DNA from: Pseudodesulfovibrio sp. | GTDB taxonomy: Bacteria > Desulfobacterota > Desulfovibrionia > Desulfovibrionales > Desulfovibrionaceae | DNA length: 64,000 bases | Reading direction: 5' to 3' | NCBI RefSeq assembly: GCF_028692895.1 | Contig: NZ_JAQUWN010000009.1 | Span: 1-64,000 of the forward strand | In this document: positions 1 through 64,000 of the stretch, piece by piece | Layout: every line of letters begins with the position of its first letter | Numbering within the stretch: the stretch's first letter is position 1 | Program-made: the position numbers and the translations under genes | The notes under the pieces: generated by a model | The model's database searches: none | The model's input: only the letters and a program-made list of their open reading frames with translations | Told to the model about the DNA's origin: nothing

Positions 1-128
1 GTCTGGAGAGACATCCTGACTTCGGAGCGGCCCAACGAGTCCCGCAGGTCGTGCGGGATGACGTGGCGAAAGTAATAGATTGAGCCCTTCCGGTAAAGGT
101 GGTTCGGGGAACGCGCGATTTGCGGCAT
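1..128 (-). CDS. Phage-type tyrosine integrase, N-terminal fragment (runs off left edge)
   Basis: Reading leftwards from the ATG at 126-128, 42 codons are open to the window edge. The peptide has the pattern LYRKGSIYYFRHVIPHDLRD followed by GRSEVRMSLQ. This is the N-terminal arm typical of DUF6538-type tyrosine recombinases, which start with a 'YRRGxxYYFRRxVP' segment. The catalytic domain would lie outside the window. The position, 150 bases from the 3' end of a tRNA-Leu gene and pointing away from it, fits an integrase at the end of an integrated element. Only the N-terminus is visible, so an intact enzyme cannot be shown. Confidence 0.72.
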   Translation of the reverse strand, partial: MPQIARSPNHLYRKGSIYYFRHVIPHDLRDSLGRSEVRMSLQ

Positions 129-160
129 GTGACGTCTCCGGCGGTAGACGATTCCGGGTA

Positions 161-194
161 CTTTGACCCATCACTTTGACCCCTTGGGGTCAAA
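161..194. promoter_or_regulatory. Direct and inverted repeats upstream of the integrase
   Basis: CTTTGACCC occurs at 161-169 and again at 174-182. The second copy forms an inverted repeat, TTTGACCCC-TT-GGGGTCAAA, at 175-194. It lies 47-66 bases upstream of the integrase start. It could be an operator for integrase control, or arm-type integrase or excisionase binding sites. The repeats are seen directly; the role is inference. Confidence 0.45.
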
Positions 195-230
195 TCACGC
201 CGAAAAGAAGACAATCACGTAACTTGCCGG

Positions 231-270
231 ATAAAAAAGAAAAAGGGTTGCAGCTGTTTAGCCGCAACCC
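231..270 (-). terminator. Rho-independent terminator of tRNA-Leu
   Basis: On the minus strand GGGTTGC (complement of 264-270) pairs with GCAACCC (245-251) around a short loop. A run rich in T (complement of 231-244) follows. It lies 12 bases beyond the tRNA 3' end. Confidence 0.85.
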
Positions 271-281
271 TTGTTTCATTC

Positions 282-368
282 TGGTGCCGAAGAGAAGACT
301 CGAACTTCCACGGGGGAACCCCCACTAGACCCTGAACCTAGCGTGTCTACCAATTCCACCACTTCGGC
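282..368 (-). tRNA. tRNA-Leu (anticodon CAG)
   Basis: The acceptor GCCGAAG pairs with CTTCGGC, followed by discriminator A and an encoded CCA at 284-282. The D-arm contains GAATTGGTAGA. The anticodon stem CTAGG/TCTAG encloses loop TTCAGGG, giving anticodon CAG. A long variable arm and a T-loop TTCGAGT complete a class II tRNA, as expected for leucine. Its 3' half is a usual target for integrases such as the one at 1-128, but the gene is intact here. Confidence 0.95.
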
Positions 369-386
369 ACGTTCAGGTGAGAAAGG

Positions 387-415
387 CTTATATACGCGCC
401 CATTCCCCTTTGCAA
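387..415 (-). promoter_or_regulatory. Sigma-70 type promoter of tRNA-Leu
   Basis: On the minus strand a -35 TTGCAA (410-415) and a -10 TATAAG (387-392) are separated by exactly 17 bases and end about 18 bases before the tRNA 5' end. Confidence 0.65.
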
Positions 416-979
416 GGTTTTTTTTAAGAGAAAATGCAGATTATTTTGATCCTGTAATTTCAGCATGTTTTCCGCCACGCCCCCCGGAGGCCCCGGGACG
501 GCGGCGGGCCTTGCTTCTGGGCCGGTCCGGGCCCTCTCCGGACCCGTTTCGGGACCGTGCCGCGCATGGCTCCGAGCCGACGCCATGTTCCGCGCCGGGA
601 CGCCTCCGGCCTGCGTCCTGTTCCAGGCCGGAGGAGTAAAAAATCTTGTACCCCCAGGCCGCCGTTCCGGTGAAGGTAAAAAAAGTTTTACTGGCCTGCC
701 CGGAAGGAAGATCAATGGGGTTGAGGAATGTTCGTTGGTAATATGCTGATTTTTAATAATATAATTGAAATATTCCACCTCGGCCTTCCTGGTGGCACGG
801 AGGTTGCTAAGTTCAAATCATCATTCTTCCTTTTATTTGCACACGAGAATCCAGGCTTCGAGGGACGGTCCCGAGAAGCCTTTCTCGTTTTCTGTGGCCT
901 GGACGATTGGGAAACGCGTTGCCCGGAGCAGGCGTCCCGGCGGGGCTTGCGGCCGTCCTTTGGCTGGAAGGCCGAAAGG
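416..979. other. Non-coding stretch
   Basis: No convincing gene is seen. Open frames here are GC-driven, low in complexity and lack a ribosome site. The segment 640-860 is relatively AT-rich and contains two A/T runs. An imperfect inverted repeat at 857-887 (AGGCTTC...GAAGCCT with inner GGGAC/GTCCC) is followed on the plus strand by a T-rich tract. It could be the 3' end structure between the tRNA region and the gene ending at 980. Confidence 0.4.
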
Positions 980-2098
980 TTACGCCTCGTCGGGCGGGAC
1001 CACGCAGATGGGTTCCTTGACCTTGAGCAGGTCCTGGAAGGTCTGCAGCCGCATGTGGGAGGCCTCGCTCAGGGTGTCGCCCTTGTGCAGGAGCACGGCC
1101 CCGGAACCGGCGATCATGTCCCGGCCCATGACCATGCCCGGCTCCAGCCCCGCCACGCCGAGCTTCAGGCAGCGGGCTTGGGCGCTCTCCTCCTGATAGT
1201 GACGGAGCGCCTTCACCACCTCGGTGTCGTAGACCTTGGGCCGGGCGGCCATGAATTCCAGCGCCTTGTCCGGCGGGGCCCCGGTCAGTTGCATCTGGTC
1301 CATGTCGATGCACGCCTTGAGGATGCGTGCGCCCAGCGGCGGGTTCTGGGACGCGGGCGTGTTCTGGTGGCGGATGACCTCCGCGATCTTTTCCATGTGC
1401 GGCACGTTGCCGAGCAGGTGGGCTGCGATGCTCGGGTGGGTGTAGAAAATCTGCATCGCCTCCTTGGATGGCCGGCGCCCGGCTTCCAGGGATTCGAGCA
1501 GTTCTGTCGGCAGGGCCACGCAGCCGATGTTGGAGAGCAGTACCACCATGTCCATGAGCTGGGTGGACATGGCCTTGAGCTCGGCGCTTACCCACTGGGC
1601 CGGGCGGCGGATGCGCTTGCTCCGCTCCACGGCGTCGGGATGGGTCAGCTCCATGATGTCCACCAACATGCGCACGCAGCCGAAGAGCACGTCGCGGCAG
1701 GTGTCACCCTCGCTTTTGCGTTCCCTGCGGTACTTGCGCACGGCGTCCTGCACGGCCGCCTTGAGGGCCTGGGGCGGGCAGGGGCGTGGCAGCATCTTGG
1801 AAATGTGGGCGGCGTTGATGGCCCCGGCCGCCGTCTTGAAGCTGCGGTCGGCCGTGACCATGAGGCGCATGGTCCGGGGAAATTCCCGCCGCACACGCGA
1901 CAGGAACTTGATGCCGTTCATGCCCGGCAGGCGCAGCCCGGAGAGCACGGCCGCGAATCGGCCGTCCTCGGCCAGCATGGCCAGTCCTTTTTCCGCGTCG
2001 GGCAGGCAGGCCAGGTCCACTACGGATTCCAGGACCTCGCCGGCCTTGGCGGCGAACCCGGAGTCCGAGGTGACGAGCATTACCTTGGCTTTCGACAT
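980..2098 (-). CDS. Degenerate receiver plus HD-GYP-like protein
   Basis: 372 aa, start supported by AGGAGG eight bases upstream. Residues 1-125 have the receiver fold (VLSGLRLPGMNG), but the phospho-acceptor Asp is Gly54 and the N-terminal acidic pair is lost, so phosphorylation is unlikely. Residues 140-260 resemble an HD-GYP phosphodiesterase domain (HPSIAAHLLGNVPHMEKIAE followed by IRHQ), yet the HD dyad is replaced (LLSNIGCVALP where active enzymes have LLHDIGK-IP). The protein is therefore probably a non-catalytic binding or scaffold protein. It follows the DUF342 gene by 12 bases, so the two are likely co-transcribed. A residual c-di-GMP binding role is inference. Confidence 0.8.
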   Translation of the reverse strand: MSKAKVMLVTSDSGFAAKAGEVLESVVDLACLPDAEKGLAMLAEDGRFAAVLSGLRLPGMNGIKFLSRVRREFPRTMRLMVTADRSFKTAAGAINAAHISKMLPRPCPPQALKAAVQDAVRKYRRERKSEGDTCRDVLFGCVRMLVDIMELTHPDAVERSKRIRRPAQWVSAELKAMSTQLMDMVVLLSNIGCVALPTELLESLEAGRRPSKEAMQIFYTHPSIAAHLLGNVPHMEKIAEVIRHQNTPASQNPPLGARILKACIDMDQMQLTGAPPDKALEFMAARPKVYDTEVVKALRHYQEESAQARCLKLGVAGLEPGMVMGRDMIAGSGAVLLHKGDTLSEASHMRLQTFQDLLKVKEPICVVPPDEA

Positions 2099-2110
2099 GG
2101 CGGCGTCCTC

Positions 2111-3739
2111 CTAGATCCCGGAAATGGCGATGCCGGACTTTTCCTGGTTCCAGTGGAACTTGGAGGCCTGCTCCGCCTTGCTCAGGGTGATGGACCGATC
2201 GCCGATGTTGATGGTCACCCCGGCGTGGGCCGTGCGGCGGGCCTTGAGCCTGCGCCTGGACAGCTCCTCTCCCTGGGCCGCCAGCGCGGCCTGCTTCCGC
2301 TCCTCCAGTTCGGCGATCTTCCGGAACAGCAGGGCCTTGATCTTGAACAGCTCCGCCAGGATGCCCCGGTCCTCCTTGGGCGCGAGGAGCAGGGTGTCCT
2401 TGATGTTGCCGGTGCCGATGAATTTTTCCAGCTCCGCGATCTTCTCCCGCAGCTTGCGGGCCCTGGGCTCCGTGTCCTCGCCCTCGGCCAGGGGCAGGGC
2501 CAGGGTGATGTGGGTCCTGGCGCCCAGCGGGGAGCCCATCTCGGCCACGTCCATGCCGCCGCAGACGTAGACGCCGCCGTTGAGGATGCCCTTGTCTGAC
2601 CCGGCGACGATCTTTCCCCCGGCCACGATGTCGCAGTTGACGCAGTCCATGCCGATGACCACGTCCCCGCCCGCGCGGATGGTGGCGTTGCGCATGAACT
2701 TGGCCGTTACCGCGCCTTCCGCCTCGATGATGCCGCCCTCCTCCATGAGCACGCCGCCGCTCACGGTGACGTCGGCCCCCGCGCGGATGACGGCGTTCTC
2801 CACCACGCCTTCGACCACCACGCTCTCCCTGGCCGTGACCTCCGCCCCCGTGGTCACGGTGCCCTTGATGAGGATGGACCCCTTTTCCACATGCACGTTG
2901 CCGGAGGAGAGGTCCACGTCGGAGTTGATCTCCAGCAGCTCGGAGATGGACAGGGTGTCGTCGCGGTAGAGGACCATGCCCGGCGAGGCCGCCGTGTAGA
3001 CGATGGTCTCTCCCGGTTCGCCCGTGGCGCGGATATCCTTGCCAGCCTTGAGCACGGCGGGCTTGCCGTCCTCGCCCGGAATCTCGCGGCCCAGGACGTC
3101 GAAGCCGGCATGGCCCGAAGTGGGGGGGATGAGCCGGGCGATCTCGTCGCCCTCGTCCACGCAGGCGGTGGCCCCGCGCTCGCGGAAATTGATGGAGCCG
3201 TCGTCCTGGCGCTCGCCCACTTCGCTGCCCTTGGTGAACATGAGCCGGACCTCGCCGGGCCGTCCGGGGGAGGGGGGCACGCCCTTCGCGATCTCCACGT
3301 CGGCGACCACCGCGTCCGAGTCCCGCGACCTGGCCACGGCCTCGTCCAGCACGTCGTTGTCCACGCCCTTGCTCCCCTCGGGCAGGTACTCGCGGTACTT
3401 GTCGTCGGAGATGGGCTTGCCGAAGCAATTCTTGGGGTGGAAAGTCATGCGCATGGTCATGGCGTCGTCGGACACGGACCAGAGCGGCGTCACCCGCAGA
3501 CCCTTTTCCGAGAGCTCCATGATGCCCACGGTGGTGGCTCCAAGGGTGTAGTCGCTGCCGTTGACCACGATGTTGGCCTTTTCGAAGACCACTTCCTTGC
3601 CCTTGTATTCGGGCGGCAGTTTTTCGGCGTCGAGGGTGGCGATGATGGCGTCGGGGATCACCGGGAACTTGAGGTCTCCGATGGGATCGATGATCGAAGC
3701 GGGCAGGGGGCAGAGTCCCTCGTCGCCGGTGGTGGCCAT
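2111..3739 (-). CDS. FapA/DUF342 family polymer-forming protein
   Basis: About 542 aa from the ATG at 3739, which has AAAGGAG nine bases upstream; an earlier in-frame ATG at 3790 has a poor ribosome site. The middle (roughly residues 200-430) is a right-handed beta-helix rich in Gly-Val repeats such as GNVHVEKGSILIKGTV and GGVLMEEGGIIEAEG, typical of the DUF342/FapA family. A coiled segment follows (about 430-500: ARKLREKIAELEKFI). FapA proteins influence flagellar assembly or cell-surface placement, but the exact role of this member is unknown. It is the first gene of a two-gene unit with a degenerate response regulator. Confidence 0.85.
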   Translation of the reverse strand: MATTGDEGLCPLPASIIDPIGDLKFPVIPDAIIATLDAEKLPPEYKGKEVVFEKANIVVNGSDYTLGATTVGIMELSEKGLRVTPLWSVSDDAMTMRMTFHPKNCFGKPISDDKYREYLPEGSKGVDNDVLDEAVARSRDSDAVVADVEIAKGVPPSPGRPGEVRLMFTKGSEVGERQDDGSINFRERGATACVDEGDEIARLIPPTSGHAGFDVLGREIPGEDGKPAVLKAGKDIRATGEPGETIVYTAASPGMVLYRDDTLSISELLEINSDVDLSSGNVHVEKGSILIKGTVTTGAEVTARESVVVEGVVENAVIRAGADVTVSGGVLMEEGGIIEAEGAVTAKFMRNATIRAGGDVVIGMDCVNCDIVAGGKIVAGSDKGILNGGVYVCGGMDVAEMGSPLGARTHITLALPLAEGEDTEPRARKLREKIAELEKFIGTGNIKDTLLLAPKEDRGILAELFKIKALLFRKIAELEERKQAALAAQGEELSRRRLKARRTAHAGVTINIGDRSITLSKAEQASKFHWNQEKSGIAISGI

Positions 3740-3900
3740 GGCCGGTCTCCTTTGCGCTGGCGCTGTGCCGGGCAGGATGTTTTGCGACATTATGCCTTGG
3801 TTGATAAAAATGTCAATTATTATGCGGAGTATCGATTTTTCGGGAGCCGCATTCCCGCCGGGGTGGCGAACCGGGGGCGGTAGCCCGGGCGCGCGGGGGA

Positions 3901-3931
3901 GAAAAAGGCCCGGGAGCGGGGCTCCCGGGCC
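3901..3931 (-). terminator. Rho-independent terminator after the DASS transporter
   Basis: GGCCCGGGAGC (3921-3931 complement) pairs with GCTCCCGGGCC (3907-3917) around a 3-base loop, followed on the minus strand by TTTTTC. Confidence 0.85.
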
Positions 3932-3956
3932 GTGAAACCGAATGGGCTGCGGCCGC

Positions 3957-5360
3957 CTAGACGAAGAAGTACGTTACCGCGATCATGGCCGCCAGGTAGA
4001 TGCCTCCGAAGATGGTGCCCAGCCCCCACCAGCGCGCCTGGCTGATGTAGCCCGATCCGTACCAGATGGGCGACGGGCCGGTGGCGTAGGGGGTGATGAT
4101 GCCCATCAGGCCGAGGGAGCCGGCGAGCATGAGCGCCAGCCGGGGCAGCATCTCCGCCGGGACCAGAGGGGCGGCCGTGGCCATGAACAGGGGCAGCAGG
4201 GCCGTGGTGTGCGCCGTGGTGCTGGCGAAGAAGTAGTGGAGCACGAAGAACAGGATGACCAGCATGACCGCCACGGTCATGGGCTCCAGGCCCTGGAGAT
4301 GCGCGGCGACCATGCCGCCCATCCAGGAGAGGACGCCCGCCTTCTTGAGGCCGCTGGCCATGGCCACCAGGGTGGCGAACCACACCAGGACGTTCCAAGC
4401 CCCCTTGTTGGTGATGACGTCCTGCCAGGAGATGACCCCGGTGAGCGCCATCAGGGAGAGGATGAACACGGCCGCCACGGTGGAGTCGATGCCGAACTTC
4501 TTGCCGAATATCCACAGGATCAGGGCGGTGACGGCGTAGCCGAGCATCATCAGTTCCTTGGTGGAGATCGGACCCATCTTGCTCAGCTCCTCCGTGGCCC
4601 AGGCCGGGGCTTCGGGGGAGTGCTTCAGGGTCGGGGGATAGATGACGTAGGCGAGCCAGGGCGTCAGCAGGAAGAGGGGGATCATGCACGGGAGCATGAC
4701 CTGGGCCCACTGGCCCCACTGGATGGCGAAGCCCGCGCTCTTCTGGATCAGCTCGACGGCCAGCAGGTTCGGGGCCAGGGCCGTGAGGAACATGGAGCTG
4801 GTCACGCAGGTGGCCGAGATGCCCACCCAGGTGATGTAGGCGCCGATCTTGCGCGGCTCGTTGTCCGGGGTGGACCCGAACATGGGCGGGATGTTGCTGG
4901 CCACCGGATAGATGGTGCCCGCGCTGCGGGCGGTGTTGGACGGCATGAACGGGGCCAGGATGGCGTCGGAGAAGGCCACGGCGTAGCCCAGTCCCAGGGT
5001 CCGCTTGCCCAGGTACTTGATGAGCAGCAGGCTGATGCGCTTGCCCAGCCCGGTCTTCTGGTAGCCCAGGGCGAACATGAAGGCCGCGAAGATCAGCCAG
5101 ATGACGCCGTTGGAGAAGCCGGAAAGCGCCCAGTTCCGGTTTACCGTGGCGCTGGGGTCGATGAGCCGGAGCATGGCCACCACGGAAACGCCGGTCAGGC
5201 CCACCAGGGCCGTCGGGATGGGCTCGATGATGAGGCCGACCACAACGCCGACGAAGATGCTGAGAAAATACCAGCCGTTGGGGGCCAGCCCCTCCGGGGT
5301 GGGCATGAGGGCCATGATGATGGCCACGATCAGAGGGGAGAACTTCTTGAGATATTGCAT
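3957..5360 (-). CDS. DASS family dicarboxylate/anion symporter
   Basis: 467 aa integral membrane protein with about 12 hydrophobic segments. It carries the SNT signature at residues 141-143 (PSNTARSAGTIYPV) and a second, symmetry-related STT motif (FFASTTAHTTALLP). The C-terminus has TPYATGPSPIWYGSGYI. These are hallmarks of the divalent anion:Na+ symporter (SLC13/CitT) family. Likely substrates are C4-dicarboxylates, citrate or tartrate; the sequence alone cannot decide. The start has AGGAGG upstream. It is a single-gene unit with its own terminator, divergent from the histidine kinase. Confidence 0.88.
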   Translation of the reverse strand: MQYLKKFSPLIVAIIMALMPTPEGLAPNGWYFLSIFVGVVVGLIIEPIPTALVGLTGVSVVAMLRLIDPSATVNRNWALSGFSNGVIWLIFAAFMFALGYQKTGLGKRISLLLIKYLGKRTLGLGYAVAFSDAILAPFMPSNTARSAGTIYPVASNIPPMFGSTPDNEPRKIGAYITWVGISATCVTSSMFLTALAPNLLAVELIQKSAGFAIQWGQWAQVMLPCMIPLFLLTPWLAYVIYPPTLKHSPEAPAWATEELSKMGPISTKELMMLGYAVTALILWIFGKKFGIDSTVAAVFILSLMALTGVISWQDVITNKGAWNVLVWFATLVAMASGLKKAGVLSWMGGMVAAHLQGLEPMTVAVMLVILFFVLHYFFASTTAHTTALLPLFMATAAPLVPAEMLPRLALMLAGSLGLMGIITPYATGPSPIWYGSGYISQARWWGLGTIFGGIYLAAMIAVTYFFV

Positions 5361-5491
5361 GAAATACCTCCTGGTAAGATGCCTGCAGACCCGTTTTGGC
5401 CTGCACTCCCCGCCTGGCGGCCGCCGTCGGCGGGTTGGCGTTGCACAGGGCCTTTGCCGGATTGAATGATCGCCGGATCTCTTTTTCTGAT

Positions 5492-5521
5492 ATTATATAT
5501 TTAAATGACTAAAATCGCCAA
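5492..5521 (-). promoter_or_regulatory. Sigma-70 type promoter of the DASS transporter
   Basis: On the minus strand TTGGCG (5516-5521) and a perfect TATAAT (5492-5497) are separated by 18 bases. This leaves a leader of about 125 bases before the ATG at 5360. Confidence 0.6.
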
Positions 5522-5605
5522 CGTCAAGCAGGGATATGCAATCGGGCATCGGGAATGCGCGGAGGAAATCTTTTCTAAAGTGAAGGAGGATTATAACGGA
5601 AAAAG

Positions 5606-7831
5606 GTGGGGCTTGCTGGTAGGGTCGTCATCCAGAGGTTCATCTTGAATTCCAATACGAAAAGCAGGGCGGCCAATTTCGTTTTGGGGGCGACTGTGCT
5701 GGTCGGGCTCTATTTTACGAGTCTCGACAGCTATCTGCTGTTTCACGCCCTGGCGGAGATGTTCAGCATCGTCGTCGCCTTCGGCATCTTCGTCATCGGC
5801 TGGAATTCCCGCAGCTATATCAAAAACAACTACCTGCTCTTCCTGGCCATCGCCTATCTGTTCATCGCCCTGCTGGATCTTCTGCACACGCTTTCCTACA
5901 AGGGGATGGGCATTTTCTCCTACCAGTATTACGCCAACCAGCTCTGGATCGCCACTCGCTACATGGAGAGCCTGTCGCTGCTGGCCGCCTTCCTGTTCGT
6001 GCGCGAGCGGCGCCGGTTCAATCCGCAGGCGGTGTTCGCGGCCTTCTCGGCCGTCACGCTGCTGGTCATCGCCGCCATCTTCTGGTGGCACGTCTTTCCG
6101 GTCTGCTTTGTCGAGGGGCAGGGGTTGACCCCGTTCAAAAAGAACAGCGAGTATGTCATCTCCGCCATCCTGCTGCTGGACATTGCGATCCTGCTGAGCG
6201 TGCGCAAGGAGTTCGACCCGGCGGTACATCGCTGGCTGGTCTGGTCCCTGGTCTTCACCATCGCCTCGGAGCTGGCTTTCACCTTCTACATCAGCAATTA
6301 CGGCTTTTCCAACCTGGTCGGCCACTACTTCAAGGTCTTCTCCTTTTATCTGATCTACAAGGCCCTGGTGTCCACGGGGCTGACCAAGCCCCACGCCGTG
6401 CTCTTCAAGGCCCTGCAGGATTCCGAGGCCAAGTTCCGCGCCCTGGTCGAGAGCTCCATGGACATCATCTGGGAAGAAAACCGGCAGGGCGAGTACACCT
6501 ACGTCAGCCCGCACGTCCGCGCCATCCTCGGCTACGAGCCCGAGGAGATGGTCGGGCGGCCCGTGGCCGACTTCCTGGCCCCGGAGGACGCGGCCCGGGC
6601 GAGGAGGGTCTTCGCCGCGCCCGGCGACGTCTGCCCGTGCCTGGTCAACCAGGAGAGCGAGTTCGTCCACCGCGACGGCCGCCGCGTGGTCCTGGAGCGG
6701 CACGGCATGACCATCGTGGACGAGCGGGGCGAGGTCCGGGGATACCGGGGCGTGGACCGGGACGTGACCGAACGGCGGCGGCAGGAACGTGAACTGCGCA
6801 AGCTGATCCTGGCCGTGGAGGGCAACCCGGGGGCCATCGTCATCACCGACCCCTTGGGGCTGGTGGAATATGGCAACCCCGCGTTCTGTGCGATGATGGG
6901 GACCGGTCCGGCTGAGTTCCGGGGGCGTACGCTCCCCTCCCTGCTGGAGGGCGTGGAGGATGGCGCGGCCTTTCGCGGGTTCGGGGAGGCCATCACCTCC
7001 GGCCGGGCGTGGCGGGGCGAGCTGCACCGCTCCCCGGCGAACGGCGATTCCCGCTGGCTGCGCCTGTCCGTCGCGCCCGTGACCGGCGGGGACGGCGCGC
7101 TGCTCAACCACGTGGCCACCCTGGAGGACGTCACGGACCGCAAGGATTTCGAGCGGCTCAAGGAGAGCGTGGACCAGATCATGCGCCACGACCTCAAAAG
7201 CCCACTGAGCGGAATTATCGCCATCCCGGGCCTGCTCCTGGCCGACGGCAATCTCACGGAGGCGCAGCGCTCGCTTCTGGCCGCCCTGGAGGAGGCCAGC
7301 CGTCGCATGTTGCGCATGGTCAACAACTCCCTCGACCTGTTCAAGATGGAGCAGGGCACCTTCGCCTACGAGCCCGAGCGGGTGGACGCGCTGCGGGTCC
7401 TGCGCGCCGTCCTGGGGGAATCCGCCTCCCTGGCGCGCGCCTCGGCGGTGGAGGTGAGGCTGTCAGCGGCCGGGCTCCCGGCCTCGCTGGACGCGCTGCC
7501 GGTCATGGCCTCGGAGGACCTGCTGCACAGCATCTTCGCGAACCTGCTGACCAACGCCATCGAGGCCTCCCCGGCGGGCGGCGCGGTCTTCGTGGAGGTG
7601 GGCGGCGACGGCTGCCGCGTGAGCATCCGCAACCGGGGAGCCGTGCCACGCGAGATCCGGGGCCAGTTCTTCCAGAAATACAAAACCCACGGCAAGAAGC
7701 GCGGCACCGGGCTCGGGGCCTATTCCGCCAAGCTCCAGGCCGACGCCATGGGGCTGGACCTGCACCTGGACATCGACGACGAGCGCGACGAGACCCTGAT
7801 AACCATCACCTGCCCCCCGGCCGCCGCCTGA
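5606..7831 (+). CDS. Membrane histidine kinase, MASE3-PAS-PAS-HisKA-HATPase
   Basis: About 741 aa. Residues 1-265 form a MASE3-type sensory domain of seven or so membrane helices (SLDSYLLFHALAEMFSIVVA, LDLLHTLSYKGMGIF). Two PAS domains follow (about 275-395 and 400-515). A HisKA segment has the phospho-His in MRHDLKSPLSG. The ATPase domain has an N box (NLLTNAIEASP) and a G box (GTGLGAYSAK). The GTG at 5606 has AAGGAGGA 15 bases away, which is long. A TTG at 5645, with AGAGG six bases upstream, is an alternative start. No receiver gene lies next to it, so it is an orphan kinase. Confidence 0.88.
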   Translation: MGLAGRVVIQRFILNSNTKSRAANFVLGATVLVGLYFTSLDSYLLFHALAEMFSIVVAFGIFVIGWNSRSYIKNNYLLFLAIAYLFIALLDLLHTLSYKGMGIFSYQYYANQLWIATRYMESLSLLAAFLFVRERRRFNPQAVFAAFSAVTLLVIAAIFWWHVFPVCFVEGQGLTPFKKNSEYVISAILLLDIAILLSVRKEFDPAVHRWLVWSLVFTIASELAFTFYISNYGFSNLVGHYFKVFSFYLIYKALVSTGLTKPHAVLFKALQDSEAKFRALVESSMDIIWEENRQGEYTYVSPHVRAILGYEPEEMVGRPVADFLAPEDAARARRVFAAPGDVCPCLVNQESEFVHRDGRRVVLERHGMTIVDERGEVRGYRGVDRDVTERRRQERELRKLILAVEGNPGAIVITDPLGLVEYGNPAFCAMMGTGPAEFRGRTLPSLLEGVEDGAAFRGFGEAITSGRAWRGELHRSPANGDSRWLRLSVAPVTGGDGALLNHVATLEDVTDRKDFERLKESVDQIMRHDLKSPLSGIIAIPGLLLADGNLTEAQRSLLAALEEASRRMLRMVNNSLDLFKMEQGTFAYEPERVDALRVLRAVLGESASLARASAVEVRLSAAGLPASLDALPVMASEDLLHSIFANLLTNAIEASPAGGAVFVEVGGDGCRVSIRNRGAVPREIRGQFFQKYKTHGKKRGTGLGAYSAKLQADAMGLDLHLDIDDERDETLITITCPPAAA

Positions 7832-7940
7832 CCGAGACGAATAAAGCTGTTGATCGCTGTTCCCACAAGTCCCCTGTTCGGATAGATACGGGGTATGTGT
7901 CGAGTCCCCTCAACGCCGCGCGCACCAACCGGAGGAGTCC

Positions 7941-9596
7941 ATGGGCAAAACCGTCATCCGTCATCTTCTCGATAGTCTCAAGGAAATCGGCGTCACCGAC
8001 ATCTTCGGCGTGCCGGGCGACTATGCGTTCCCCGTGAACGACGCCATCTGCAACGACAGGGAGCTGCGCTGGATCGGCTGCTGCAACGAGCTCAACGCCG
8101 CCTACGCGGCCGACGGCTACGCCCGCATCAAGGGCGTGGCCGCGCTCTGCACCACCTACGGCGTGGGCGAGTTGAGCGCCCTCAACGGCGTGGCCGGGGC
8201 CTATGCCGAGCATCTGCCCGTGATCCACATCGTGGGCATGCCCAAGGACGTCATCCAGCGGCGGCGCGGGCTGATGCACCACACCCTGGGCAACGGCGAG
8301 TTCGACCTTTTCTACAAGATGACCGCGCCCGTGGTCTGCGCCCGGACCATCCTGACGCCGGAGAACGCCCTGGCCGAGACCGACCGCGTCATCAAGGCCG
8401 CCCTGACCCGCAAGCAGCCCGTCTACATCGGCGTGCCGGGCGACTTCGCCCTCATGGAGCTTGGCTGCGCCTCGCTGACGCCCGTGCCCGGCCCGTCCAG
8501 CGACCCCGGGACTCTGGCCGCCGTGGCCGACCTCCTGGCCGCGCGCATGTGCAAGGCCAAGTCGCCGGTGATCCTGGTGGGTTCCCTCATCGGACGGTAC
8601 GAGCTGCGCGACGCGGTCCGCGCCCTCATCGAGAAGACAGGCGTGCCCTTCACCTCCATGTTCATGGGCAAGGGCACGCTCTCGGAATCCCACCCCAACT
8701 TCATCGGCGTGTACAACGGCCGCATCCAGGCCTGCGACGTGCGCGAATACGTGGAGGGCAGCGATCTGGTCCTGAGCCTGGGTACGGTCATGTCGGACAT
8801 CAACACCGGCGCGTTCACCGCCAACATCGACCGGTCGCGGGACGTGCGCATCCAGCCCGACCGGGTGGAGATCGGCCCGGCCGTCTACCCCGGCGTGTAC
8901 ATCGAGGACGTGCTGGCCGCCCTGGCCGCCAAGGCGGCCAAGGGCAAGGCCAGGGTTCCGTTCAAGCCCGCCGGGCTGGGCAAGCCCAAGGGCAAGACGG
9001 CCGACCCGATCACCACGGGCTACCTGTACCCCCGGCTGGAGAAATTCTTTCGCCCCGGCGACATCATCATGGCCGAGACCGGCACCGCGTCCATGGGCCT
9101 GGTCACGGCCAAGCTTCCGGAGGACGCGGTCTTCTTCAACCAGACCCTGTGGGGGGCCATCGGCTGGGCCACCCCGGCGGCCTTCGGCGCGGCCATGGCC
9201 CGGCCCGACGCCCGGACCGTCCTGGTCACGGGCGAGGGTTCGCATCAGCTCACGGTCCAGGAGATCGGCCAGTTCGGCCGCTTCGGTCTGCGGCCCGTGG
9301 TCATCTGCCTGAACAACAACGGCTACCTGATCGAGCGGATGCTATGCGAGGACCCCTCCATCTATTATAATGATCTGGCCCAGTGGAACTACAGCGAGCT
9401 CCCGTCCGCCTTTGGCATGAAGGACTGGGAGTGCGCCCGCGTCGCCACCAACGGCGAGCTGGACAAGGCCCTGACCCGCGCGGGCAAGGCGAAGGCCGGC
9501 GTGTACATCGAGATCGTCACCGACACCATGGCGGCCTCGGACATGGCCCTTGCCCTCAACCGGATCGTCTTCAAGGGCGGCGGCTGGAAGGCCTGA
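7941..9596 (+). CDS. ThDP-dependent 2-oxoacid decarboxylase (pyruvate/indolepyruvate decarboxylase family)
   Basis: 551 aa, start preceded by GGAGGAG. The catalytic positions known from Zymomonas pyruvate decarboxylase fall at the same numbers: Asp27 (GVPGDY), Glu50 (CCNELNAAYAADGYAR) and His113/His114 (LMHHTLGNGEFD). The C-terminal ThDP-binding motif reads GEGSHQLTVQEIGQF...NNNGYLIE; the usual GDG is GEG here. The enzyme should remove CO2 from a 2-oxo acid to give an aldehyde. Whether it prefers pyruvate, indolepyruvate or phenylpyruvate is not decided by sequence. It stands alone, about 110 bases after the kinase. Confidence 0.88.
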   Translation: MGKTVIRHLLDSLKEIGVTDIFGVPGDYAFPVNDAICNDRELRWIGCCNELNAAYAADGYARIKGVAALCTTYGVGELSALNGVAGAYAEHLPVIHIVGMPKDVIQRRRGLMHHTLGNGEFDLFYKMTAPVVCARTILTPENALAETDRVIKAALTRKQPVYIGVPGDFALMELGCASLTPVPGPSSDPGTLAAVADLLAARMCKAKSPVILVGSLIGRYELRDAVRALIEKTGVPFTSMFMGKGTLSESHPNFIGVYNGRIQACDVREYVEGSDLVLSLGTVMSDINTGAFTANIDRSRDVRIQPDRVEIGPAVYPGVYIEDVLAALAAKAAKGKARVPFKPAGLGKPKGKTADPITTGYLYPRLEKFFRPGDIIMAETGTASMGLVTAKLPEDAVFFNQTLWGAIGWATPAAFGAAMARPDARTVLVTGEGSHQLTVQEIGQFGRFGLRPVVICLNNNGYLIERMLCEDPSIYYNDLAQWNYSELPSAFGMKDWECARVATNGELDKALTRAGKAKAGVYIEIVTDTMAASDMALALNRIVFKGGGWKA

Positions 9597-9619
9597 TCCG
9601 TCCCGGCTCCGAAAAATGA

Positions 9620-9654
9620 GGCCCCGGCGGGAGCGCGTCTCCCGCCGGGGCCCT
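9620..9654. terminator. Bidirectional terminator
   Basis: GGCCCCGGCGGGAG pairs with CTCCCGCCGGGGCC around a 5-base loop. On the minus strand it is followed by TCATTTTTC, so it best fits the small gene ending at 9662; it also lies just after the decarboxylase. Confidence 0.7.
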
Positions 9655-9661
9655 GTCGTGG

Positions 9662-9835
9662 CTAGCTGTGCTCCACAAGCCAGATGGCCAGGAGGAACAG
9701 GCCCGCGCTGATGCCTAGCTTCAGCCCGATCACGATCTGCTCGCGCAGGGTGTACTGCTTCGGGGCAGCATTCGGCTGAGTGGCGGCGGCAGGCGTTCCG
9801 TCCGTGGACAACGGCTTGGCTGCGTCGTTTTTCAT
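9662..9835 (-). CDS. Small single-span membrane protein, 57 aa
   Basis: Starts MKNDAAKPLSTDG, with GGAGG four bases before the ATG at 9835. The first 30 residues are Ala/Pro-rich and polar. A single hydrophobic helix follows (IGLKLGISAGLFLLAIWLVE), and the protein ends three residues later. No family is recognised. A longer open frame extends upstream to 10114, but the added residues are low-complexity Pro/Arg and lack a ribosome site. The gene lies downstream of another small exported protein on the same strand. Confidence 0.6.
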   Translation of the reverse strand: MKNDAAKPLSTDGTPAAATQPNAAPKQYTLREQIVIGLKLGISAGLFLLAIWLVEHS

Positions 9836-9911
9836 ACGGCCTCCGCTGTGTTCCGGGAACATGCTGCGCCGGGCGCGGCTGTGCGGCCCGGCGTCCATTG
9901 GCGCAGGGGAA

Positions 9912-10265
9912 TCAGAGCGGAAGGCGGGGCGGGGCGCGGATGGGGATGGACCGGGCCCTGCCGCTGGCGGCGGGGCTTGCGCCGAGGTCCGTTGCGGCGG
10001 GCGAGTCCGTGACGACGGGCCGGAAAAGGACCGTTCCCGGAAGCAGGGCGTCCGGGACGGGGCTGGCCTCCGGGGCGCGGGTGCGTTCGACGCGATCGGC
10101 GGTCCCGGCGTCACCCCCCAGGATGGCGGGGGCGAATCGGGCCGCGTCGGTCCCCCGGTTCAGGGGCTGGTCGAGGGCCTGACCGAACCCGGCCACGGGC
10201 GCAAGGCAGAGCGCCAGCAGCAGGAGGGCGATCAGCGTCTGGGTTTTGCCTGTGGTCCGGATCAT
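9912..10265 (-). CDS. Small secreted hypothetical protein, 117 aa
   Basis: From the ATG at 10265 the protein begins MIRTTGKTQ, then a hydrophobic stretch LIALLLLALCLAPVAGFGQA that reads as a signal peptide with cleavage near AxA. The mature part is Pro/Ala-rich without a recognised domain. A GAGG lies 11 bases upstream. It would be co-directional with the 57-aa membrane protein, with 76 bases between them. The signal peptide supports it as real, but the low-complexity mature region keeps confidence moderate. Confidence 0.5.
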   Translation of the reverse strand: MIRTTGKTQTLIALLLLALCLAPVAGFGQALDQPLNRGTDAARFAPAILGGDAGTADRVERTRAPEASPVPDALLPGTVLFRPVVTDSPAATDLGASPAASGRARSIPIRAPPRLPL

Positions 10266-10482
10266 GATGGGCGGCCTCGTCTCGCGCAAGGGGTCGTTTC
10301 GCCGCCGGCCCGGCGGGGGCCGGAAGGGGCGTACACCATCCCATACGCACGCACGGCGGTTTGTCAACCGGGTTGTCCGACCTGCGGGGGGGCTGTCCCG
10401 CATGGCGGTCCAATTCGATTGACCGCGGTTCGCGGGCCCAGGTATGCTGGAGGTCCCATACCGCAACCCGAGGAGTCCTCCC

Positions 10483-11016
10483 ATGCGCATGATCTTGAGT
10501 TATGCCGCGCTTTTCCTGATGCTCTGCACAGCCGCCCCCTCCCTGGCCGGGCCCATCACGGAGCAGGACGTGCTGAATGCGGAGAAGGAATGGGGCGCGG
10601 CCATCGTGGCCATCGGAAAGGCCTGCCAGGTGGGCGGGGACTGCCGGGCGGCGGCGGGCGAGGCCATCGACCGCCTGTACGCCTACGGCCTGGCCGAGGT
10701 TCTGTTCAAGCCCACCAAGGCGGCAGACCGGCAGTTCCGGCCCGACAGGGAAGGCGCGATTTCCTATTTCGTGGGCGGCGTGGCGTCCGAGGACCACGGC
10801 TTCGCCCTGCAACCCTGGTCCAAGGTGCGGTTCGGCCAACAGAAGATCGTGGTGCACGACTGCGACGCCATCGCCCAGGGCAATTACTATTTCACCGACG
10901 CGGGGACCGGGCGGGAGTCCAAGGTGGAGTTCACCTTCGGCTACGTCCGGGACAACTCTGGGCGGCTGCGCATCTTCCTGCATCACTCGTCCCTGCCGTA
11001 CGGTTCCGGCCACTGA
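10483..11016 (+). CDS. Secreted SnoaL/NTF2-like family protein
   Basis: 177 aa from the ATG at 10483, preceded by GAGGAG; an upstream ATG at 10444 lacks one. The signal peptide is MRMILSYAALFLMLCTAAPSLA. The mature chain begins with an ITEQDVLNAEKEWGAAIVAI helix and later has FALQPWSKVRF, GNYYFTD and EFTFGYVRD. This helix-then-sheet layout is that of exported NTF2/SnoaL-like proteins that some genomes label phosphoribosyl-AMP cyclohydrolase. That label is not supported by any HisI motif here. The substrate and function are unknown. Confidence 0.75.
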   Translation: MRMILSYAALFLMLCTAAPSLAGPITEQDVLNAEKEWGAAIVAIGKACQVGGDCRAAAGEAIDRLYAYGLAEVLFKPTKAADRQFRPDREGAISYFVGGVASEDHGFALQPWSKVRFGQQKIVVHDCDAIAQGNYYFTDAGTGRESKVEFTFGYVRDNSGRLRIFLHHSSLPYGSGH

Positions 11017-11034
11017 ACCCGGCCCGGCCAGGGC

Positions 11035-11076
11035 GGCGAATCTCCCGGCGGTCGTCCGGCCGCCGGGGGATTCGCC
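11035..11076. terminator. 17-bp hairpin between convergent genes
   Basis: GGCGAATCTCCCGGCGG (11035-11051) pairs over its whole length, with one G-T wobble, with CCGCCGGGGGATTCGCC (11060-11076). It sits between the stops at 11016 and 11092. There is no T-run on either side, so it may act as a barrier or a Rho-assisted end. Confidence 0.55.
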
Positions 11077-11091
11077 GTTGGTGCGCGGGGG

Positions 11092-12399
11092 CTATGCGCC
11101 GATGGCCTCGGCGAGGAGCTGGATGATGTGCTTGACCGGCATGTTCGCGCCCTTGCGCCTGCGCATTCCGTCCCGCAGTTGGAGGATGCAGCCGGGGCAG
11201 GCGGTGGCGACGACGTCCGCCCGGGTCGAGACGGCGTCCTCGATCTTCTTGGCCTGGATCTGCTTGGAGCGCTCCATGTTGGCGAGGCAGTAAGTGCCGC
11301 CGAGGCCGCAGCAGGCCTCGGGGTGGCGCATCTCGTCCACCGCGCCGCCGGTCGCCATCTCCAGGATGCGCCGGGGCTCCGTGACCAGCTTCTGGGCTTT
11401 CCGCAGGTGGCAGGGGTCATGGTAGGTGGCGCTCCGCCGGGCGGCCTTCGCGGTCAGGGCGGCCAGCCGGTCCCGGAGGGCGTCGGCCGCCAGGAACTCG
11501 GTGATGTCGCGGGTGCGCGCGGCGATGTCCTCCAGTCCCGGCGCGAGTCCGGGGTCGTCCCCGAACCGGTCCAGGTAGCCGTGCTTGAGCATGTGGCCGC
11601 AGGAGGCGCAGGCGGTGACGATGGGCACGTCCGCGCCGCCGAGGGCCAGGGCCCCGATGTTCCGCCTGGCCTGCTTGCGCACGATCTCGTGCTCGCCCGA
11701 GGCGAGCATGGGCATGCCGCAGCAGGCCTGGTCCGGCGGGACCTCCACGGCGACGCCGAGGGCGTTGAGGACCTTGACCAGGCTGTGGCCGATTTCGGTC
11801 ATGAAGTAGTTGGTCATGCAGCCGGTGAAGAAGATCACCTTGGGCTGGTCCGGGTTTCCGGCGAACCGGACCGCGTTCCGGAAGGGGGTGGCCGCCAGTT
11901 GCGGCACGTACTGGTCCTTGTCGACCAGGGGCATGGCGAAGCGGCGGTAGAGCCCGCTGGTCTCCGGCACGGCCTTGAAGGCGAGCTTTTGCGCCGCAGA
12001 GCCGATCCTCGCGCCCGTTTCGAGCACGCCGCCGGGCAGGGAGAGGGCCTGGGCCACGGCCTTCTTGACGAGGGGGACGCCCAGCTTGTCGGCAAAGGCC
12101 TCGCGCACGGCGATGACCACCTTGTCCGCCCGAGCCCCGCTGGAGCACTGGCTGGCGCAGCCGGTGCACAGCAGACAGTTGTCGAAGAGCTCGCGGGTGT
12201 GCGCGTCGAACTCCAGCTCGCCGCGCGCCAGGCTGTCGGCGATGGCGATCTTGCCCCGGGCCGTATATCGTTCCAGGGGCGTCTCGCCGAACACCGGACA
12301 GACGGTCCGGCACTCGCCGCAACGGATGCACTTGTCGGTTTCGTTTTTGACCAGCTTTTGCAGCGCGGCCAATTTTTCGGCTTGGGTCTGTTTCGCCAT
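11092..12399 (-). CDS. 2-hydroxyacid dehydrogenase iron-sulfur subunit (GlcF/lactate dehydrogenase type)
   Basis: 435 aa. Residues 20-115 carry two 4Fe-4S motifs (CIRCGECRTVCP and CLLCTGCASQC). Two CCG domains follow (FTGCMTN...CCGMPML, and ACASCGHML, HDPCHLRK...CCGLGGTYC). This is the layout of GlcF and the iron-sulfur partner of Desulfovibrio D-lactate dehydrogenase, which passes electrons from the flavoprotein to the membrane or to other carriers. It is the last gene of the ten-gene operon, three bases after the flavoprotein subunit. Confidence 0.9.
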   Translation of the reverse strand: MAKQTQAEKLAALQKLVKNETDKCIRCGECRTVCPVFGETPLERYTARGKIAIADSLARGELEFDAHTRELFDNCLLCTGCASQCSSGARADKVVIAVREAFADKLGVPLVKKAVAQALSLPGGVLETGARIGSAAQKLAFKAVPETSGLYRRFAMPLVDKDQYVPQLAATPFRNAVRFAGNPDQPKVIFFTGCMTNYFMTEIGHSLVKVLNALGVAVEVPPDQACCGMPMLASGEHEIVRKQARRNIGALALGGADVPIVTACASCGHMLKHGYLDRFGDDPGLAPGLEDIAARTRDITEFLAADALRDRLAALTAKAARRSATYHDPCHLRKAQKLVTEPRRILEMATGGAVDEMRHPEACCGLGGTYCLANMERSKQIQAKKIEDAVSTRADVVATACPGCILQLRDGMRRRKGANMPVKHIIQLLAEAIGA

Positions 12400-12402
12400 G
12401 GC

Positions 12403-13779
12403 TTATACCTCGGGCATCACTTTGCCCGGATTGAGCAATCCCTTGGGGTCCAGCAGCGTCTTGAAGCGGCGCATCAGGTTCATGGTCGGCTCGTCGATGT
12501 TCCAGTGCAGGTTCTCGACCTTGACGCAGCCGATGCCGTGCTCGGCGGCGATGCGGCCTTCGAGCTCCACCACCGCGGCGACGACCTCCTGCTTGGCCAC
12601 CATGGGGAAGGGACCGCCGTTCTTGCCGGTGGTCATGCCGATGTGGATGTTGCCGTCGCCGTAGTGGCCGAAGTTGGCGATGATGATGTGGTGGCGTTCG
12701 GCGATCTCGTCCAGCTTGCGGATCATGGCCGGGATGCGGGCGATGGGCACCGAGATGTCGTCGTCCTCCCATTCCGTGGCGATCTCGCACAGGGCGAAGG
12801 AGAGGGCGCGGCGCGCCTTCCAGAGGTCCTCGCGGTCCTCGTCGGTCTGCGCCTTGCGGAAGGTGATGACGCCGCACTTCTCGCAGGCGGCCTGGATTTT
12901 CTCCACCTCGGCGTCGAGGCCGTGGTCCGAGCCGTCCACCTCGATGAGCAGGAGCGCGCCCTCCTCGGGCTTCGCGCCGAAGGCGATGGCCTTTTCCACG
13001 GCCTCCAGGGAGATGCGGTCCAGGAATTCCAGGGTGGCCGGGCGGACGCCTGTGGCGTAGATGGCGCTGACGGCCTCGGCCGCCTTTTCCAGGGTGGCGA
13101 AGGTGGCGGTCATGGTCCGGCGGGCCTCCGGCTTGGGCACGACCTTGACCACGGCCTTGGTGATGACGCCCAGCGTTCCCTCGGAGCCGACGAAGAGCTC
13201 GGTCAGGTTGTAGCCCGCCACATCCTTGATGCACTTGGAGCCCGTCCGGACGATCTCGCCCGTGGGCAGGACCACTTCCAGGCCCATGACGTAGTGTTTG
13301 GTCACGCCGTACTTCACGGCGCGGATGCCGCCCGCGTTTTCCGCGATGTTGCCGCCGATGGTGGCGAAGGCGATGGAGGCGGGGTCGGGCGGATACATCA
13401 GGCCGATGCGGTCCGCCTCGGCCTGGAGGTCCTTGACCACCACGCCGGGCTCGACGATGACGAGGAAGTTGTCCCGGTCGATTTCGAGAATCCGGTTGAA
13501 GCGATCCATGGCCATGACAATGCCGCCCCGGACCGGGACGCAGCCGCCGGTGTAGCCGCTGCCGCCGCCGCGCGGCGTGACCGGGACGTCGTACGCATAC
13601 GCCAGCTTCATGATTTCCGCCACTTCCTCCGTGTTTTTGGGCGAGACCATGCCCTCGGGCTTGGCGCGCTTTTCGGGGTTGGCGTCATAGGAATAGGCGA
13701 CCATGTCCTCCGGGGAGAAGGAGCAGCGGTCCTTGCCGAGGAGAGCTTCGAGTTTGCTGATGAATTCTTGGTGCAACAT
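12403..13779 (-). CDS. FAD-linked D-2-hydroxyacid dehydrogenase (GlcD/Dld family)
   Basis: 458 aa. The N-terminal FAD-binding PCMH domain shows PRGGGSGYTGGCVP and TIGGNIAENAGGIRAVKYG. The C-terminal FAD-oxidase domain ends in the conserved HWNIDEPTMNLMRRFKTLLD and GLLNPGKV. It should oxidise a D-2-hydroxy acid such as lactate or glycolate to the 2-oxo acid, passing electrons to the adjacent iron-sulfur subunit. Within the operon it supplies the substrate for the 2-oxoacid:ferredoxin oxidoreductase. The exact acid is unknown. Confidence 0.9.
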   Translation of the reverse strand: MLHQEFISKLEALLGKDRCSFSPEDMVAYSYDANPEKRAKPEGMVSPKNTEEVAEIMKLAYAYDVPVTPRGGGSGYTGGCVPVRGGIVMAMDRFNRILEIDRDNFLVIVEPGVVVKDLQAEADRIGLMYPPDPASIAFATIGGNIAENAGGIRAVKYGVTKHYVMGLEVVLPTGEIVRTGSKCIKDVAGYNLTELFVGSEGTLGVITKAVVKVVPKPEARRTMTATFATLEKAAEAVSAIYATGVRPATLEFLDRISLEAVEKAIAFGAKPEEGALLLIEVDGSDHGLDAEVEKIQAACEKCGVITFRKAQTDEDREDLWKARRALSFALCEIATEWEDDDISVPIARIPAMIRKLDEIAERHHIIIANFGHYGDGNIHIGMTTGKNGGPFPMVAKQEVVAAVVELEGRIAAEHGIGCVKVENLHWNIDEPTMNLMRRFKTLLDPKGLLNPGKVMPEV

Positions 13780-13818
13780 ACATGCTCCAACAGTGAGTTG
13801 TGGGTTGATAGACGTTGG

Positions 13819-14163
13819 CTATTCCGTCGCCGTCAGGTTGAGCGAGACGACGCCGACCAGGATGATGGCCACGCTGATGAATTTTCTGAGCGTGATGCTT
13901 TCGTTGAACAGGATCACGCCGAGCACGGAGGTCGCGATGATGCCGACGCCGGACCAGATGGCGTAGGCCACCCCGAGTTCGATCTTCTTGACGGCCTGGC
14001 TCATGATGAAGAACGAGGCGGAATAGAGCCCGATCACGCAGGCCGAGGGGATGAGCCGGGAGAACCCCTCGGAATACTTGACGGCCAGGGTGCCGCCGAG
14101 CTCCAGCGCGATGGCGGAGTAGAGCTGCACCCAGCAGTCTCTCAACAGGGTGGCGGCGAGCAT
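13819..14163 (-). CDS. SMR family small multidrug/guanidinium-type transporter
   Basis: 114 aa with four hydrophobic segments. The essential membrane Glu is Glu21 (AIALELGGTLAVKYSEGF). The family motif YAIWSGVGIIATSVLG and an ending NLTATE fit EmrE/Sug proteins. Its ATG follows the symporter stop codon directly, so it is translated within the operon. A role in metabolite export rather than drug resistance is possible in this context, but nothing in the sequence decides. Confidence 0.85.
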   Translation of the reverse strand: MLAATLLRDCWVQLYSAIALELGGTLAVKYSEGFSRLIPSACVIGLYSASFFIMSQAVKKIELGVAYAIWSGVGIIATSVLGVILFNESITLRKFISVAIILVGVVSLNLTATE

Positions 14164-15576
14164 TTATTCGGCCTCCCGCGCCCTTCGGGGCGCAAAGCTG
14201 GGGGAAAAGAAGAACAGGGCCGAGGCCAGCAGGCCGGGCCAGACGGGGTCGATGGAGAAGAGCGCGGATTCGGGAAAGGCGCTCCGGGCCAGGTACCAGC
14301 CGATGACCGTCACCAGCGCGACGCTGATGCTCCAGAAGGCGGCCGTGGAAGAGGCGCGCCTCCAGAACAGGACGCCCATGGTCGGGAGGAACAGGCCTGC
14401 CGAATTGATGGTGAAAGCCATGATGAGCAGGTTGATGATGCTCTTGGAGTACCAGCCCACCAGGGCGCCGATGACGCCCACCAGGATGGAGCTGGCGATG
14501 CTCAGCCGCATGACCTTGGCCTGGTGCGCGCCGGGGTTGATGAACCGCTGGTAGATGTCGCGGGTCAGGTTGGCGGAGGCGCACAGGATGCAGGTGTCCG
14601 CCGTGGACATGATGGCCGAAAGGATGGCCACCAGCATCAGCCCCTTCACCCCGACGGGAAAGATGTGGATGATGAGCCGGATCAGCGTGGACGTGCCGTC
14701 CTCTCCGGCAGGGATGATGAGCCTTGCGCTCATGCCGAGAAAGCAGATGGAGACGGAAATGCACAGGACGATAAGGGCGGCGAGCAGCGTGCCGTTGCGG
14801 GCGGCCCGCGCCGTCCTGGCAGCATAGCAGCGGGTGTAGCTGTCCATGGAGGTGAAGAACGTCAGCACCATGCTGATGAACATGGCGAGAATGGCCCCCC
14901 AGCCCCAGGCCCCGAAATTGAAGAAGCCGGTCGGCAGCTCGGTGGAAAGGCGGGAGACGTCCCCGAGCGAATGCCAGGTCAGGGGAACCGCCACGCCGGA
15001 GACGCCGATGATGACGAGCAGGGTCTGGAAACGGTCGGTCTTTTCGACGGCGAAAAAACCGCCGATGGAGGTGTAGACCACGGTGACGGACGTGGCGACG
15101 AGGAACGAGACGCCGAGGCCGACGCCGGTGATGGAGGTGATGATCTGGGCCGCGCTCAGGAGCTGGCTGGCCGTGTAGCCGATGTAGGCCAGGATGGTTG
15201 TGATGGTGCTGACGAGGCGGACCCTGGTGTCGTATCGCTGCTCGATGAGGTCCGAATAGGTGATGTGGCGGTGCTTGTCGCCCAGCTCCTTGATCCTGCC
15301 GGCGAAGATGAGGGCGAAGAAGATGAAGCCGCTGAACATGCTGAAGGGGTACCAGAGCGAGGATATGCCGATCTGGTAGGATTTCTCCGCCGTGCCCATG
15401 ATGGCGGCCCCGCCCACCCACGACGACATCCAGAGGGCGGCCAGCGACAGGGTGCCCACCCCGCGCCCGCCGACGTAGTAGTCTTCCGTGGTCTTCTGCT
15501 TTCTGTTCGCGTGCACGGCGATGGCGAGCAACGAGCAGAAGTAGAGCACCAGCACCGTGTAGTCGATCGCTTCCAT
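14164..15576 (-). CDS. SSS family sodium:solute symporter
   Basis: 470 aa, about 13 hydrophobic segments. Near the N-terminus it has TTEDYYVGGRGVGTLSLAA and WMSSWVGGAAIMG, a core signature of the sodium:solute symporter family. The middle has YTSIGGFFAVEKTDRFQ. The substrate is probably the organic acid used by the operon, by analogy with lactate and pyruvate symporters; this is inference. It lies between the MFS gene and the SMR gene and shares their direction. Confidence 0.88.
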   Translation of the reverse strand: MEAIDYTVLVLYFCSLLAIAVHANRKQKTTEDYYVGGRGVGTLSLAALWMSSWVGGAAIMGTAEKSYQIGISSLWYPFSMFSGFIFFALIFAGRIKELGDKHRHITYSDLIEQRYDTRVRLVSTITTILAYIGYTASQLLSAAQIITSITGVGLGVSFLVATSVTVVYTSIGGFFAVEKTDRFQTLLVIIGVSGVAVPLTWHSLGDVSRLSTELPTGFFNFGAWGWGAILAMFISMVLTFFTSMDSYTRCYAARTARAARNGTLLAALIVLCISVSICFLGMSARLIIPAGEDGTSTLIRLIIHIFPVGVKGLMLVAILSAIMSTADTCILCASANLTRDIYQRFINPGAHQAKVMRLSIASSILVGVIGALVGWYSKSIINLLIMAFTINSAGLFLPTMGVLFWRRASSTAAFWSISVALVTVIGWYLARSAFPESALFSIDPVWPGLLASALFFFSPSFAPRRAREAE

Positions 15577-15598
15577 GCCGCCCCCTCTTGTTGCGCAT

Positions 15599-15625
15599 GG
15601 CCGGACAGGAACGTCCTGTCCGGCC
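15599..15625 (-). other. Intercistronic perfect hairpin
   Basis: GGCCGGACAGG-AACGT-CCTGTCCGGCC lies between the MFS and SSS genes. It has no T-run, so it is more likely an mRNA-stabilising or partial-attenuation structure than a full terminator. Confidence 0.6.
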
Positions 15626-15641
15626 GTTGCTGGTTACGCGG

Positions 15642-16889
15642 TTACGCCGCCTGGGAAGTCGCCCTGACTGCGGTGACGCTGTTGCGCCGGATCATCAGGG
15701 CCGAGAAGAGGCCGACGACGCCGGACGCGGCGAGGAAGCTGAAGATATACAGGTAGCCGGTGTTGCCGAATCTGTCGAGCCAGACGCCGAAGAGCGGGTT
15801 GTAGATCATGTCGGGCAGGTAGCCGATCATGGACGCGACCGCCACGGTCGTGCCGGTGAACCGCCGGGGAATGCCGACCTCCTCGATGCAGGAGTAGAGG
15901 ATCGAGTAGCAGGTGAAGGTCACGGCGGCGAGCAGGAGCTGGAGGCCGATGACCACGGCGGCGCTGGTGCCCACGGGCAGCAGCATGAAGACGATCAGGA
16001 TGGAGGTCATCAGCGCGAAACAACTGATGATGACCAGGGCCGGGGACTTCAGCTTGTCCGCGAAGATGCCGCCCAGGGGACCGCAGGTCAGGCGGAGCAC
16101 ATGGGTGCGGACGATGGCGAGCAGGCCGGAGAAGGTCATGGTCACGCCGATGACCTTGGTCATGTAGGGGTTGAAGTAGGAGGTGCTGGTGTAGATGCCG
16201 TGGCCGCAGAAGATCAGGATGGAGATGGCCCAGGTCATGGGATTCTTCAGCACGATGAGGATGTCGCTGGTCTTGAACTTGTCGTCTTCCGATTCCTCGG
16301 CCGCGTCCTTGGCTTCCTCGAAGAAGAAGAACACGATGATCGACGAGAGGACGCAGGTCGCGCCCTGGACGTAGATGACCCCCTTGAGGCCGCCCACTGC
16401 GTCGGCGGTGAAGAGGCCGTAGACGTACAGGGCGACGGAGGCGGTGATGGCCGAGAACGCCCCCACGCCGGAGCTGAAGAAGCCGTAGAGCTTGCCCTGC
16501 TCCGCCGCGGTGCCGAGCAGGCGGATGGCCTTGATGATGCCCGACCAGAACGCGAAGGCGGTGCTGAACGCCAGGAGGACCCATACGACCAGGGCGAAGG
16601 AGTAGTTCATGTTCAGGGCGAAGGCGAAGTTGAGCACGCCCGTGGCGAACAGGGAGGCCACCAGCACGTATTTGGCCTTGAACTTGTCGGCCACCCAGCC
16701 GCCGGGGATATACAGGACAAGCGCGGTGATGGTGTAGACGGTCAGCAGGAAGCCCGCCTGCTCGTTGTTGCAGCCGACTCCTTCCAGCAACTGGTCGTAG
16801 AAAACGTACTTGATGTACGGCAACATGTAACTGGCGGCGTATCCGAGCGAGAGCGCGAACAACACGAAGTATTTCCTGAAAAGATTCAT
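15642..16889 (-). CDS. MFS transporter
   Basis: 415 aa with about 12 membrane segments. The cytoplasmic loop between segments 2 and 3 reads GGWVADKFKAKYVL, the MFS motif A. A charged central loop (FFEEAKDAAEESEDDKFKTS) separates the halves. It is in the range of organophosphate- and sugar-acid-type MFS proteins. The ATG has AGGAGG upstream. It belongs to the 2-hydroxyacid operon, so an organic acid or related metabolite is the likely cargo. Direction of transport cannot be told. Confidence 0.85.
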   Translation of the reverse strand: MNLFRKYFVLFALSLGYAASYMLPYIKYVFYDQLLEGVGCNNEQAGFLLTVYTITALVLYIPGGWVADKFKAKYVLVASLFATGVLNFAFALNMNYSFALVVWVLLAFSTAFAFWSGIIKAIRLLGTAAEQGKLYGFFSSGVGAFSAITASVALYVYGLFTADAVGGLKGVIYVQGATCVLSSIIVFFFFEEAKDAAEESEDDKFKTSDILIVLKNPMTWAISILIFCGHGIYTSTSYFNPYMTKVIGVTMTFSGLLAIVRTHVLRLTCGPLGGIFADKLKSPALVIISCFALMTSILIVFMLLPVGTSAAVVIGLQLLLAAVTFTCYSILYSCIEEVGIPRRFTGTTVAVASMIGYLPDMIYNPLFGVWLDRFGNTGYLYIFSFLAASGVVGLFSALMIRRNSVTAVRATSQAA

Positions 16890-16917
16890 GCCAACCTCCT
16901 GAAAACCTGGGTTTGTC

Positions 16918-16943
16918 GGCGGCCCCGGCGCTCCGGGGCCGCC
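16918..16943 (-). other. Intercistronic perfect hairpin
   Basis: GGCGGCCCCGG-CGCT-CCGGGGCCGCC lies between the acyl-CoA synthetase and MFS genes, again without a T-run. Together with the hairpin at 15599-15625 it brackets the MFS gene. Confidence 0.6.
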
Positions 16944-16949
16944 GGTGTG

Positions 16950-19043
16950 CTAATCCTTCACCACGACGAGGGCGTCCGCAGCGCAGATTCCCTTGCCTTT
17001 GCCGTAGACAAACACGGGGTTGATATCGAGCTCGACGATCTCGTTTCGCCGCTCGGCGGCCAGGCGGGCCACGTTCGCGATGGTTTCGGCCAGCGCCTCG
17101 ACGTCCAGCTCCTCCTGGCCCCGGTAGCCGTTGAAGAGCGGGAAGGCCTTCAGCCGCCTGAGCATCCGCCTGGCCTCGTCCTTGCCGAACGGCGCGGGGC
17201 GCAGCGAGGTGTCGCGGAAGATCTCCACGAAGATGCCGCCGAGGCCCACCAGCACGGCCGGGCCGAACTGCGGGTCGCTGTTCACGCCGATGATGACCTC
17301 CAGGCCGGGGGCCAGCATCTTCTGGACGTAGACGCCGTCCACGCGGGCCTTCGGGGCGTGCTTGCGGGCGTTGCCCATGATGCGCTCGAAGGCCTGGCGC
17401 GCCTCGTCCGCGCTCCCGATGTTCAGGGCCACGCCGCCCATGTCGGACTTGTGGGCGATGTCGGCGGAGGCGATCTTCATGACCACGGGGTAGCCGAGGG
17501 ACTCGGCCGTTTCCGCCGCTTCCTCGGCCGTGCCGACCACGCTTCCCTCCGGGGTGCGCACGCCGTACTCGCGCAGGATGGCCCCGCTTTCGAACTCGGA
17601 GAGCGTCCGGCGGCCCGCGCCTTCCCGCTTGTCGGGGATGGCCAGCTCCAGCGTGTTTTCATCGGGGTTGTAGCCGATGAAGTCGACAAGATGGCGCAGG
17701 GCCGCGAACCCGTAGGTGGGCGGCGGCAGCACCGGCACGCCGAGGCCGTTCAGCCGGTCGAGGTACTCCGGGTTGCGGGAGTTCTCGAAGAACGGGAGCA
17801 TGACCATGGGTTTGGAGCGGCCGTTCTTGACGACCTGCTCGATGCCCCGCGCCATGTAGTGGATGCACGGGTCGGCGATTTCGTGGAGCAGGGTGTAGCC
17901 GATCACCACGAGGCCGACGCCGGGATCGTCCATGACGGTCTGCAGGACCGACGCATAGACGTCGGCGTCATAGGAGATCGTCGCCGTGGTGTCCAGCGGG
18001 TTGGCCGGGCTCGCGTAGGAGGGCAGCAGGGCGCGCAGCTTTTCGAGCGTCGCCGCCTCGAAGTCGGGGTACTCGACCCCGGCCATCTCGCCCATGTCGG
18101 CGCAGATGCCGGTCTCGCCTCCCGACAGGTTGATGGAGGCGAGACCGGTCTGCCGGGGCAGGGTTGGCAAGGTCGCAAACAATTGGGTGGTGGCCAGCAG
18201 TTCCTCCGCGTCGTTGACGCGGATCACGCCGAACTTCCGGAACAGGGCGTCGTAGATGACGTCGGCGCCGGAGAGGGAGCCGGTGTGGGAGGCCGCGACC
18301 TTGCTCCCCTTTTCGCTCCGCCCGGCCTTGAGGACCACGACGGGCTTGCGCATCCGGGCGGCCTTGGCCAGCGCCTTCTCGAACTTGGCGGGCTGGGTGA
18401 CGCCCTCCAGGTAGAGGCCCACGACCTTGGTGTGTCCGTCTTCGATCAGGTAGTCCAGGTAGTCCTCCATGGTCACCACGGAGCTGTTGCCCGAGGAGAT
18501 GGAATAGGAGAACCGCATGGACTTGTTGTCCATGAACGAGAGGCAGAGCTGGCCGCTCTGGGAGACGAGGCCCACGGAGCCGGTGCGGTCGCGTTCGTCC
18601 GAGATGAAGGCGAAGCCGACGACCCGGTCGATGTAGTTGATGAACCCGGCGCAGTTGGGGCCCATGAGGGAGATGTCGAGCTCGGCGCAGAGGGCCTTGA
18701 GGCTCTCCTCGGCGGCCACGCCCTCGGGGGTGCCGACCTCGGAGTAGCCGCTGGCGTATACCACCGCGCCGCCCGCTCCCTTGGCCGCCGCCTCGCGCAG
18801 CAGCGGCTCGATGGTCTTCTGCGGGGTGCACAGCACCACCATGTCGATGTCCACGGGGATGTCGGCCAGGGTGTGGTGGCACGGCTTCCCGAACACCTCG
18901 TCCCGTTTGGGGTTGACGAAGTACACGTTGTCGGTGTTCGCGTAGGCGAGGACGTTGCGGCAGGTGTCGCCGCCGAACCCCTCCTTCTCGCTCGCGCCGA
19001 CAATGGCGACGGTCTTCGGGGACAGGAGTTTTTCCATGCTCAT
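16950..19043 (-). CDS. ADP-forming acyl-CoA synthetase (fused alpha-beta)
   Basis: 697 aa from the ATG at 19043, with AGGAG upstream. The N-terminal CoA-binding domain has VAIVGASEKEGFGGD. The succinyl-CoA-synthetase-like part has MGPNCAGFINY, VSQSGQL and the phospho-His motif at His253 (AASHTGSLSGAD). A C-terminal ATP-grasp domain follows (EYGVRTPEGSVVGTAEEA, VVMKIASADIAHKSDMGGV). Such enzymes convert acyl-CoA + ADP + phosphate to acid + ATP + CoA. In this operon it would recover ATP from the acyl-CoA made by the Kor enzyme. Acyl specificity is unknown. Confidence 0.9.
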   Translation of the reverse strand: MSMEKLLSPKTVAIVGASEKEGFGGDTCRNVLAYANTDNVYFVNPKRDEVFGKPCHHTLADIPVDIDMVVLCTPQKTIEPLLREAAAKGAGGAVVYASGYSEVGTPEGVAAEESLKALCAELDISLMGPNCAGFINYIDRVVGFAFISDERDRTGSVGLVSQSGQLCLSFMDNKSMRFSYSISSGNSSVVTMEDYLDYLIEDGHTKVVGLYLEGVTQPAKFEKALAKAARMRKPVVVLKAGRSEKGSKVAASHTGSLSGADVIYDALFRKFGVIRVNDAEELLATTQLFATLPTLPRQTGLASINLSGGETGICADMGEMAGVEYPDFEAATLEKLRALLPSYASPANPLDTTATISYDADVYASVLQTVMDDPGVGLVVIGYTLLHEIADPCIHYMARGIEQVVKNGRSKPMVMLPFFENSRNPEYLDRLNGLGVPVLPPPTYGFAALRHLVDFIGYNPDENTLELAIPDKREGAGRRTLSEFESGAILREYGVRTPEGSVVGTAEEAAETAESLGYPVVMKIASADIAHKSDMGGVALNIGSADEARQAFERIMGNARKHAPKARVDGVYVQKMLAPGLEVIIGVNSDPQFGPAVLVGLGGIFVEIFRDTSLRPAPFGKDEARRMLRRLKAFPLFNGYRGQEELDVEALAETIANVARLAAERRNEIVELDINPVFVYGKGKGICAADALVVVKD

Positions 19044-19054
19044 GGCTTCGGCTC

Positions 19055-19591
19055 CTAGGCGTTCGCAGCGGCCTGGACGCCGCGCATGAAGCATTCCCGG
19101 TTGAGCGGGTTGTTGCGGCCTTTCTTGTTGAAGTAGGCGTCGATGCCGTCCGCGAACTCCTCGGCGTCCACCAGGCCGGTGGCCCCGATGACCGCGCCGA
19201 GCATGACCAGGTTGGCCCCGCGCGGGTTCTTCAGCTCGCCCGCGATCTCGGTGGCCGGGACCTCGACGACGCGGATGTCGTCTCGGAAGGCCCCGCCCCG
19301 GACCATGCTGGAGTTGGCGATGAGCACTCCGCCGGGGGCGATGGCGCCCTGGAAGGTGTCCACGGAGTCCTGGTTCATGCCGATCAGGGCGTCGATGGCG
19401 CTGAAGAAGGGGTTCAGGATGGGCTCGTCGCCGATCCGCAGGCGGCAGCTTGCGGTGCCGCCGCGCATCTCGGAGCCGTAGGACGGGACCCAGGTGATCT
19501 CCTTGCCGGACTCCATGGAGACATGGGCCAGCAACAAACCGGCGGTGAGCACTCCCTGGCCGCCGAAACCTGCGCAAGTGATACTAAGCAT
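19055..19591 (-). CDS. 2-oxoacid:ferredoxin oxidoreductase gamma subunit
   Basis: 178 aa starting MLSITCAGFGGQGVLTAG. The ATG at 19591 overlaps the beta-subunit stop by 8 bases and has GGAG nine bases upstream; upstream in-frame ATGs lie deeper inside the beta gene. The GFGGQG opening, YGSEMRGGTASCRLRIG and the GANLVMLGAVIG stretch are those of KorC/VorA-type gamma subunits. It completes the four-subunit enzyme with the genes upstream. Confidence 0.9.
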   Translation of the reverse strand: MLSITCAGFGGQGVLTAGLLLAHVSMESGKEITWVPSYGSEMRGGTASCRLRIGDEPILNPFFSAIDALIGMNQDSVDTFQGAIAPGGVLIANSSMVRGGAFRDDIRVVEVPATEIAGELKNPRGANLVMLGAVIGATGLVDAEEFADGIDAYFNKKGRNNPLNRECFMRGVQAAANA

Positions 19592-20327
19592 CGGTTCTTT
19601 CTCCATTTTTGACGAATTCACCCACGGGGAAGATGGCTTTGACCGTGTCCTGGACGTGGGCGACGCTCTTCTCCATGTTCATCTTCCAGTTGGTGGGGCA
19701 GAAGGAGAGCACTTCCACCATGGAGTATCCGCCGCCGTTCATCTGGGTCTCGATGGCGGTCTTGATGTATTTCTTCAGGTTGTTGATGTCCTTGGCGGAG
19801 GCCACGGAGCCGCGCGCCAGGTAGCCGATGGGCAGGTGCTTCATCTGGTCGATCATGTTCAGCGGCTGGCCGGTGGTGGCGGCGTCGCGTCCCTTGGGCG
19901 AGGTGGTCGTTTTCTGGCCCGGCAGGGAGGTGGGGGCCATCTGGCCGCCGGTCATGCCGAAGATGCCGTTGTTCACCAGGATGGCCGTGATGTTCTCGTT
20001 GCGGATGGCGGCATAGAGGGTCTCGGAGAAGCCGATGGACATGGAGTCGCCGTCGCCCTGGTAGGTGAAGACGCAGCATTCGGGGCGCATCCGCTTGACG
20101 CCGACGGCCACTGCCGCGGCCCGGCCATGGGGGGCCTGGACCCAGTCCGTGCCGAAGGTGTCCATCATCAGGCAGGCGCAGCCGACGGCCAGGGCGCCGA
20201 CGGCCTGGTCCGCTAGGCCGGACTCTTCCAGCACCTCGGCCAGGACGCGGTTGATGATGCCGTGGCCGCAGCCGGGGCAGAACTTGTTCGGCTCGACGAG
20301 CAGCTTGGGAGTAAGTTTTTCCGACAT
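19584..20327 (-). CDS. 2-oxoacid:ferredoxin oxidoreductase beta subunit (ThDP-binding)
   Basis: 247 aa. CPGCGHGIINRVLAEVLEE opens the protein. The thiamine diphosphate/Mg motif is GDGDSMSIGFSETLYAAIRN followed by NNGIFGMTGGQMAPTS. This is the KorB/VorC-type catalytic subunit that decarboxylates the 2-oxo acid and passes it to CoA. It starts four bases after the alpha-subunit stop. Substrate could be 2-oxoglutarate, branched-chain 2-oxo acids or another; not decided by sequence. Confidence 0.92.
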   Translation of the reverse strand: MSEKLTPKLLVEPNKFCPGCGHGIINRVLAEVLEESGLADQAVGALAVGCACLMMDTFGTDWVQAPHGRAAAVAVGVKRMRPECCVFTYQGDGDSMSIGFSETLYAAIRNENITAILVNNGIFGMTGGQMAPTSLPGQKTTTSPKGRDAATTGQPLNMIDQMKHLPIGYLARGSVASAKDINNLKKYIKTAIETQMNGGGYSMVEVLSFCPTNWKMNMEKSVAHVQDTVKAIFPVGEFVKNGERTDA

Positions 20328-20331
20328 TTGA

Positions 20332-21378
20332 CTACCTCTGTGCGTTGAGAATGGCCACCGCGCGTTCGACGATGGCGGAGGATTCGGGGATATGCGCGCC
20401 GCCGAGGAAGGTCTCCACCGGGGCTTTCATTTCACAGGCGAGCCGGACGTCCTCCACCATTTTCGGAAGGGCGCTGAGTTCCACGGACAAGTACGCCTTC
20501 ACAAGAGGATTGACCTCGGCGAAGGCCTTGGCCGGGAAGGGCCACAGGGTGATGGGCCGCAGCAGGCCCAGGCGGACGCCCCGGCCGCGCGCGATCTCCA
20601 CGGCCTCCCGGCAGATGCGGGAGCTGATGCCGTAGGCCACGAGGACCACGTCCGCGTCGTCGACCCGGACGGATTCCCAGCGCTGCTCGGCCTCGGCCAT
20701 TTCGTCGTACTTGCCCTTGATGTAGGCGTCGAAGTCCTCGATGTAGTACATGGTCGAGGTCACGCGCTTGAAGGGCTTGCCGTGCTTGCCGCGTACGGCC
20801 CAATCCGCGTTCGGGTCATGCTCCCGCATCTCGGGCAGGGTGACCGGCTCCATCATCTGGGCGATGGAGGCGTCGGAGAGGATGAGGGTCGGGTTGCGGT
20901 ACTGGTCGGCCTTGTCGAAGGCCACGGACACGAGGTCCACGCTCTCCTGCACCGAGGCCGGGGCGTAGACCAACATGCGATAGTCGCCGTGGCCGCCGCC
21001 GCGCGTGGCCTGCCAGTAGTCGCCCTGGGCCTGGAAGATGTCGCCGAGGCCCGAGCCGTAGCGCTGGACGTCGACGAAGACTGCCGGAAGCTCGGCGGAG
21101 GCGATGTAGGAGATGCCCTCCTGCAGCAGGCTGAAGCCGGGGCCGGAGGAGCTGGTCATGGCCCGGAAGCCCGCGGCGGCCGCGCCGTACACCATGTTGA
21201 CGCCGGAGAGTTCGGATTCGGCCTGGATGAAGGTGCCGCCGGCTTCGGGCATGCGCCAGGAGAGGTACTCGGGAATCTCGCTCTGGGGGGTGATGGGGTA
21301 GCCGCCGAAGAAGCGGCAACCGGCGCGAACGGCTGCCTCGGAGAGGGCGTCGTTGCCTTTCATGAGTTGTCTGGACAT
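20332..21378 (-). CDS. 2-oxoacid:ferredoxin oxidoreductase alpha subunit (KorA/VorB type)
   Basis: 348 aa from the ATG at 21378, two bases after the ferredoxin stop. Residues 20-110 contain GCRFFGGYPITPQSEI, AESELSGVNMVYGAAAAGFR and TSSSGPGFSLLQEGISY, the pyrimidine-binding region of these enzymes. The C-terminal part has VLVAYGISSRICREAVEI and LLRPITLWPFP, the CoA-side domain. It is the family annotated as 3-methyl-2-oxobutanoate or 2-oxoglutarate ferredoxin oxidoreductase. An upstream extension to 21546 has no ribosome site and overlaps the ferredoxin gene. Confidence 0.9.
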   Translation of the reverse strand: MSRQLMKGNDALSEAAVRAGCRFFGGYPITPQSEIPEYLSWRMPEAGGTFIQAESELSGVNMVYGAAAAGFRAMTSSSGPGFSLLQEGISYIASAELPAVFVDVQRYGSGLGDIFQAQGDYWQATRGGGHGDYRMLVYAPASVQESVDLVSVAFDKADQYRNPTLILSDASIAQMMEPVTLPEMREHDPNADWAVRGKHGKPFKRVTSTMYYIEDFDAYIKGKYDEMAEAEQRWESVRVDDADVVLVAYGISSRICREAVEIARGRGVRLGLLRPITLWPFPAKAFAEVNPLVKAYLSVELSALPKMVEDVRLACEMKAPVETFLGGAHIPESSAIVERAVAILNAQR

Positions 21379-21380
21379 GC

Positions 21381-21605
21381 CTAGGCCTCCACTCGTTCGA
21401 ATACGGAATCGGGGCAGACAGTGTAGCAGATCGCACACTGGATGCATTTTTCCTGGTCGATGTCGACGACGTTGTAGCCCTTGCGGTTCACCGTGCTGGA
21501 GAAGGAAAGGGCGTCCTTGGGACACTGCAGGATGCAGTAGCCGCATCCTTTGCAGAGCTCTCGATTCTGCGTCATGCGGGCGCTTGTTTTTTCAGATCCG
21601 GTCAC
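21381..21605 (-). CDS. 2x[4Fe-4S] ferredoxin, delta subunit of the oxidoreductase
   Basis: 74 aa with two motifs, CKGCGYCILQCP and CIQCAICYTVCP, each able to hold a 4Fe-4S cluster. A GTG start at 21605 is chosen because GGAGG lies five bases upstream; the internal ATG at 21575 has no ribosome site. It is the first gene of the operon and fits the KorD/VorD delta subunit that carries electrons out of the enzyme. Its short spacing to the alpha subunit implies coupled translation. Confidence 0.88.
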   Translation of the reverse strand: MTGSEKTSARMTQNRELCKGCGYCILQCPKDALSFSSTVNRKGYNVVDIDQEKCIQCAICYTVCPDSVFERVEA

Positions 21606-21736
21606 TTCGACCTCCACTCGGTTGCTGCTCGGTCTGCCCGCGGAATTCGATGGGACGGGCGGCCGGGTTATGGTTGTCCGGAATCCCCGGCGGCCGCTTT
21701 GGCGGGGGCTGCCCGGTTCCGGTTGGCTGTGACCCC

Positions 21737-21766
21737 GGTCTACTGCCGTCCCAAAGATATTGTCAA
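21737..21766 (-). promoter_or_regulatory. Possible promoter of the Kor/2-hydroxyacid operon
   Basis: On the minus strand a perfect -35 TTGACA (21761-21766) is followed 18 bases on by TAGACC, a weak -10. The leader would be about 125 bases. Confidence 0.4.
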
Positions 21767-21791
21767 AAAAATTTTTAAATACGAAAAAAAG

Positions 21792-21805
21792 TTCGCATAT
21801 GCGAA
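21792..21805. promoter_or_regulatory. Perfect palindrome, candidate IclR operator
   Basis: TTCGCATATGCGAA is a perfect 14-base palindrome in the AT-rich gap between the operon and the divergent IclR gene. It sits about 25 bases upstream of the candidate -35 of the operon. IclR proteins bind short palindromes of this kind next to their own genes. Confidence 0.6.
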
Positions 21806-21904
21806 AAATGTTGCATGTCGAATCGAAAGGCGATAGAAGAGAATGCAAGGACACGAGAGGAAGGGAAGGCTTGCGCTTTCCGTTTATGAATCAGGAGGAT
21901 GGAT

Positions 21905-22678
21905 ATGAAAGTGAACAGGACGGCCCACCGGGTGACGGAAATATTGCGGCTGCTGGCCGAAAGCCCGGAAGGGTTGACCCTGACCGAGATCGGGGGCGAG
22001 CTCGGGCTTCCCAAGGCCAGCGCGTTCGACATCGTGCAGACCTTGAAAAAGGCGCATTTCCTGCGGGAATCCAACAAGCGGTACGCCGTCGGGTACATGG
22101 CGCACGAGGTGGGCGAGACCTATTCCAAGGGCAAGGACCTGTACGGGGCCACGCAGCCGCACCTGGCGGACCTGGCGGATGCGTTGAACATGGCGGGGTC
22201 GCTCGTCATTTATGAGCGTGGCACGTTGAATTACGTGATCGAGCACCGCCCCATCGGCTCCATAGTCTCCCCGGTGGCGTCGAGCGGCATGGATTTCGTC
22301 CACGCCTCGGCCTCGGGCAAGTCGCTGATCGCCTTCATGCCGGAGCAGCGTCAGCGCAAGGCTTTGTCCTTGTTGACTTTCAAGCGGTTCACGGACCGGA
22401 CGATCCAGAACGTGGTCGACTTCATGGAGGAACTGGAGCGGATTCGAAGCCGTGGATACGCCATCGACGACCGGGAGTTCAACGAACTGATGACCTGCGT
22501 CTCTACCCCGATCTTCCGTCGCAGGCGGGCCGTGGCGACCCTTACCCTGTCGGACCTGCAATTGGCTCCCGGCGAGGTGTCGGGCATAGCCGAGCGGCTG
22601 ATGAAGACCGCCCGGGTGGTCTCCGACGCCCTGGCCCGGGAGGATGAAAATGGAGAAGGACACCAATCCATCGATTGA
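21905..22678 (+). CDS. IclR family transcriptional regulator
   Basis: 257 aa. The ATG at 21905 is used because AGGAGG ends six bases before it; the ATG at 21899 directly abuts that site. Residues 5-65 are a winged HTH (AHRVTEILRLLAESPEGLTL, KASAFDIVQTLKKA). The C-terminal IclR effector domain spans about 80-250 (SGMDFVHASASGKSLIAFM, RGYAIDDREFNE). It is divergent from the ten-gene operon and is its probable regulator, with an organic acid as likely effector. Confidence 0.92.
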   Translation: MKVNRTAHRVTEILRLLAESPEGLTLTEIGGELGLPKASAFDIVQTLKKAHFLRESNKRYAVGYMAHEVGETYSKGKDLYGATQPHLADLADALNMAGSLVIYERGTLNYVIEHRPIGSIVSPVASSGMDFVHASASGKSLIAFMPEQRQRKALSLLTFKRFTDRTIQNVVDFMEELERIRSRGYAIDDREFNELMTCVSTPIFRRRRAVATLTLSDLQLAPGEVSGIAERLMKTARVVSDALAREDENGEGHQSID

Positions 22679-22694
22679 TGTCCTTATGTTTGCG

Positions 22695-22771
22695 TGGTGC
22701 GCCAGGAAGGATTCGAACCCTCGGCCGGCGGCTTAGAAGGCCGCTGCTCTATCCACCTGAGCTACTGGCGC
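22695..22771 (-). tRNA. tRNA-Arg (anticodon TCT)
   Basis: Acceptor GCGCCAG pairs with CTGGCGC, then discriminator A and an encoded CCA (22697-22695). The D-loop has AGCTCAGGTGGATAGAGC. The anticodon loop CTTCTAA gives TCT, and the T-loop TTCGAAT is standard. Confidence 0.95.
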
Positions 22772-22782
22772 GTTGGGCTCTC

Positions 22783-22811
22783 TGATAATCGAGGGATCGG
22801 CCGCAGGTCAA
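22783..22811 (-). promoter_or_regulatory. Promoter of tRNA-Arg
   Basis: TTGACC (22806-22811) and TTATCA (22783-22788) are spaced by 17 bases on the minus strand, just upstream of the tRNA and touching the 3' end of the LysR gene. Confidence 0.55.
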
Positions 22812-22812
22812 G

Positions 22813-23733
22813 CTATTCGTGGAGGGACAGGGCCCCCGGATCGGGTTGCGGGGCGGACGGGAACCGCTCGCGCGTCAGGGCCAGCCAGGCGCGGGCCGCC
22901 GGGGAAAGGCGGGCCTCGCGCCGCCAGATCAGGGCCGCGCGCCAGCGCAGGTCCGGTTCGTCGATGCGGATCGCGCGTAGCGGGGCGAACCGTCGGCCCT
23001 CGACCATGACGTGGGGCAGCAGGGGGACGCCCAGCCCGGCCGCAGCCAGGGCCACGATGAAGTCCATCTGGCTGCTCCGGGCCGTGACACGGGGCGTGAA
23101 GCCCAGGCGGCGGCACGCCTCTTCGATGCGCGGGTTGAGCACGAAGCCGTTCTTGAAGAGGATGAAGGGCGTCTCGGCCAGCTCGGCCAGGCGGATGGTT
23201 CGGCGGTGGCGCAGCGGGTGGTCGGGGTGCAGGAGGGCCATGAGCGGGTCGTCGCAGACCGCCTGCCAATCGAAGGCCTCGGCCACGGGCAGCAGGGAGA
23301 CGGCCAGCTCCACTTCGCCCGCCATGACCGCCTGCTCCAGTTGGGCGCTGCCCTGTTCCAGCAGTTCGATCTCCACGCCGGGATGGCGGCTGCGGAAGGT
23401 GGCGAAGAGCGGGGCGAAAAGCTTGGCGCTGCCCAGGAGGGGCAGTCCCAGGCGGAGTCTGCCGGTCAGCAGCCCCTGGAGTTCGGCCACCTCCGCCTTG
23501 AGGTGCGCGGCCTCGGCCAGGATGGTCGCGGCCCTGGCGTAGACGACCTCCCCGGCGTCGGTCAGCCGCGCCCCGTCGCTGGACCGGATGAACAGCGCTT
23601 CGCCGAGCTCCTCCTCCAACTGCCGTACCGCCTTGCTCACCGTGGACTGGGTGGAGAAGAGCGCGCGGGCCGCCTGGGAGAATCCCCCCTGGCGGGCGAC
23701 TTCGACCATGGTCGTCAGGTTCCGTAGTTCCAT
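22813..23733 (-). CDS. LysR family transcriptional regulator
   Basis: 306 aa from the ATG at 23733 (GAGGA seven bases upstream). An N-terminal winged HTH (MELRNLTTMVEVARQGGFSQ, STQSTVSKAVRQLEEELG) is followed by a periplasmic-binding-like effector domain (GRLRLGLPLLGSAKLF...GVEIELLEQG). It resembles CynR/CidR-type regulators. It is divergent from the lrgA/lrgB-like genes with a 94-base gap, so it probably controls them, as CidR does cidAB in Gram-positive bacteria. Confidence 0.9.
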   Translation of the reverse strand: MELRNLTTMVEVARQGGFSQAARALFSTQSTVSKAVRQLEEELGEALFIRSSDGARLTDAGEVVYARAATILAEAAHLKAEVAELQGLLTGRLRLGLPLLGSAKLFAPLFATFRSRHPGVEIELLEQGSAQLEQAVMAGEVELAVSLLPVAEAFDWQAVCDDPLMALLHPDHPLRHRRTIRLAELAETPFILFKNGFVLNPRIEEACRRLGFTPRVTARSSQMDFIVALAAAGLGVPLLPHVMVEGRRFAPLRAIRIDEPDLRWRAALIWRREARLSPAARAWLALTRERFPSAPQPDPGALSLHE

Positions 23734-23748
23734 TGCTATTCCTCTTTG

Positions 23749-23763
23749 GAATGGATTGCATTC
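23749..23763. promoter_or_regulatory. Candidate LysR-type operator
   Basis: GAATG-GATTG-CATTC is a perfect 5-5-5 inverted repeat in the gap between the LysR gene and the lrgA-like gene. It is of the length used by LysR proteins; binding is inference. Confidence 0.45.
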
Positions 23764-23827
23764 TAACAATTCATTTTACAACTACCCGTCCCGGACATAC
23801 TTGGCAAGCCGAAGGAGGCATATCGCC

Positions 23828-24232
23828 ATGCACAACAGAGTTGCCCTCGCCCGTGATTCCATGGGGCGGGGGATGCGGACGTTTTTTCAGGCGGGTTTGC
23901 TCATCGGCCTGTGGTGGGTTTGCGAGGCGGCGTCCCGGACGTGCCACCTGGGCGTGCCCGGGGGGGTGCTGGGGCTGTTCGTCCTGGCGGCCCTGCTCTT
24001 GTCCGGCCGATTCCCGGTCCGGTGGGTGTCCGGCGGGGCCGGGCTGTTGCTGGACAACTTCCTGCTCTTTTTCGTCCCGGCGGCCATGACCCTGCTCAAC
24101 CATCCCGAGTTTCTCGGGTGGACCGGGCTCAAGGTGGTGGCCGTGGTCGTGGTCGGCATCTTCCTGGTCATGGTCGGCACGGCCATGGCCGTGGAGTGGC
24201 ACCTGGTGCTGAGGTCCCGCCATGTCCGGTAG
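23828..24232 (+). CDS. LrgA/CidA family membrane protein
   Basis: 134 aa with four membrane segments. LGVPGGVLGLFVLAALLLSG and GAGLLLDNFLLFFVPAAMTL are the typical LrgA/YohJ stretches. The ATG at 23828 has AGGAGG upstream. Family members form holin-like pores that affect murein hydrolase export or carry pyruvate and other short acids in partnership with LrgB. Its stop overlaps the lrgB-like start by 11 bases. Confidence 0.88.
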   Translation: MHNRVALARDSMGRGMRTFFQAGLLIGLWWVCEAASRTCHLGVPGGVLGLFVLAALLLSGRFPVRWVSGGAGLLLDNFLLFFVPAAMTLLNHPEFLGWTGLKVVAVVVVGIFLVMVGTAMAVEWHLVLRSRHVR

Positions 24233-24929
24233 CGCGGCCGTCATGTCCGGCGGCGCGGCAGCCGTGTTCTGGATCGGGGCCACCTATTTCCTCTTCGTTG
24301 TCAGCCGGGCCATGCACCGGCGGATGGGGGCGTGGTGGAGCTCGCCGCTGCTGATGACCTGCGGCTCCTGCCTGGCCCTGGCCCTTTGCCTGCACGCCAG
24401 CTACGGCGACTACATGCGCGGCGGGCAATGGCTGCTCATGCTGCTCGGCCCGGCCACCGTGGCCTTCGCCCTGCCCATCCACGAGCATCGCGCCCTGATC
24501 CGGAAGCATTGGCAGACCCTGCTCGTCGGCTTGGCCTGCGGCAGTCTGCTCGCCTTCGGCGGGACTTGGCTGGTCTCGGGCTGGCTCGGGCTGTCCGATG
24601 GGCTCCGCCTCGCCATCCTGCCCCGGTCCTTCACCACGCCCTTCGCCATGGCCTTCGCCTCGGACGTGGGCGGCTCGCCGGACCTGGCGGCGGTCTGCGT
24701 CATCCTCACCGGCGTGTTCGGGGCGTCCATCGGCGGGGTGCTGCTGCGCATCCTGCCCCTGCGCTCGTCCTTCGCCAGGGGGATGATGTTCGGCATGGGC
24801 GCGCACGGGGCCGGGGTGGCCAGGGCGCGCGAGGTGGGCGCGGAGGAGGAGGCCGTGGCCGGACTGGTCATGGTCCTGGCGGGCGTGGGCTGCGCGCTGA
24901 TCGGGCTGGCCGTTTCGCTGCTGAAATAG
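24222..24929 (+). CDS. LrgB/CidB family membrane protein
   Basis: 235 aa with about six membrane segments. It has LLGPATVAFALPIHEHRALI, LPRSFTTPFAMAFASDVGG and FGMGAHGAGVARAREVG, matching LrgB/YohK. The two-gene unit with lrgA is conserved across bacteria and linked to lysis control or pyruvate uptake. The start lies within the end of the lrgA gene. Confidence 0.9.
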   Translation: MSGSAAVMSGGAAAVFWIGATYFLFVVSRAMHRRMGAWWSSPLLMTCGSCLALALCLHASYGDYMRGGQWLLMLLGPATVAFALPIHEHRALIRKHWQTLLVGLACGSLLAFGGTWLVSGWLGLSDGLRLAILPRSFTTPFAMAFASDVGGSPDLAAVCVILTGVFGASIGGVLLRILPLRSSFARGMMFGMGAHGAGVARAREVGAEEEAVAGLVMVLAGVGCALIGLAVSLLK

Positions 24930-25024
24930 GGGCGGGGCGCGCCGTTTGGGCCGCCTTTCGTGCCAAAACGACGGGTGGTTGCGGGGGGTTCCCCCTGGTC
25001 CCGCTTCCTGCTAGATTGCCCCTC

Positions 25025-26263
25025 ATGACTCGCATTGCCGACTACGCCGCACTCGCCGCTCACATGGACCGGCTCGGGCTGTTCCACATGGACCTCTCCC
25101 TTGGCCGCATGGAGGCCTTCTGGGCCCGTCGGGCCATGCCCGAGATGCCGATCATCCACGTGGTCGGCACCAACGGCAAGGGCTCCACTGCCGCCTTCGT
25201 CTGCTCCCTGGCCAGGGCCCACGGGCTCAAGACCGGGCTCTTCACCTCGCCCCACTTCGTCACCCCGCGCGAGCGGGTCCAGGTCAACCGGGCCATGCTC
25301 TCCCGCGAGACATGGGTGGACCTGGCCAACGACATCCTCTCCACTCCCGAGGGCGAGGCCCTGACCTATTTCGAGTTCCAGACCTGCCTGGCCATGCTCG
25401 CCTTTGTGCGCGAGGGCGTGGACCTGGCGGTCATGGAGGCCGGGCTGGGCGGGCGGTGGGACGCCACCAACGTCTTTTCGCCGTACATGACCCTGTTCAC
25501 GCCCATCGGCATGGACCACGAGGCCATCCTCGGCCCGACCCTGCGGGACATCGCCACGGACAAGGCCGGGGCCATCCGGCCGGGCGGGGTGGTCATCACC
25601 GGCGTCCAGCCGCCCGAGGCCATGATTCCGCTCCAGGATCGCGCCGAGCGGGTGCGCGCCCGGTTCATGCACGCCGTGGACATGGCGGGCCCGGTCCACG
25701 ACCTGCCCCTGGGGTTGTTCGGCATCCACCAGACGGCCAACGCCCGCCTGGCCCTGGCGGCCTGGCGCTGGTTCGCGGCCGACCACGGCCTCAAGAGCGA
25801 GGTGGCGCTGGAGCGGTTCGGGCTGGAGAGCGTCTTTCTGCCCGGCCGCATGCAGCGGATCGAGCTTCAGGGGCGCGCCGCGATCCTGGACGGCGCGCAC
25901 AACGTCCCGGCCCTGGAGGCCCTGAACGCGGCCCTGCGCGCGGCGGACGTCCGGCCCGGCGCGCTGGTCTTCGCCTGCCTGCGCGACAAGAACATCGAGG
26001 GCATGATCCCCCTGGTGCGCACGCTGACCGACGGCCCGGTCCTGGTGCCGCCGCTGCACAACGAGCGGGCCTCGGACAACCGCGAGCTGGCCGAACGGAT
26101 CGGGCCGTGCGCGCGTCCCGTGGGCTCCCTGCCCGAGGCGCTGGCCGCGGCGCGCGACGGCGTCCGGAAAAGTGGGGAGGAGCCGGTTCTGATCTGCGGC
26201 TCCTTGTATTTGCTGGCCGAGTTCTATAGCGTGCACCGTGAATATCTGACGCCGAAGGGGTAG
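25025..26263 (+). CDS. folC: Folylpolyglutamate/dihydrofolate synthase
   Basis: 412 aa from the ATG at 25025. The Mur-ligase-type P-loop is VVGTNGKGSTAAFVCS. The folate-binding region has TSPHFVTPRERVQVN and MEAGLGGRWDATNVF. The C-terminal domain has LDGAHNVPALEALNAAL and SLYLLAEF. It adds glutamate to dihydropteroate and reduced folates in the cytosol. Frame upstream of 25025 is open but lacks a start site and overlaps lrgB. It leads a unit with selA, three bases apart. Confidence 0.93.
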   Translation: MTRIADYAALAAHMDRLGLFHMDLSLGRMEAFWARRAMPEMPIIHVVGTNGKGSTAAFVCSLARAHGLKTGLFTSPHFVTPRERVQVNRAMLSRETWVDLANDILSTPEGEALTYFEFQTCLAMLAFVREGVDLAVMEAGLGGRWDATNVFSPYMTLFTPIGMDHEAILGPTLRDIATDKAGAIRPGGVVITGVQPPEAMIPLQDRAERVRARFMHAVDMAGPVHDLPLGLFGIHQTANARLALAAWRWFAADHGLKSEVALERFGLESVFLPGRMQRIELQGRAAILDGAHNVPALEALNAALRAADVRPGALVFACLRDKNIEGMIPLVRTLTDGPVLVPPLHNERASDNRELAERIGPCARPVGSLPEALAAARDGVRKSGEEPVLICGSLYLLAEFYSVHREYLTPKG

Positions 26264-26266
26264 GGA

Positions 26267-27673
26267 ATGAGCAAACTTTTTCGCCTGTTGCCATCCATGG
26301 ACCAGATCCTGGACGGGCTCGCGGCCGACGCCGCCCTGGCCGGGCTGCCGCGTCCCCTGGTCAAGGATCACGCGGCCGCCTTCCTGGACCTGTGCCGCGA
26401 GGAGATCAAGGCCGGGGCCATCACCGAGCCGGGCCAACTGGACCCTGCCGCGCTCCTGCCGCGCCTGGCCGCCTACGTCCGCTCCCATTCCCGGCCGCAC
26501 TTCCGCCGCGTGCTCAACGCCACCGGCGTGGTGGTGCACACCAACCTGGGCCGCTCGCTCCTGGCCAAACCCGCCATCGACGCGGTGGTCGAGGCCTGCG
26601 CCCACTATTCCAACTGCGAGTTTGACCTGCACACGGGCAAGCGGGGCAGCCGCTATTCGCATGTGGAGCAGATCCTGTGCGACATCACCGGGGCCGAGGC
26701 CGCCCTGGTGGTCAACAACAACGCGGCCGCCGTGTTCATCATGCTCGAAACCCTGGCCAGGGGGCGGGAGGTCATTGTCTCGCGCGGGCAGTTGGTGGAG
26801 ATCGGCGGGTCCTTCCGCATCCCGGACGTCATGGCCAAGTCCGGGGCCGTGCTGCGCGAGGTGGGGGCCACCAACCGGACCCACGTCCACGACTACGAGA
26901 ACGCCATCGGCGACGCCACGGCCGCGCTCATGCGCGTGCACACCTCGAATTTCCGCGTGGTCGGGTTCACCAAGGAGGTGACCCTGGCCGAGATGCGCGC
27001 CCTGGGCGACAAGTACGGCCTGCCGGTCATCGAGGACCTGGGCAGCGGCACGCTCTACGCCCTGGCGGGCGAGGGGCTGCTCGGCGAGCCCACGGTGCAG
27101 CAGGTGGTGGCCCAGGGGGCGGACGTGGTCTCGTTCTCCGGCGACAAGGTGCTCGGCGGGCCCCAGGCGGGCGTCATCGTCGGCAAGAAGGAGTTCGTGG
27201 ACCGCATCAAGCGCAACCCGATCAACCGGGCCGTGCGCATCGACAAGATGACCCTGGCCGCCCTGGAGGCCACCCTGCGCCTCTACCTGGACATGGACCT
27301 GGCCCGGCGGACCGTGCCCACGCTCAGGATGATCACCGCGTCCCGCGAGTCCCTCAAGAGCAAGGCCCGCCGCCTGGCCGACGCCATCCGCGCCGCCCTG
27401 GGCGAGGCGGTCGAGACCGGGCTCCGGCAGGGCAGCTCCCGCGTGGGCGGCGGGGCCTTCCCGGAATACGACCTGCCCGGCACCCTGGTCAGCGTGCGCG
27501 TGGCGGGCGTCCCGGCCGACGACCTGCGCCGGGCCCTGCTGGACACCGACCCGCCCCTGGTGGCGCGCATCGAGGACGACGTCTTCCTCCTGGACCCGCG
27601 CACCCTGGGCAACACCGAAATCACCTTGGCGGCCGAGGCGTTGCGCCAGGCCGTCGAATCCCTGAAGGAATAG
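26267..27673 (+). CDS. selA: L-seryl-tRNA(Sec) selenium transferase
   Basis: 468 aa, usual SelA length. Residues 80-130 include LNATGVVVHTNLGRSLL and CEFDLHTGKRGSRY. The PLP-binding Lys is Lys294 in VVSFSGDKVLGGPQAG. The enzyme turns seryl-tRNA(Sec) to selenocysteyl-tRNA with selenophosphate. It lies between folC and an M18 peptidase; selB is 6.6 kb downstream on the same strand. This shows that the organism makes selenoproteins. Confidence 0.96.
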   Translation: MSKLFRLLPSMDQILDGLAADAALAGLPRPLVKDHAAAFLDLCREEIKAGAITEPGQLDPAALLPRLAAYVRSHSRPHFRRVLNATGVVVHTNLGRSLLAKPAIDAVVEACAHYSNCEFDLHTGKRGSRYSHVEQILCDITGAEAALVVNNNAAAVFIMLETLARGREVIVSRGQLVEIGGSFRIPDVMAKSGAVLREVGATNRTHVHDYENAIGDATAALMRVHTSNFRVVGFTKEVTLAEMRALGDKYGLPVIEDLGSGTLYALAGEGLLGEPTVQQVVAQGADVVSFSGDKVLGGPQAGVIVGKKEFVDRIKRNPINRAVRIDKMTLAALEATLRLYLDMDLARRTVPTLRMITASRESLKSKARRLADAIRAALGEAVETGLRQGSSRVGGGAFPEYDLPGTLVSVRVAGVPADDLRRALLDTDPPLVARIEDDVFLLDPRTLGNTEITLAAEALRQAVESLKE

Positions 27674-27677
27674 CGAA

Positions 27678-29060
27678 ATGAGCAAGAAGAAATCCCTGGA
27701 ATACGAGCCGAAATCGGCCTGGGAGGCCTACGCCTCCAAGAAGCATCAAAAGGCCATGGACGAGATGGCCGACCGCTACGTGGCCTTCCTGAGCGGCTGC
27801 AAGACCGAGCGGCTGGTCATGGACCACGTCCGCGAAAAAATGGTGGCCGCCGGTTTCGCCGAGAACTTCGCCAAGCCGCAGGTCATGCGCTTCAACCGCA
27901 ACAAGACCTGTTTCCTGGCCCGCAAGGGCAGGCGGCCGCTGAGCGAGGGCTTCCGCCTGGTCGGGGCCCATGCCGACTGCCCGCGCCTGGACCTCAAGCA
28001 GCGGCCCCTCTACGAGGACACGGACATCTGCCTGGCCAAGACCCACTATTACGGCGGCATCCGCAAGTACCAGTGGCTGACCATCCCGCTGGCCCTGCAC
28101 GGCACGGTCTTTCTCAAGTCCGGCAAGGAAGTGACGGTGCGCATCGGCGAGTCCCCGGACGAGCCGGTCCTGACCATCACCGACCTGCTGCCGCACCTGG
28201 CCTACAAGGAGGTGGTCAAGAAGGTGGAGGACGCCTTCGACCCCGAGAAGCTGAACCTGGTCCTGGGCCAGTCCCCGGCGGCCGTGGACAAGGACGAGGA
28301 CAAGGCCAAGGAGCCGGTCAAGCGGCACGTCCTGGAGATTCTGAACAAGAAGTACGGCATCGAGGAGGCGGACTTCCTCTCGGCCGAGATGCAGGCGGTC
28401 CCGGCCGGTCCGGCCCGCTACGTGGGCCTCGACAGGTCGCTCATCGGCGGCTACGGCCACGACGACCGGTCCAGCGTCTTCTGCGCCCTGGAGGCCTTCC
28501 TGGCCGAGCCCGAGCCGGAGTATTGCCAGGTCGTGCTCTTCTGGGACAAGGAGGAGATCGGGTCCGAGGGCGCCACCGGGGCCAAGTCCCTGTTCTTCGA
28601 GTACTGCATGGAGGAGCTGGTGGAGGCCTGGGAGCCGTCCGCGCGCCTCTCCCGCGTGCTCATGGGCGGCTCGGCCCTGTCGGCCGACGTGTCCGCCGCC
28701 ATGGACCCGGACTTCAAGGACGTCTATGAGCCGCTCAACGCCGCGCGCCTGGGCTACGGCCCGTGCTTCAACAAGTTCACCGGCCACCGGGGCAAGGTGG
28801 GGGCCAACGACGCCCACCCGGACTTCATCGGCTGGCTGCGCCGCATCTTCGACGACGCCGGGATTCCCTGGCACATGTCCGAGCTGGGCCGGGTGGACGT
28901 GGGCGGCGGCGGGACCGTGGCCAAGTTCCTGGCCGTGTACGGCATGGACGTCATCGACGTGGGCGTGCCCGTGCTCTCCATGCACTCGCCCTTCGAGCTG
29001 GCCAGCAAGGCGGACCTCTACGCCACCACCCTGGCCTTCCGCGAGTTCCTGAAGAGCTAG
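27678..29060 (+). CDS. M18 family aminopeptidase
   Basis: 460 aa. Metal-binding and catalytic motifs of M18 peptidases are present: VGAHADCPRLDLKQRPLYED, FWDKEEIGSEGATGAKS and the C-terminal VPVLSMHSPFELASKADLYA. The family consists of cytosolic zinc-dependent aminopeptidases. It starts four bases after selA and is followed by a strong terminator. Confidence 0.92.
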   Translation: MSKKKSLEYEPKSAWEAYASKKHQKAMDEMADRYVAFLSGCKTERLVMDHVREKMVAAGFAENFAKPQVMRFNRNKTCFLARKGRRPLSEGFRLVGAHADCPRLDLKQRPLYEDTDICLAKTHYYGGIRKYQWLTIPLALHGTVFLKSGKEVTVRIGESPDEPVLTITDLLPHLAYKEVVKKVEDAFDPEKLNLVLGQSPAAVDKDEDKAKEPVKRHVLEILNKKYGIEEADFLSAEMQAVPAGPARYVGLDRSLIGGYGHDDRSSVFCALEAFLAEPEPEYCQVVLFWDKEEIGSEGATGAKSLFFEYCMEELVEAWEPSARLSRVLMGGSALSADVSAAMDPDFKDVYEPLNAARLGYGPCFNKFTGHRGKVGANDAHPDFIGWLRRIFDDAGIPWHMSELGRVDVGGGGTVAKFLAVYGMDVIDVGVPVLSMHSPFELASKADLYATTLAFREFLKS

Positions 29061-29084
29061 GCGCGGACGATCCGAAAAAGACAA

Positions 29085-29114
29085 GGCCCCCGGACCATGG
29101 TCCGGGGGCCTTTC
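29085..29114. terminator. Bidirectional rho-independent terminator
   Basis: GGCCCCCGGACCA pairs perfectly with TGGTCCGGGGGCC (29085-29110), followed by TTTCTATT on the plus strand and TTGTCTTTTT on the minus strand. It ends both the aminopeptidase and the VOC gene units. Confidence 0.85.
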
Positions 29115-29590
29115 TATTGCAGCATGGCCTCGACCATGGGGATCGGGACCGAGGTCCGCGCGCTGATCGCCTCGGCGGTCAGGCCCTGGCTGTGGAGCCG
29201 CTTTATCAGCGTGGGCAGGGGTTCGCCCACCTCAACGATATGGCCGTCCGGGTCGTGGACGCGGAAACAGCGCTGGCCCCAGGGGGCTTCCTCGATGGGA
29301 TGGATGACGTCCGCCCGGCCCGCCGAGACCCGGGCCCAGGCCGCGTCCAGGTCCGTGCTCTCGAAGTAGAACTCCACGTTGTCCCGCCCGAGGGGGGCGG
29401 GGGGTCTGCGCCCGTCCTTGTAGATCACGCCCAGGGCGTGGTCCGCCTCCCAGAGGGAGAAGCCGGACTTGAAGGGCACGTTGGCCCCGAAATCCGCCAG
29501 GACCTCCTGGCCCAGCAGCCCCTCGTAAAAGGCGCGCGCGGCCTGCATGTCGGCCACCATGATGGCCGGTCCTTCGAACTTGATGGTCAT
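29114..29590 (-). CDS. VOC (glyoxalase/bleomycin resistance) family protein
   Basis: 158 aa. A first half KFEGPAIMVADMQAARAFYE and a second half VEFYFESTDLDAAWARVSAG each form the beta-alpha-beta unit of the VOC superfamily, ending in the metal-site stretch FRVHDPDGHIVEVGEP. The C-terminal 25 residues (GLTAEAISARTSVPIPMVEA) look like a short helix-turn-helix extension that is not part of the VOC fold. Substrate unknown. It is last in a three-gene minus-strand cluster. Confidence 0.85.
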   Translation of the reverse strand: MTIKFEGPAIMVADMQAARAFYEGLLGQEVLADFGANVPFKSGFSLWEADHALGVIYKDGRRPPAPLGRDNVEFYFESTDLDAAWARVSAGRADVIHPIEEAPWGQRCFRVHDPDGHIVEVGEPLPTLIKRLHSQGLTAEAISARTSVPIPMVEAMLQ

Positions 29591-29612
29591 TTCGCCTTCC
29601 CGTGGTGTTGGG

Positions 29613-30173
29613 TCAATCCTTGTACAGGGCCTCGACGTCCGCCTCGGTGCGGATGGTCTCGCTGACCGGGAAGCCGTGCTCGCGCGCCTGCCGCATCCAG
29701 TACAGCCCCTTGGCCGCGTCCTTTTCCACACCCAGTCCTGCGGCGTAGAGGTTGCCCAGGTAGTACATGGCCACGTCGCTCCCGGCCTCGGCGGCCCTGG
29801 CGATGAGCCGCGCGCCCGCCTCGGGGTCGGCCGGGACGCCGTCGCCGTAAATGTTGAAGAGGCCGAGCATGAGCTGGGCGTCGGTCTGGCCCTGGTCCGC
29901 CGAGCGCTTGAGCAGCCCGGCGGCCTTTGCCAGGTCTTTTCCCACGCCCTGGCCCTCGGCGTACATGACGGCCAGGTGGTACTGGGCGTCCTTGTCCCCG
30001 TCGTCGGCCGCCTCCTGGTAATTGGCCGCCGCCGTGGGGTAGTCCTTGAGCAGGTAGGCCTTGGTGCCGCGCCGCTCGGCCATCTGGCCCGTGACCACGC
30101 AGCCACAGAGCAGGGAGGCCAGGATCAGGGCCAGGATCAGGGCGGCCGGATGCCGGGGAGTCGTCTTCGTCAT
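29613..30173 (-). CDS. Sel1-repeat lipoprotein
   Basis: 186 aa from the ATG at 30173. A lipoprotein signal ends in LLCGC (Cys25). About four Sel1-like repeats follow, with motifs YHLAVMYAEGQGVGKDLAKA, LMLGLFNIYGDGVPADPEAG and YYLGNLYAAGLGVEKDAAKG. Sel1 repeats make scaffolds for protein contacts. It lies between the FecR-domain gene and the VOC gene on the same strand, so an envelope-linked role is likely. An earlier ATG at 30230 overlaps the upstream stop and has no signal sequence. Confidence 0.85.
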   Translation of the reverse strand: MTKTTPRHPAALILALILASLLCGCVVTGQMAERRGTKAYLLKDYPTAAANYQEAADDGDKDAQYHLAVMYAEGQGVGKDLAKAAGLLKRSADQGQTDAQLMLGLFNIYGDGVPADPEAGARLIARAAEAGSDVAMYYLGNLYAAGLGVEKDAAKGLYWMRQAREHGFPVSETIRTEADVEALYKD

Positions 30174-30226
30174 GTTCGGTTCCTCGCTGCCGGGCCGCGC
30201 GTCGTTCCGGGTGGGATGGTTGCGCA

Positions 30227-31162
30227 TCACTGGTGCCCTCCTTCGCCCCCGCCGCTTTCTCCGCCGCCGCCGGAATCGGAGCCGGAATCGCTGCCCAGGC
30301 CGGACATGGAGCCGTCCGTTCCGTCGCGCTGGCTCTCGGCCGCTTGTTCGCCCAGGTTCTGCATGCCGATGTTGTGCAGCGCGCCGTAGTCCGGCCTGCC
30401 GCTCACGTCGCCCAACTGGCTCTTGGAGTGGGCGATGTTCTCCTTGAACGCCCTGACCTTGCGGTCCCGGTCGTCCTGCTGGCCCTTGGGGCCCACCTCG
30501 CCCTGGCTGGTCATGGGCGCGGCCTGCATGACCGCGTTGCGCACCGAAGGCGGCGTGGGAGCGGGCGGGGTCATGCCGCCGTCAGGCCCCACGTTCACCG
30601 AGGTCCCGGTCCGGTTCATGCTGACCGCGCCGCGCGCCGTGGCCACCTCCATGGTGTGATGCGGGTCGATGGAGAGCAGCCCGATCTGCTCCGTGGCCGC
30701 CACCACGGCGAAGGGCTCGGTGCCCCGGATGCCGATGGTGGTCAGGGGGGTCTCCAGGTTGAACCCCTCCGGGTTCTGCTGGACGATCCGGCCCGTCAGG
30801 AAACGGAATGTCCCGGCTCCCATCTTGAAGAGCAGTTTGGACATGCCGGGATCATTGGAAAAAACATATTCATCAAGGGTGATGGTGGAATCCGGCCCCT
30901 GGGCGAGCAGGGTCTCGTCCGCCAGCCGGACCTCGATGTTGCTGGCCCGGCCGGTGACCAGCCGCTCGCGCGCGAAGACCGGGCTGTCCAGGTCCAGGGC
31001 GCGGTCCGCTCCGTCCTCGGCCACGGCCTTGGCCGAGCCGGTCATGGAGATCACTTTTCCTATGGGTTCGGCCGCCCGGGCAGGGCCGGCCAGGCACAGG
31101 CTGGCGAGAAGCAGGAGCGCCAGGGCCGAGGAGGCCAGGCGTGGCGACGGGCATGTGGGCAT
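30227..31162 (-). CDS. FecR-domain periplasmic protein with Gly/Ser-rich tail
   Basis: 311 aa with a signal peptide (LALLLLASLCLAGPARA). Residues 35-160 form a FecR-type domain (SPVFARERLVTGRASNIEVR, FLTGRIVQQN and NLETPLTTIGIRGTEPFAV). The rest is Pro- and Gln-rich and the end is Ser/Asp/Gly-rich (GSDSGSDSGGGGESGGGEG). There is no sigma factor or TonB receptor nearby, so classical iron-citrate signalling is not supported. It may be a structural or adhesin-related surface protein. Confidence 0.85.
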   Translation of the reverse strand: MPTCPSPRLASSALALLLLASLCLAGPARAAEPIGKVISMTGSAKAVAEDGADRALDLDSPVFARERLVTGRASNIEVRLADETLLAQGPDSTITLDEYVFSNDPGMSKLLFKMGAGTFRFLTGRIVQQNPEGFNLETPLTTIGIRGTEPFAVVAATEQIGLLSIDPHHTMEVATARGAVSMNRTGTSVNVGPDGGMTPPAPTPPSVRNAVMQAAPMTSQGEVGPKGQQDDRDRKVRAFKENIAHSKSQLGDVSGRPDYGALHNIGMQNLGEQAAESQRDGTDGSMSGLGSDSGSDSGGGGESGGGEGGHQ

Positions 31163-31600
31163 CGGCGGGGTTCCCCCTGTCGGTATGGGTGATGATTATT
31201 CTCGGATGTTAGCAGGGCTGCGCGGCAAGTCAACGAATTCGGCCGGGAGAGGTCCCGGCCCGGTTTCAGCGACCGGATAATGTTACTATAACAGGATTGC
31301 ATTAAATGAGATGATTTAGATACAGTCATTTTTCACAAGTGTTTTGCGGTTTGGTGGCGAAATGGGGCGGATCTGTTTCAATATTATGTCCAAAAAAGCA
31401 CAAAAGGCGTGTGGGTTGACCTTTACGAGAGGCGGAACTTAACGCCGAGGGTGGAGTGGTGGATACTCGCCATAGCCGCAGACGGATATTTTATCGGGAA
31501 AGTCCCGAGGGCCGTCGTTTCGTGAAGGCAGTGGATTTGGCTTCGCTGTGGGCCCTGGGGGAACAGTATGTGTCACCGTGAGATGATTTAGGGGATCGTG
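31163..31600. other. Divergent intergenic region of 438 bases
   Basis: Between the FecR gene and the chemoreceptor. It contains AT-rich stretches at 31270-31410 and a small GGCG/CGCC hairpin near 31430, but no gene or known riboswitch is seen. It probably holds promoters for both directions. Confidence 0.5.
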
Positions 31601-34117
31601 ATGAGTATTCGGTACAAGATTATGCTTCCCATCCTGCCGTTGCTGCTGGTGGTGGGCCTTGGCGGGTACTGGCTGCTGGTCGGCCAGTTCGACGAACTGC
31701 GGCATTCCTTTGCCGGAATGCTGGTGGGGAACGTGGCCAAATCGGTCGAGCTGAACACGCGCAACGCCTCTGTCCGCGCCTTGGAGGAGGCGGCCCTGTT
31801 CAGCCGCCTGCCCGGGGTGGTGGCGGCCTTCGAGACGGCGCGGACCGGCGACATGGACGACGAGGCCGACCCTGCCGCGCAGCAGGCGCGCGAGCAGCTC
31901 CGGCGGAGCCTGGCCGCCTCGCTCAAGGGCTACAAGGAGATCGTGGGCGACAAGCTCCAGTTGCATTTCCATCTGCCCAACGGCCGGAGCCTGGCCCGCA
32001 TGTGGCGCGAGAAGCAGGCCAAGCGGGGCGGCAAGTGGGTGGACATCTCGGACGACATCTCCGGGTTCCGCCAGACCGTCCTCGACGTCAACCGCGACGG
32101 CAAGCCCCGCCAGGGCATCGAGCCGGGGCGCGGCGGCTTCGCCATCCGGGGCGTGGCCCCGGTCCTGGACTCGGCCGGAAACCGGCTCGGTTCCGTGGAG
32201 GTGCTCAAGAGCTACGGCGACGTGCTGAGGCCGCTGGAGCAGGAAAAGGGACAGTTCTTCACCATCTACATGGACGTGGCCCTGCTGCCGACAACGACCA
32301 ATCTGCAGGACCCCGAAAAATATCCGGTGCTGGACAAGGCGTTCGTCCGCGTGGCGGGCAAGAAGAGCGAGGCCCTGGACAAGGCGATCACGGCGGCCGA
32401 CCTGCGTCGCGCCTTGACGGACGGGTTCTACGACCTCGCCGGGGACTTCGCCCTGTCGTTCACCCCGGTGCGGGACTATCAGGGGCGGCCCATCGGCGTC
32501 CTGGCCCTGGCGCAGGACATTTCGCTGCAGAACCGCATCCTGGACGGCGCGACCCTGCTTGTGGTCGGCATCTTCGCCGCCGCGGTGCTGATCCCGTTTC
32601 TGTTCATCGTCGGGGTGCTCCCCTTCACCGTGTGCCGTCCCTTGGCGCGCATCCGCCGGTTTGCGGACCAGGTGGCCAAGGGCGACCTGACCGAGTTCAC
32701 GGGCAAGGTGCCCAATGACGAGATCGGCGACATCCAGCGCTCGGTGGCGCAGATTCCCGTCAATCTCTCCGGGCTCATCGGCAACTGCGAGGACATTTCG
32801 GAACAGGTCCGGCGAGGCAGGCTCACGGCCCGCGGGGACGAGACCCGCTACGAGGGGGCATTCGCCCAACTCGTGCGAAGCATGAACATTCTGGCCGACA
32901 CCTTTGTCTCCACCTTCGACGTGCTGCCGTTCCCGGTCTTCACCATCGATCCCGGCCATACCCTGCTCTATGCGAACGGAAAGACCCGGGAGGCGGCCGG
33001 AACGGACAAGCCCCTGGTGGGACGCAAGTGCAGCGAGGTCTTCAAAACCGCCATGTGCGGCACCAAGAACTGCCTGTGCACCAAGGCCATGAATGCCCTG
33101 CAGAGCTCCTCCTGTTCGGCGAAGGCGGACCTGGATTGCGGCGAGCGCGACATCAGGGGCTACGCCATTCCCCTGGCCGTGGAGAACGGCAGGGCGGGCG
33201 GCGCGCTGGAGGTGGTCATGGACGAGACCGAGGTCCTGGGCACGCAAAGGCGCATCGTCGAGGCCGCAGAGCGGGCGCGTAACCTCTCCCTGCGCATGGC
33301 GACGGCCACCGGGCAGCTCTCGGGCCGGGTGGACGAGGCCATGAACGGCGCGAGCGACCAGGCCGCCAGGGCCACGGAGACGGCCACGGCCATGGAGCAG
33401 ATGAACGCCTCGGTGGGCGAGGTGGCGCGCAACGTCAATCGCGCCGCCCAGAACGCCGAGCAGACCGAGCGCAAGGCCATGGAAGGGCACGAGATCGTGG
33501 ACGAGGTGACCGGCTCCATCAACCAGGTCCGGACCATGGCCTCCCGCCTCAAGGACAACATGAACGGACTCGGCTCCCAGGCCGAGGACATCGGCCGGGT
33601 CATGACCGTCATCACCGACATCGCGGACCAGACCAACCTGCTGGCGCTCAACGCGGCCATCGAGGCGGCGCGGGCCGGGGAGGCCGGGCGCGGTTTCGCC
33701 GTGGTGGCCGACGAGGTGCGCAAGCTGGCCGAAAAGACCATGACCGCCACCACCGAGGTGGGCGACACCATCGGCGCCATCCAGAGCGGCACCCGCCAGA
33801 ACATGAAGGAGACCGACAAGGTCGCCGAAGTGGTCCAGAACTGTTCCGCCCTGGCCGAAAACGCGGGCGACGCCCTGGTCGAGATAGTCTCCCTGTCCAA
33901 GGGGGCGTCGGAACAGATCCAGGAGATCGCCCTGGCCGCCGAGGAGCAGTCCGCCACCAGCGAGCACATCACCCGGGGCACGGACGAGATGCATCGCATC
34001 TCCCAGTCCACCAGCGACGCCATGGACGAGTCCGCCCAGGCCTGCGCCGAGCTGACGGACATCGTCCGGGAACTCAACGAACTCATCGAGGGGCTGAGCA
34101 CCGGCGCAACGCAATAG
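31601..34117 (+). CDS. Methyl-accepting chemotaxis protein with Cache, HAMP and cysteine-rich PAS
   Basis: 838 aa from the ATG at 31601 (AGGGG upstream); GTG 31598 is a neighbour start. Segment 10-30 is a membrane helix, then a periplasmic dCache-like sensor (about 40-310), a second helix (about 320-345) and HAMP ([20 protein letters not shown]). A PAS domain at about 430-545 has Cys clusters ([29 protein letters not shown]). The signalling tip [20 protein letters not shown] is intact. The Cys-rich PAS suggests metal or redox sensing; inference. Confidence 0.9.
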
Positions 34118-34147
34118 CGCCGCCTCATCCCCGCGTTCACGCCCCCT

Positions 34148-34184
34148 GGTCCCGCCGGCCCTCCACCGGCGGGACCCCTTTTTT
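34148..34184 (+). terminator. Rho-independent terminator after the chemoreceptor
   Basis: GGTCCCGCCGG pairs with CCGGCGGGACC around a 7-base loop, followed by CCTTTTTT. Confidence 0.88.
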
Positions 34185-34303
34185 CGTCCCGTCGCTGCCG
34201 GATCGCGCCCAGGTCCGGGCCGGTGGCGTCCCGCGCGTTTGTCTGGTATGGTCGGCCGAGTTGGGAACACGCCGAATTCACGCGAGAAAAAGGATAGGCT
34301 TGC

Positions 34304-36211
34304 ATGCCGGTCATCATGGGAACCGCCGGGCACATCGACCACGGCAAGACCACACTGGTCAAGGCGCTTACGGGCATCGACTGCGATCGTCTCTCCGAGG
34401 AGAAGAAGCGCGGCATCACCATCGAGCTGGGGTTCGCCTTCCTCGACCTGGGCGAGAAGGAACGGGTCGGCGTCGTGGACGTGCCGGGCCATGAAAAGTT
34501 CGTCAAGAACATGGTGGCCGGGGCCGCTGGCGTGGATTTCGTCACCCTGGTCATCGCCGCGGACGAGGGCATCATGCCCCAGACCCGCGAGCACCTGGAG
34601 ATCTGCCAGCTCCTGGGCGTGACCACCGGCCTGGTGGCCCTGACCAAGACCGACATGGTGGACAAGGAGTGGCTGGACATGGTCACGGAGGAGGTCGGGG
34701 CCTACCTGGAGCCGACCTTCCTCGGCGGCGCGCCCGTGCTGCCGGTCTCGGCCCACACCGGCAAGGGGCTGCCCGAGCTCAAGGCGGCCATCGCCGGCCT
34801 GGTGCGGCAGTTCAAGCCCCGGAGGCGCTCCGACCTGTTCCGCATCCCCGTGGACCGCGTCTTCACAATGAAGGGGCACGGCACGGTGGTCACCGGGACC
34901 ATGGTCTCCGGCTCCGTCTCCCTGGGCGAGGACGTGGTCCTCTATCCCGGCGGCCGCGAGACCAAGGTGCGCGGCCTCCAGTCACACGGCGAGACCGTGG
35001 AGACGGCCGCGGCCGGGCGGCGCACCGCCGTCAACCTGGCCGGGCTGGAGGTGGAGGACGTCCATCGGGGCGACGTGCTGGCCCGGCCCGGCACCCTGTT
35101 CCCGTCCACTGTCTGGGACATCGAGCTGACCGTGCTCGCCTCTTCGCGCCTGCCGCTCAAGCACCGCAAGGAGATTCATTTCCACCACGGCGCGCGCGAA
35201 GTCCTGGCGCGCATCCACCTCCTGGACCGCGACGAGCTCGCCCCGGGCGAGACCGCCGTGTGCCAGGCCCGGTTCACCGAGCCCCTGGCCGGGGTCTATG
35301 GCGACCGCGTGGTGCTTCGCTCGTTCTCGCCCCTGCGCGCCTTTGCGGGCGGCCGGATCATTTGCCCCCTGGGCCACAAGGTGAAGCGCTTTTCGGGCAC
35401 GGTGGACTCCATCAAAAAACTCTGCGACGACGCCCCGGAAGTGGTGGCCGCCACCCAGTTGGAGTTGGCCGGGCCCGCCGGGCTGACCTTCGACCAGTTG
35501 CTGACCATGACCAACCAGGAGACCAAGGCCCTTGAAAAGACCTTGGGCGTGCTCGGCGGCAGACAGGAGGCCGTGCTCTTCGACAAGGAGGCGCGGCGCT
35601 ATGCGGGCGGCGGGCTGGTCCAGTCCCTGGCCGACTCCCTCCTCGACTTCCTGGCCGCCTTCCACCGCAAGGATTCCATGAAGTCCGGCGTGCAGCGGGG
35701 CGAACTGGCCTCGTCCTGGGGACGCGACCTGCCGCCCAAGCTCTTCCATTTCATCCTGGAGCGGCTGGTCAGGAAGGGCGATGTGGCGGCCGAGCAGGAA
35801 ATCCTGCGGCTCAAGGACCACAAGGTCTCCCTGGCCTCGGACCAGGCGAAGGTGCGTGAGGCCCTGCTTTCGGCCTACGCGGGCGGCGGCCTGACCCCGC
35901 CCAACCTCAAGGACGTGCTGGAACCGCTCGGCATGGACTTCAAGCAGGCCGCGCCCGTGCTCAAGCTGCTTCAGGACCAGGGGGAGCTGACGCGCATCAA
36001 GGATGACATGTACTACCATGTCCCGGCCCTGGCCGAGATCCGGGAGCGCATGGTCGGCTTCTTTGCCGACCACGAGGCCATGACCGCGCCGGACTTCAAG
36101 GAAATCACCGGGTTGTCGCGCAAATACCTCATCCCGGTGCTGGAGTATTTCGACAAGGAAAAGGTCACCGTGCGCGTGGGCGACGCCCGCCACCTGCGCA
36201 AACGGTCTTGA
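34304..36211 (+). CDS. selB: Selenocysteine-specific elongation factor
   Basis: 635 aa. G1 is [13 protein letters not shown], the effector region has [14 protein letters not shown]3 is DVPGHEKF and G4 is TKTD. Domains II-III span about 175-360. The C-terminal 270 residues hold winged-helix repeats ([38 protein letters not shown]) that read the SECIS hairpin. SelB carries Sec-tRNA to UGA codons. Together with selA it shows an active selenocysteine pathway. It is followed 25 bases later by the SYLF gene. Confidence 0.95.
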
Positions 36212-36236
36212 CGGGCCGGAGGAACCCTTTTACGCC

Positions 36237-36998
36237 ATGGTCATGCACATCCGCCACGCCATTCTTCTCGCCGTCGCCCTTTGCCTGGGGCTGGCGGCGG
36301 GCTGCGCCACGCGCCGGTCGTCGGCCACCCCGGACCAGGACGCCGCCAAGGCGCACGCCCTGGTGGAGCGCGCCTCGGCCACCCTGGCCGATTGCCTGGC
36401 GGGGGCGCGGGGCGGCGACCTGCGGCGGCTGCTCCCCAGGGCCAGGGGCGTGCTCATCGTCCCGGACATGGGCAGCGCGGGTTTCCTTTTTTCGGTGGAC
36501 ACCGGCAACGGCGTGCTGCTCCTGCGCTCCGGGAACGGCTGGACCGGCCCGGTCTTCCTGACCGAGGCCACGGGCGGCTTCGGCCTCCAGGCGGGCGTCA
36601 CCAAGACCTCGGGCGTGTTCCTTTACACCGACGTGGAAGACGTGCGCTACCTGTTGGAGACCGGAGGTGTCTTCCAGGGCCGGGCGTCCGTCACGGTGCT
36701 CAACACCAATTTCAAGGGCAAGGACACTCCGAAGTTCAACGGGAGCGGCAACGTGTTTTTCGTGGGCGACACCGCCGGGCTGTATGCGGGAGTGGGAGTG
36801 CACGGCGGCGGGCTTCTCAGCCGCGAGTACCTGAACCGCGCATACTACGGCTTCGGCGAGGGCGATCCCGAGCCCATTCTCTTCAAGGGAGCGCCCGCGC
36901 CCGCCGACGGCCTGGCCCTGCGCCGGGCCCTGGGCGACGCGCTGGAACAAGGCGAAAAGGCGCAAAAAAAGGACGGAGCCGAAACTCCGTCCAAATGA
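36237..36998 (+). CDS. SYLF-domain lipoprotein (Ysc84/lipid-binding family)
   Basis: 253 aa. Lipobox LAAGC with lipidated Cys23. The rest matches the SYLF domain: RGVLIVPDMGSAGFLF, TEATGGFGLQAGVTKTSGVF and VEDVRYLLETGGVFQG. Bacterial SYLF proteins are envelope lipoproteins of uncertain role. An ATG at 36243 is an alternative start. The 3' end carries the hairpin used as the terminator of the convergent tRNA-His gene. Confidence 0.88.
   Translation: MVMHIRHAILLAVALCLGLAAGCATRRSSATPDQDAAKAHALVERASATLADCLAGARGGDLRRLLPRARGVLIVPDMGSAGFLFSVDTGNGVLLLRSGNGWTGPVFLTEATGGFGLQAGVTKTSGVFLYTDVEDVRYLLETGGVFQGRASVTVLNTNFKGKDTPKFNGSGNVFFVGDTAGLYAGVGVHGGGLLSREYLNRAYYGFGEGDPEPILFKGAPAPADGLALRRALGDALEQGEKAQKKDGAETPSK
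36963..36992 (-). terminator. Terminator of tRNA-His inside the SYLF gene 3' end
   Basis: On the minus strand GGACGGAG-TTTCGG-CTCCGTCC is followed by TTTTTTT. It stops the tRNA-His transcript yet lies within the last codons of the convergent lipoprotein gene. Confidence 0.85.
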
Positions 36999-37002
36999 TA
37001 GC

Positions 37003-37079
37003 TGGGGTGAGTGAAGGGGCTTGAACCCACGACCCCCTGGGCCACAACCAGGTGCTCTACCAACTGAGCTACACCCACC
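37003..37079 (-). tRNA. tRNA-His (anticodon GTG)
   Basis: GTGGGTG pairs with CACTCAC; the extra G at -1 (37079) faces discriminator C, a tRNA-His hallmark, and CCA is encoded (37005-37003). The anticodon loop is GTTGTGG. Confidence 0.95.
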
Positions 37080-37092
37080 ACGTGAGGGGATT

Positions 37093-37121
37093 GATGTAGC
37101 GAAGGTTTCACCGGCGGTCAA
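37093..37121 (-). promoter_or_regulatory. Promoter of tRNA-His
   Basis: TTGACC (37116-37121) and TACATC (37093-37098) are separated by 17 bases on the minus strand. The -35 is identical to that of tRNA-Arg at 22806-22811. Confidence 0.55.
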
Positions 37122-37148
37122 GCACAAAGAAATAAAAAAAGGTAACCC

Positions 37149-38405
37149 ATGGATAAACTTATTATTGAAGGTGGCGTGCCCCTGCAGGGCTCCATCCGGG
37201 TCAGCGGAGCCAAAAACGCGGCTCTGCCCATCCTCATGGCCTGCCTCCTGGCCGAGGGACCGGTCTCCCTGACCAATGTCCCGAGACTGGCTGATATTCG
37301 CACATCACTAAAATTGTTGAATATACTCGGTTGCGAGACCGCCTTCGAGGGCAACGACGCCACCAGCGTGTGCACCGGCCTCAAGTCCGAGGCCCCCTAC
37401 GATCTGGTCAAGACCATGCGCGCCTCGGTCCTGTGCCTGGGGCCGTTGCTGGCCCGGCTGGGCGAGGCCCAGGTGGCCCTGCCCGGCGGGTGCGCCATCG
37501 GCGCGCGGCCCGTGGACCTGCACCTGCGCGGCATGGAGAAGATGGGCGCGAAGTTCGAGCTGACCGGCGGCTACATCCGGGGCGTCTGCCCCGGCGGGCT
37601 CAAGGGGGCCAAGATCACCCTCGACTTCCCCACCGTGGGCGGTACCGAGAACCTGCTCATGGCCGCCAGCCTGGCCCAGGGCGCCACCACCCTGGAGAAC
37701 GCCGCGCGCGAGCCCGAGGTCGTGGATCTGGCCAACTTTCTGAACGCCATGGGCGCGAAGATCACGGGCCAGGGCACCAGCGTCATTACCGTGGAGGGCG
37801 TCTCCACCCTCAAGGGGTGCGCGTACCGCGTCATGCCCGACCGGATCGAGGCGGGCACCTACATGATCGCCGCCGCCATCACCGGCGGGGAGCTGGAGAT
37901 CGTGGACTGCCCCTTCGCCGACCTGGACGCGGTCAGCTACAAGCTGCGCGAGATGGGCGTCTGGCTCCAGGAGATGGACGACTTCGTGCTGGTGCGCCGT
38001 TCCGACGGCCCGCTGCGCAACGTGGATGTGACCACGCTGCCGCACCCCGGCTTCCCCACCGACATGCAGGCCCAGATCATGGCCCTGATGTGCTTCGGCA
38101 AGGGCGCGGGCACCATCGAGGAGAAGATTTTCGAGAACCGGTTCATGCACGTCCTGGAGCTGGTCCGCCTGGGCGCGGACGTCCGCCTCAAGGGCCGCAC
38201 GGCCATGGTCCAGGGCGTGGGCAAGCTCATCGGCGCGCCGGTCATGGCCTCGGACCTGCGCGCCTCTGCCTCTCTGGTCCTGGCCGGGCTGGCCGCCGAG
38301 GGCACGACGACCATCGAGCGCATCTACCATCTCGACCGGGGCTACGAGAACATCGAGGCCAAGCTCTCCGGCGTGGGCGCGCGCATCAAGCGGGTTCCGG
38401 CATAA
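37149..38405 (+). CDS. murA: UDP-N-acetylglucosamine 1-carboxyvinyltransferase
   Basis: 418 aa, normal MurA length. The N-terminal [20 protein letters not shown] and the catalytic loop with Cys115 ([19 protein letters not shown]) match E. coli numbering. [16 protein letters not shown] and [16 protein letters not shown] are further signatures. It makes the first committed step of peptidoglycan synthesis from UDP-GlcNAc and PEP. Cys115 predicts fosfomycin sensitivity of the enzyme. Single-gene unit ended by a terminator. Confidence 0.96.
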
Positions 38406-38446
38406 CGGGAGCGGCCGGGCCGCCCATCCAATACATCAAAGAGAGC

Positions 38447-38482
38447 GAGGCCGGGATCACGACGATCCCGGCCTCTCTCATC
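38447..38482. terminator. Bidirectional terminator
   Basis: GAGGCCGGGATC (38447-38458) pairs with GATCCCGGCCTC (38464-38475), between murA and the convergent molybdoenzyme gene. A modest pyrimidine tract follows on both strands. Confidence 0.75.
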
Positions 38483-38504
38483 TTGGGGGTAGGTAGTAAG
38501 GAGG

Positions 38505-40592
38505 TTATCCTTTGGAAACCGTTATGAAGTGCTCCTGCATGGCCACGGCCCCGCCGCCCTTGTCGTACTTGCGGATGCCCCTGGGCATCAGCAGGTTGTC
38601 GGCCGCGCCCTTGCCTATGGCGCGGGACTCGACGGGCAGGGTGTGCCCGAACCCGTGGAGCATGAACACGCATTCGGGGTGGACGAAGTCCGTGACGAAG
38701 GCCTTGATCTTGGCCGAGTAGCCGTTGCCGGTCACGGTGACGTACTCGTCGTTCTCAATGCCCATTGCGGCGGCCTTGGCGGTGTTGATCCAAAGCACGT
38801 TCTCGGGCTTGCGCTCGAAGAGCAGGGCGTTGTTGACCGTGTGGCCCTGGGTGTGCAGGGCGCAGCGGCCGAAGGTGATGCGGAACGAGCCCTCGGGCGG
38901 CCGTTCGGGCGAGACGTAGGGCTTGAGGGAGGGCAGGCCGTCCGCTTCGAGCTTGGCGTCGATGACCTGAATCTTGCCGGAGGGGGTCTTGAAGGTCCCT
39001 TCCTTGACCGGCTTGAGCAGCGGTTCGCTGGCCAGGGTCACGATGCCCTTCTTGTCGAAGTCGGCGATGGTCACGCCGGTGCCTTCCAACTGGAAGTTCC
39101 AGATGTCCTCGATCTTGTCGAAGGCGAGCTCCTTGAGACCCATGCGCCTCGCCAGGCCCGCGTAGATTTCCCAGATGGCCTTGGTGTCGTAGACCGGCTC
39201 GACGGCCCGCTTGCGAATCTGGAAGGCGGGCTTGGCGCCGTTCTTGGTCATGATGATCTCGTCGCGCTCCAGGTACGGGGAGATGGGCAGAACCACGTCC
39301 GCGTACCAGGCCGTGTCGGACCAGGTGAAGGTGGCGGCCACGATGAGTTCGATGTTCTCCCACATCTTCAGGACGTCTTTCTTGTCCGGGAAGGCCATGA
39401 GCGGGTCGTGGCGGTTCACGATGTAGGCCTTGACCGGGTAGGGCGATTCGCTTTCGGCGGCCTCGTAGGCCAGGTTGACCAGGCCGGGGCCCGCGTCATA
39501 GTGCTTGCGGCCTTCCATCCAGCCCACGCCGTCGGCGCGGCGGCCTTCGGGCTTCGGGTAGAGGTTCATGAAGCTCTTGAGCCCCTTGGCCCCCACGTCG
39601 CCCGGTTTGACCATCAGCGGCAGCCCGCCCTTGGCGCCGACGGAGCCCAGGAGCGAGTTGATGAGGTAGATGGTCCGGCTCATGTCGAAGGAGTCGGTGT
39701 AGCGCGCGGTCATCCAGCCCGGGTGCCAGAGCACGCTGGGGGCGGCCTCGGCGAGCTGGCGGCAGAAGTCGCGGATGGCCTCGGCCTTGATGCCGGTTTC
39801 GCGCTCGGCCCATTCGGGCGAGTACCCGGCCACGAAGTCCTTCAGTTGGTCGAACCCGTCCATCCAGTCGGCCACGAACTTCTTGTCGTAGAGCTCCTCT
39901 TCGATGAGGGTGTGGATGACGGCCAGGTTGAAGGCGTAGTCCGTGCCGGGGCGGATCATGTAGAAGTTGTCCGCCTTGGTGGCCGGAACGTTGGCCCGGA
40001 TGTCGATGACCGAGAGCTTGCACCCCTTGGCCATGGCGTTCAGGGTGTTGTTGACCTCGGCCACGTTGATGGCCTCGAAGATGTTGCGCTGCTGGAGCAC
40101 GATGTGCTTGGCGTTCTTGAGGTCGTAGGCCACGCCCTTGCGCCCGAATCCGAACACGGAAAGGGCGGCGTTCTGCACGTTGCGCGCGCAGGCGGCGTCA
40201 TGGTTGTTGTAATTGGACGTGCCGATGCCGCGCAGGAAGGCGCGGTAGAAATCTCGGAACGGACCGCCGCGGTCGGAGAAGAGCACGGAGTCCCTGCCGT
40301 ACTCTTTCTGGATGGCGGTGAGTTTTTCGGCGACGTAGTCCAGGGCTTCGTCCCAGGACACGGATTTCCATTTTCCTTCGCCACGTGCGCCCTGGCGGAT
40401 CATCGGACCCTGCGGGCGTTCCTTGTCGTAGGTGAGTGCGGTTCCCGCGGCTCCGCGCGGACACAGCGCCCCCTCGATCCCGGCGGCATGGGGATTCCCC
40501 TGGATGTACTCGACCCTGCCATCCACGACTTCGACCTGGATGGGACAGCGCACGGTGCACATGCCGCATATGCTGTAAACGTATTCCTTCAT
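38505..40592 (-). CDS. Molybdopterin oxidoreductase, thiosulfate/polysulfide-reductase-like catalytic subunit, cytosolic
   Basis: 695 aa from the ATG at 40592 (GGAGG upstream). Cys9, Cys12, Cys16 and Cys44 (ICGMCTVRCPI...LCPRGAAG) would hold the N-terminal 4Fe-4S cluster. Cys135 in HDAACARNVQ aligns with the Mo ligand of PsrA/PhsA-type enzymes. No Tat signal precedes it, so it should act in the cytosol, unlike PsrA or PhsA. Its likely electron partner is the divergently encoded four-cluster ferredoxin at 40884. The substrate is not known; a role in thiosulfate, polysulfide or aldehyde chemistry would be a guess. Confidence 0.88.
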   Translation of the reverse strand: MKEYVYSICGMCTVRCPIQVEVVDGRVEYIQGNPHAAGIEGALCPRGAAGTALTYDKERPQGPMIRQGARGEGKWKSVSWDEALDYVAEKLTAIQKEYGRDSVLFSDRGGPFRDFYRAFLRGIGTSNYNNHDAACARNVQNAALSVFGFGRKGVAYDLKNAKHIVLQQRNIFEAINVAEVNNTLNAMAKGCKLSVIDIRANVPATKADNFYMIRPGTDYAFNLAVIHTLIEEELYDKKFVADWMDGFDQLKDFVAGYSPEWAERETGIKAEAIRDFCRQLAEAAPSVLWHPGWMTARYTDSFDMSRTIYLINSLLGSVGAKGGLPLMVKPGDVGAKGLKSFMNLYPKPEGRRADGVGWMEGRKHYDAGPGLVNLAYEAAESESPYPVKAYIVNRHDPLMAFPDKKDVLKMWENIELIVAATFTWSDTAWYADVVLPISPYLERDEIIMTKNGAKPAFQIRKRAVEPVYDTKAIWEIYAGLARRMGLKELAFDKIEDIWNFQLEGTGVTIADFDKKGIVTLASEPLLKPVKEGTFKTPSGKIQVIDAKLEADGLPSLKPYVSPERPPEGSFRITFGRCALHTQGHTVNNALLFERKPENVLWINTAKAAAMGIENDEYVTVTGNGYSAKIKAFVTDFVHPECVFMLHGFGHTLPVESRAIGKGAADNLLMPRGIRKYDKGGGAVAMQEHFITVSKG

Positions 40593-40705
40593 CAACTCCT
40601 CCCTGATTGGTTCCCGATCCGTCGGGAATAAGGTGGACTGCGCGACTTTTCTGATGACTGGCACGCTAGCAGCGCGCGTCAACACATCGCAATGATTAGC
40701 CCTGA

Positions 40706-40721
40706 TGTGAAAGATTTCACA
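40706..40721. promoter_or_regulatory. CRP/FNR-family operator, HcpR-like
   Basis: TGTGAAAGATTTCACA is a perfect inverted repeat matching TGTGA-N6-TCACA. In Desulfovibrio the CRP/FNR family regulator HcpR is known to use TTGTGA-N6-TCACAA sites. It lies between the molybdoenzyme gene (114 bases away) and the ferredoxin gene. Confidence 0.7.
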
Positions 40722-40883
40722 TTATTTTGTGGGTCGGAAGAAAAAATAATAGGAAATTTTGGTGGCTTAATTGAGAAAGATATCACAAGCTGGGACTCCG
40801 TTGACCATATCCGAAAATTTCCTCAGATGGTGGGACATGATCGGACTGCGCGCGCCCATCACGACTTTTTATGAGGTGGAAAA

Positions 40884-41333
40884 ATGGCCATTTACAAGAT
40901 GAAATTTGACAAGAGCCGGTGCATCGCCTGCGACGCCTGTCTCATTCACTGCAAGGTGAAGAACAAGGTGCCCGAGGGGCTTAGCCTCAATCACCTCTTT
41001 GTCGAAGGCCCCATGGCCGGCAAGGATGGCAGGCCCACCGCCAAGCTTAAGTACCAGAACTGTCGCCACTGCAAGAATCCGCAGTGCGTTGACGCCTGTC
41101 CCACCGGCGCCCTGTATCAGCGCGAGGACGGCCTGGTCCTGTTGCATGCGGACAAATGCGACGGCTGCAAGGCCTGCATCGAGGCGTGTCCCTGGAGCGT
41201 GCCGGTGTTCAACGAGGCCACCGGCAAGATCATGAAATGCGATTATTGCGTGGATCGGGTGGATGCCGGCGGCACACCCGCCTGCGTTACGGGCTGTACG
41301 GCCAAGGCGTTGACCTTCGTCCGGCCCGAGTAG
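40884..41333 (+). CDS. Four-cluster 4Fe-4S electron transfer protein (DmsB/PhsB type)
   Basis: 149 aa with four Cys clusters: CIACDACLIHCK, NCRHCKNPQCVDACP, CDGCKACIEACP and CDYCVD...CVTGC. This is the arrangement of beta subunits of DMSO-reductase-family enzymes. AGGTGG precedes the ATG. The divergent molybdopterin subunit lacks a beta gene on its own strand, so this is the likely partner. It leads a unit with the TSUP permease. Confidence 0.9.
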   Translation: MAIYKMKFDKSRCIACDACLIHCKVKNKVPEGLSLNHLFVEGPMAGKDGRPTAKLKYQNCRHCKNPQCVDACPTGALYQREDGLVLLHADKCDGCKACIEACPWSVPVFNEATGKIMKCDYCVDRVDAGGTPACVTGCTAKALTFVRPE

Positions 41334-41410
41334 GTGAGGTTCAAACCACGCCATGCGGTATGGCGGGGTGATTTTTCGGGGTTCTATCAACATCATGTGA
41401 GGAGGTAACC

Positions 41411-42538
41411 GTGTTACGTTCCAAGAAAATGCTTCTGATCCTGGCCTTGCTGGCCGCCGTCTGCCTTATGGCGGTACCGGCGCTGGCCGACCAGCTGGCC
41501 GACGCCATCGCCGAGGCCAACCCGCAGGGTGAGCCCGGCTATCTGGGCATTCCCGGCGGTCCGCAGCTCAACGTCATGATCGGCTTCGTCTGGGCGATCT
41601 GGGTTGGCTGGATCTTCTCCACCGTCGGCGCGTTCGGCGGCATCATGGCCGGTGTCGGCCACATCACCATCTACGGCCTCGGCGACTACGCCAAGAGCTT
41701 CAAGAAAACCATGAAGCTCAACAAGATCGTCACCGACTCCATCCGCGTGTCCAACCAGTGGCTGGTGGGCTGCTCCGCGGCGCTTTCTTCCTTCAACTAC
41801 TACCGTGCCGGCCGCCTGGTGCTGCCCCTGGCCATCGCCCTGGCCATCGGCTCCGTGTCCGGCTCCCTGCTGGTGCCCATTCTGACCGCCGGCAAGATCA
41901 GCCTGAAGGCCTACCTGGGCTACTTCGGTCTCTTCGTCCTGTTCCTGGGCTGCTACCTGTTCTACCAGACCACCCCCAAGGGTCAGGCTGGTCAGAAGGC
42001 CGCCAAGCAGGCCGCCGCCGCCTTCCAGAAGTCCGTGAAGGAGCAGCAGGCCGGTGGCCATGTCGACATGGCCGAGATGGGCGTCAAGGTCCAGAAGTTC
42101 ACCCCCACCGCCTGTGAATTCACCTTCTTCGGCGTGGAGTTCAGCTTCAATCCGCTGATTCCCGTTATCGGCGGCTTCGTCATCGCGGCCCTGGCCTCCT
42201 TCCTGGGCGTCGGCGGCGGCTTCCTGCTGGTGCCGTTCCTGACCTCCGTGGCCGGTCTGCCCATGTACCTGGTCGCCGGCACCTCCGCCCTGGCGGTGCT
42301 CGTCGGCATGATCAGCTCCATCTTCTCCTACATGGTCATCAAGCACTCCCCGGTGGAGTGGAGCCTGATCGGCGCCGAACTCGTGGGCATCGTCATCGGT
42401 TCCATCATCGGACCCAAGACCTCCAAGTTCATCCCGGACAAGGTGCTGAAGTACATCTTCATCATCCTGGCCGCCTACGTGGGCATCCGCTACACCACCA
42501 AGGGCTTCCTGGGCCAGTCCTGGCTGCCCCCCTTCTAG
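41411..42538 (+). CDS. TSUP (TauE/SafE) family anion permease with extended N-terminus
   Basis: 375 aa from a GTG with GGAGG upstream. A signal-like helix (residues 5-26) precedes a region of several membrane segments. The TSUP core is FLGVGGGFLLVPFLTSVAGL and TSALAVLVGMISSIFSYMV. A charged loop of about 50 residues (190-235) separates the two halves. The family moves sulfite, sulfonates or related C2 anions. The link with a molybdoenzyme suggests a sulfur oxyanion; inference. Confidence 0.85.
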   Translation: MLRSKKMLLILALLAAVCLMAVPALADQLADAIAEANPQGEPGYLGIPGGPQLNVMIGFVWAIWVGWIFSTVGAFGGIMAGVGHITIYGLGDYAKSFKKTMKLNKIVTDSIRVSNQWLVGCSAALSSFNYYRAGRLVLPLAIALAIGSVSGSLLVPILTAGKISLKAYLGYFGLFVLFLGCYLFYQTTPKGQAGQKAAKQAAAAFQKSVKEQQAGGHVDMAEMGVKVQKFTPTACEFTFFGVEFSFNPLIPVIGGFVIAALASFLGVGGGFLLVPFLTSVAGLPMYLVAGTSALAVLVGMISSIFSYMVIKHSPVEWSLIGAELVGIVIGSIIGPKTSKFIPDKVLKYIFIILAAYVGIRYTTKGFLGQSWLPPF

Positions 42539-42571
42539 GTCGCGAACAAGCCTCAAGAAGCGCAACAACAT

Positions 42572-42597
42572 CGGGGCCGCCCGTCCGGGCGGCCCCG
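42572..42597 (+). other. Intercistronic hairpin
   Basis: GGGGCCGCCC and GGGCGGCCCC form a 10-bp stem between the permease and the next membrane protein gene. There is no T-run. Confidence 0.55.
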
Positions 42598-42621
42598 TAC
42601 AAAAAAACCGCAGGAACAACC

Positions 42622-43233
42622 ATGACCGCTCAAGCGATCTTTCAATTTCTCGACCCCTGGCTGATCTGGTCCTTCCGCCTGACCGCCAATCCCTACCTGG
42701 GATTCGCCCTGGGCATCTTCTGGATTTGCCTGGCGGCCACCGTTCTCGGCGAGCTGTGCATGGCCGGGGTCTACTTCCTGAACGCCAAGCATTTCGGGAA
42801 GATGAACAAGGACATGGTGCACAACCACAACCTGTCGGTGCAGGCCCTCGGCGTGCGGAACAAGACGGCCTGGAAGGCCTGCAACTCCATCGCCAACGAG
42901 GCCTTCGGCAAGAATTTCTTTGCCCATGTCGCCCTTTTCGCGTCCTCCGTCTGGATGGTCCCCTTCGGGCTGGGCTGGGTCTACTACCGCTTCGGCGCGG
43001 TGGACTTCAATGTCCCGTTCCTCGGCTCGGTGGGCCCGGCCTTCTACTTCCTCCCGCTCTACATCCTGACCCGGGTCCTGTTCTGCAAGGCCAAGCCGTG
43101 GATGCCGGTCTTCCGGACCATCAAGCGGAAGATCAAGGAGAACGAGGGAGACGAGGAAATGATGTTCTTTTCCGATCTGGCAAAGCCGACGTCCTCGGCC
43201 CCGGACAAGCAGCCCGCGGCGGGCAGCGTCTGA
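42622..43233 (+). CDS. Unknown membrane protein, three or four spans
   Basis: 203 aa, ATG at 42622 with AGGA upstream. Hydrophobic segments lie at about 26-52 (LGFALGIFWICLAATVLGEL), 97-120 (FAHVALFASSVWMVPFGLGW) and 133-152 (GPAFYFLPLYILTRVLFC). Between the first two is a polar loop with several His and Asn (KDMVHNHNLSVQALGV). The C-terminal 45 residues are charged and cytosolic. No family is recognised. It follows the permease and is closed by a strong terminator, so it is likely part of the same unit. Confidence 0.8.
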   Translation: MTAQAIFQFLDPWLIWSFRLTANPYLGFALGIFWICLAATVLGELCMAGVYFLNAKHFGKMNKDMVHNHNLSVQALGVRNKTAWKACNSIANEAFGKNFFAHVALFASSVWMVPFGLGWVYYRFGAVDFNVPFLGSVGPAFYFLPLYILTRVLFCKAKPWMPVFRTIKRKIKENEGDEEMMFFSDLAKPTSSAPDKQPAAGSV

Positions 43234-43243
43234 AGGTCCGAGT

Positions 43244-43279
43244 GAAAAAGGCCGCCCTTTTGGGCGGCCTTTTTTTTGC
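43244..43279. terminator. Bidirectional rho-independent terminator
   Basis: GGCCGCCC-TTTT-GGGCGGCC, flanked by A's on the left and TTTTTTTT on the right, between the membrane protein and the convergent PH-like gene. Confidence 0.9.
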
Positions 43280-43315
43280 TCTTTGAGATGGGCCGGGCCA
43301 GTCCCGGCGGGGAGG

Positions 43316-43831
43316 CTACTCGCCCCGGGCGGCAGCCACGTCGCGGACGAATCCCTCCAGGTCCGAGGGGCCGAGCAGGTAGTGGCGCTCGGCGGTCTTG
43401 ATGCAGAGCACGTCCGGGCGGTTGGTCACGATCACGGCTTCCGCGCCGTTCTTGAGCTCCACCAGGCCGGACTGGTATCCGGCGAACTGCATGATCTTTC
43501 GGCTCTTGGCCACGGCCAGGCCGTCGTCGAGCTTCAGGTTGCCCGGAAAGACCTTTTCCACCGACGCCCAGGGGATGACCGCGCTGGCGAACGGCGGGGC
43601 GGCCAGCAGGAGGCCCTCGTCGGCCACGGTGATGGCCGCCCGCTTGGGGTTGATGTAGAGCATGTACCAGTAGAGCATGGCCAGCGGCCCGGCGATGGCC
43701 GCCAGGCTGATGCCGCTCCAGGTCAGGCCCGACCGGAAGCACCAGGCCACGGCGGCGGTGACGCCGACCACGAACACGAGCAGCAGGACGGGGACGATGG
43801 GTTTCATGGGTATCTTGTAGGTGCTTGCCAT
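43316..43831 (-). CDS. Membrane-anchored bacterial PH-domain-like protein
   Basis: 171 aa. Two N-terminal membrane segments (PVLLLVFVVGVTAAVAWCF; ISLAAIAGPLAMLYWYML) are followed by a cytosolic domain of about 100 residues with the pattern ITVADEGLLLAAP...IPWASVEKVFPG and VIVTNRPDVLCI. This is the layout of bPH_5-type proteins. Function unknown. Confidence 0.7.
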   Translation of the reverse strand: MASTYKIPMKPIVPVLLLVFVVGVTAAVAWCFRSGLTWSGISLAAIAGPLAMLYWYMLYINPKRAAITVADEGLLLAAPPFASAVIPWASVEKVFPGNLKLDDGLAVAKSRKIMQFAGYQSGLVELKNGAEAVIVTNRPDVLCIKTAERHYLLGPSDLEGFVRDVAAARGE

Positions 43832-43973
43832 GAGGCGACTCCTTGGGGATGCGTTTTTTTTGCCCTACATACGGGCTTGGCGGGCGGTTGCCAAGGGGTA
43901 AGATAGGTTTGGACTACGGCGTGAAATTCTGTAGGGTAGGGAGACGTTCGAAAACGGGAGCGGAAGGAGACGG

Positions 43974-44936
43974 ATGGTGGCGGCGACGGGCAAGGTCGGA
44001 AACGGATGGATGGGGCGGATCGCCCGGTGGGCGGGCATGGTCCTGCTCCTGGCGGCGGCCCTTTCCTGCGCCGGGTGCGGCGACGACGAGCCCGTGGTCA
44101 AGGTCGACCTGAACAAGCGCGAGCGGCTCATGGCTCCCAAGCCCCTGGAGGCCATCACCTACGCCTACCTGCCGCAGTACTCCCACACCATTTCCTTCCA
44201 GCGACATCGCGCCCTGCTCAAGTACCTGCGCACCGCCACCGGCCTGCCGCTCCGGCAGATTTTCCCGGACACCTTCGACGAGCACATCAAGATGGTGCAG
44301 CGCGGCGAGATCGACATTTCCTACTCCAACCCCTTCGTCTACCTCCAGTTGGCCAAGGTCGGGGCCACGGCCTTCGCCCGCAGCGTGGAGCCCTCGGGCA
44401 AGCCCGACTTCCGGGGGCAGGTCATCTGCCGTAGCGACAACCCGACCATCAAGTCCATCGCCGACTGCAAGGGCAAGCGCTGGATCGCCGTGGACCCGGG
44501 CTCGGCGGGCGGCTACCTCTTCCCCCTGGGCCTCTTCTACGACCACGGCATCCACCTGCACGACTTCGCCGAGGTGGATTTCGCTCCGGGGCCCGGCGGC
44601 AAGCAGGAGAAGGTCGTGCTGGCCGTCCATGCCGGGGCCTACGACATCGGCACCATCCGCAAGGGCACCCTGGACGTGGTGGCCCAGAAGATTCACCGCG
44701 ACGACATCCGCATCCTGGCGGAGACGCGGCCGTACCCCGGCTGGGTCTACTCGGCCCGCCAGGGGCTGGACCCCGAGGTGATCCGGGCCGTGGCCAGCGC
44801 CATGTTCGCCCTGGACCCGGACAATCCGGACCAGGCCGCCATCCTCGGGGCCGCGGGCATGCGGCGCATCATCCCGGCGCGCGACGAGGACTACGAACCT
44901 GTACGCGAGCTCGTGGAAAAGCTCGGCATCCAGTAG
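43974..44936 (+). CDS. PhnD-like substrate-binding lipoprotein
   Basis: 320 aa. Lipobox LSCAGC with Cys35. The chain then follows the phosphate/phosphite/phosphonate-binding family: AYLPQYSHTISFQRHRALLK, RGEIDISYSNPFVYLQLAKV, DPGSAGGYLFPLGL and HAGAYDIGTIRKGTLD. No ABC permease or ATPase gene is near, so it probably serves as a sensor rather than a transporter part. It leads a five-gene operon and sits nine bases before a histidine kinase, which it may feed with ligand information. Ligand unknown. Confidence 0.88.
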   Translation: MVAATGKVGNGWMGRIARWAGMVLLLAAALSCAGCGDDEPVVKVDLNKRERLMAPKPLEAITYAYLPQYSHTISFQRHRALLKYLRTATGLPLRQIFPDTFDEHIKMVQRGEIDISYSNPFVYLQLAKVGATAFARSVEPSGKPDFRGQVICRSDNPTIKSIADCKGKRWIAVDPGSAGGYLFPLGLFYDHGIHLHDFAEVDFAPGPGGKQEKVVLAVHAGAYDIGTIRKGTLDVVAQKIHRDDIRILAETRPYPGWVYSARQGLDPEVIRAVASAMFALDPDNPDQAAILGAAGMRRIIPARDEDYEPVRELVEKLGIQ

Positions 44937-44945
44937 GCGTCTCCC

Positions 44946-47036
44946 ATGCGGTTCCTCTCCACCCTCAAGTTCCGGACCAAGCTCAACCTGGGCATCTGCT
45001 GCATCCTCGTGGTCATGGCGGTGCTGCTGCTGACCCTGGTGGGGAACATGAGCGCCAAGCTGCTCATCGAGGAGAACAAGAAGCGCGGCTCGGCACTGGC
45101 CCAGAGCTTGGCTGCCCGCGCCGTGGAGCCCATCCTGGCCCAGGACTTCCTGCGCCTCAAGAACATGGTGGACGAGCAGGTGGCCATGGGCGACGTGGTC
45201 TACGTCTTCGTCCAGAACAACCGGGGGCACGTCCTGGCCCATACCTTTCAGAAGGGGTTCCCCTTGGACCTCGTCAAGGCCAACGGGGTGGCGGACGGGG
45301 ACACGGTCCACATCCAGCTCCTGGCCAACGGGGCCGAGCGCATCTACGATTTCGCCTCGCCGGTCAGGGTGGGCGTCGACCGGCTGGGCACGGTCCGCGT
45401 GGGCCTCTCCAAGACGCGCATCAACGCCAGCGTGCACCGGCAGTTGACCACCATGGCCGGGCTCTTTGCCGGGGCCCTGTTCCTGACCACCATCATGGGC
45501 ACGCTCTTCGCCCGCCAGGTCACCCGGCGGCTGGCCACCCTGCGCGAGCACGCCGAGGCCATGCTCATGGGCAACCTGGACACCCAGTCCGGCCCGGACG
45601 TGGGCACCCACTGCTGGGAGCGGATGAAGTGCGGGCTCAAGTCCTGCCCGGCCTACGGCGACACGCGGCGGCGCTGCTGGTACATCGCCGGGACCCTCTG
45701 TCCGGACTGCGGGGACACCAAGATCGGCGACCGCCAATCCTCCTGCCAGCTTTGCCGCGTCTACCGCGAGAGCGCGGGGGACGAGCTCCAGGACCTGGCC
45801 GAGACCTTCGACGTCATGGCCATATCGCTCAAGACCCACATCGAGGAGCTGCGCTCGGCCGAACGCAGCCTGCGCGACCAGGAACGGCTCATGCGCACCA
45901 TCCTCGACGCCACGCCGGACCGCGTCTCCCTGGTGGACACCACCATGCGCTACCAGGGCGCCAACCTGAGCTTCGCGGCGTCGGTGGGCATGGAGCTCTC
46001 AGAGCTCAAGGGCAAGACCGACTTCGACCTGTTCGAGGAGACCGTGGCCGAGGAGCGGCACATGGCCGCCCGCGACATCCTCCAGTCCGGCAGGCGGCTG
46101 GACACCCAGTTGCGTGTGGTCGAGGAGTCTGTCGAGCGTTGGTACCACGTGGTCTGCATCCCGGTGTACGAGGAGGACGGGCGCATCGGCGGCCTGCTCC
46201 GGACCGACCGCGACATCACCGACCTCAAGGGGTACGAGAAGCAGCTCATCCAGGCCCAGAAGATGGAATCCCTGGGTATGCTGGCCGGGGGCGTGGCCCA
46301 CGAGATCAACACCCCGCTGGGCATCATCCTGGGCTATTCCCAGCTCCTGCAGGAGGACGTCAAGGAGGGCAGCCAGATCCACCAGGACCTGGGCATCATC
46401 GAGAAGCAGGCCAAGGTCTGCAAGAAGATCGTGGCCGACCTCCTCGGCTTCTCCCGACAGACAGACTCGGCCAAGCGCGAGATGTGCTTCAACAACTCGG
46501 TCATGGAGGCCGTGAGCCTGGTGCGCCACACCTTCAAGCTCGACCGGGTGGAGATCGTCACCGAGCTGGACGACCGCTTCCCGGTCATCTACGGCGACCC
46601 GGAAAAGCTCAAGCAGGTCTGGATCAACCTGCTCAACAACAGCCGCGACGCCATGCTGAGACGGGGCGGCGCCATCGTCATCCGCACCCGGCTGGACTCG
46701 CCCTCGGGCATCGTCTCCCTGTGGGTGGCGGACACGGGCGAGGGCATCCCGGCCGACAAGCTGGGCAAGATTTTCGATCCGTTCTACAGCACCAAGCCCG
46801 TTGGCCGGGGCACCGGCCTCGGGCTGTCCGTCTCGTTCGGGATCATCGAGGACCACGGCGGCCAGATCATGGCCACCAGCCCTGTCCCGGCGAGCTTCAA
46901 CTTCCCCCTGTCCGCGGAGGGCGAGGAGCGGGGCCCGGGCACGCTGTTCGAGGTCGACCTGCCGCTCGACCATGCCGACACGGGGGAAAACACCAAGGCG
47001 AACAAGCCGGAAACGGGGGTTACCGGCAATGAATAA
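44946..47036 (+). CDS. Sensor histidine kinase with cysteine-rich (two-CW-like) insert
   Basis: 696 aa. A membrane helix at about 16-36, a periplasmic Cache-like sensor (40-165), a second helix (170-188) and a HAMP. Between 220 and 272 lies a Cys-rich module with Cys 223, 229, 234, 244, 252, 255, 267 and 270 (CWERMKCGLKSCPAYG, CWYIAG, CPDCGD, CQLC). PAS is at 312-430. The phospho-His is His452 (GGVAHEINTPLGIILGYS), and the ATPase domain has NLLNNSRDAM and GTGLGLSVSFGI. The insert probably binds a metal or cluster; inference. Confidence 0.92.
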   Translation: MRFLSTLKFRTKLNLGICCILVVMAVLLLTLVGNMSAKLLIEENKKRGSALAQSLAARAVEPILAQDFLRLKNMVDEQVAMGDVVYVFVQNNRGHVLAHTFQKGFPLDLVKANGVADGDTVHIQLLANGAERIYDFASPVRVGVDRLGTVRVGLSKTRINASVHRQLTTMAGLFAGALFLTTIMGTLFARQVTRRLATLREHAEAMLMGNLDTQSGPDVGTHCWERMKCGLKSCPAYGDTRRRCWYIAGTLCPDCGDTKIGDRQSSCQLCRVYRESAGDELQDLAETFDVMAISLKTHIEELRSAERSLRDQERLMRTILDATPDRVSLVDTTMRYQGANLSFAASVGMELSELKGKTDFDLFEETVAEERHMAARDILQSGRRLDTQLRVVEESVERWYHVVCIPVYEEDGRIGGLLRTDRDITDLKGYEKQLIQAQKMESLGMLAGGVAHEINTPLGIILGYSQLLQEDVKEGSQIHQDLGIIEKQAKVCKKIVADLLGFSRQTDSAKREMCFNNSVMEAVSLVRHTFKLDRVEIVTELDDRFPVIYGDPEKLKQVWINLLNNSRDAMLRRGGAIVIRTRLDSPSGIVSLWVADTGEGIPADKLGKIFDPFYSTKPVGRGTGLGLSVSFGIIEDHGGQIMATSPVPASFNFPLSAEGEERGPGTLFEVDLPLDHADTGENTKANKPETGVTGNE

Positions 47037-47047
47037 GGAGTGTTATC

Positions 47048-47407
47048 ATGGCTCATATCATCGTATTGGACGACATCTCGGACGCCGGGATGCTGGTGAG
47101 GCGCATTCTGGAGCGCAAGGGACATCAGGTGACCGCCTTCACCGAGGAGGAGGACGCCCTGGAATTCGTCCGCAAGACGCCCGTGGACATGGCCATCCTC
47201 GACATCAAGCTCAAGAAGATGACCGGCGTCGAAGTGCTCGAGGAACTCAAGAAGGAGCGGCCGGGGATCAAGGCGATCATGCTCACCGGCTACCCCACCC
47301 TGGAGACAGCCAGGGACGCCCTGCGCCTGGGGGCCCAGGAGTACTGTGTGAAACCGATCAACAAGGATGAATTGGAGACCAAGGTCGCTGAAGTTCTCGG
47401 GGAGTAG
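47048..47407 (+). CDS. Single-domain response regulator
   Basis: 119 aa receiver only. The acidic pair (VLDD), phospho-acceptor Asp52 (AILDIKLKKMTG), Thr (IMLTGY) and Lys (CVKPINK) are all present. There is no output domain. It lies 11 bases after the kinase and three before the PEP-synthase-like gene, so signal output is probably by protein contact with one of the operon partners. Confidence 0.92.
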   Translation: MAHIIVLDDISDAGMLVRRILERKGHQVTAFTEEEDALEFVRKTPVDMAILDIKLKKMTGVEVLEELKKERPGIKAIMLTGYPTLETARDALRLGAQEYCVKPINKDELETKVAEVLGE

Positions 47408-47410
47408 TTC

Positions 47411-49855
47411 ATGCATGTTAGTCAGCTCTTCAAGCACTGGACATACCAGGTCTTTTCGCCGGGCACCCTGCTGAGGCGAAAGTACGAGGCCTTCAAGTCG
47501 CTGCTCAGGCACGACGCCATCGCGCTGGAGCTCATCGCCGATCTGGAGGAGCTCTTCTACGGCGAGGTCCTGGCCGACCGGCAGCGGGCCAACTGGCTGG
47601 CCGCCCGGCTGTCCAAGTCCGTGAAGACCATGGCCGGTCAGCTCGTGGAGATGAATCCGTCGAAATTCATGGATCTGCCGGAGTATTTCCGGAAGATCGA
47701 CTTTTACGTGCGCATGGCCCTGGAGCTGGAGCAGCCCGAGGTCGGCCCGCCGTACATCCTCTCCCTGGGGGACGCCGCGGCCATGCCCCGGCTGGCGGGG
47801 GGCAAGGCCTCCAACCTGGGCCGCGTGCTCGGGGTGGGGGGCGTGCCCGTGCCGCCGGGTTTCGTCATCACGGCCAACGCCTTCAACTACCTGGTGGACT
47901 ACAACGAGCTGGGCGCGGAAATCGAAAGCCGCCTCCGGCAGATGGTGGTGGGCGACCGGAATCTCCTGGCCGGGCTGACCGCCGAGATGCAGGAGCTGAT
48001 CCTGGCCGCCGAGGTGCCCGAGGAAATAGCCCGGGGCATCCGCTTCGCCGTGTCCGAGATCATCGAGGACGACGACGCCCTTATCGCCGTGCGCTCCAGC
48101 GCCCTGGCCGAGGACGGCGAAATCTCGTTCGCCGGGCAGTACGCCAGCGAGCTGAACGTTCAGCCCAACGACGTGCTGGAGGCGTACAAGCGCGTGCTGG
48201 CTGGCAAGTATTGTCCGCGCGCCGTGTCCTACCGCATCTCCAACGGCCTGACGGACGCGGACACGGCCATGGCCATCCTGGTCATCCCCATGGTGGACGC
48301 CGACAACGCGGGCGTGGTCTATTCCATGGACCCGGACTGCCACGGCCGGGACGCCATCGGCGTCTACGGCGTGCGCGGCCTGGGCGACCGGCTGGTGGAC
48401 GGCTCGGCCTCGCCCGCCAAGGCCGTGCTGACCCGCGAGGTCGAGCCCCGACTGGCCGAGGGATGCACCCCGGACGAAGGCGGGCTGCCGAGTGAGACGA
48501 CCCTGTGCGAACTGGGGCGGCTGGCCATGAAGCTGGAGAAGGCTCTGGGCGGCCCCCAGGACATCGAGTGGGCCGAGGATGTCACCGGCCGCCTCTTCAT
48601 CCTCCAGACGCGGCCCCTCCAACTGGAGCGGGACAAGGCGGCCGAGGAGCACGCCCCGGTGGCGGCCGTTCCCCTGGCCGAGGGGTTCGAGCGCGCCTCG
48701 GCTGGCGCGGGCTGCGGCGAGATCTACTACGCCCCCACCGGCGCGGAGATCGCCCGCATCCCGGACGGCGCGGTGGTGGTCACGCCCACCCTCAAACCGT
48801 CGCTTTTGACCTTCATCGGCAACATGAGCGGGGTCATCTCGCGTACGGGCAGCCGGGCCAGCCATTTCGCCTCCGTGGCCCGCGAGTACGGCGTGCCTGT
48901 GCTGGTGGGCGAGCTGGACCCGCCGCTGGCCCCCGGCAGGCTGGTCACGGTGGACGGCTCCACCGGCACCATCCACGACGGATGCATGGAGTCCATCCTG
49001 ACCCGCTCCCGCGAGGGCGGGCGGGTCTCGGGCCGGGTGCTCAAGCAGTATGAGAAGGTCGTGCCGCTGACGGTCAGGCTCAACCTGACCGACCCGAGGG
49101 CCGACAACTTCACCCCCGAGGGATGCCGGTCCATGCACGACGTGGTCCGGTTCTGCCATGAGAAGAGCGTGGGCGAGATGTTCTCCCTGGTGGACCGCAA
49201 GGGGCGCGGCATGGGCGCGGCCCGGCGGCTCAAGACCCACCTGCCGCTGGTCATGTATCTCCTGGATCTGGGCGAGGGCCTCTTCCCCACCGCGGCAGAC
49301 GGCAAGCTGGTGGAGGCGGCGGACATCAAGAGCCGCCCCATGTGGGCCCTTTGGTACGGGCTTTCGGACGGCCGGGTCAAATGGCCCAACACCCTGACCC
49401 ACATGGACTGGGAGGAGTTCGACAAGATGTCCGGCGGCATCTTCAGCTTCGACTCCAAGCTCCTCGCCAGCTACGGCCTCATCAGCGAGGACTACCTCCA
49501 CCTGATGATCCGCTTCGGCTACCACTTCTCGGTGGTGGACTCCATCTGCGGGCCGGACGACGGGGCCAACTACATCAACTTCCGCTTCAAGGGCGGCGGG
49601 GCCGGGTTCGACCAGCGGCTGCTGCGCCTTCTGTTCATTCAGCGCGTGCTGGAGCGGTACGGGTTCGAAACCGCCACCCGGGGCGACATGATCGACGCCA
49701 AGGTCGGGCGCATGAGCGAGAACGAGACCCGGCGGCTGCTGGCCCGCCTGGGCTACCTGATGGCCGTGACCCGGCTCATGGACATGCGCATGGACGACGA
49801 GGATCAGGTGGAGGCCGAGGTGGAGCGGTTCATGACGGAAGCGGAGAACAGATGA
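47411..49855 (+). CDS. PEP-synthase-like protein: ATP-grasp plus phosphohistidine domain, no PEP barrel
   Basis: 814 aa. Residues 1-115 are a helical N-terminal domain. Residues 125-405 are the ATP-grasp domain of PEP synthases (GGKASNLGRVL, AVRSSALAEDGEISFAGQYA, PQDIEWAED). Residues 440-515 are the swivelling phosphohistidine domain with His485 (SRTGSRASHFASVAREYGVP). The TIM-barrel PEP-binding domain (motifs like TEHMF, GGGMGG) is absent. Instead a 290-residue C-terminal domain with no recognised family is present (MWALWYGLSDGRVKWPNTLT, RFKGGGAGFDQRLLRLLFIQ). It may phosphorylate a protein or small molecule other than pyruvate. Confidence 0.85.
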   Translation: MHVSQLFKHWTYQVFSPGTLLRRKYEAFKSLLRHDAIALELIADLEELFYGEVLADRQRANWLAARLSKSVKTMAGQLVEMNPSKFMDLPEYFRKIDFYVRMALELEQPEVGPPYILSLGDAAAMPRLAGGKASNLGRVLGVGGVPVPPGFVITANAFNYLVDYNELGAEIESRLRQMVVGDRNLLAGLTAEMQELILAAEVPEEIARGIRFAVSEIIEDDDALIAVRSSALAEDGEISFAGQYASELNVQPNDVLEAYKRVLAGKYCPRAVSYRISNGLTDADTAMAILVIPMVDADNAGVVYSMDPDCHGRDAIGVYGVRGLGDRLVDGSASPAKAVLTREVEPRLAEGCTPDEGGLPSETTLCELGRLAMKLEKALGGPQDIEWAEDVTGRLFILQTRPLQLERDKAAEEHAPVAAVPLAEGFERASAGAGCGEIYYAPTGAEIARIPDGAVVVTPTLKPSLLTFIGNMSGVISRTGSRASHFASVAREYGVPVLVGELDPPLAPGRLVTVDGSTGTIHDGCMESILTRSREGGRVSGRVLKQYEKVVPLTVRLNLTDPRADNFTPEGCRSMHDVVRFCHEKSVGEMFSLVDRKGRGMGAARRLKTHLPLVMYLLDLGEGLFPTAADGKLVEAADIKSRPMWALWYGLSDGRVKWPNTLTHMDWEEFDKMSGGIFSFDSKLLASYGLISEDYLHLMIRFGYHFSVVDSICGPDDGANYINFRFKGGGAGFDQRLLRLLFIQRVLERYGFETATRGDMIDAKVGRMSENETRRLLARLGYLMAVTRLMDMRMDDEDQVEAEVERFMTEAENR

Positions 49856-50937
49856 TGCTGTGCAAGGATAAGCCCGCCTACCAGGTGACCTGGGTCACGG
49901 ACCAGCTCGGCGTGGGCCAGGCGCCCATGAGCTATCCCCAGCTCGACGCCATCCGCGCCCAGGGCGTGGACGCCATCCTCAACCTGTGCGGCGAGTTCTG
50001 CGACCTGCACGAGATCGAGGCGGACGCCGGGTTCGAGGTGCACTACCTGCCGCTCAACGACGAGGAGGCCCCGAGCCTCATCGAGCTGGAAAAGGCCCTG
50101 TCCTGGCTGGACGAGGCCATCTACCTGGGCAAGAAGGTGCTCATCCACTGCCGCCACGGCATCGGCCGCACCGGCACGGTGCTCAACGCCTACCTCCTGC
50201 GGCGCGGGCTGGGCCACAAGCTGGCCGGGCGCGCCCTCAAGAAGCTCAAGAGCAAGCCCGCCAACTTCGTCCAGTGGCGCACGGTGCGCAACTACGGCAA
50301 GCAGTCCGGTCGGCTGACCGTGCGCGAGCCGTCACTGGAGTTCAAGCGGCTGGTGGACCTTTCGCCGTTCTTCAACGACTACGCAGAGCTCGTCCAGCGC
50401 GCCAACGAGCGCATGGGCGACTCCCTCAAGGGCAGGGCGTGCGGCCTGGACAACGTCCAGTGCTGCTCCACGCCGGTCCGGCTTACCCTGGTGGAGGCCG
50501 TGCACCTGACCCACTCCATCAACAAGGTCCTGGACAGCGACGCCCGCGTGGCCCTCATCGAGCGGGCCGTGGATGTCGCCCTCAAGGAGCGCCAAGCCGT
50601 GCACGACCTGGGCGAGGCCGGGGAGAACACCGAGTACTGCCTGTCCGAGGCCGGGACCGTCTGTCCCCTGCTTGAGGCAGGGCGGTGCCGCCTCTTCGAC
50701 TGCCGCCCGCTTCAGTGCCGGACCTTCGGGCTGGAGGAGGCCGGCGGCGACGTCCTGTGGCGCGAGATGCTGACCCCGGCCCTGGACAAGATTTCCGCCG
50801 AGATATGGTTCGCCTACACCGGCTCCATGGGGACCGAGAGCCTGCCGCACTTTCCCCTGCCGGACGTGGTCTCCGGCAAGTTCATGGAGACCGTGTTCAA
50901 GATCATGATGCAGCAGGGACTGGCCAAGAGCGCCTAG
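49852..50937 (+). CDS. Dual-specificity phosphatase fused to a YkgJ-type cysteine cluster domain
   Basis: 361 aa. The ATG at 49852 overlaps the upstream stop (ATGA). Residues 10-160 are a dual-specificity phosphatase: the loop HCRHGIGRTG has catalytic Cys100 and Arg106, with a candidate general acid Asp70. Residues 195-310 carry the Cys pattern of YkgJ/CxxCxxCC domains (ACGLDNVQCC... CPLLEAGRCRLFDCRPLQCR). The fusion is unusual. It would remove phosphate from Ser/Thr/Tyr or His-linked targets and hold a metal or cluster. It is the last gene of the operon. Confidence 0.88.
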   Translation: MMLCKDKPAYQVTWVTDQLGVGQAPMSYPQLDAIRAQGVDAILNLCGEFCDLHEIEADAGFEVHYLPLNDEEAPSLIELEKALSWLDEAIYLGKKVLIHCRHGIGRTGTVLNAYLLRRGLGHKLAGRALKKLKSKPANFVQWRTVRNYGKQSGRLTVREPSLEFKRLVDLSPFFNDYAELVQRANERMGDSLKGRACGLDNVQCCSTPVRLTLVEAVHLTHSINKVLDSDARVALIERAVDVALKERQAVHDLGEAGENTEYCLSEAGTVCPLLEAGRCRLFDCRPLQCRTFGLEEAGGDVLWREMLTPALDKISAEIWFAYTGSMGTESLPHFPLPDVVSGKFMETVFKIMMQQGLAKSA

Positions 50938-50955
50938 CGGGCAGGGGAAGCACCC

Positions 50956-53364
50956 GTGACCGAACGCCGCGTGCACCGCCCCGCGCGTCCCGCCGCCGGG
51001 CTGCTGCCGTGGCAGAGCCTGTTTCTCGCCTTTGTCCTGGGCGTCCTGGCCCTGCGTTTTTCCGCCCCCTCCCTCGGCGCGCTGGCCGTGCTCCTGCTGG
51101 CCGACGCGACCCTGCGCGGCCGGGCGCACCGGCTGCCGCTCCTGGCCTTCGCCGTCTGTTTCGCCTTCGGCTACGGTTACGCCGCCCAGCGCGCGCCGGC
51201 CCCCGCGCCGGTCCCGGCCTGGATGGAGACGCGCCGTCCCGTCGGGCTTTCCGCCGTGGTGGACCGGGCCGAGCCCCTGAGCGATCACCGGCTGCGCGTG
51301 GTCCTGCGCGACCTGCGCTGCCGCGTGGACGGAGAGGAGGTCGCGCTCCCCGGTGAACTGGCCTGGAACTGGCGCTATCCCGACACCGCTCCCGAACCGG
51401 GGCAGACCCTGGACGTCGCAGCCTTCCGCGTGGTCCCGGTGCGCAGCTTCGGCAACCCCGGTTCGTGGGACTACGCCTGGTACTGGCGGCGGCAGGGCGT
51501 GCTCTGGCGCGGCTGGCCGTCTGGGAACGCGGTCCTTGCCTGGGGAGCGCCGCCGAACGGCCCACTCCACGCCCTCAAGCATCGGCTGCGCGCGGGCGTG
51601 GCCGCCGGAGTTCCCGACACGCCGGGCGGGGGCATGGTCCGCGCCCTGGCCACCGGCGACCGCTCCGCCCTTGGCGACGACCTCCTGGACATGACCCGCA
51701 GCGCCGGGCTGGCCCACACCCTGGCCTTGTCCGGCCTGCACGTGGGCTTCGTGGCCGCCATCGGGTTCGGCCTGGCCTGGCTGGTCGGCCGGTTGTGGCC
51801 GGGGCTGCTCCTGACCGTGCCGCGCCCGAAGCTGGGCGTGCTCCTGGCCGCGCCCCTGGTGCTGGGCTACGCCTGGCTCGGCCAGCCGTCAGCCTCCCTG
51901 CTGCGCGCGGCGGTCATGTTCGGGGCCTGGGGCGTCCTGCTCTGGCAGGGGCGCTCCCGCGTCCTCCTGGACGGCCTCTTCTTCGCCCTGGCGGCCATCA
52001 TCCTGGTTGCGCCTCTGTCCGTCTACGACCTCAGCCTGGAGATGTCCGCAACGGCAGTGGCCGGGATCGGCCTGCTGCTGCCCCGGCTGAACCGCCTGCC
52101 CGGGACCGGCGGGCGGGGCTGGCTCAGGCCTCTCCGCTGGGCCTGGGGCGTGCTGGCCGTGTCGCTGAGCGCCATCCTGGCGCTGCTGCCCCTGACCACC
52201 TGGTATTTCGGCTCCTTCAGCCCGGATTTTCTGCTCAACCTGCTTTGGCTGCCGGTCCTGGGCTGCGCGGTCATGCCCCTGAGCCTCGCGGGCATGGCCC
52301 TTTCGGCTCTGCCGGGGACCGCCCCGGCCGGGGGCGCGCTCCTGCATCTGGCCGCCGCCTGCGCCGACGGGCTCATCGCGTTTCTCGGAGCCGCGTCCTC
52401 GGCCGGGCTGACCCCGGTCCTGGCCGCGCTCCGTCCCCTGTGGCCGGAGATGCTCGGGTTCGCGCTGCTCCTGGTCCTGGCGGCCGTGGGCCGGGCCCGG
52501 CGGGACGTCCGCCTCGGGCTGGCCGGGCTAGGGCTGCTCCTGCTGGCCGCGCCGCACCTGTGGGTCATGGGACAGGACAGCCGGGACCGCGTCACCCTGA
52601 CCCTGCTGGACGTGGGGCAGGGGCAGTCCGCGCTCATCGCCGCGCCCGGCGGCCGCCGCTGGCTGGTGGACGGCGGCGGGGGCTTCGCCCGGTTCGACCT
52701 GGGCGAGGCGGTGGTCGGGCCCGCCCTGGCCTGGGGGCGGCCGCCCCGGATCGAGGGCGTATTCATGAGCCATCCGGACGTGGACCACAGCCACGGCCTG
52801 CCGTTCATCCTCTCCCGGTTTCGGACCAATGCCTTTTATACCAACGGGATGCTGCCGCGCGGACTGACCGGCGAACGCATGGCCCGCGTCCTGGCCGGCC
52901 GTGGGATCGTCCCCGAGCCCCTGGCCGCCGGGGATTCGGTGCGCCTGGATGGCGACACGGTTCTCGATGTGCTGCATCCGGCCCCGGATTTCGGCTCCGC
53001 CCGCGCCAACGAGCGGTCCTTGGTCCTGCGTCTGGTCCGCCGGGGCAAGGGGCTGGCCCTGCTGCCGGGCGACGTGGAGCGGGAAGGGGAGGGCGCGTTT
53101 CTCGCTCCGGGCGGGAACGTCTCGGCCGAGGTCCTGGTCCTGCCGCACCACGGCAGCCGGACGAGCCGGTCGCCCGAGCTGTACCGGCGGGTCGCGCCCG
53201 AGGCTGCCTTGTGCTCCACCGGCTACCTCAACCGCTACGGCTTTCCGCACGCCGAGGTCATGGGGAGCGTGGGCGCGCCGGTGTGCGACACCGCGACGCA
53301 CGGGGCGGTCTCCGCGGTCTGGGATGCCGACAATCGCCTGACATTGCGCGTCTTCCGGCCGTAA
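50956..53364 (+). CDS. ComEC/Rec2 family DNA uptake channel
   Basis: 802 aa. An N-terminal DUF4131-type segment (20-200) is followed by the competence domain with several membrane helices (GDRSALGDDLLDMTRSAGLA, TLALSGLHVGFVAAIGFGL). The C-terminal third is a metallo-beta-lactamase domain (LLDVGQGQSALIAAPGGRRW, MSHPDVDHSHGLPF, VLPHHGSRTSRSPELY). ComEC forms the inner-membrane channel for transforming DNA. No other competence gene is in view. Confidence 0.92.
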   Translation: MTERRVHRPARPAAGLLPWQSLFLAFVLGVLALRFSAPSLGALAVLLLADATLRGRAHRLPLLAFAVCFAFGYGYAAQRAPAPAPVPAWMETRRPVGLSAVVDRAEPLSDHRLRVVLRDLRCRVDGEEVALPGELAWNWRYPDTAPEPGQTLDVAAFRVVPVRSFGNPGSWDYAWYWRRQGVLWRGWPSGNAVLAWGAPPNGPLHALKHRLRAGVAAGVPDTPGGGMVRALATGDRSALGDDLLDMTRSAGLAHTLALSGLHVGFVAAIGFGLAWLVGRLWPGLLLTVPRPKLGVLLAAPLVLGYAWLGQPSASLLRAAVMFGAWGVLLWQGRSRVLLDGLFFALAAIILVAPLSVYDLSLEMSATAVAGIGLLLPRLNRLPGTGGRGWLRPLRWAWGVLAVSLSAILALLPLTTWYFGSFSPDFLLNLLWLPVLGCAVMPLSLAGMALSALPGTAPAGGALLHLAAACADGLIAFLGAASSAGLTPVLAALRPLWPEMLGFALLLVLAAVGRARRDVRLGLAGLGLLLLAAPHLWVMGQDSRDRVTLTLLDVGQGQSALIAAPGGRRWLVDGGGGFARFDLGEAVVGPALAWGRPPRIEGVFMSHPDVDHSHGLPFILSRFRTNAFYTNGMLPRGLTGERMARVLAGRGIVPEPLAAGDSVRLDGDTVLDVLHPAPDFGSARANERSLVLRLVRRGKGLALLPGDVEREGEGAFLAPGGNVSAEVLVLPHHGSRTSRSPELYRRVAPEAALCSTGYLNRYGFPHAEVMGSVGAPVCDTATHGAVSAVWDADNRLTLRVFRP

Positions 53365-53471
53365 CCCGCTTGCCAAATTCGTCTATTCCTGCAATAAGGC
53401 GAAAGGTATGACCCGAGGCGGACAGGCCTGGCGTCTCGGGGCCCCAGCACCTTTATCCCACCGTGTGACCG

Positions 53472-54332
53472 ATGCAGGACGTCAAGAAAAAGCTGTTGAC
53501 CGCCGTCGAGAAGATGCCCGCCTTTCCCAAGAGCGTGCATCAGGTCCTCAAGCTCGCCTCGGACATCAACTGCCCGCAGAAGGAGCTGGTGGAGGTCATC
53601 AAGCGCGATCCCGTCTTCACCCTCAAGATTCTCCGCCTGGTCAACTCTGCCTATTTCGGCCTGGCGCGGGAGATCACGTCCATCAACCACGCCTCGGTCT
53701 ACCTCGGGCTGAACACCCTCAAGAACGTGGCCCTCGGGCTGGCCGCCGTGGGGGCCATTCCGAAGGCCAACGTGGCCGGGCTGGACATGGGGGCCTTCTG
53801 GCTCCATTCCCTGGCCGTGGCCACGGCCACCCGGATGCTCGGCTCCATGCTCGGCGTCTCGCGCGACGAGGCGGCGGACTATTTCGCGGCCGGGCTGCTG
53901 CACGACATCGGCAAGGTGGTCTTCGCCCTGTACATGCCCGTCGAATTCCAGCAGGCCCTGGCCCGCGCGGCCGAGGACAACTCCCCCCTGCACGAGGCCG
54001 AGGCCGAGTCCCTGGGGGCCACCCATGCGGACATCGGCGCGCTCCTGGCCGAGAAGTGGAACCTGCCCGGACCGCTGCGCAATGCCATCGAGCGCCACCA
54101 CGATGTGGGCGAGGGCGGCCGCTCCCAACTGGTGGACTGCGTGTTCGCCGCCAACCAGATCAGCAAGAAGCTCGCCTTTGGCGCGGCCGGTGATTTTTCG
54201 TCCACGCCGTTGCCTCCCGGCGTCGAGGCGCGCTTCGCCCTCGACCTGGAGGGGCTCATCAAGGAGATGCCCACCCTGGACGAAGAGGTGGAGCATGCCC
54301 GGATTTTCATCAAGCTCGGGGAGGCCTCCTAG
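53472..54332 (+). CDS. HDOD domain protein
   Basis: 286 aa. LLTAVEKMPAFPKSVHQVLK and SAYFGLAREITSINHASVYL are typical of the HDOD domain. Unlike many relatives it keeps GLLHDIGK and a later ERHHDVGE. HDOD proteins act in signalling or as regulators of the cell cycle and stress. The stop is followed directly by the MBL-fold gene. Confidence 0.88.
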   Translation: MQDVKKKLLTAVEKMPAFPKSVHQVLKLASDINCPQKELVEVIKRDPVFTLKILRLVNSAYFGLAREITSINHASVYLGLNTLKNVALGLAAVGAIPKANVAGLDMGAFWLHSLAVATATRMLGSMLGVSRDEAADYFAAGLLHDIGKVVFALYMPVEFQQALARAAEDNSPLHEAEAESLGATHADIGALLAEKWNLPGPLRNAIERHHDVGEGGRSQLVDCVFAANQISKKLAFGAAGDFSSTPLPPGVEARFALDLEGLIKEMPTLDEEVEHARIFIKLGEAS

Positions 54333-55214
54333 ATGCGCTTCAGGTTTCGCGGCACGCGGGGGTCGCTGCCCGCGCCGGGGCCGGACACCGTCCGGTACGG
54401 CGGCAACACCACCTGCATCGAGGTCCGGTCCGACGCGGGCGGGCTCCTCGTCCTGGACGCCGGAACCGGCATCCGTGAACTCGGCCTGGACGAGGCCCGG
54501 CGGATGCCCATCGACTGTCACGTCTTCATTTCCCACACCCACTGGGACCACATCCAGGGGCTGCCGTTCTTCGTGCCGCTGTTCGTGCCCGGCAACCGGA
54601 TCACCATCTACGGCCCGCCCGATCCCCTGACCATGACCGGCATCGAGGCTGTGCTGACCAAGCAGATGGAGTATCCGCACTTTCCGGTCCGCGCGGCCGA
54701 ACTCCTGGCCGACATCGACTACGAGACCCTGCGCGACGGCCAGGTCGTGGACCTCGGTTTCGCCACGGTGTCCAACATGCTCATGAACCACCCGGCCATG
54801 GATTTCGGCTTCAAGGTGGCCTGCGACGGCAAGACGCTGTTCTTCACCGGCGACCACGAGCCGTTCTATAATATTTACGAGCCCGGCGACGAGGACTATG
54901 CGGACTACGGCAAGATCGTGGACGAGCGCAACCGGGCCATCACGGAATTTCTGCGGGGCGTGGACGCCTTCATCATCGATGCGCAGTACACCGAGGAGGA
55001 ATACGCCACCCGGCGGGGCTGGGGCCATTCCACCTTCGAACGGGCGCTCGCCCTGGCCGAGGAGGCCGGGGTGGGACGAGTGTACCTGACCCATCACGAG
55101 ACCACCCGGACGGACGCCGAGGTGGACGCGATCCTCGACCGGCTGAAACGGGAGTGGGCGGACCGTCGGGTGCGATTCGACATGGCGCGGGAAGGGGAAA
55201 CCGTGGAGGTGTGA
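54333..55214 (+). CDS. MBL-fold metallohydrolase
   Basis: 293 aa. Metal site FISHTHWDHIQG (His68, His70, Asp72, His73), later LFFTGDHEPFYNIYEP and VYLTHHETTRTDAEVD. The start RFRFRGTRGSLPAPG and GGNTTCIEV are shared with a group of MBL-fold phosphodiesterase-like proteins often linked to cyclic nucleotide signalling. No gap to the HDOD gene and 90 bases to a receiver gene suggest one signalling unit. Substrate unknown. Confidence 0.88.
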   Translation: MRFRFRGTRGSLPAPGPDTVRYGGNTTCIEVRSDAGGLLVLDAGTGIRELGLDEARRMPIDCHVFISHTHWDHIQGLPFFVPLFVPGNRITIYGPPDPLTMTGIEAVLTKQMEYPHFPVRAAELLADIDYETLRDGQVVDLGFATVSNMLMNHPAMDFGFKVACDGKTLFFTGDHEPFYNIYEPGDEDYADYGKIVDERNRAITEFLRGVDAFIIDAQYTEEEYATRRGWGHSTFERALALAEEAGVGRVYLTHHETTRTDAEVDAILDRLKREWADRRVRFDMAREGETVEV

Positions 55215-55304
55215 CGGCGGCCTGGCGCCGGTCCCCCGGAAGCGACAATGCGTTTGCCAAGTCGCGGCCGGAGGGGGTATGGAAAATGACAGGTGGAGGA
55301 TGCG

Positions 55305-55700
55305 ATGAAAGCGTTGATCGTGGATGACGATTTTTACAGCCGGAACATGATCCATGAAATTCTCAGGTCGGTGGCCCACTGCGACATCGCCGTCAACGGC
55401 GAGGAAGCCATCGAGGCCTTCCGCCGGGCGCTCATGCAGGGCGAGCCCTACCACCTGATCTGTCTCGATCTGCTCATGCCCGAGCTGGACGGCCAGCAGG
55501 CCCTGCGCGAGATCCGGGCCATCGAGAAGGAGTGCGACGTACCCATGCAGTCCGAGGTCAAGGTGGTGGTCACCACCATGCTCGACGACGAGCAGGAGAC
55601 CCACGACGCCTTTTTCCTGGGGGGAGCCACCTCCTACCTGGTCAAACCCATCGACGAGGACAAGCTCCTGGGCGAGGTGAAGAGCCTCGGGCTGATCTAG
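55305..55700 (+). CDS. Single-domain response regulator
   Basis: 131 aa from the ATG at 55305, with GGAGG five bases upstream; a GTG at 55293 is also in frame. Acidic patch VDDDF, phospho-acceptor Asp55 (LICLDLLMPELDG), TTML and the Lys in YLVKPIDE are present. It resembles CheY-like receivers. It lies downstream of the HDOD and MBL genes and may be their partner. Confidence 0.9.
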   Translation: MKALIVDDDFYSRNMIHEILRSVAHCDIAVNGEEAIEAFRRALMQGEPYHLICLDLLMPELDGQQALREIRAIEKECDVPMQSEVKVVVTTMLDDEQETHDAFFLGGATSYLVKPIDEDKLLGEVKSLGLI

Positions 55701-55871
55701 CCGCACCGCCCATTGCATCCGGAAGGCCGGACGGCGACCCGCGGGGTTCCTGTCCGGCTTGCTTGCGCTCACGCCATTTGCCCCTGGCGCGGTTTTCTAA
55801 TATGTTCTTTTTTTTTGCGACACTTTCTCCCCCCCGCCCGGCGGGGGTCTGCATATGCGGGATAACCGAAA

Positions 55872-56984
55872 ATGAGCCAAATACTCGGTGTTAAATTCAA
55901 CGATTACGGGCAGGTGTATTACTTCGCTTCCGGAGCCTTCGTGGTTCGGGAAGGGCAGCACGTCATCGTCAAGACGGACCAGGGCATGGGGCTTGGCAAG
56001 GTCATCCTCACCCGCCAGGCGCCGCTGGAAGTGGATACGGACGACGAGGAGGGCTACAAGCCCATCTATCGCCTGGCCAACGAGAAGGACCTGGAGTCCG
56101 TGGCCGAGAACGAGGCCCTGTCGAGGGACGCCTTCACCTTTTGCCGCAAGTGCGTGTCCCGGCTCAAGCTGGGCATGAAGCTGGTGGACGTGGAGGTCTT
56201 TTTCGACCGCTCCAAGATGATCTTCTACTTCACCGCGCCCGGCCGGATCGACTTCCGCGAGCTCATCAAGGATCTGGTTCGTGAATACCGCACCCGCATC
56301 GAGCTGCGGCAGATCGGCGTGCGCCACGAGACCCAGATGCTCGGGGCCATCGGCAACTGCGGCCAGATGTGCTGCTGCCGCCGGTTCATGCGCAAGTTTG
56401 TGCCCGTGACCATCAAGATGGCCAAGGAGCAGAATCTCTTCCTGAATCCGACAAAGATTTCAGGCATCTGCGGCCGCCTGCTCTGCTGCCTCAGCTTCGA
56501 GCAGAAGGGGTACGAGGAGTTCCACCGCATGTGTCCGCGCGTGGGCAAGAAGTACACCACCGCCATCGGGCCGGTGAAGGTGCTGCGCTCCAACTTCTTC
56601 AAGAAGTCGCTGTCCGTGCTCATGGAGAACTTTGACGAGCGGGAGGTTTCCATTGACGAATGGAATGAAATAGTTAACAAGCCGCCCAACGAGGAGGCCA
56701 TGGCCGAGGTCCGCGCCCAGTCGCAGCGCATGCGCAGGGGAGGGCGGCGTGCCATGGCTCCGGAACCGGCCAGGGAAATCGAATCGTCCGAGGCGTGGAT
56801 CGACGCCGAGGACGAATACGAAGGGGACCCGGTCGATGCGCCGGATGTTGATGACCGGGACGACCTGCAGGAGCAGGATTCCCGAAAGGGCCGTTCCGCC
56901 CGTCCCGCGGACGAGGGGGACGACGACAGGTCCAGGAAGGCGCGCCGCCCGCGCAGGCGTCGGCGCAAACCGCCGAGGAAGTAA
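55872..56984 (+). CDS. PSP1-domain protein, RicT/YaaT-like
   Basis: 370 aa. QILGVKFNDYGQVYYFASG opens the PSP1 domain, which continues with MVLLDV-type sheets. Cys-rich motifs are FCRKCVSRLKLG, GNCGQMCCCRRFMRKF and CGRLLCCLSFEQKGYEEF. In Bacillus RicT the equivalent cysteines bind 4Fe-4S clusters shared with RicA and RicF. The last 80 residues are charged, low complexity. It is followed 38 bases later by metG, an order often seen in bacteria. Confidence 0.9.
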   Translation: MSQILGVKFNDYGQVYYFASGAFVVREGQHVIVKTDQGMGLGKVILTRQAPLEVDTDDEEGYKPIYRLANEKDLESVAENEALSRDAFTFCRKCVSRLKLGMKLVDVEVFFDRSKMIFYFTAPGRIDFRELIKDLVREYRTRIELRQIGVRHETQMLGAIGNCGQMCCCRRFMRKFVPVTIKMAKEQNLFLNPTKISGICGRLLCCLSFEQKGYEEFHRMCPRVGKKYTTAIGPVKVLRSNFFKKSLSVLMENFDEREVSIDEWNEIVNKPPNEEAMAEVRAQSQRMRRGGRRAMAPEPAREIESSEAWIDAEDEYEGDPVDAPDVDDRDDLQEQDSRKGRSARPADEGDDDRSRKARRPRRRRRKPPRK

Positions 56985-57022
56985 ATGGACCGGGGTGGAC
57001 CACCCGGCAAGGAGAGTTCGGT

Positions 57023-58996
57023 TTGGACAGGTTTTACATCACCACGCCCATATACTACGTCAACGCGAAACCCCACCTGGGACACGCGTATACCACGACG
57101 GTGGCGGATGCCGTCACCCGGTTTCACAAGCTCATGGGCGCGGAAACGTATTTTCTGACGGGAACGGATGAACACGGCGACAAGATCGTCAAGGCCGCCG
57201 AGGCCAACGGGCAGTCGCCCCAGGAATACGTGGACGCCATCAGCGCCCGGTTCCGCGATCTGCTGCCCGAGATGCACATCTCGAACAATGACTTCATCCG
57301 CACCACGGAGCCCCGCCACGTCAAGGTGGTCCAGGAGATCCTCCAGAAGGTCTTCGACGCGGGCGACATCTATTTCGGCGAGTACGGCGGCCACTACTGC
57401 TTCGGCTGCGAGCGGTTCTACACCGAGAAGGAGCTGGTGGACGGCAAGTGCCCGGACCACCAGACCGTGCCCGAGTACATCGCGGAGAAGAACTACTTCT
57501 TCCGCATGTCCAAGTATCAGGACTGGCTCCGGGACCACATCAGGAAAAATCCGGACTTCATCCGTCCCGAGAGCTATAAGAACGAGGTCCTGAGCCTGCT
57601 GGAATCCGGCGAGCTGGAGGACCTGTGCATCTCCCGGCCCAAGTCCCGCCTGACCTGGGGCATCGAGCTGCCCTTCGACAAGGACTACGTCACATACGTC
57701 TGGTTCGACGCGCTCATCAACTACGTCTCCGCCCTGGGCTACCCGGACGGCGACAAGTTCGCCCAGTTCTGGCCCCACGCCAACCACCTGGTGGCCAAGG
57801 ACATCCTCAAGCCCCACGCCGTGTTCTGGCCTACCATGCTCAAGGCCGCGGGCATCGAGCCCTACCAGTCCCTCAACGTCCACGGCTACTGGCTGGTCAA
57901 GGACACCAAGATGTCCAAGTCCATCGGCAACGTCATCGAGCCGCTGGCCATGAAGGACACCTACGGCCTGGACGCCTTCCGCTATTTTCTGCTGCGCGAC
58001 ATGTCCTTCGGCCAGGATTCGAGCTTCTCCGAGGAGGCCCTGGTGGGCCGCCTCAACGCCGAGCTGGCCAACGACCTGGGCAACCTGTTCAACCGCACCC
58101 TGTCCATGACCCACAAGTACTTCGAGGGCAAGATCCCCCGGCCGGACGTGGAGGACATCGTGGACGCCGAGATCAAGAAGCTCGGCCAGCAGGCCATGGA
58201 GGCCTTCCAGGAGAACTTCTCGGACTTCAAATTCTCGCGCGGCCTGGAAGGGCTGTGGGAACTGGTGCGCGGCCTGAACAAGTACATCGACGCCACCGCG
58301 CCCTGGACCCTGTTCAAGGAGAAGAACACCGGCCGCCTCAAGACCGTGATCTACGTGCTGCTCGAAAACATGCGCAAGATCGCGGTGCACCTCTGGCCGG
58401 TCATGCCCGAGGCGAGCGAGAAGATGCTCGCCCAACTCGGCATCTCCTTCGACCCCGCCAAGGTCAACCTGCCCAAGGAGCTGGACGTGTGGGGGCTGCT
58501 GGAATCCGGCCACACCGTGGCCGAGACCTCCAATCTCTTCCCGCGCGTGGAGCTGCCCGAGGCCGCTCCCGAGCCCGAGGCCCCCAAAAAGGCCAAGAAG
58601 CCCGCCAAGGCCAAGGCGGAGAAAGCCAAGCCCGAGGAGGCCGCTCCGGCCGCTCCGGCCGAGGCGATTCCGGCCATCGAGTTCGAGGACTTCCAGAAGC
58701 TCGACCTGCGCGTGGGCACGGTGAAGGAGGCGGAGAAACACCCCGAGGCCGACCGGCTGCTCCTGGTCCGCGTGGACGTTGGCGAGGGCGAGCCGCGCCA
58801 GGTCGTGGCGGGCATCGCCGATTTCTTCCAGCCCGAGGATCTGGTGGGCCGCCAGGTGGTCATCGTGGCCAACCTCAAGCCGCGCAAGCTGCGCAAGCAG
58901 GTATCCCAGGGCATGATCCTGGCGGTCAAGAGCGGCGACGGCCTGCAACTGCTCACCCCCACCGCCGGGGTCGAACCCGGCAGCAAGGTCAGCTAG
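57023..58996 (+). CDS. metG: Methionyl-tRNA synthetase
   Basis: 657 aa. The TTG at 57023 is used, with AAGGAGAG upstream. HIGH-type KPHLGHAY, the zinc/knuckle segment (CFGCERFYTEKELVDGKCPD) and KMSKS in VKDTKMSKSIGN are present. An Ala/Lys/Pro-rich linker (about 520-555) leads to a C-terminal tRNA-binding domain (FEDFQKLDLRVGTVKEAEKH). It attaches methionine to tRNA in the cytosol. Confidence 0.96.
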   Translation: MDRFYITTPIYYVNAKPHLGHAYTTTVADAVTRFHKLMGAETYFLTGTDEHGDKIVKAAEANGQSPQEYVDAISARFRDLLPEMHISNNDFIRTTEPRHVKVVQEILQKVFDAGDIYFGEYGGHYCFGCERFYTEKELVDGKCPDHQTVPEYIAEKNYFFRMSKYQDWLRDHIRKNPDFIRPESYKNEVLSLLESGELEDLCISRPKSRLTWGIELPFDKDYVTYVWFDALINYVSALGYPDGDKFAQFWPHANHLVAKDILKPHAVFWPTMLKAAGIEPYQSLNVHGYWLVKDTKMSKSIGNVIEPLAMKDTYGLDAFRYFLLRDMSFGQDSSFSEEALVGRLNAELANDLGNLFNRTLSMTHKYFEGKIPRPDVEDIVDAEIKKLGQQAMEAFQENFSDFKFSRGLEGLWELVRGLNKYIDATAPWTLFKEKNTGRLKTVIYVLLENMRKIAVHLWPVMPEASEKMLAQLGISFDPAKVNLPKELDVWGLLESGHTVAETSNLFPRVELPEAAPEPEAPKKAKKPAKAKAEKAKPEEAAPAAPAEAIPAIEFEDFQKLDLRVGTVKEAEKHPEADRLLLVRVDVGEGEPRQVVAGIADFFQPEDLVGRQVVIVANLKPRKLRKQVSQGMILAVKSGDGLQLLTPTAGVEPGSKVS

Positions 58997-59016
58997 GCGC
59001 GACAGCAGACGAACAT

Positions 59017-59048
59017 CGGGGCCGCTCCTTCGGGGGCGGCCTTTTTTG
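59017..59048 (+). terminator. Terminator after metG
   Basis: GGCCGC and GCGGCC enclose a short loop, then TTTTTTG. Confidence 0.82.
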
Positions 59049-59145
59049 CGCCCGTCGACGGCACGGACGCCCGTTGTCCCGACATAAACGGCGGCCTTAG
59101 CTTCTTTGGAATTCTTATGATTTCTTGACGGGTTCCAATCGTCGC

Positions 59146-59163
59146 CCGGCAGCGGGCTTGCAT
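59146..59163 (+). promoter_or_regulatory. Sigma-54 type promoter of the first paralog
   Basis: CGGCAGCGGGCTTGCA has GG at 59148-59149 and GC at 59160-59161 with exactly ten bases between, as in -24/-12 promoters. Transcription would start near 59173, which excludes the earlier ATG at 59165 as start codon. Confidence 0.6.
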
Positions 59164-59218
59164 TTTGCCCCGCATGGACACGTTCCGCGCCAACAAAGGG
59201 ACGGTCCGAGGGGAAATC

Positions 59219-60007
59219 ATGCCGATCACGTTTGCAATTCCCGGCCCGCGTCAGGAGCCGGAACAGGCCGTGGCTCCTTCCGCACCCACCATCCGCTGGA
59301 TCGACGGGCGGGACGTGCCGAAGATCATCGCCGAGCTGGCGGGCGGCGAGGCCCGCTTCGTCCACTTCGAGGACCCGGCATTGTTTGCCGACCCGGCGAA
59401 GTGCCTCCAGCTCTGCGTGATGCTGCGCGAGCGGAAGATCAACATCCTCTGGAGCGCGCGGATGAGCGGCGAGTTCGGCGGCGGGCGGCTGCGGGTCATG
59501 CGCATGGCCGGGTGCCGCCGCATCGTGGCCGCCGTGGAGGACGACGTCCTGGTCGAGTTCCGGGAGCAGGCCCGGCTGTACGGGTTCGAGTACGTTTTCG
59601 TGCGGCCCGACGGCTCGGTCCTGGGGTCCTGGCAGGACGGCTACACCGTGGCCGAGCTGGAGGCCGTGGCCGCGCAACTGCCCGGCGTGCACGCGGTTCA
59701 GTTCGACCTGGCCGCGGCCTGCTTCAACGCGGGCCTCTACGACAAGGCCGCCGAGCCGCTGGCCAAGGCCGTGCGTCTCGGCTTCCCGGCCGGCGAACTG
59801 ACCCTGCACCTGCTCGCCTGCCTGAAGGGGGCTGCGCAGTATCCGGAGGTGGCCGCCGGAAAGACCGTCCCGTCCGGGCCCGCCTCGCCCCACCCCGTGG
59901 CCCTGCGCAACCGCCGCCTGGTCCGCTCCTGGATGGAGGGCGGGGGAGGCGTCCGGGGCGCACGGCTGCTGCTCGACCCGGAAACCGAGGCGTTTCCCTC
60001 CTATTGA
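59219..60007 (+). CDS. Unknown protein A of a tandem pair: radical-SAM-like half-barrel plus TPR-like helices
   Basis: 262 aa from the ATG at 59219 (GAGGGG upstream). About residues 20-130 resemble the second half of a radical SAM barrel: ARFVHFEDPALFADPAKCLQ, INILWSARMSG, LRVMRMAGCRRIVAAVED. The cluster motif CxxxCxxC is missing. Residues 145-225 look like two helix pairs of TPR type (HAVQFDLAAACFNAGLYDKA, LTLHLLACLKGAAQYPEVAA). The next gene is a close paralog. Function unknown. The sigma-54 promoter suggests control by an enhancer-binding protein. Confidence 0.75.
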   Translation: MPITFAIPGPRQEPEQAVAPSAPTIRWIDGRDVPKIIAELAGGEARFVHFEDPALFADPAKCLQLCVMLRERKINILWSARMSGEFGGGRLRVMRMAGCRRIVAAVEDDVLVEFREQARLYGFEYVFVRPDGSVLGSWQDGYTVAELEAVAAQLPGVHAVQFDLAAACFNAGLYDKAAEPLAKAVRLGFPAGELTLHLLACLKGAAQYPEVAAGKTVPSGPASPHPVALRNRRLVRSWMEGGGGVRGARLLLDPETEAFPSY

Positions 60008-60076
60008 GCCGCAGCGCACGCGGGAGGAGGGCCGTCGGGCAGCGGGGGGCCTTTCGCGTCCCGGATGGCTTTGCCG

Positions 60077-60095
60077 TTGGCAGGCTCCTTGCAAA
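60077..60095 (+). promoter_or_regulatory. Sigma-54 type promoter of the second paralog
   Basis: TTGGCAGGCTCCTTGCAAA has GG at 60079-60080 and GC at 60091-60092 with ten bases between, close to the TGGCAC-N5-TTGC consensus. Transcription would start near 60104, 44 bases before the ATG. Confidence 0.75.
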
Positions 60096-60147
60096 TTCTC
60101 GTGCGGACCGGTCCGAGCGCCAAAAAACGGACGGTCCGGGGTGGAAC

Positions 60148-60930
60148 ATGCAAAGGAATTTCGCACTGGCCGGACCCGAGGGGAAAACGGGACCGGCGGA
60201 CGATCCGTTTGCCCGCACGGTCCGCTGGACCGGTGACGGGAGCGTGGAGCGGGCCGTGGCCGCACTGGCCGGGGCCGACCTCCGCTGCGCGCATTTCGCG
60301 GACCCGGCGTTTTTCGCCGACGAGGCGCGGGGACTGAACCTGTGCCGACTCCTGCGGGAGCGGGTCAACCTGCTCTGGAGCGCCCGCCTGGCCGACGTGC
60401 CCGGCCGCGAACTCCTGCGCGCCATGCGGCTGGCCGGGTGCCAGCGCGTGGTGGTCTCCCGCGACGGCGAACCCGCCGCGGAGGAGATCCCCCGGCTGCG
60501 CGGTTTCGGGTTCGATTACGCCTTCGTCCCCTCCGACGGGGAGAAGGAGGCGGGGCACGCCGCCTACACCGTGGCCGAGCGCGAGGCTGTGGCCGGGGAG
60601 CTGCCCGGCCTGCACGCGGTCCAGTTCGACCTGGCCGTGGCCTATTTCAACGCCCGCCGCTACGGGGACGTGATGCGCCCGCTGGGCAAGGCCATGACCC
60701 TGCGCTTTCCGGCCAACGAGCTGTGCCTGAACCTGCTGGCCTGCCTGAGCGCTGCCCGCCACTACCCGGACGTGGCCGCCGGGCTGCTCATCCAGGCCGA
60801 CTACGGCTGGCCCCACCCGGTGGTCATGCGCAACCGCCGCCTGCTGCGCTCCTGGCTGGAGAGCGGAGGCGACGTGCGGGGCGTCCGGCTGGTGCTGGAG
60901 GCCGAGGGGAGGGCTGTTCCCGCCCGCTGA
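60148..60930 (+). CDS. Unknown protein B of the tandem pair
   Basis: 260 aa. It matches protein A along its length: LRCAHFADPAFFADEARGLN, VNLLWSARLADVPGRELL, MRLAGCQRVVVSRDGE, then AAYTVAEREAVAGELPGLHA and VQFDLAVAYFNARRY. Like A it lacks CxxxCxxC, so a radical SAM reaction is ruled out. Both end in PHPVVMRNRRLLRSWLESGG-type segments. It has its own promoter and a terminator, so the pair can be expressed separately. No function is recognised. Confidence 0.75.
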   Translation: MQRNFALAGPEGKTGPADDPFARTVRWTGDGSVERAVAALAGADLRCAHFADPAFFADEARGLNLCRLLRERVNLLWSARLADVPGRELLRAMRLAGCQRVVVSRDGEPAAEEIPRLRGFGFDYAFVPSDGEKEAGHAAYTVAEREAVAGELPGLHAVQFDLAVAYFNARRYGDVMRPLGKAMTLRFPANELCLNLLACLSAARHYPDVAAGLLIQADYGWPHPVVMRNRRLLRSWLESGGDVRGVRLVLEAEGRAVPAR

Positions 60931-60956
60931 CGGAAGATTTGCGGCCCTGAAATGCG

Positions 60957-60984
60957 AAAAGCCGCTCCAATGGGGCGGCTTTTT
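60957..60984. terminator. Bidirectional terminator
   Basis: GCCGCTCC-AA-TGGGGCGGC with AAAA before and TTTTT after lies between the second paralog and the convergent feoA gene. Confidence 0.85.
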
Positions 60985-61006
60985 CCGTGGCGAAAGGTCG
61001 AGGCGA

Positions 61007-61291
61007 TCAGGACGCCCGGGCGCGGGACCCGTGGCAGCAGGTGCAGTGCGGCCCTTCGGGCGAGTCGTTTTCCACGGCCAGGATCTTGGCGGCCAGGCCG
61101 CAGCACAGGACCACGTCCGAACCCCGGACGCGGACGCGGCAGCCGGCGGGGCCGCCCCGGAGCACCTCAACGGGGCAGCCGGGGGTGAGTCCCATGGCGA
61201 GCATACGGGAGCGCGCGCCTCGCCCGCCGTCGATGTCGGCGATGCGGACCACGGTCCCTTCCGGAAATGATGTCAAAGGCTTCTTGGTCAT
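61007..61291 (-). CDS. FeoA-family protein with Cys-rich tail
   Basis: 94 aa from the ATG at 61291 (GAGGGAG upstream). The SH3-like FeoA core is FPEGTVVRIADIDGGRGARS, LAMGLTPGCPVEVL and RGSDVVLCCGLAAKILA. The end has HCTCCHG, a potential metal-binding tail not found in short FeoA proteins. No feoB lies beside it; downstream is a terminator. It is a stand-alone FeoA-type protein, linked to iron by family. Confidence 0.85.
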   Translation of the reverse strand: MTKKPLTSFPEGTVVRIADIDGGRGARSRMLAMGLTPGCPVEVLRGGPAGCRVRVRGSDVVLCCGLAAKILAVENDSPEGPHCTCCHGSRARAS

Positions 61292-61314
61292 ATTCTCCCT
61301 CAAAGGTCGTGAAA

Positions 61315-61331
61315 TTGAAAATAAGATTCAA
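61315..61331. promoter_or_regulatory. Candidate Fur-type operator
   Basis: TTGAAAATAAGATTCAA is a near-palindrome (TTGAA...TTCAA) 24 bases upstream of the feoA start. Position and AT-rich form suit Fur; the match is moderate. Confidence 0.4.
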
Positions 61332-61623
61332 CATCGACGGTGTCAATGGGGAATGTGGGGCGATGCCGAGAATGTGGGGGAGGGGACATCCGGGATTCAA
61401 TATCGTCGGTTTGTCCGGTGCGCCGCCGGACGGGCGGGGGAAAGCGATGCCCGCCGCTTCGGGCCGGGCCGGTTCCTGGCCCTCTTTTGCATTGCCTTTA
61501 GGACCGGATGCCGCTATGTAAACAGCTTGTCCGGCGGGTGGCGGCGTCGCCCGGCCAGTCCGTTGCTTTCAGCACGTTATCCGACCTGAAAAGATGCCGT
61601 AACCTTAACTCGTTCCATAAAAC
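61332..61623. other. Divergent gap feoA-carB
   Basis: No gene or recognisable riboswitch is seen. It probably contains the carB promoter. Confidence 0.45.

Positions 61624-64000
<2,377 letters not shown>

Follow-up and report, generated by a model that had tools for sequence, protein, structure and literature searches.

A conserved five-gene operon of Pseudodesulfovibrio with a dikinase-like protein and a phosphatase matches the Desulfovibrio nitrate cluster

The operon and its neighbouring genes

The window analyzed here is a stretch of 64,000 nucleotides from Pseudodesulfovibrio sp., whose genome comprises 3.69 Mb. Between positions 43974 and 50937 it carries five open reading frames, all on the forward strand, which we call A to E according to their order (Table 1). 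A preliminary description of this DNA had presented them as a closely spaced operon, and all five reading frames and their spacing were confirmed: A and B, B and C, and C and D are separated by 9, 11, and 3 bases, respectively, and D and E overlap by the 4 bases ATGA (49852-49855). The description located the five genes correctly and left out the linked genes for a TauE-type permease, a 203-aa membrane protein and PhsA- and PhsB-like proteins. The PhsB-like, TauE, and 203-aa genes lie on one strand, 77 and 83 bases apart.

Table 1. Positions of the operon genes, of selected domains, and of linked genes in the window
Feature	Position	Strand	Evidence
Divergently encoded PhsA-like molybdopterin oxidoreductase; predicted catalytic subunit of a thiosulfate reductase	38505..40685	-	
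PhsB/DmsB-like 4Fe-4S protein	40884..41333	+	77 bases upstream of tauE
TauE/SafE-type permease	41411..42538	+	PF01925 (3.6e-26); DVU0251 match by order and annotation
203-aa membrane protein, no Pfam match; probably corresponds to DVU0250	42622..43233	+	
A, periplasmic binding protein of the PhnD/PtxB type and probable lipoprotein; predicted oxyanion sensor	43974..44936	+	PF12974; PDB relatives
B, membrane histidine kinase	44946..47036	+	sCache_3, HAMP, 8-Cys insert, PAS, HisKA (H452), HATPase
Insert of B with eight Cys (residues 223-270), two-CW-like	45612..45755	+	NF045718
C, single-domain receiver, 119 aa, without output domain	47048..47407	+	Response_reg
D, 814-aa dikinase-like protein	47411..49855	+	PPDK_N, PEP-utilizers; no PF02896
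New C-terminal domain of D	48998..49837	+	Alignments; invariant residue set
E, dual-specificity phosphatase fused to YkgJ-like Cys domain	49852..50937	+	HCRHGIGRT; C100/R106

In a Pfam profile search, A matches the Phosphonate-bd family (PF12974, E=1.9e-59). Its N-terminus is lipoprotein-like and its PDB relatives are HtxB, PtxB, ArrX, and AioX, which supports the earlier assignment of A as a putative periplasmic oxyanion-binding protein of this type. In relatives, A stays beside the kinase gene B. ArrX and AioX act as sensors for kinases (PMC5908839), and the AioX-AioS-AioR and ArrX systems resemble the window in that a binding protein of the PtxB/PhnD family is encoded beside a sensor kinase. 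In contrast to AioXSR-type systems, which have a DNA-binding response regulator, C is a receiver alone and is followed by the genes D and E.

B contains the Pfam domains sCache_3_2, HAMP, PAS_4, HisKA, and HATPase_c. The insert at residues 223-270 holds exactly eight cysteines, as described before, of which C223, C229, C234, C244, C267, and C270 show conservation of at least 97% over 67 alignment rows. Since it resembles the two-CW domain (NF045718, E=2.1e-7), with a score of 31.2 bits below the curated cut-off of 35, this insert is not unprecedented. C consists of one Response_reg domain with the complete phosphorylation set D8, D9, D52, T80, and K102.

E is a DSP phosphatase with the loop HCRHGIGRT, in which H99, C100, G103, G105, R106, and T107 are invariant across 58 rows, and the best fold matches are ShufPTP, Tk-PTP, and VHZ. 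With the DSP phosphatases Tc-R-P, PTP-SAK, and DSPc it shares the HCxxGxxRT loop and the fold, whereas its apparent fusion to a YkgJ-like Cys domain and its co-encoding with D set it apart. The second half of the reported phosphatase-YkgJ fusion, a CxxCxxCC domain of the PF03692 type, stays below threshold in the window (E=0.042, 15 bits against a cut-off of 23) and matches at E<=0.01 in 14 of the 58 relatives. One E homologue (L266) lies in a 14-kb stretch without D.

PhsA (NF012032) is the best NCBIfam match of the divergent oxidoreductase, but the score of 520.8 bits is below the cut-off of 694, so we call the protein PhsA-like only. The sequence of PhsA-like enzymes does not specify the substrate. 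No twin-arginine motif was seen before the first conserved Cys of the protein as read here, which suggests that the enzyme is cytoplasmic and that its substrate would have to be imported. A bPH_5 bacterial PH-domain gene (43316-43831, reverse strand) precedes the operon in divergent orientation and is nearly confined to this genus. We considered it as the DVU0250 counterpart and rejected it in favor of the 203-aa protein, which fits better in place and length and travels more widely with the cluster.

The dikinase-like protein D

Apart from PPDK_N (5.5e-66) and PEP-utilizers (1.1e-14), D matches no Pfam domain. The protein is laid out as a helical N-terminus (residues 1-110), an ATP-grasp domain (128-413), a phospho-His domain (430-525), and a new domain (530-809). 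An alignment of 68 D relatives shows no substitution at G130, K132, R228, D235, E386, Q399, R401, or H485; position 384 holds Asp in 64 sequences and Glu in the other 4, and the catalytic residues align with those of PEP synthase. The ATP-grasp and the phospho-His residue His485 noted previously are therefore retained. Over residues 112-525 the AlphaFold model (mean pLDDT 86.8) can be superposed on rifampin phosphotransferase with Z 36 and on PEP synthase with Z 31. D thus appears to be an active-looking dikinase with a different C-terminal end.

That D lacks the PEP-binding barrel and ends in a new domain was borne out as well. A profile search found the barrel (PF02896, PEP-utilizers_C) at two other places in the host genome and gave no match in D or at its genome position. 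The C-terminal domain of about 280 aa has no Pfam match in the window sequence, and the domains of 22 family members yielded only stray sub-threshold matches in 4 Pfam families. It also has no PDB sequence match, an absence that makes no claim of a new fold. The preliminary description had proposed structure prediction as a check of this part, and the model shows a mixed alpha/beta arrangement that does not follow a (beta-alpha)8 order; its confidence is low at residues 595-601 and 662-678. A structure search with the whole model returned matches filled by the ATP-grasp and phospho-His domains. The invariant residues of the domain in our alignments are H576, D577, R580, H583, E584, G703, H705, D710, and R739.

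PEP synthase, PPDK, and rifampin phosphotransferase share with D the ATP-grasp, the swivelling phospho-His domain, and all catalytic residues, and D differs from these dikinases by its extra helical N-terminus. Where PEP synthase has the PEP barrel, D has the unclassified C-terminal domain. In rifampin phosphotransferase the rifampin domain follows the ATP-grasp and the phospho-His domain comes last, whereas in D the phospho-His domain directly follows the ATP-grasp and the new domain is last. Regulatory phosphorylation of PPS and PPDK takes place on a Thr at position -2 relative to the catalytic His. In D this position is Ala in 65 of 68 relatives.

Conservation of the cluster and its counterpart in Desulfovibrio

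Of 20 same-genus loci, 19 carry the genes A-B-C-D-E in this order and on the same strand, and the remaining locus starts at a contig end. Outside the genus we inspected 112 loci picked for matching D or E; 60 of them contain all five genes, 53 also keep the order, and 105 have D and E adjacent. Such an arrangement was seen neither in 20 background stretches nor in 23 paralog loci. The loci share ancestry and some duplicate one genome, so these counts are not independent events. This confirms that the five-gene set is a real unit, conserved beyond chance, in line with the earlier view that the genes belong together. A Nitrospiraceae MAG (L136) also carries the complete set.

A-B-C forms a separate inverted block beyond D-E at four loci (L119, L127, L150, and L155), an inverted block of C and B only was found at L107, and at some loci A-B-C is absent from the fetched stretch. 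Because A-B-C can be inverted elsewhere or absent, D-E is the core and A-B-C a detachable sensor module, a distinction that is new here. The maintenance of the D-E pair as a core module fits a kinase opposed by a phosphatase. When 170 C-terminal domains were placed in a tree, 122 of the 123 D proteins linked to E grouped in one split, together with 6 others, at a low support value of 0.32.

The linked genes accompany the cluster to different extents. TauE (at least 50% identity) was found at 19/20 same-genus and 42/112 other loci, the 203-aa membrane protein at 19/20 and 39/112, and the PhsB-like protein at 18/20 and 19/112. The PhsA-like protein was detected near the cluster at 2/20 and 12/112 loci, both lower bounds because the fetched stretches often end before phsA. 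At paralog and background loci none of the four reaches the thresholds. The travel of the cluster with tauE and the 203-aa gene, located after the phsB-like gene in the genus, is likewise new here; this neighborhood lends support to a possible role in thiosulfate use, and the linked genes taken together point to thiosulfate or another small oxyanion. tauE is found beside D even where E is missing, as in three Desulfopila/Desulforhopalus loci with the order TauE, membrane protein, D (L083, L085, and L088). The 203-aa protein follows TauE in relatives from several families.

Nitrate is injected into oil reservoirs against sulfide production. Mutants in the gene set that Korte et al. (2014) named the nitrate cluster (DVU0251-DVU0245 and Dde_0597-Dde_0605) escape nitrate (PMC4001038). 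This cluster encodes TauE, a conserved hypothetical protein, a PtxB-like protein, a kinase, a 360-bp receiver, a PPDK_N/PEP-utilizers protein, and a DSP (PMC4001038). The window has the same order from TauE through the small protein, PtxB-like protein, histidine kinase, receiver, and PPDK_N/PEP-utilizers protein to the DSP phosphatase, and the 119 aa (360 bp) of C are identical in length to the DVU0247 receiver (PMC4001038). The operon therefore matches the nitrate cluster by order, domains, and receiver length, and the earlier statement that no system with this set had been described does not hold. The gene set has been known since 2014 by mutant phenotype only; the nitrate cluster study offered no mechanism, domain analysis of the D C-terminus, or phsAB link, and the view taken here is new and wider. 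In G20, phsAB is located elsewhere (Dde_1076:1075), whereas in the window a PhsAB-like pair adjoins the cluster.

Nitrate resistance arose from mutations in TauE and the small gene and in the genes for the binding protein, the receiver, and the D counterpart, and 100 mM nitrate made no difference to the growth of isolated DvH mutants in DVU0246, 0247, 0250, and 0251 (PMC4001038). The DvH phosphatase mutant DVU0245 was inhibited by nitrate like the control and had a pooled fitness of -6.04 (PMC4001038). G20 mutants in all these cluster genes gained fitness in nitrate and were mildly sick on thiosulfate (PMC4001038). The authors suggested a leaky thiosulfate transporter and left the mechanism open (PMC4001038).

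A possible phosphotransfer switch and the D family

From the anatomy of the cluster we infer a ligand, a contact between C and D, an acceptor, a direction for each step, and TauE as the controlled target. A would bind a periplasmic oxyanion, most likely thiosulfate or a related sulfur oxyanion mimicked by nitrate, and thereby set the activity of B, which would phosphorylate C. As C has no output domain, it probably docks on D, and its phosphorylated form would set the activity of D. D would phosphorylate H485 by its ATP-grasp, and the swivelling phospho-His domain would hand the phosphate on to an acceptor positioned at the C-terminal domain, from which E would strip it again. The balance between D and E may then determine uptake by TauE together with its small membrane partner and so supply the PhsAB-like reductase, which is apparently cytoplasmic. 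We regard the chances of this chain, from oxyanion sensing to a reversible phosphorylation that governs uptake, as evenly balanced.

Loss of TauE, A, C, or D would close the entry abused by nitrate and loss of E in DvH would not; the lack of resistance in the DvH phosphatase mutant is as expected if E opposes D. The position of A-B-C before D-E, or in a separate inverted block nearby, is as expected for a sensor module. Several observations count against the proposed chain. DSP phosphatases usually act on phospho-Ser, -Thr, or -Tyr, and outside the genus most of the fetched stretches show no PhsA-like gene near the cluster. In DvH the annotation marks the kinase DVU0248 as a pseudogene, yet the cluster still matters in that strain, and the G20 phosphatase mutant Dde_0605 scored +2.08 in nitrate, opposite to DvH (PMC4001038). 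Moreover, G20 phsAB mutants are only slightly impaired in growth on thiosulfate (PMC4215793).

Among other readings of D, we rejected as highly improbable that it is an ordinary PEP synthase relative that serves central metabolism from within the operon: among named families PPS is nearest to D in sequence, but the search that detected two true PEP-utilizers_C members elsewhere in the genome found none in D, the modelled C-terminal half has no (beta-alpha)8 pattern, and the regulatory Thr is replaced. We consider it unlikely, though far less so, that D is a metabolic or messenger enzyme whose new domain binds a small molecule, which D would phosphorylate and whose phosphorylated form, acting on TauE or on expression, E would destroy. 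The extra domain of related dikinases does bind a small acceptor (pyruvate or rifampin), the polar residues among the invariant set (all but G703) would suit a small anionic ligand, and some enzymes of the DSP fold take non-protein substrates, E itself having a sub-threshold PTPlike_phytase match. Yet the D-E core has no conserved neighbor that would belong to a pathway for such a compound, and in the stretches read D paralogs lie near receivers and kinases, not metabolic genes.

The identity of the ligand could also differ from the one proposed. A tentative alternative, somewhat short of even probability, is that the system handles sulfite, sulfonate, selenate, arsenate, or phosphite and that the thiosulfate link is incidental. 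It would agree with the nearest solved relatives of A, which bind phosphite, phosphonates, or arsenic oxyanions, and with the presence of sulfite exporters among TauE-family proteins (PMC5840216), whereas the phsB-tauE order in the genus, the PhsA-like partner, and the mild thiosulfate defect of the G20 mutants (PMC4001038) favor thiosulfate.

D belongs to a family of Desulfobacterota proteins with paralogs near receivers, which is new here: the C-terminal domain was found in 78 of 198 sampled genomes, with up to 12 copies each. Receiver genes are present at 21 of 23 D paralog loci without E and in 2 of 20 background stretches (Fisher p=5e-8), the paralog stretches of 12-16 kb and background stretches of 12 kb being similar but not identical in length and several paralogs sharing genomes. 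This suggests that D-type proteins may be partners of two-component systems in general. No fusion of D to a receiver or kinase was present among the ORFs scanned, and our literature searches found no description of receiver-linked PPS-like proteins.

Returning to the proposed phosphotransfer by D, it is conceivable, if somewhat doubtful, that D defines a new class of two-component output in the form of a receiver-controlled dikinase with many copies in Desulfobacterota, whose His is charged from ATP and whose phosphate passes to a new acceptor via the unclassified domain, with the E-linked cluster as the sole subfamily that has a dedicated DSP phosphatase and switches oxyanion uptake. For the phenotype shared by mutants in the binding protein, receiver, PEP-synthase-like protein, and permease, the anatomy described here offers a testable chain. 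The D family is large, its C-terminal domain is absent from Pfam, and it may represent a new way for two-component systems to act; this domain and the link of the family to receivers are the parts most worth following.

Members of the D family vary in arrangement and length. At four loci (L202, L203, L204, and L205) D-type genes stand in tandem, and a separate receiver gene lies between them or next to them. Long D-type ORFs of 1056-1153 aa were found at L242, L247, and L250, and a paralog at L241:3760-9258 reaches 1833 aa. In the long paralogs the C-terminus is extended by about 200 residues that give weak lectin- or 3-keto-disaccharide-hydrolase-like matches, and one of them has about 1000 N-terminal residues without a Pfam match.
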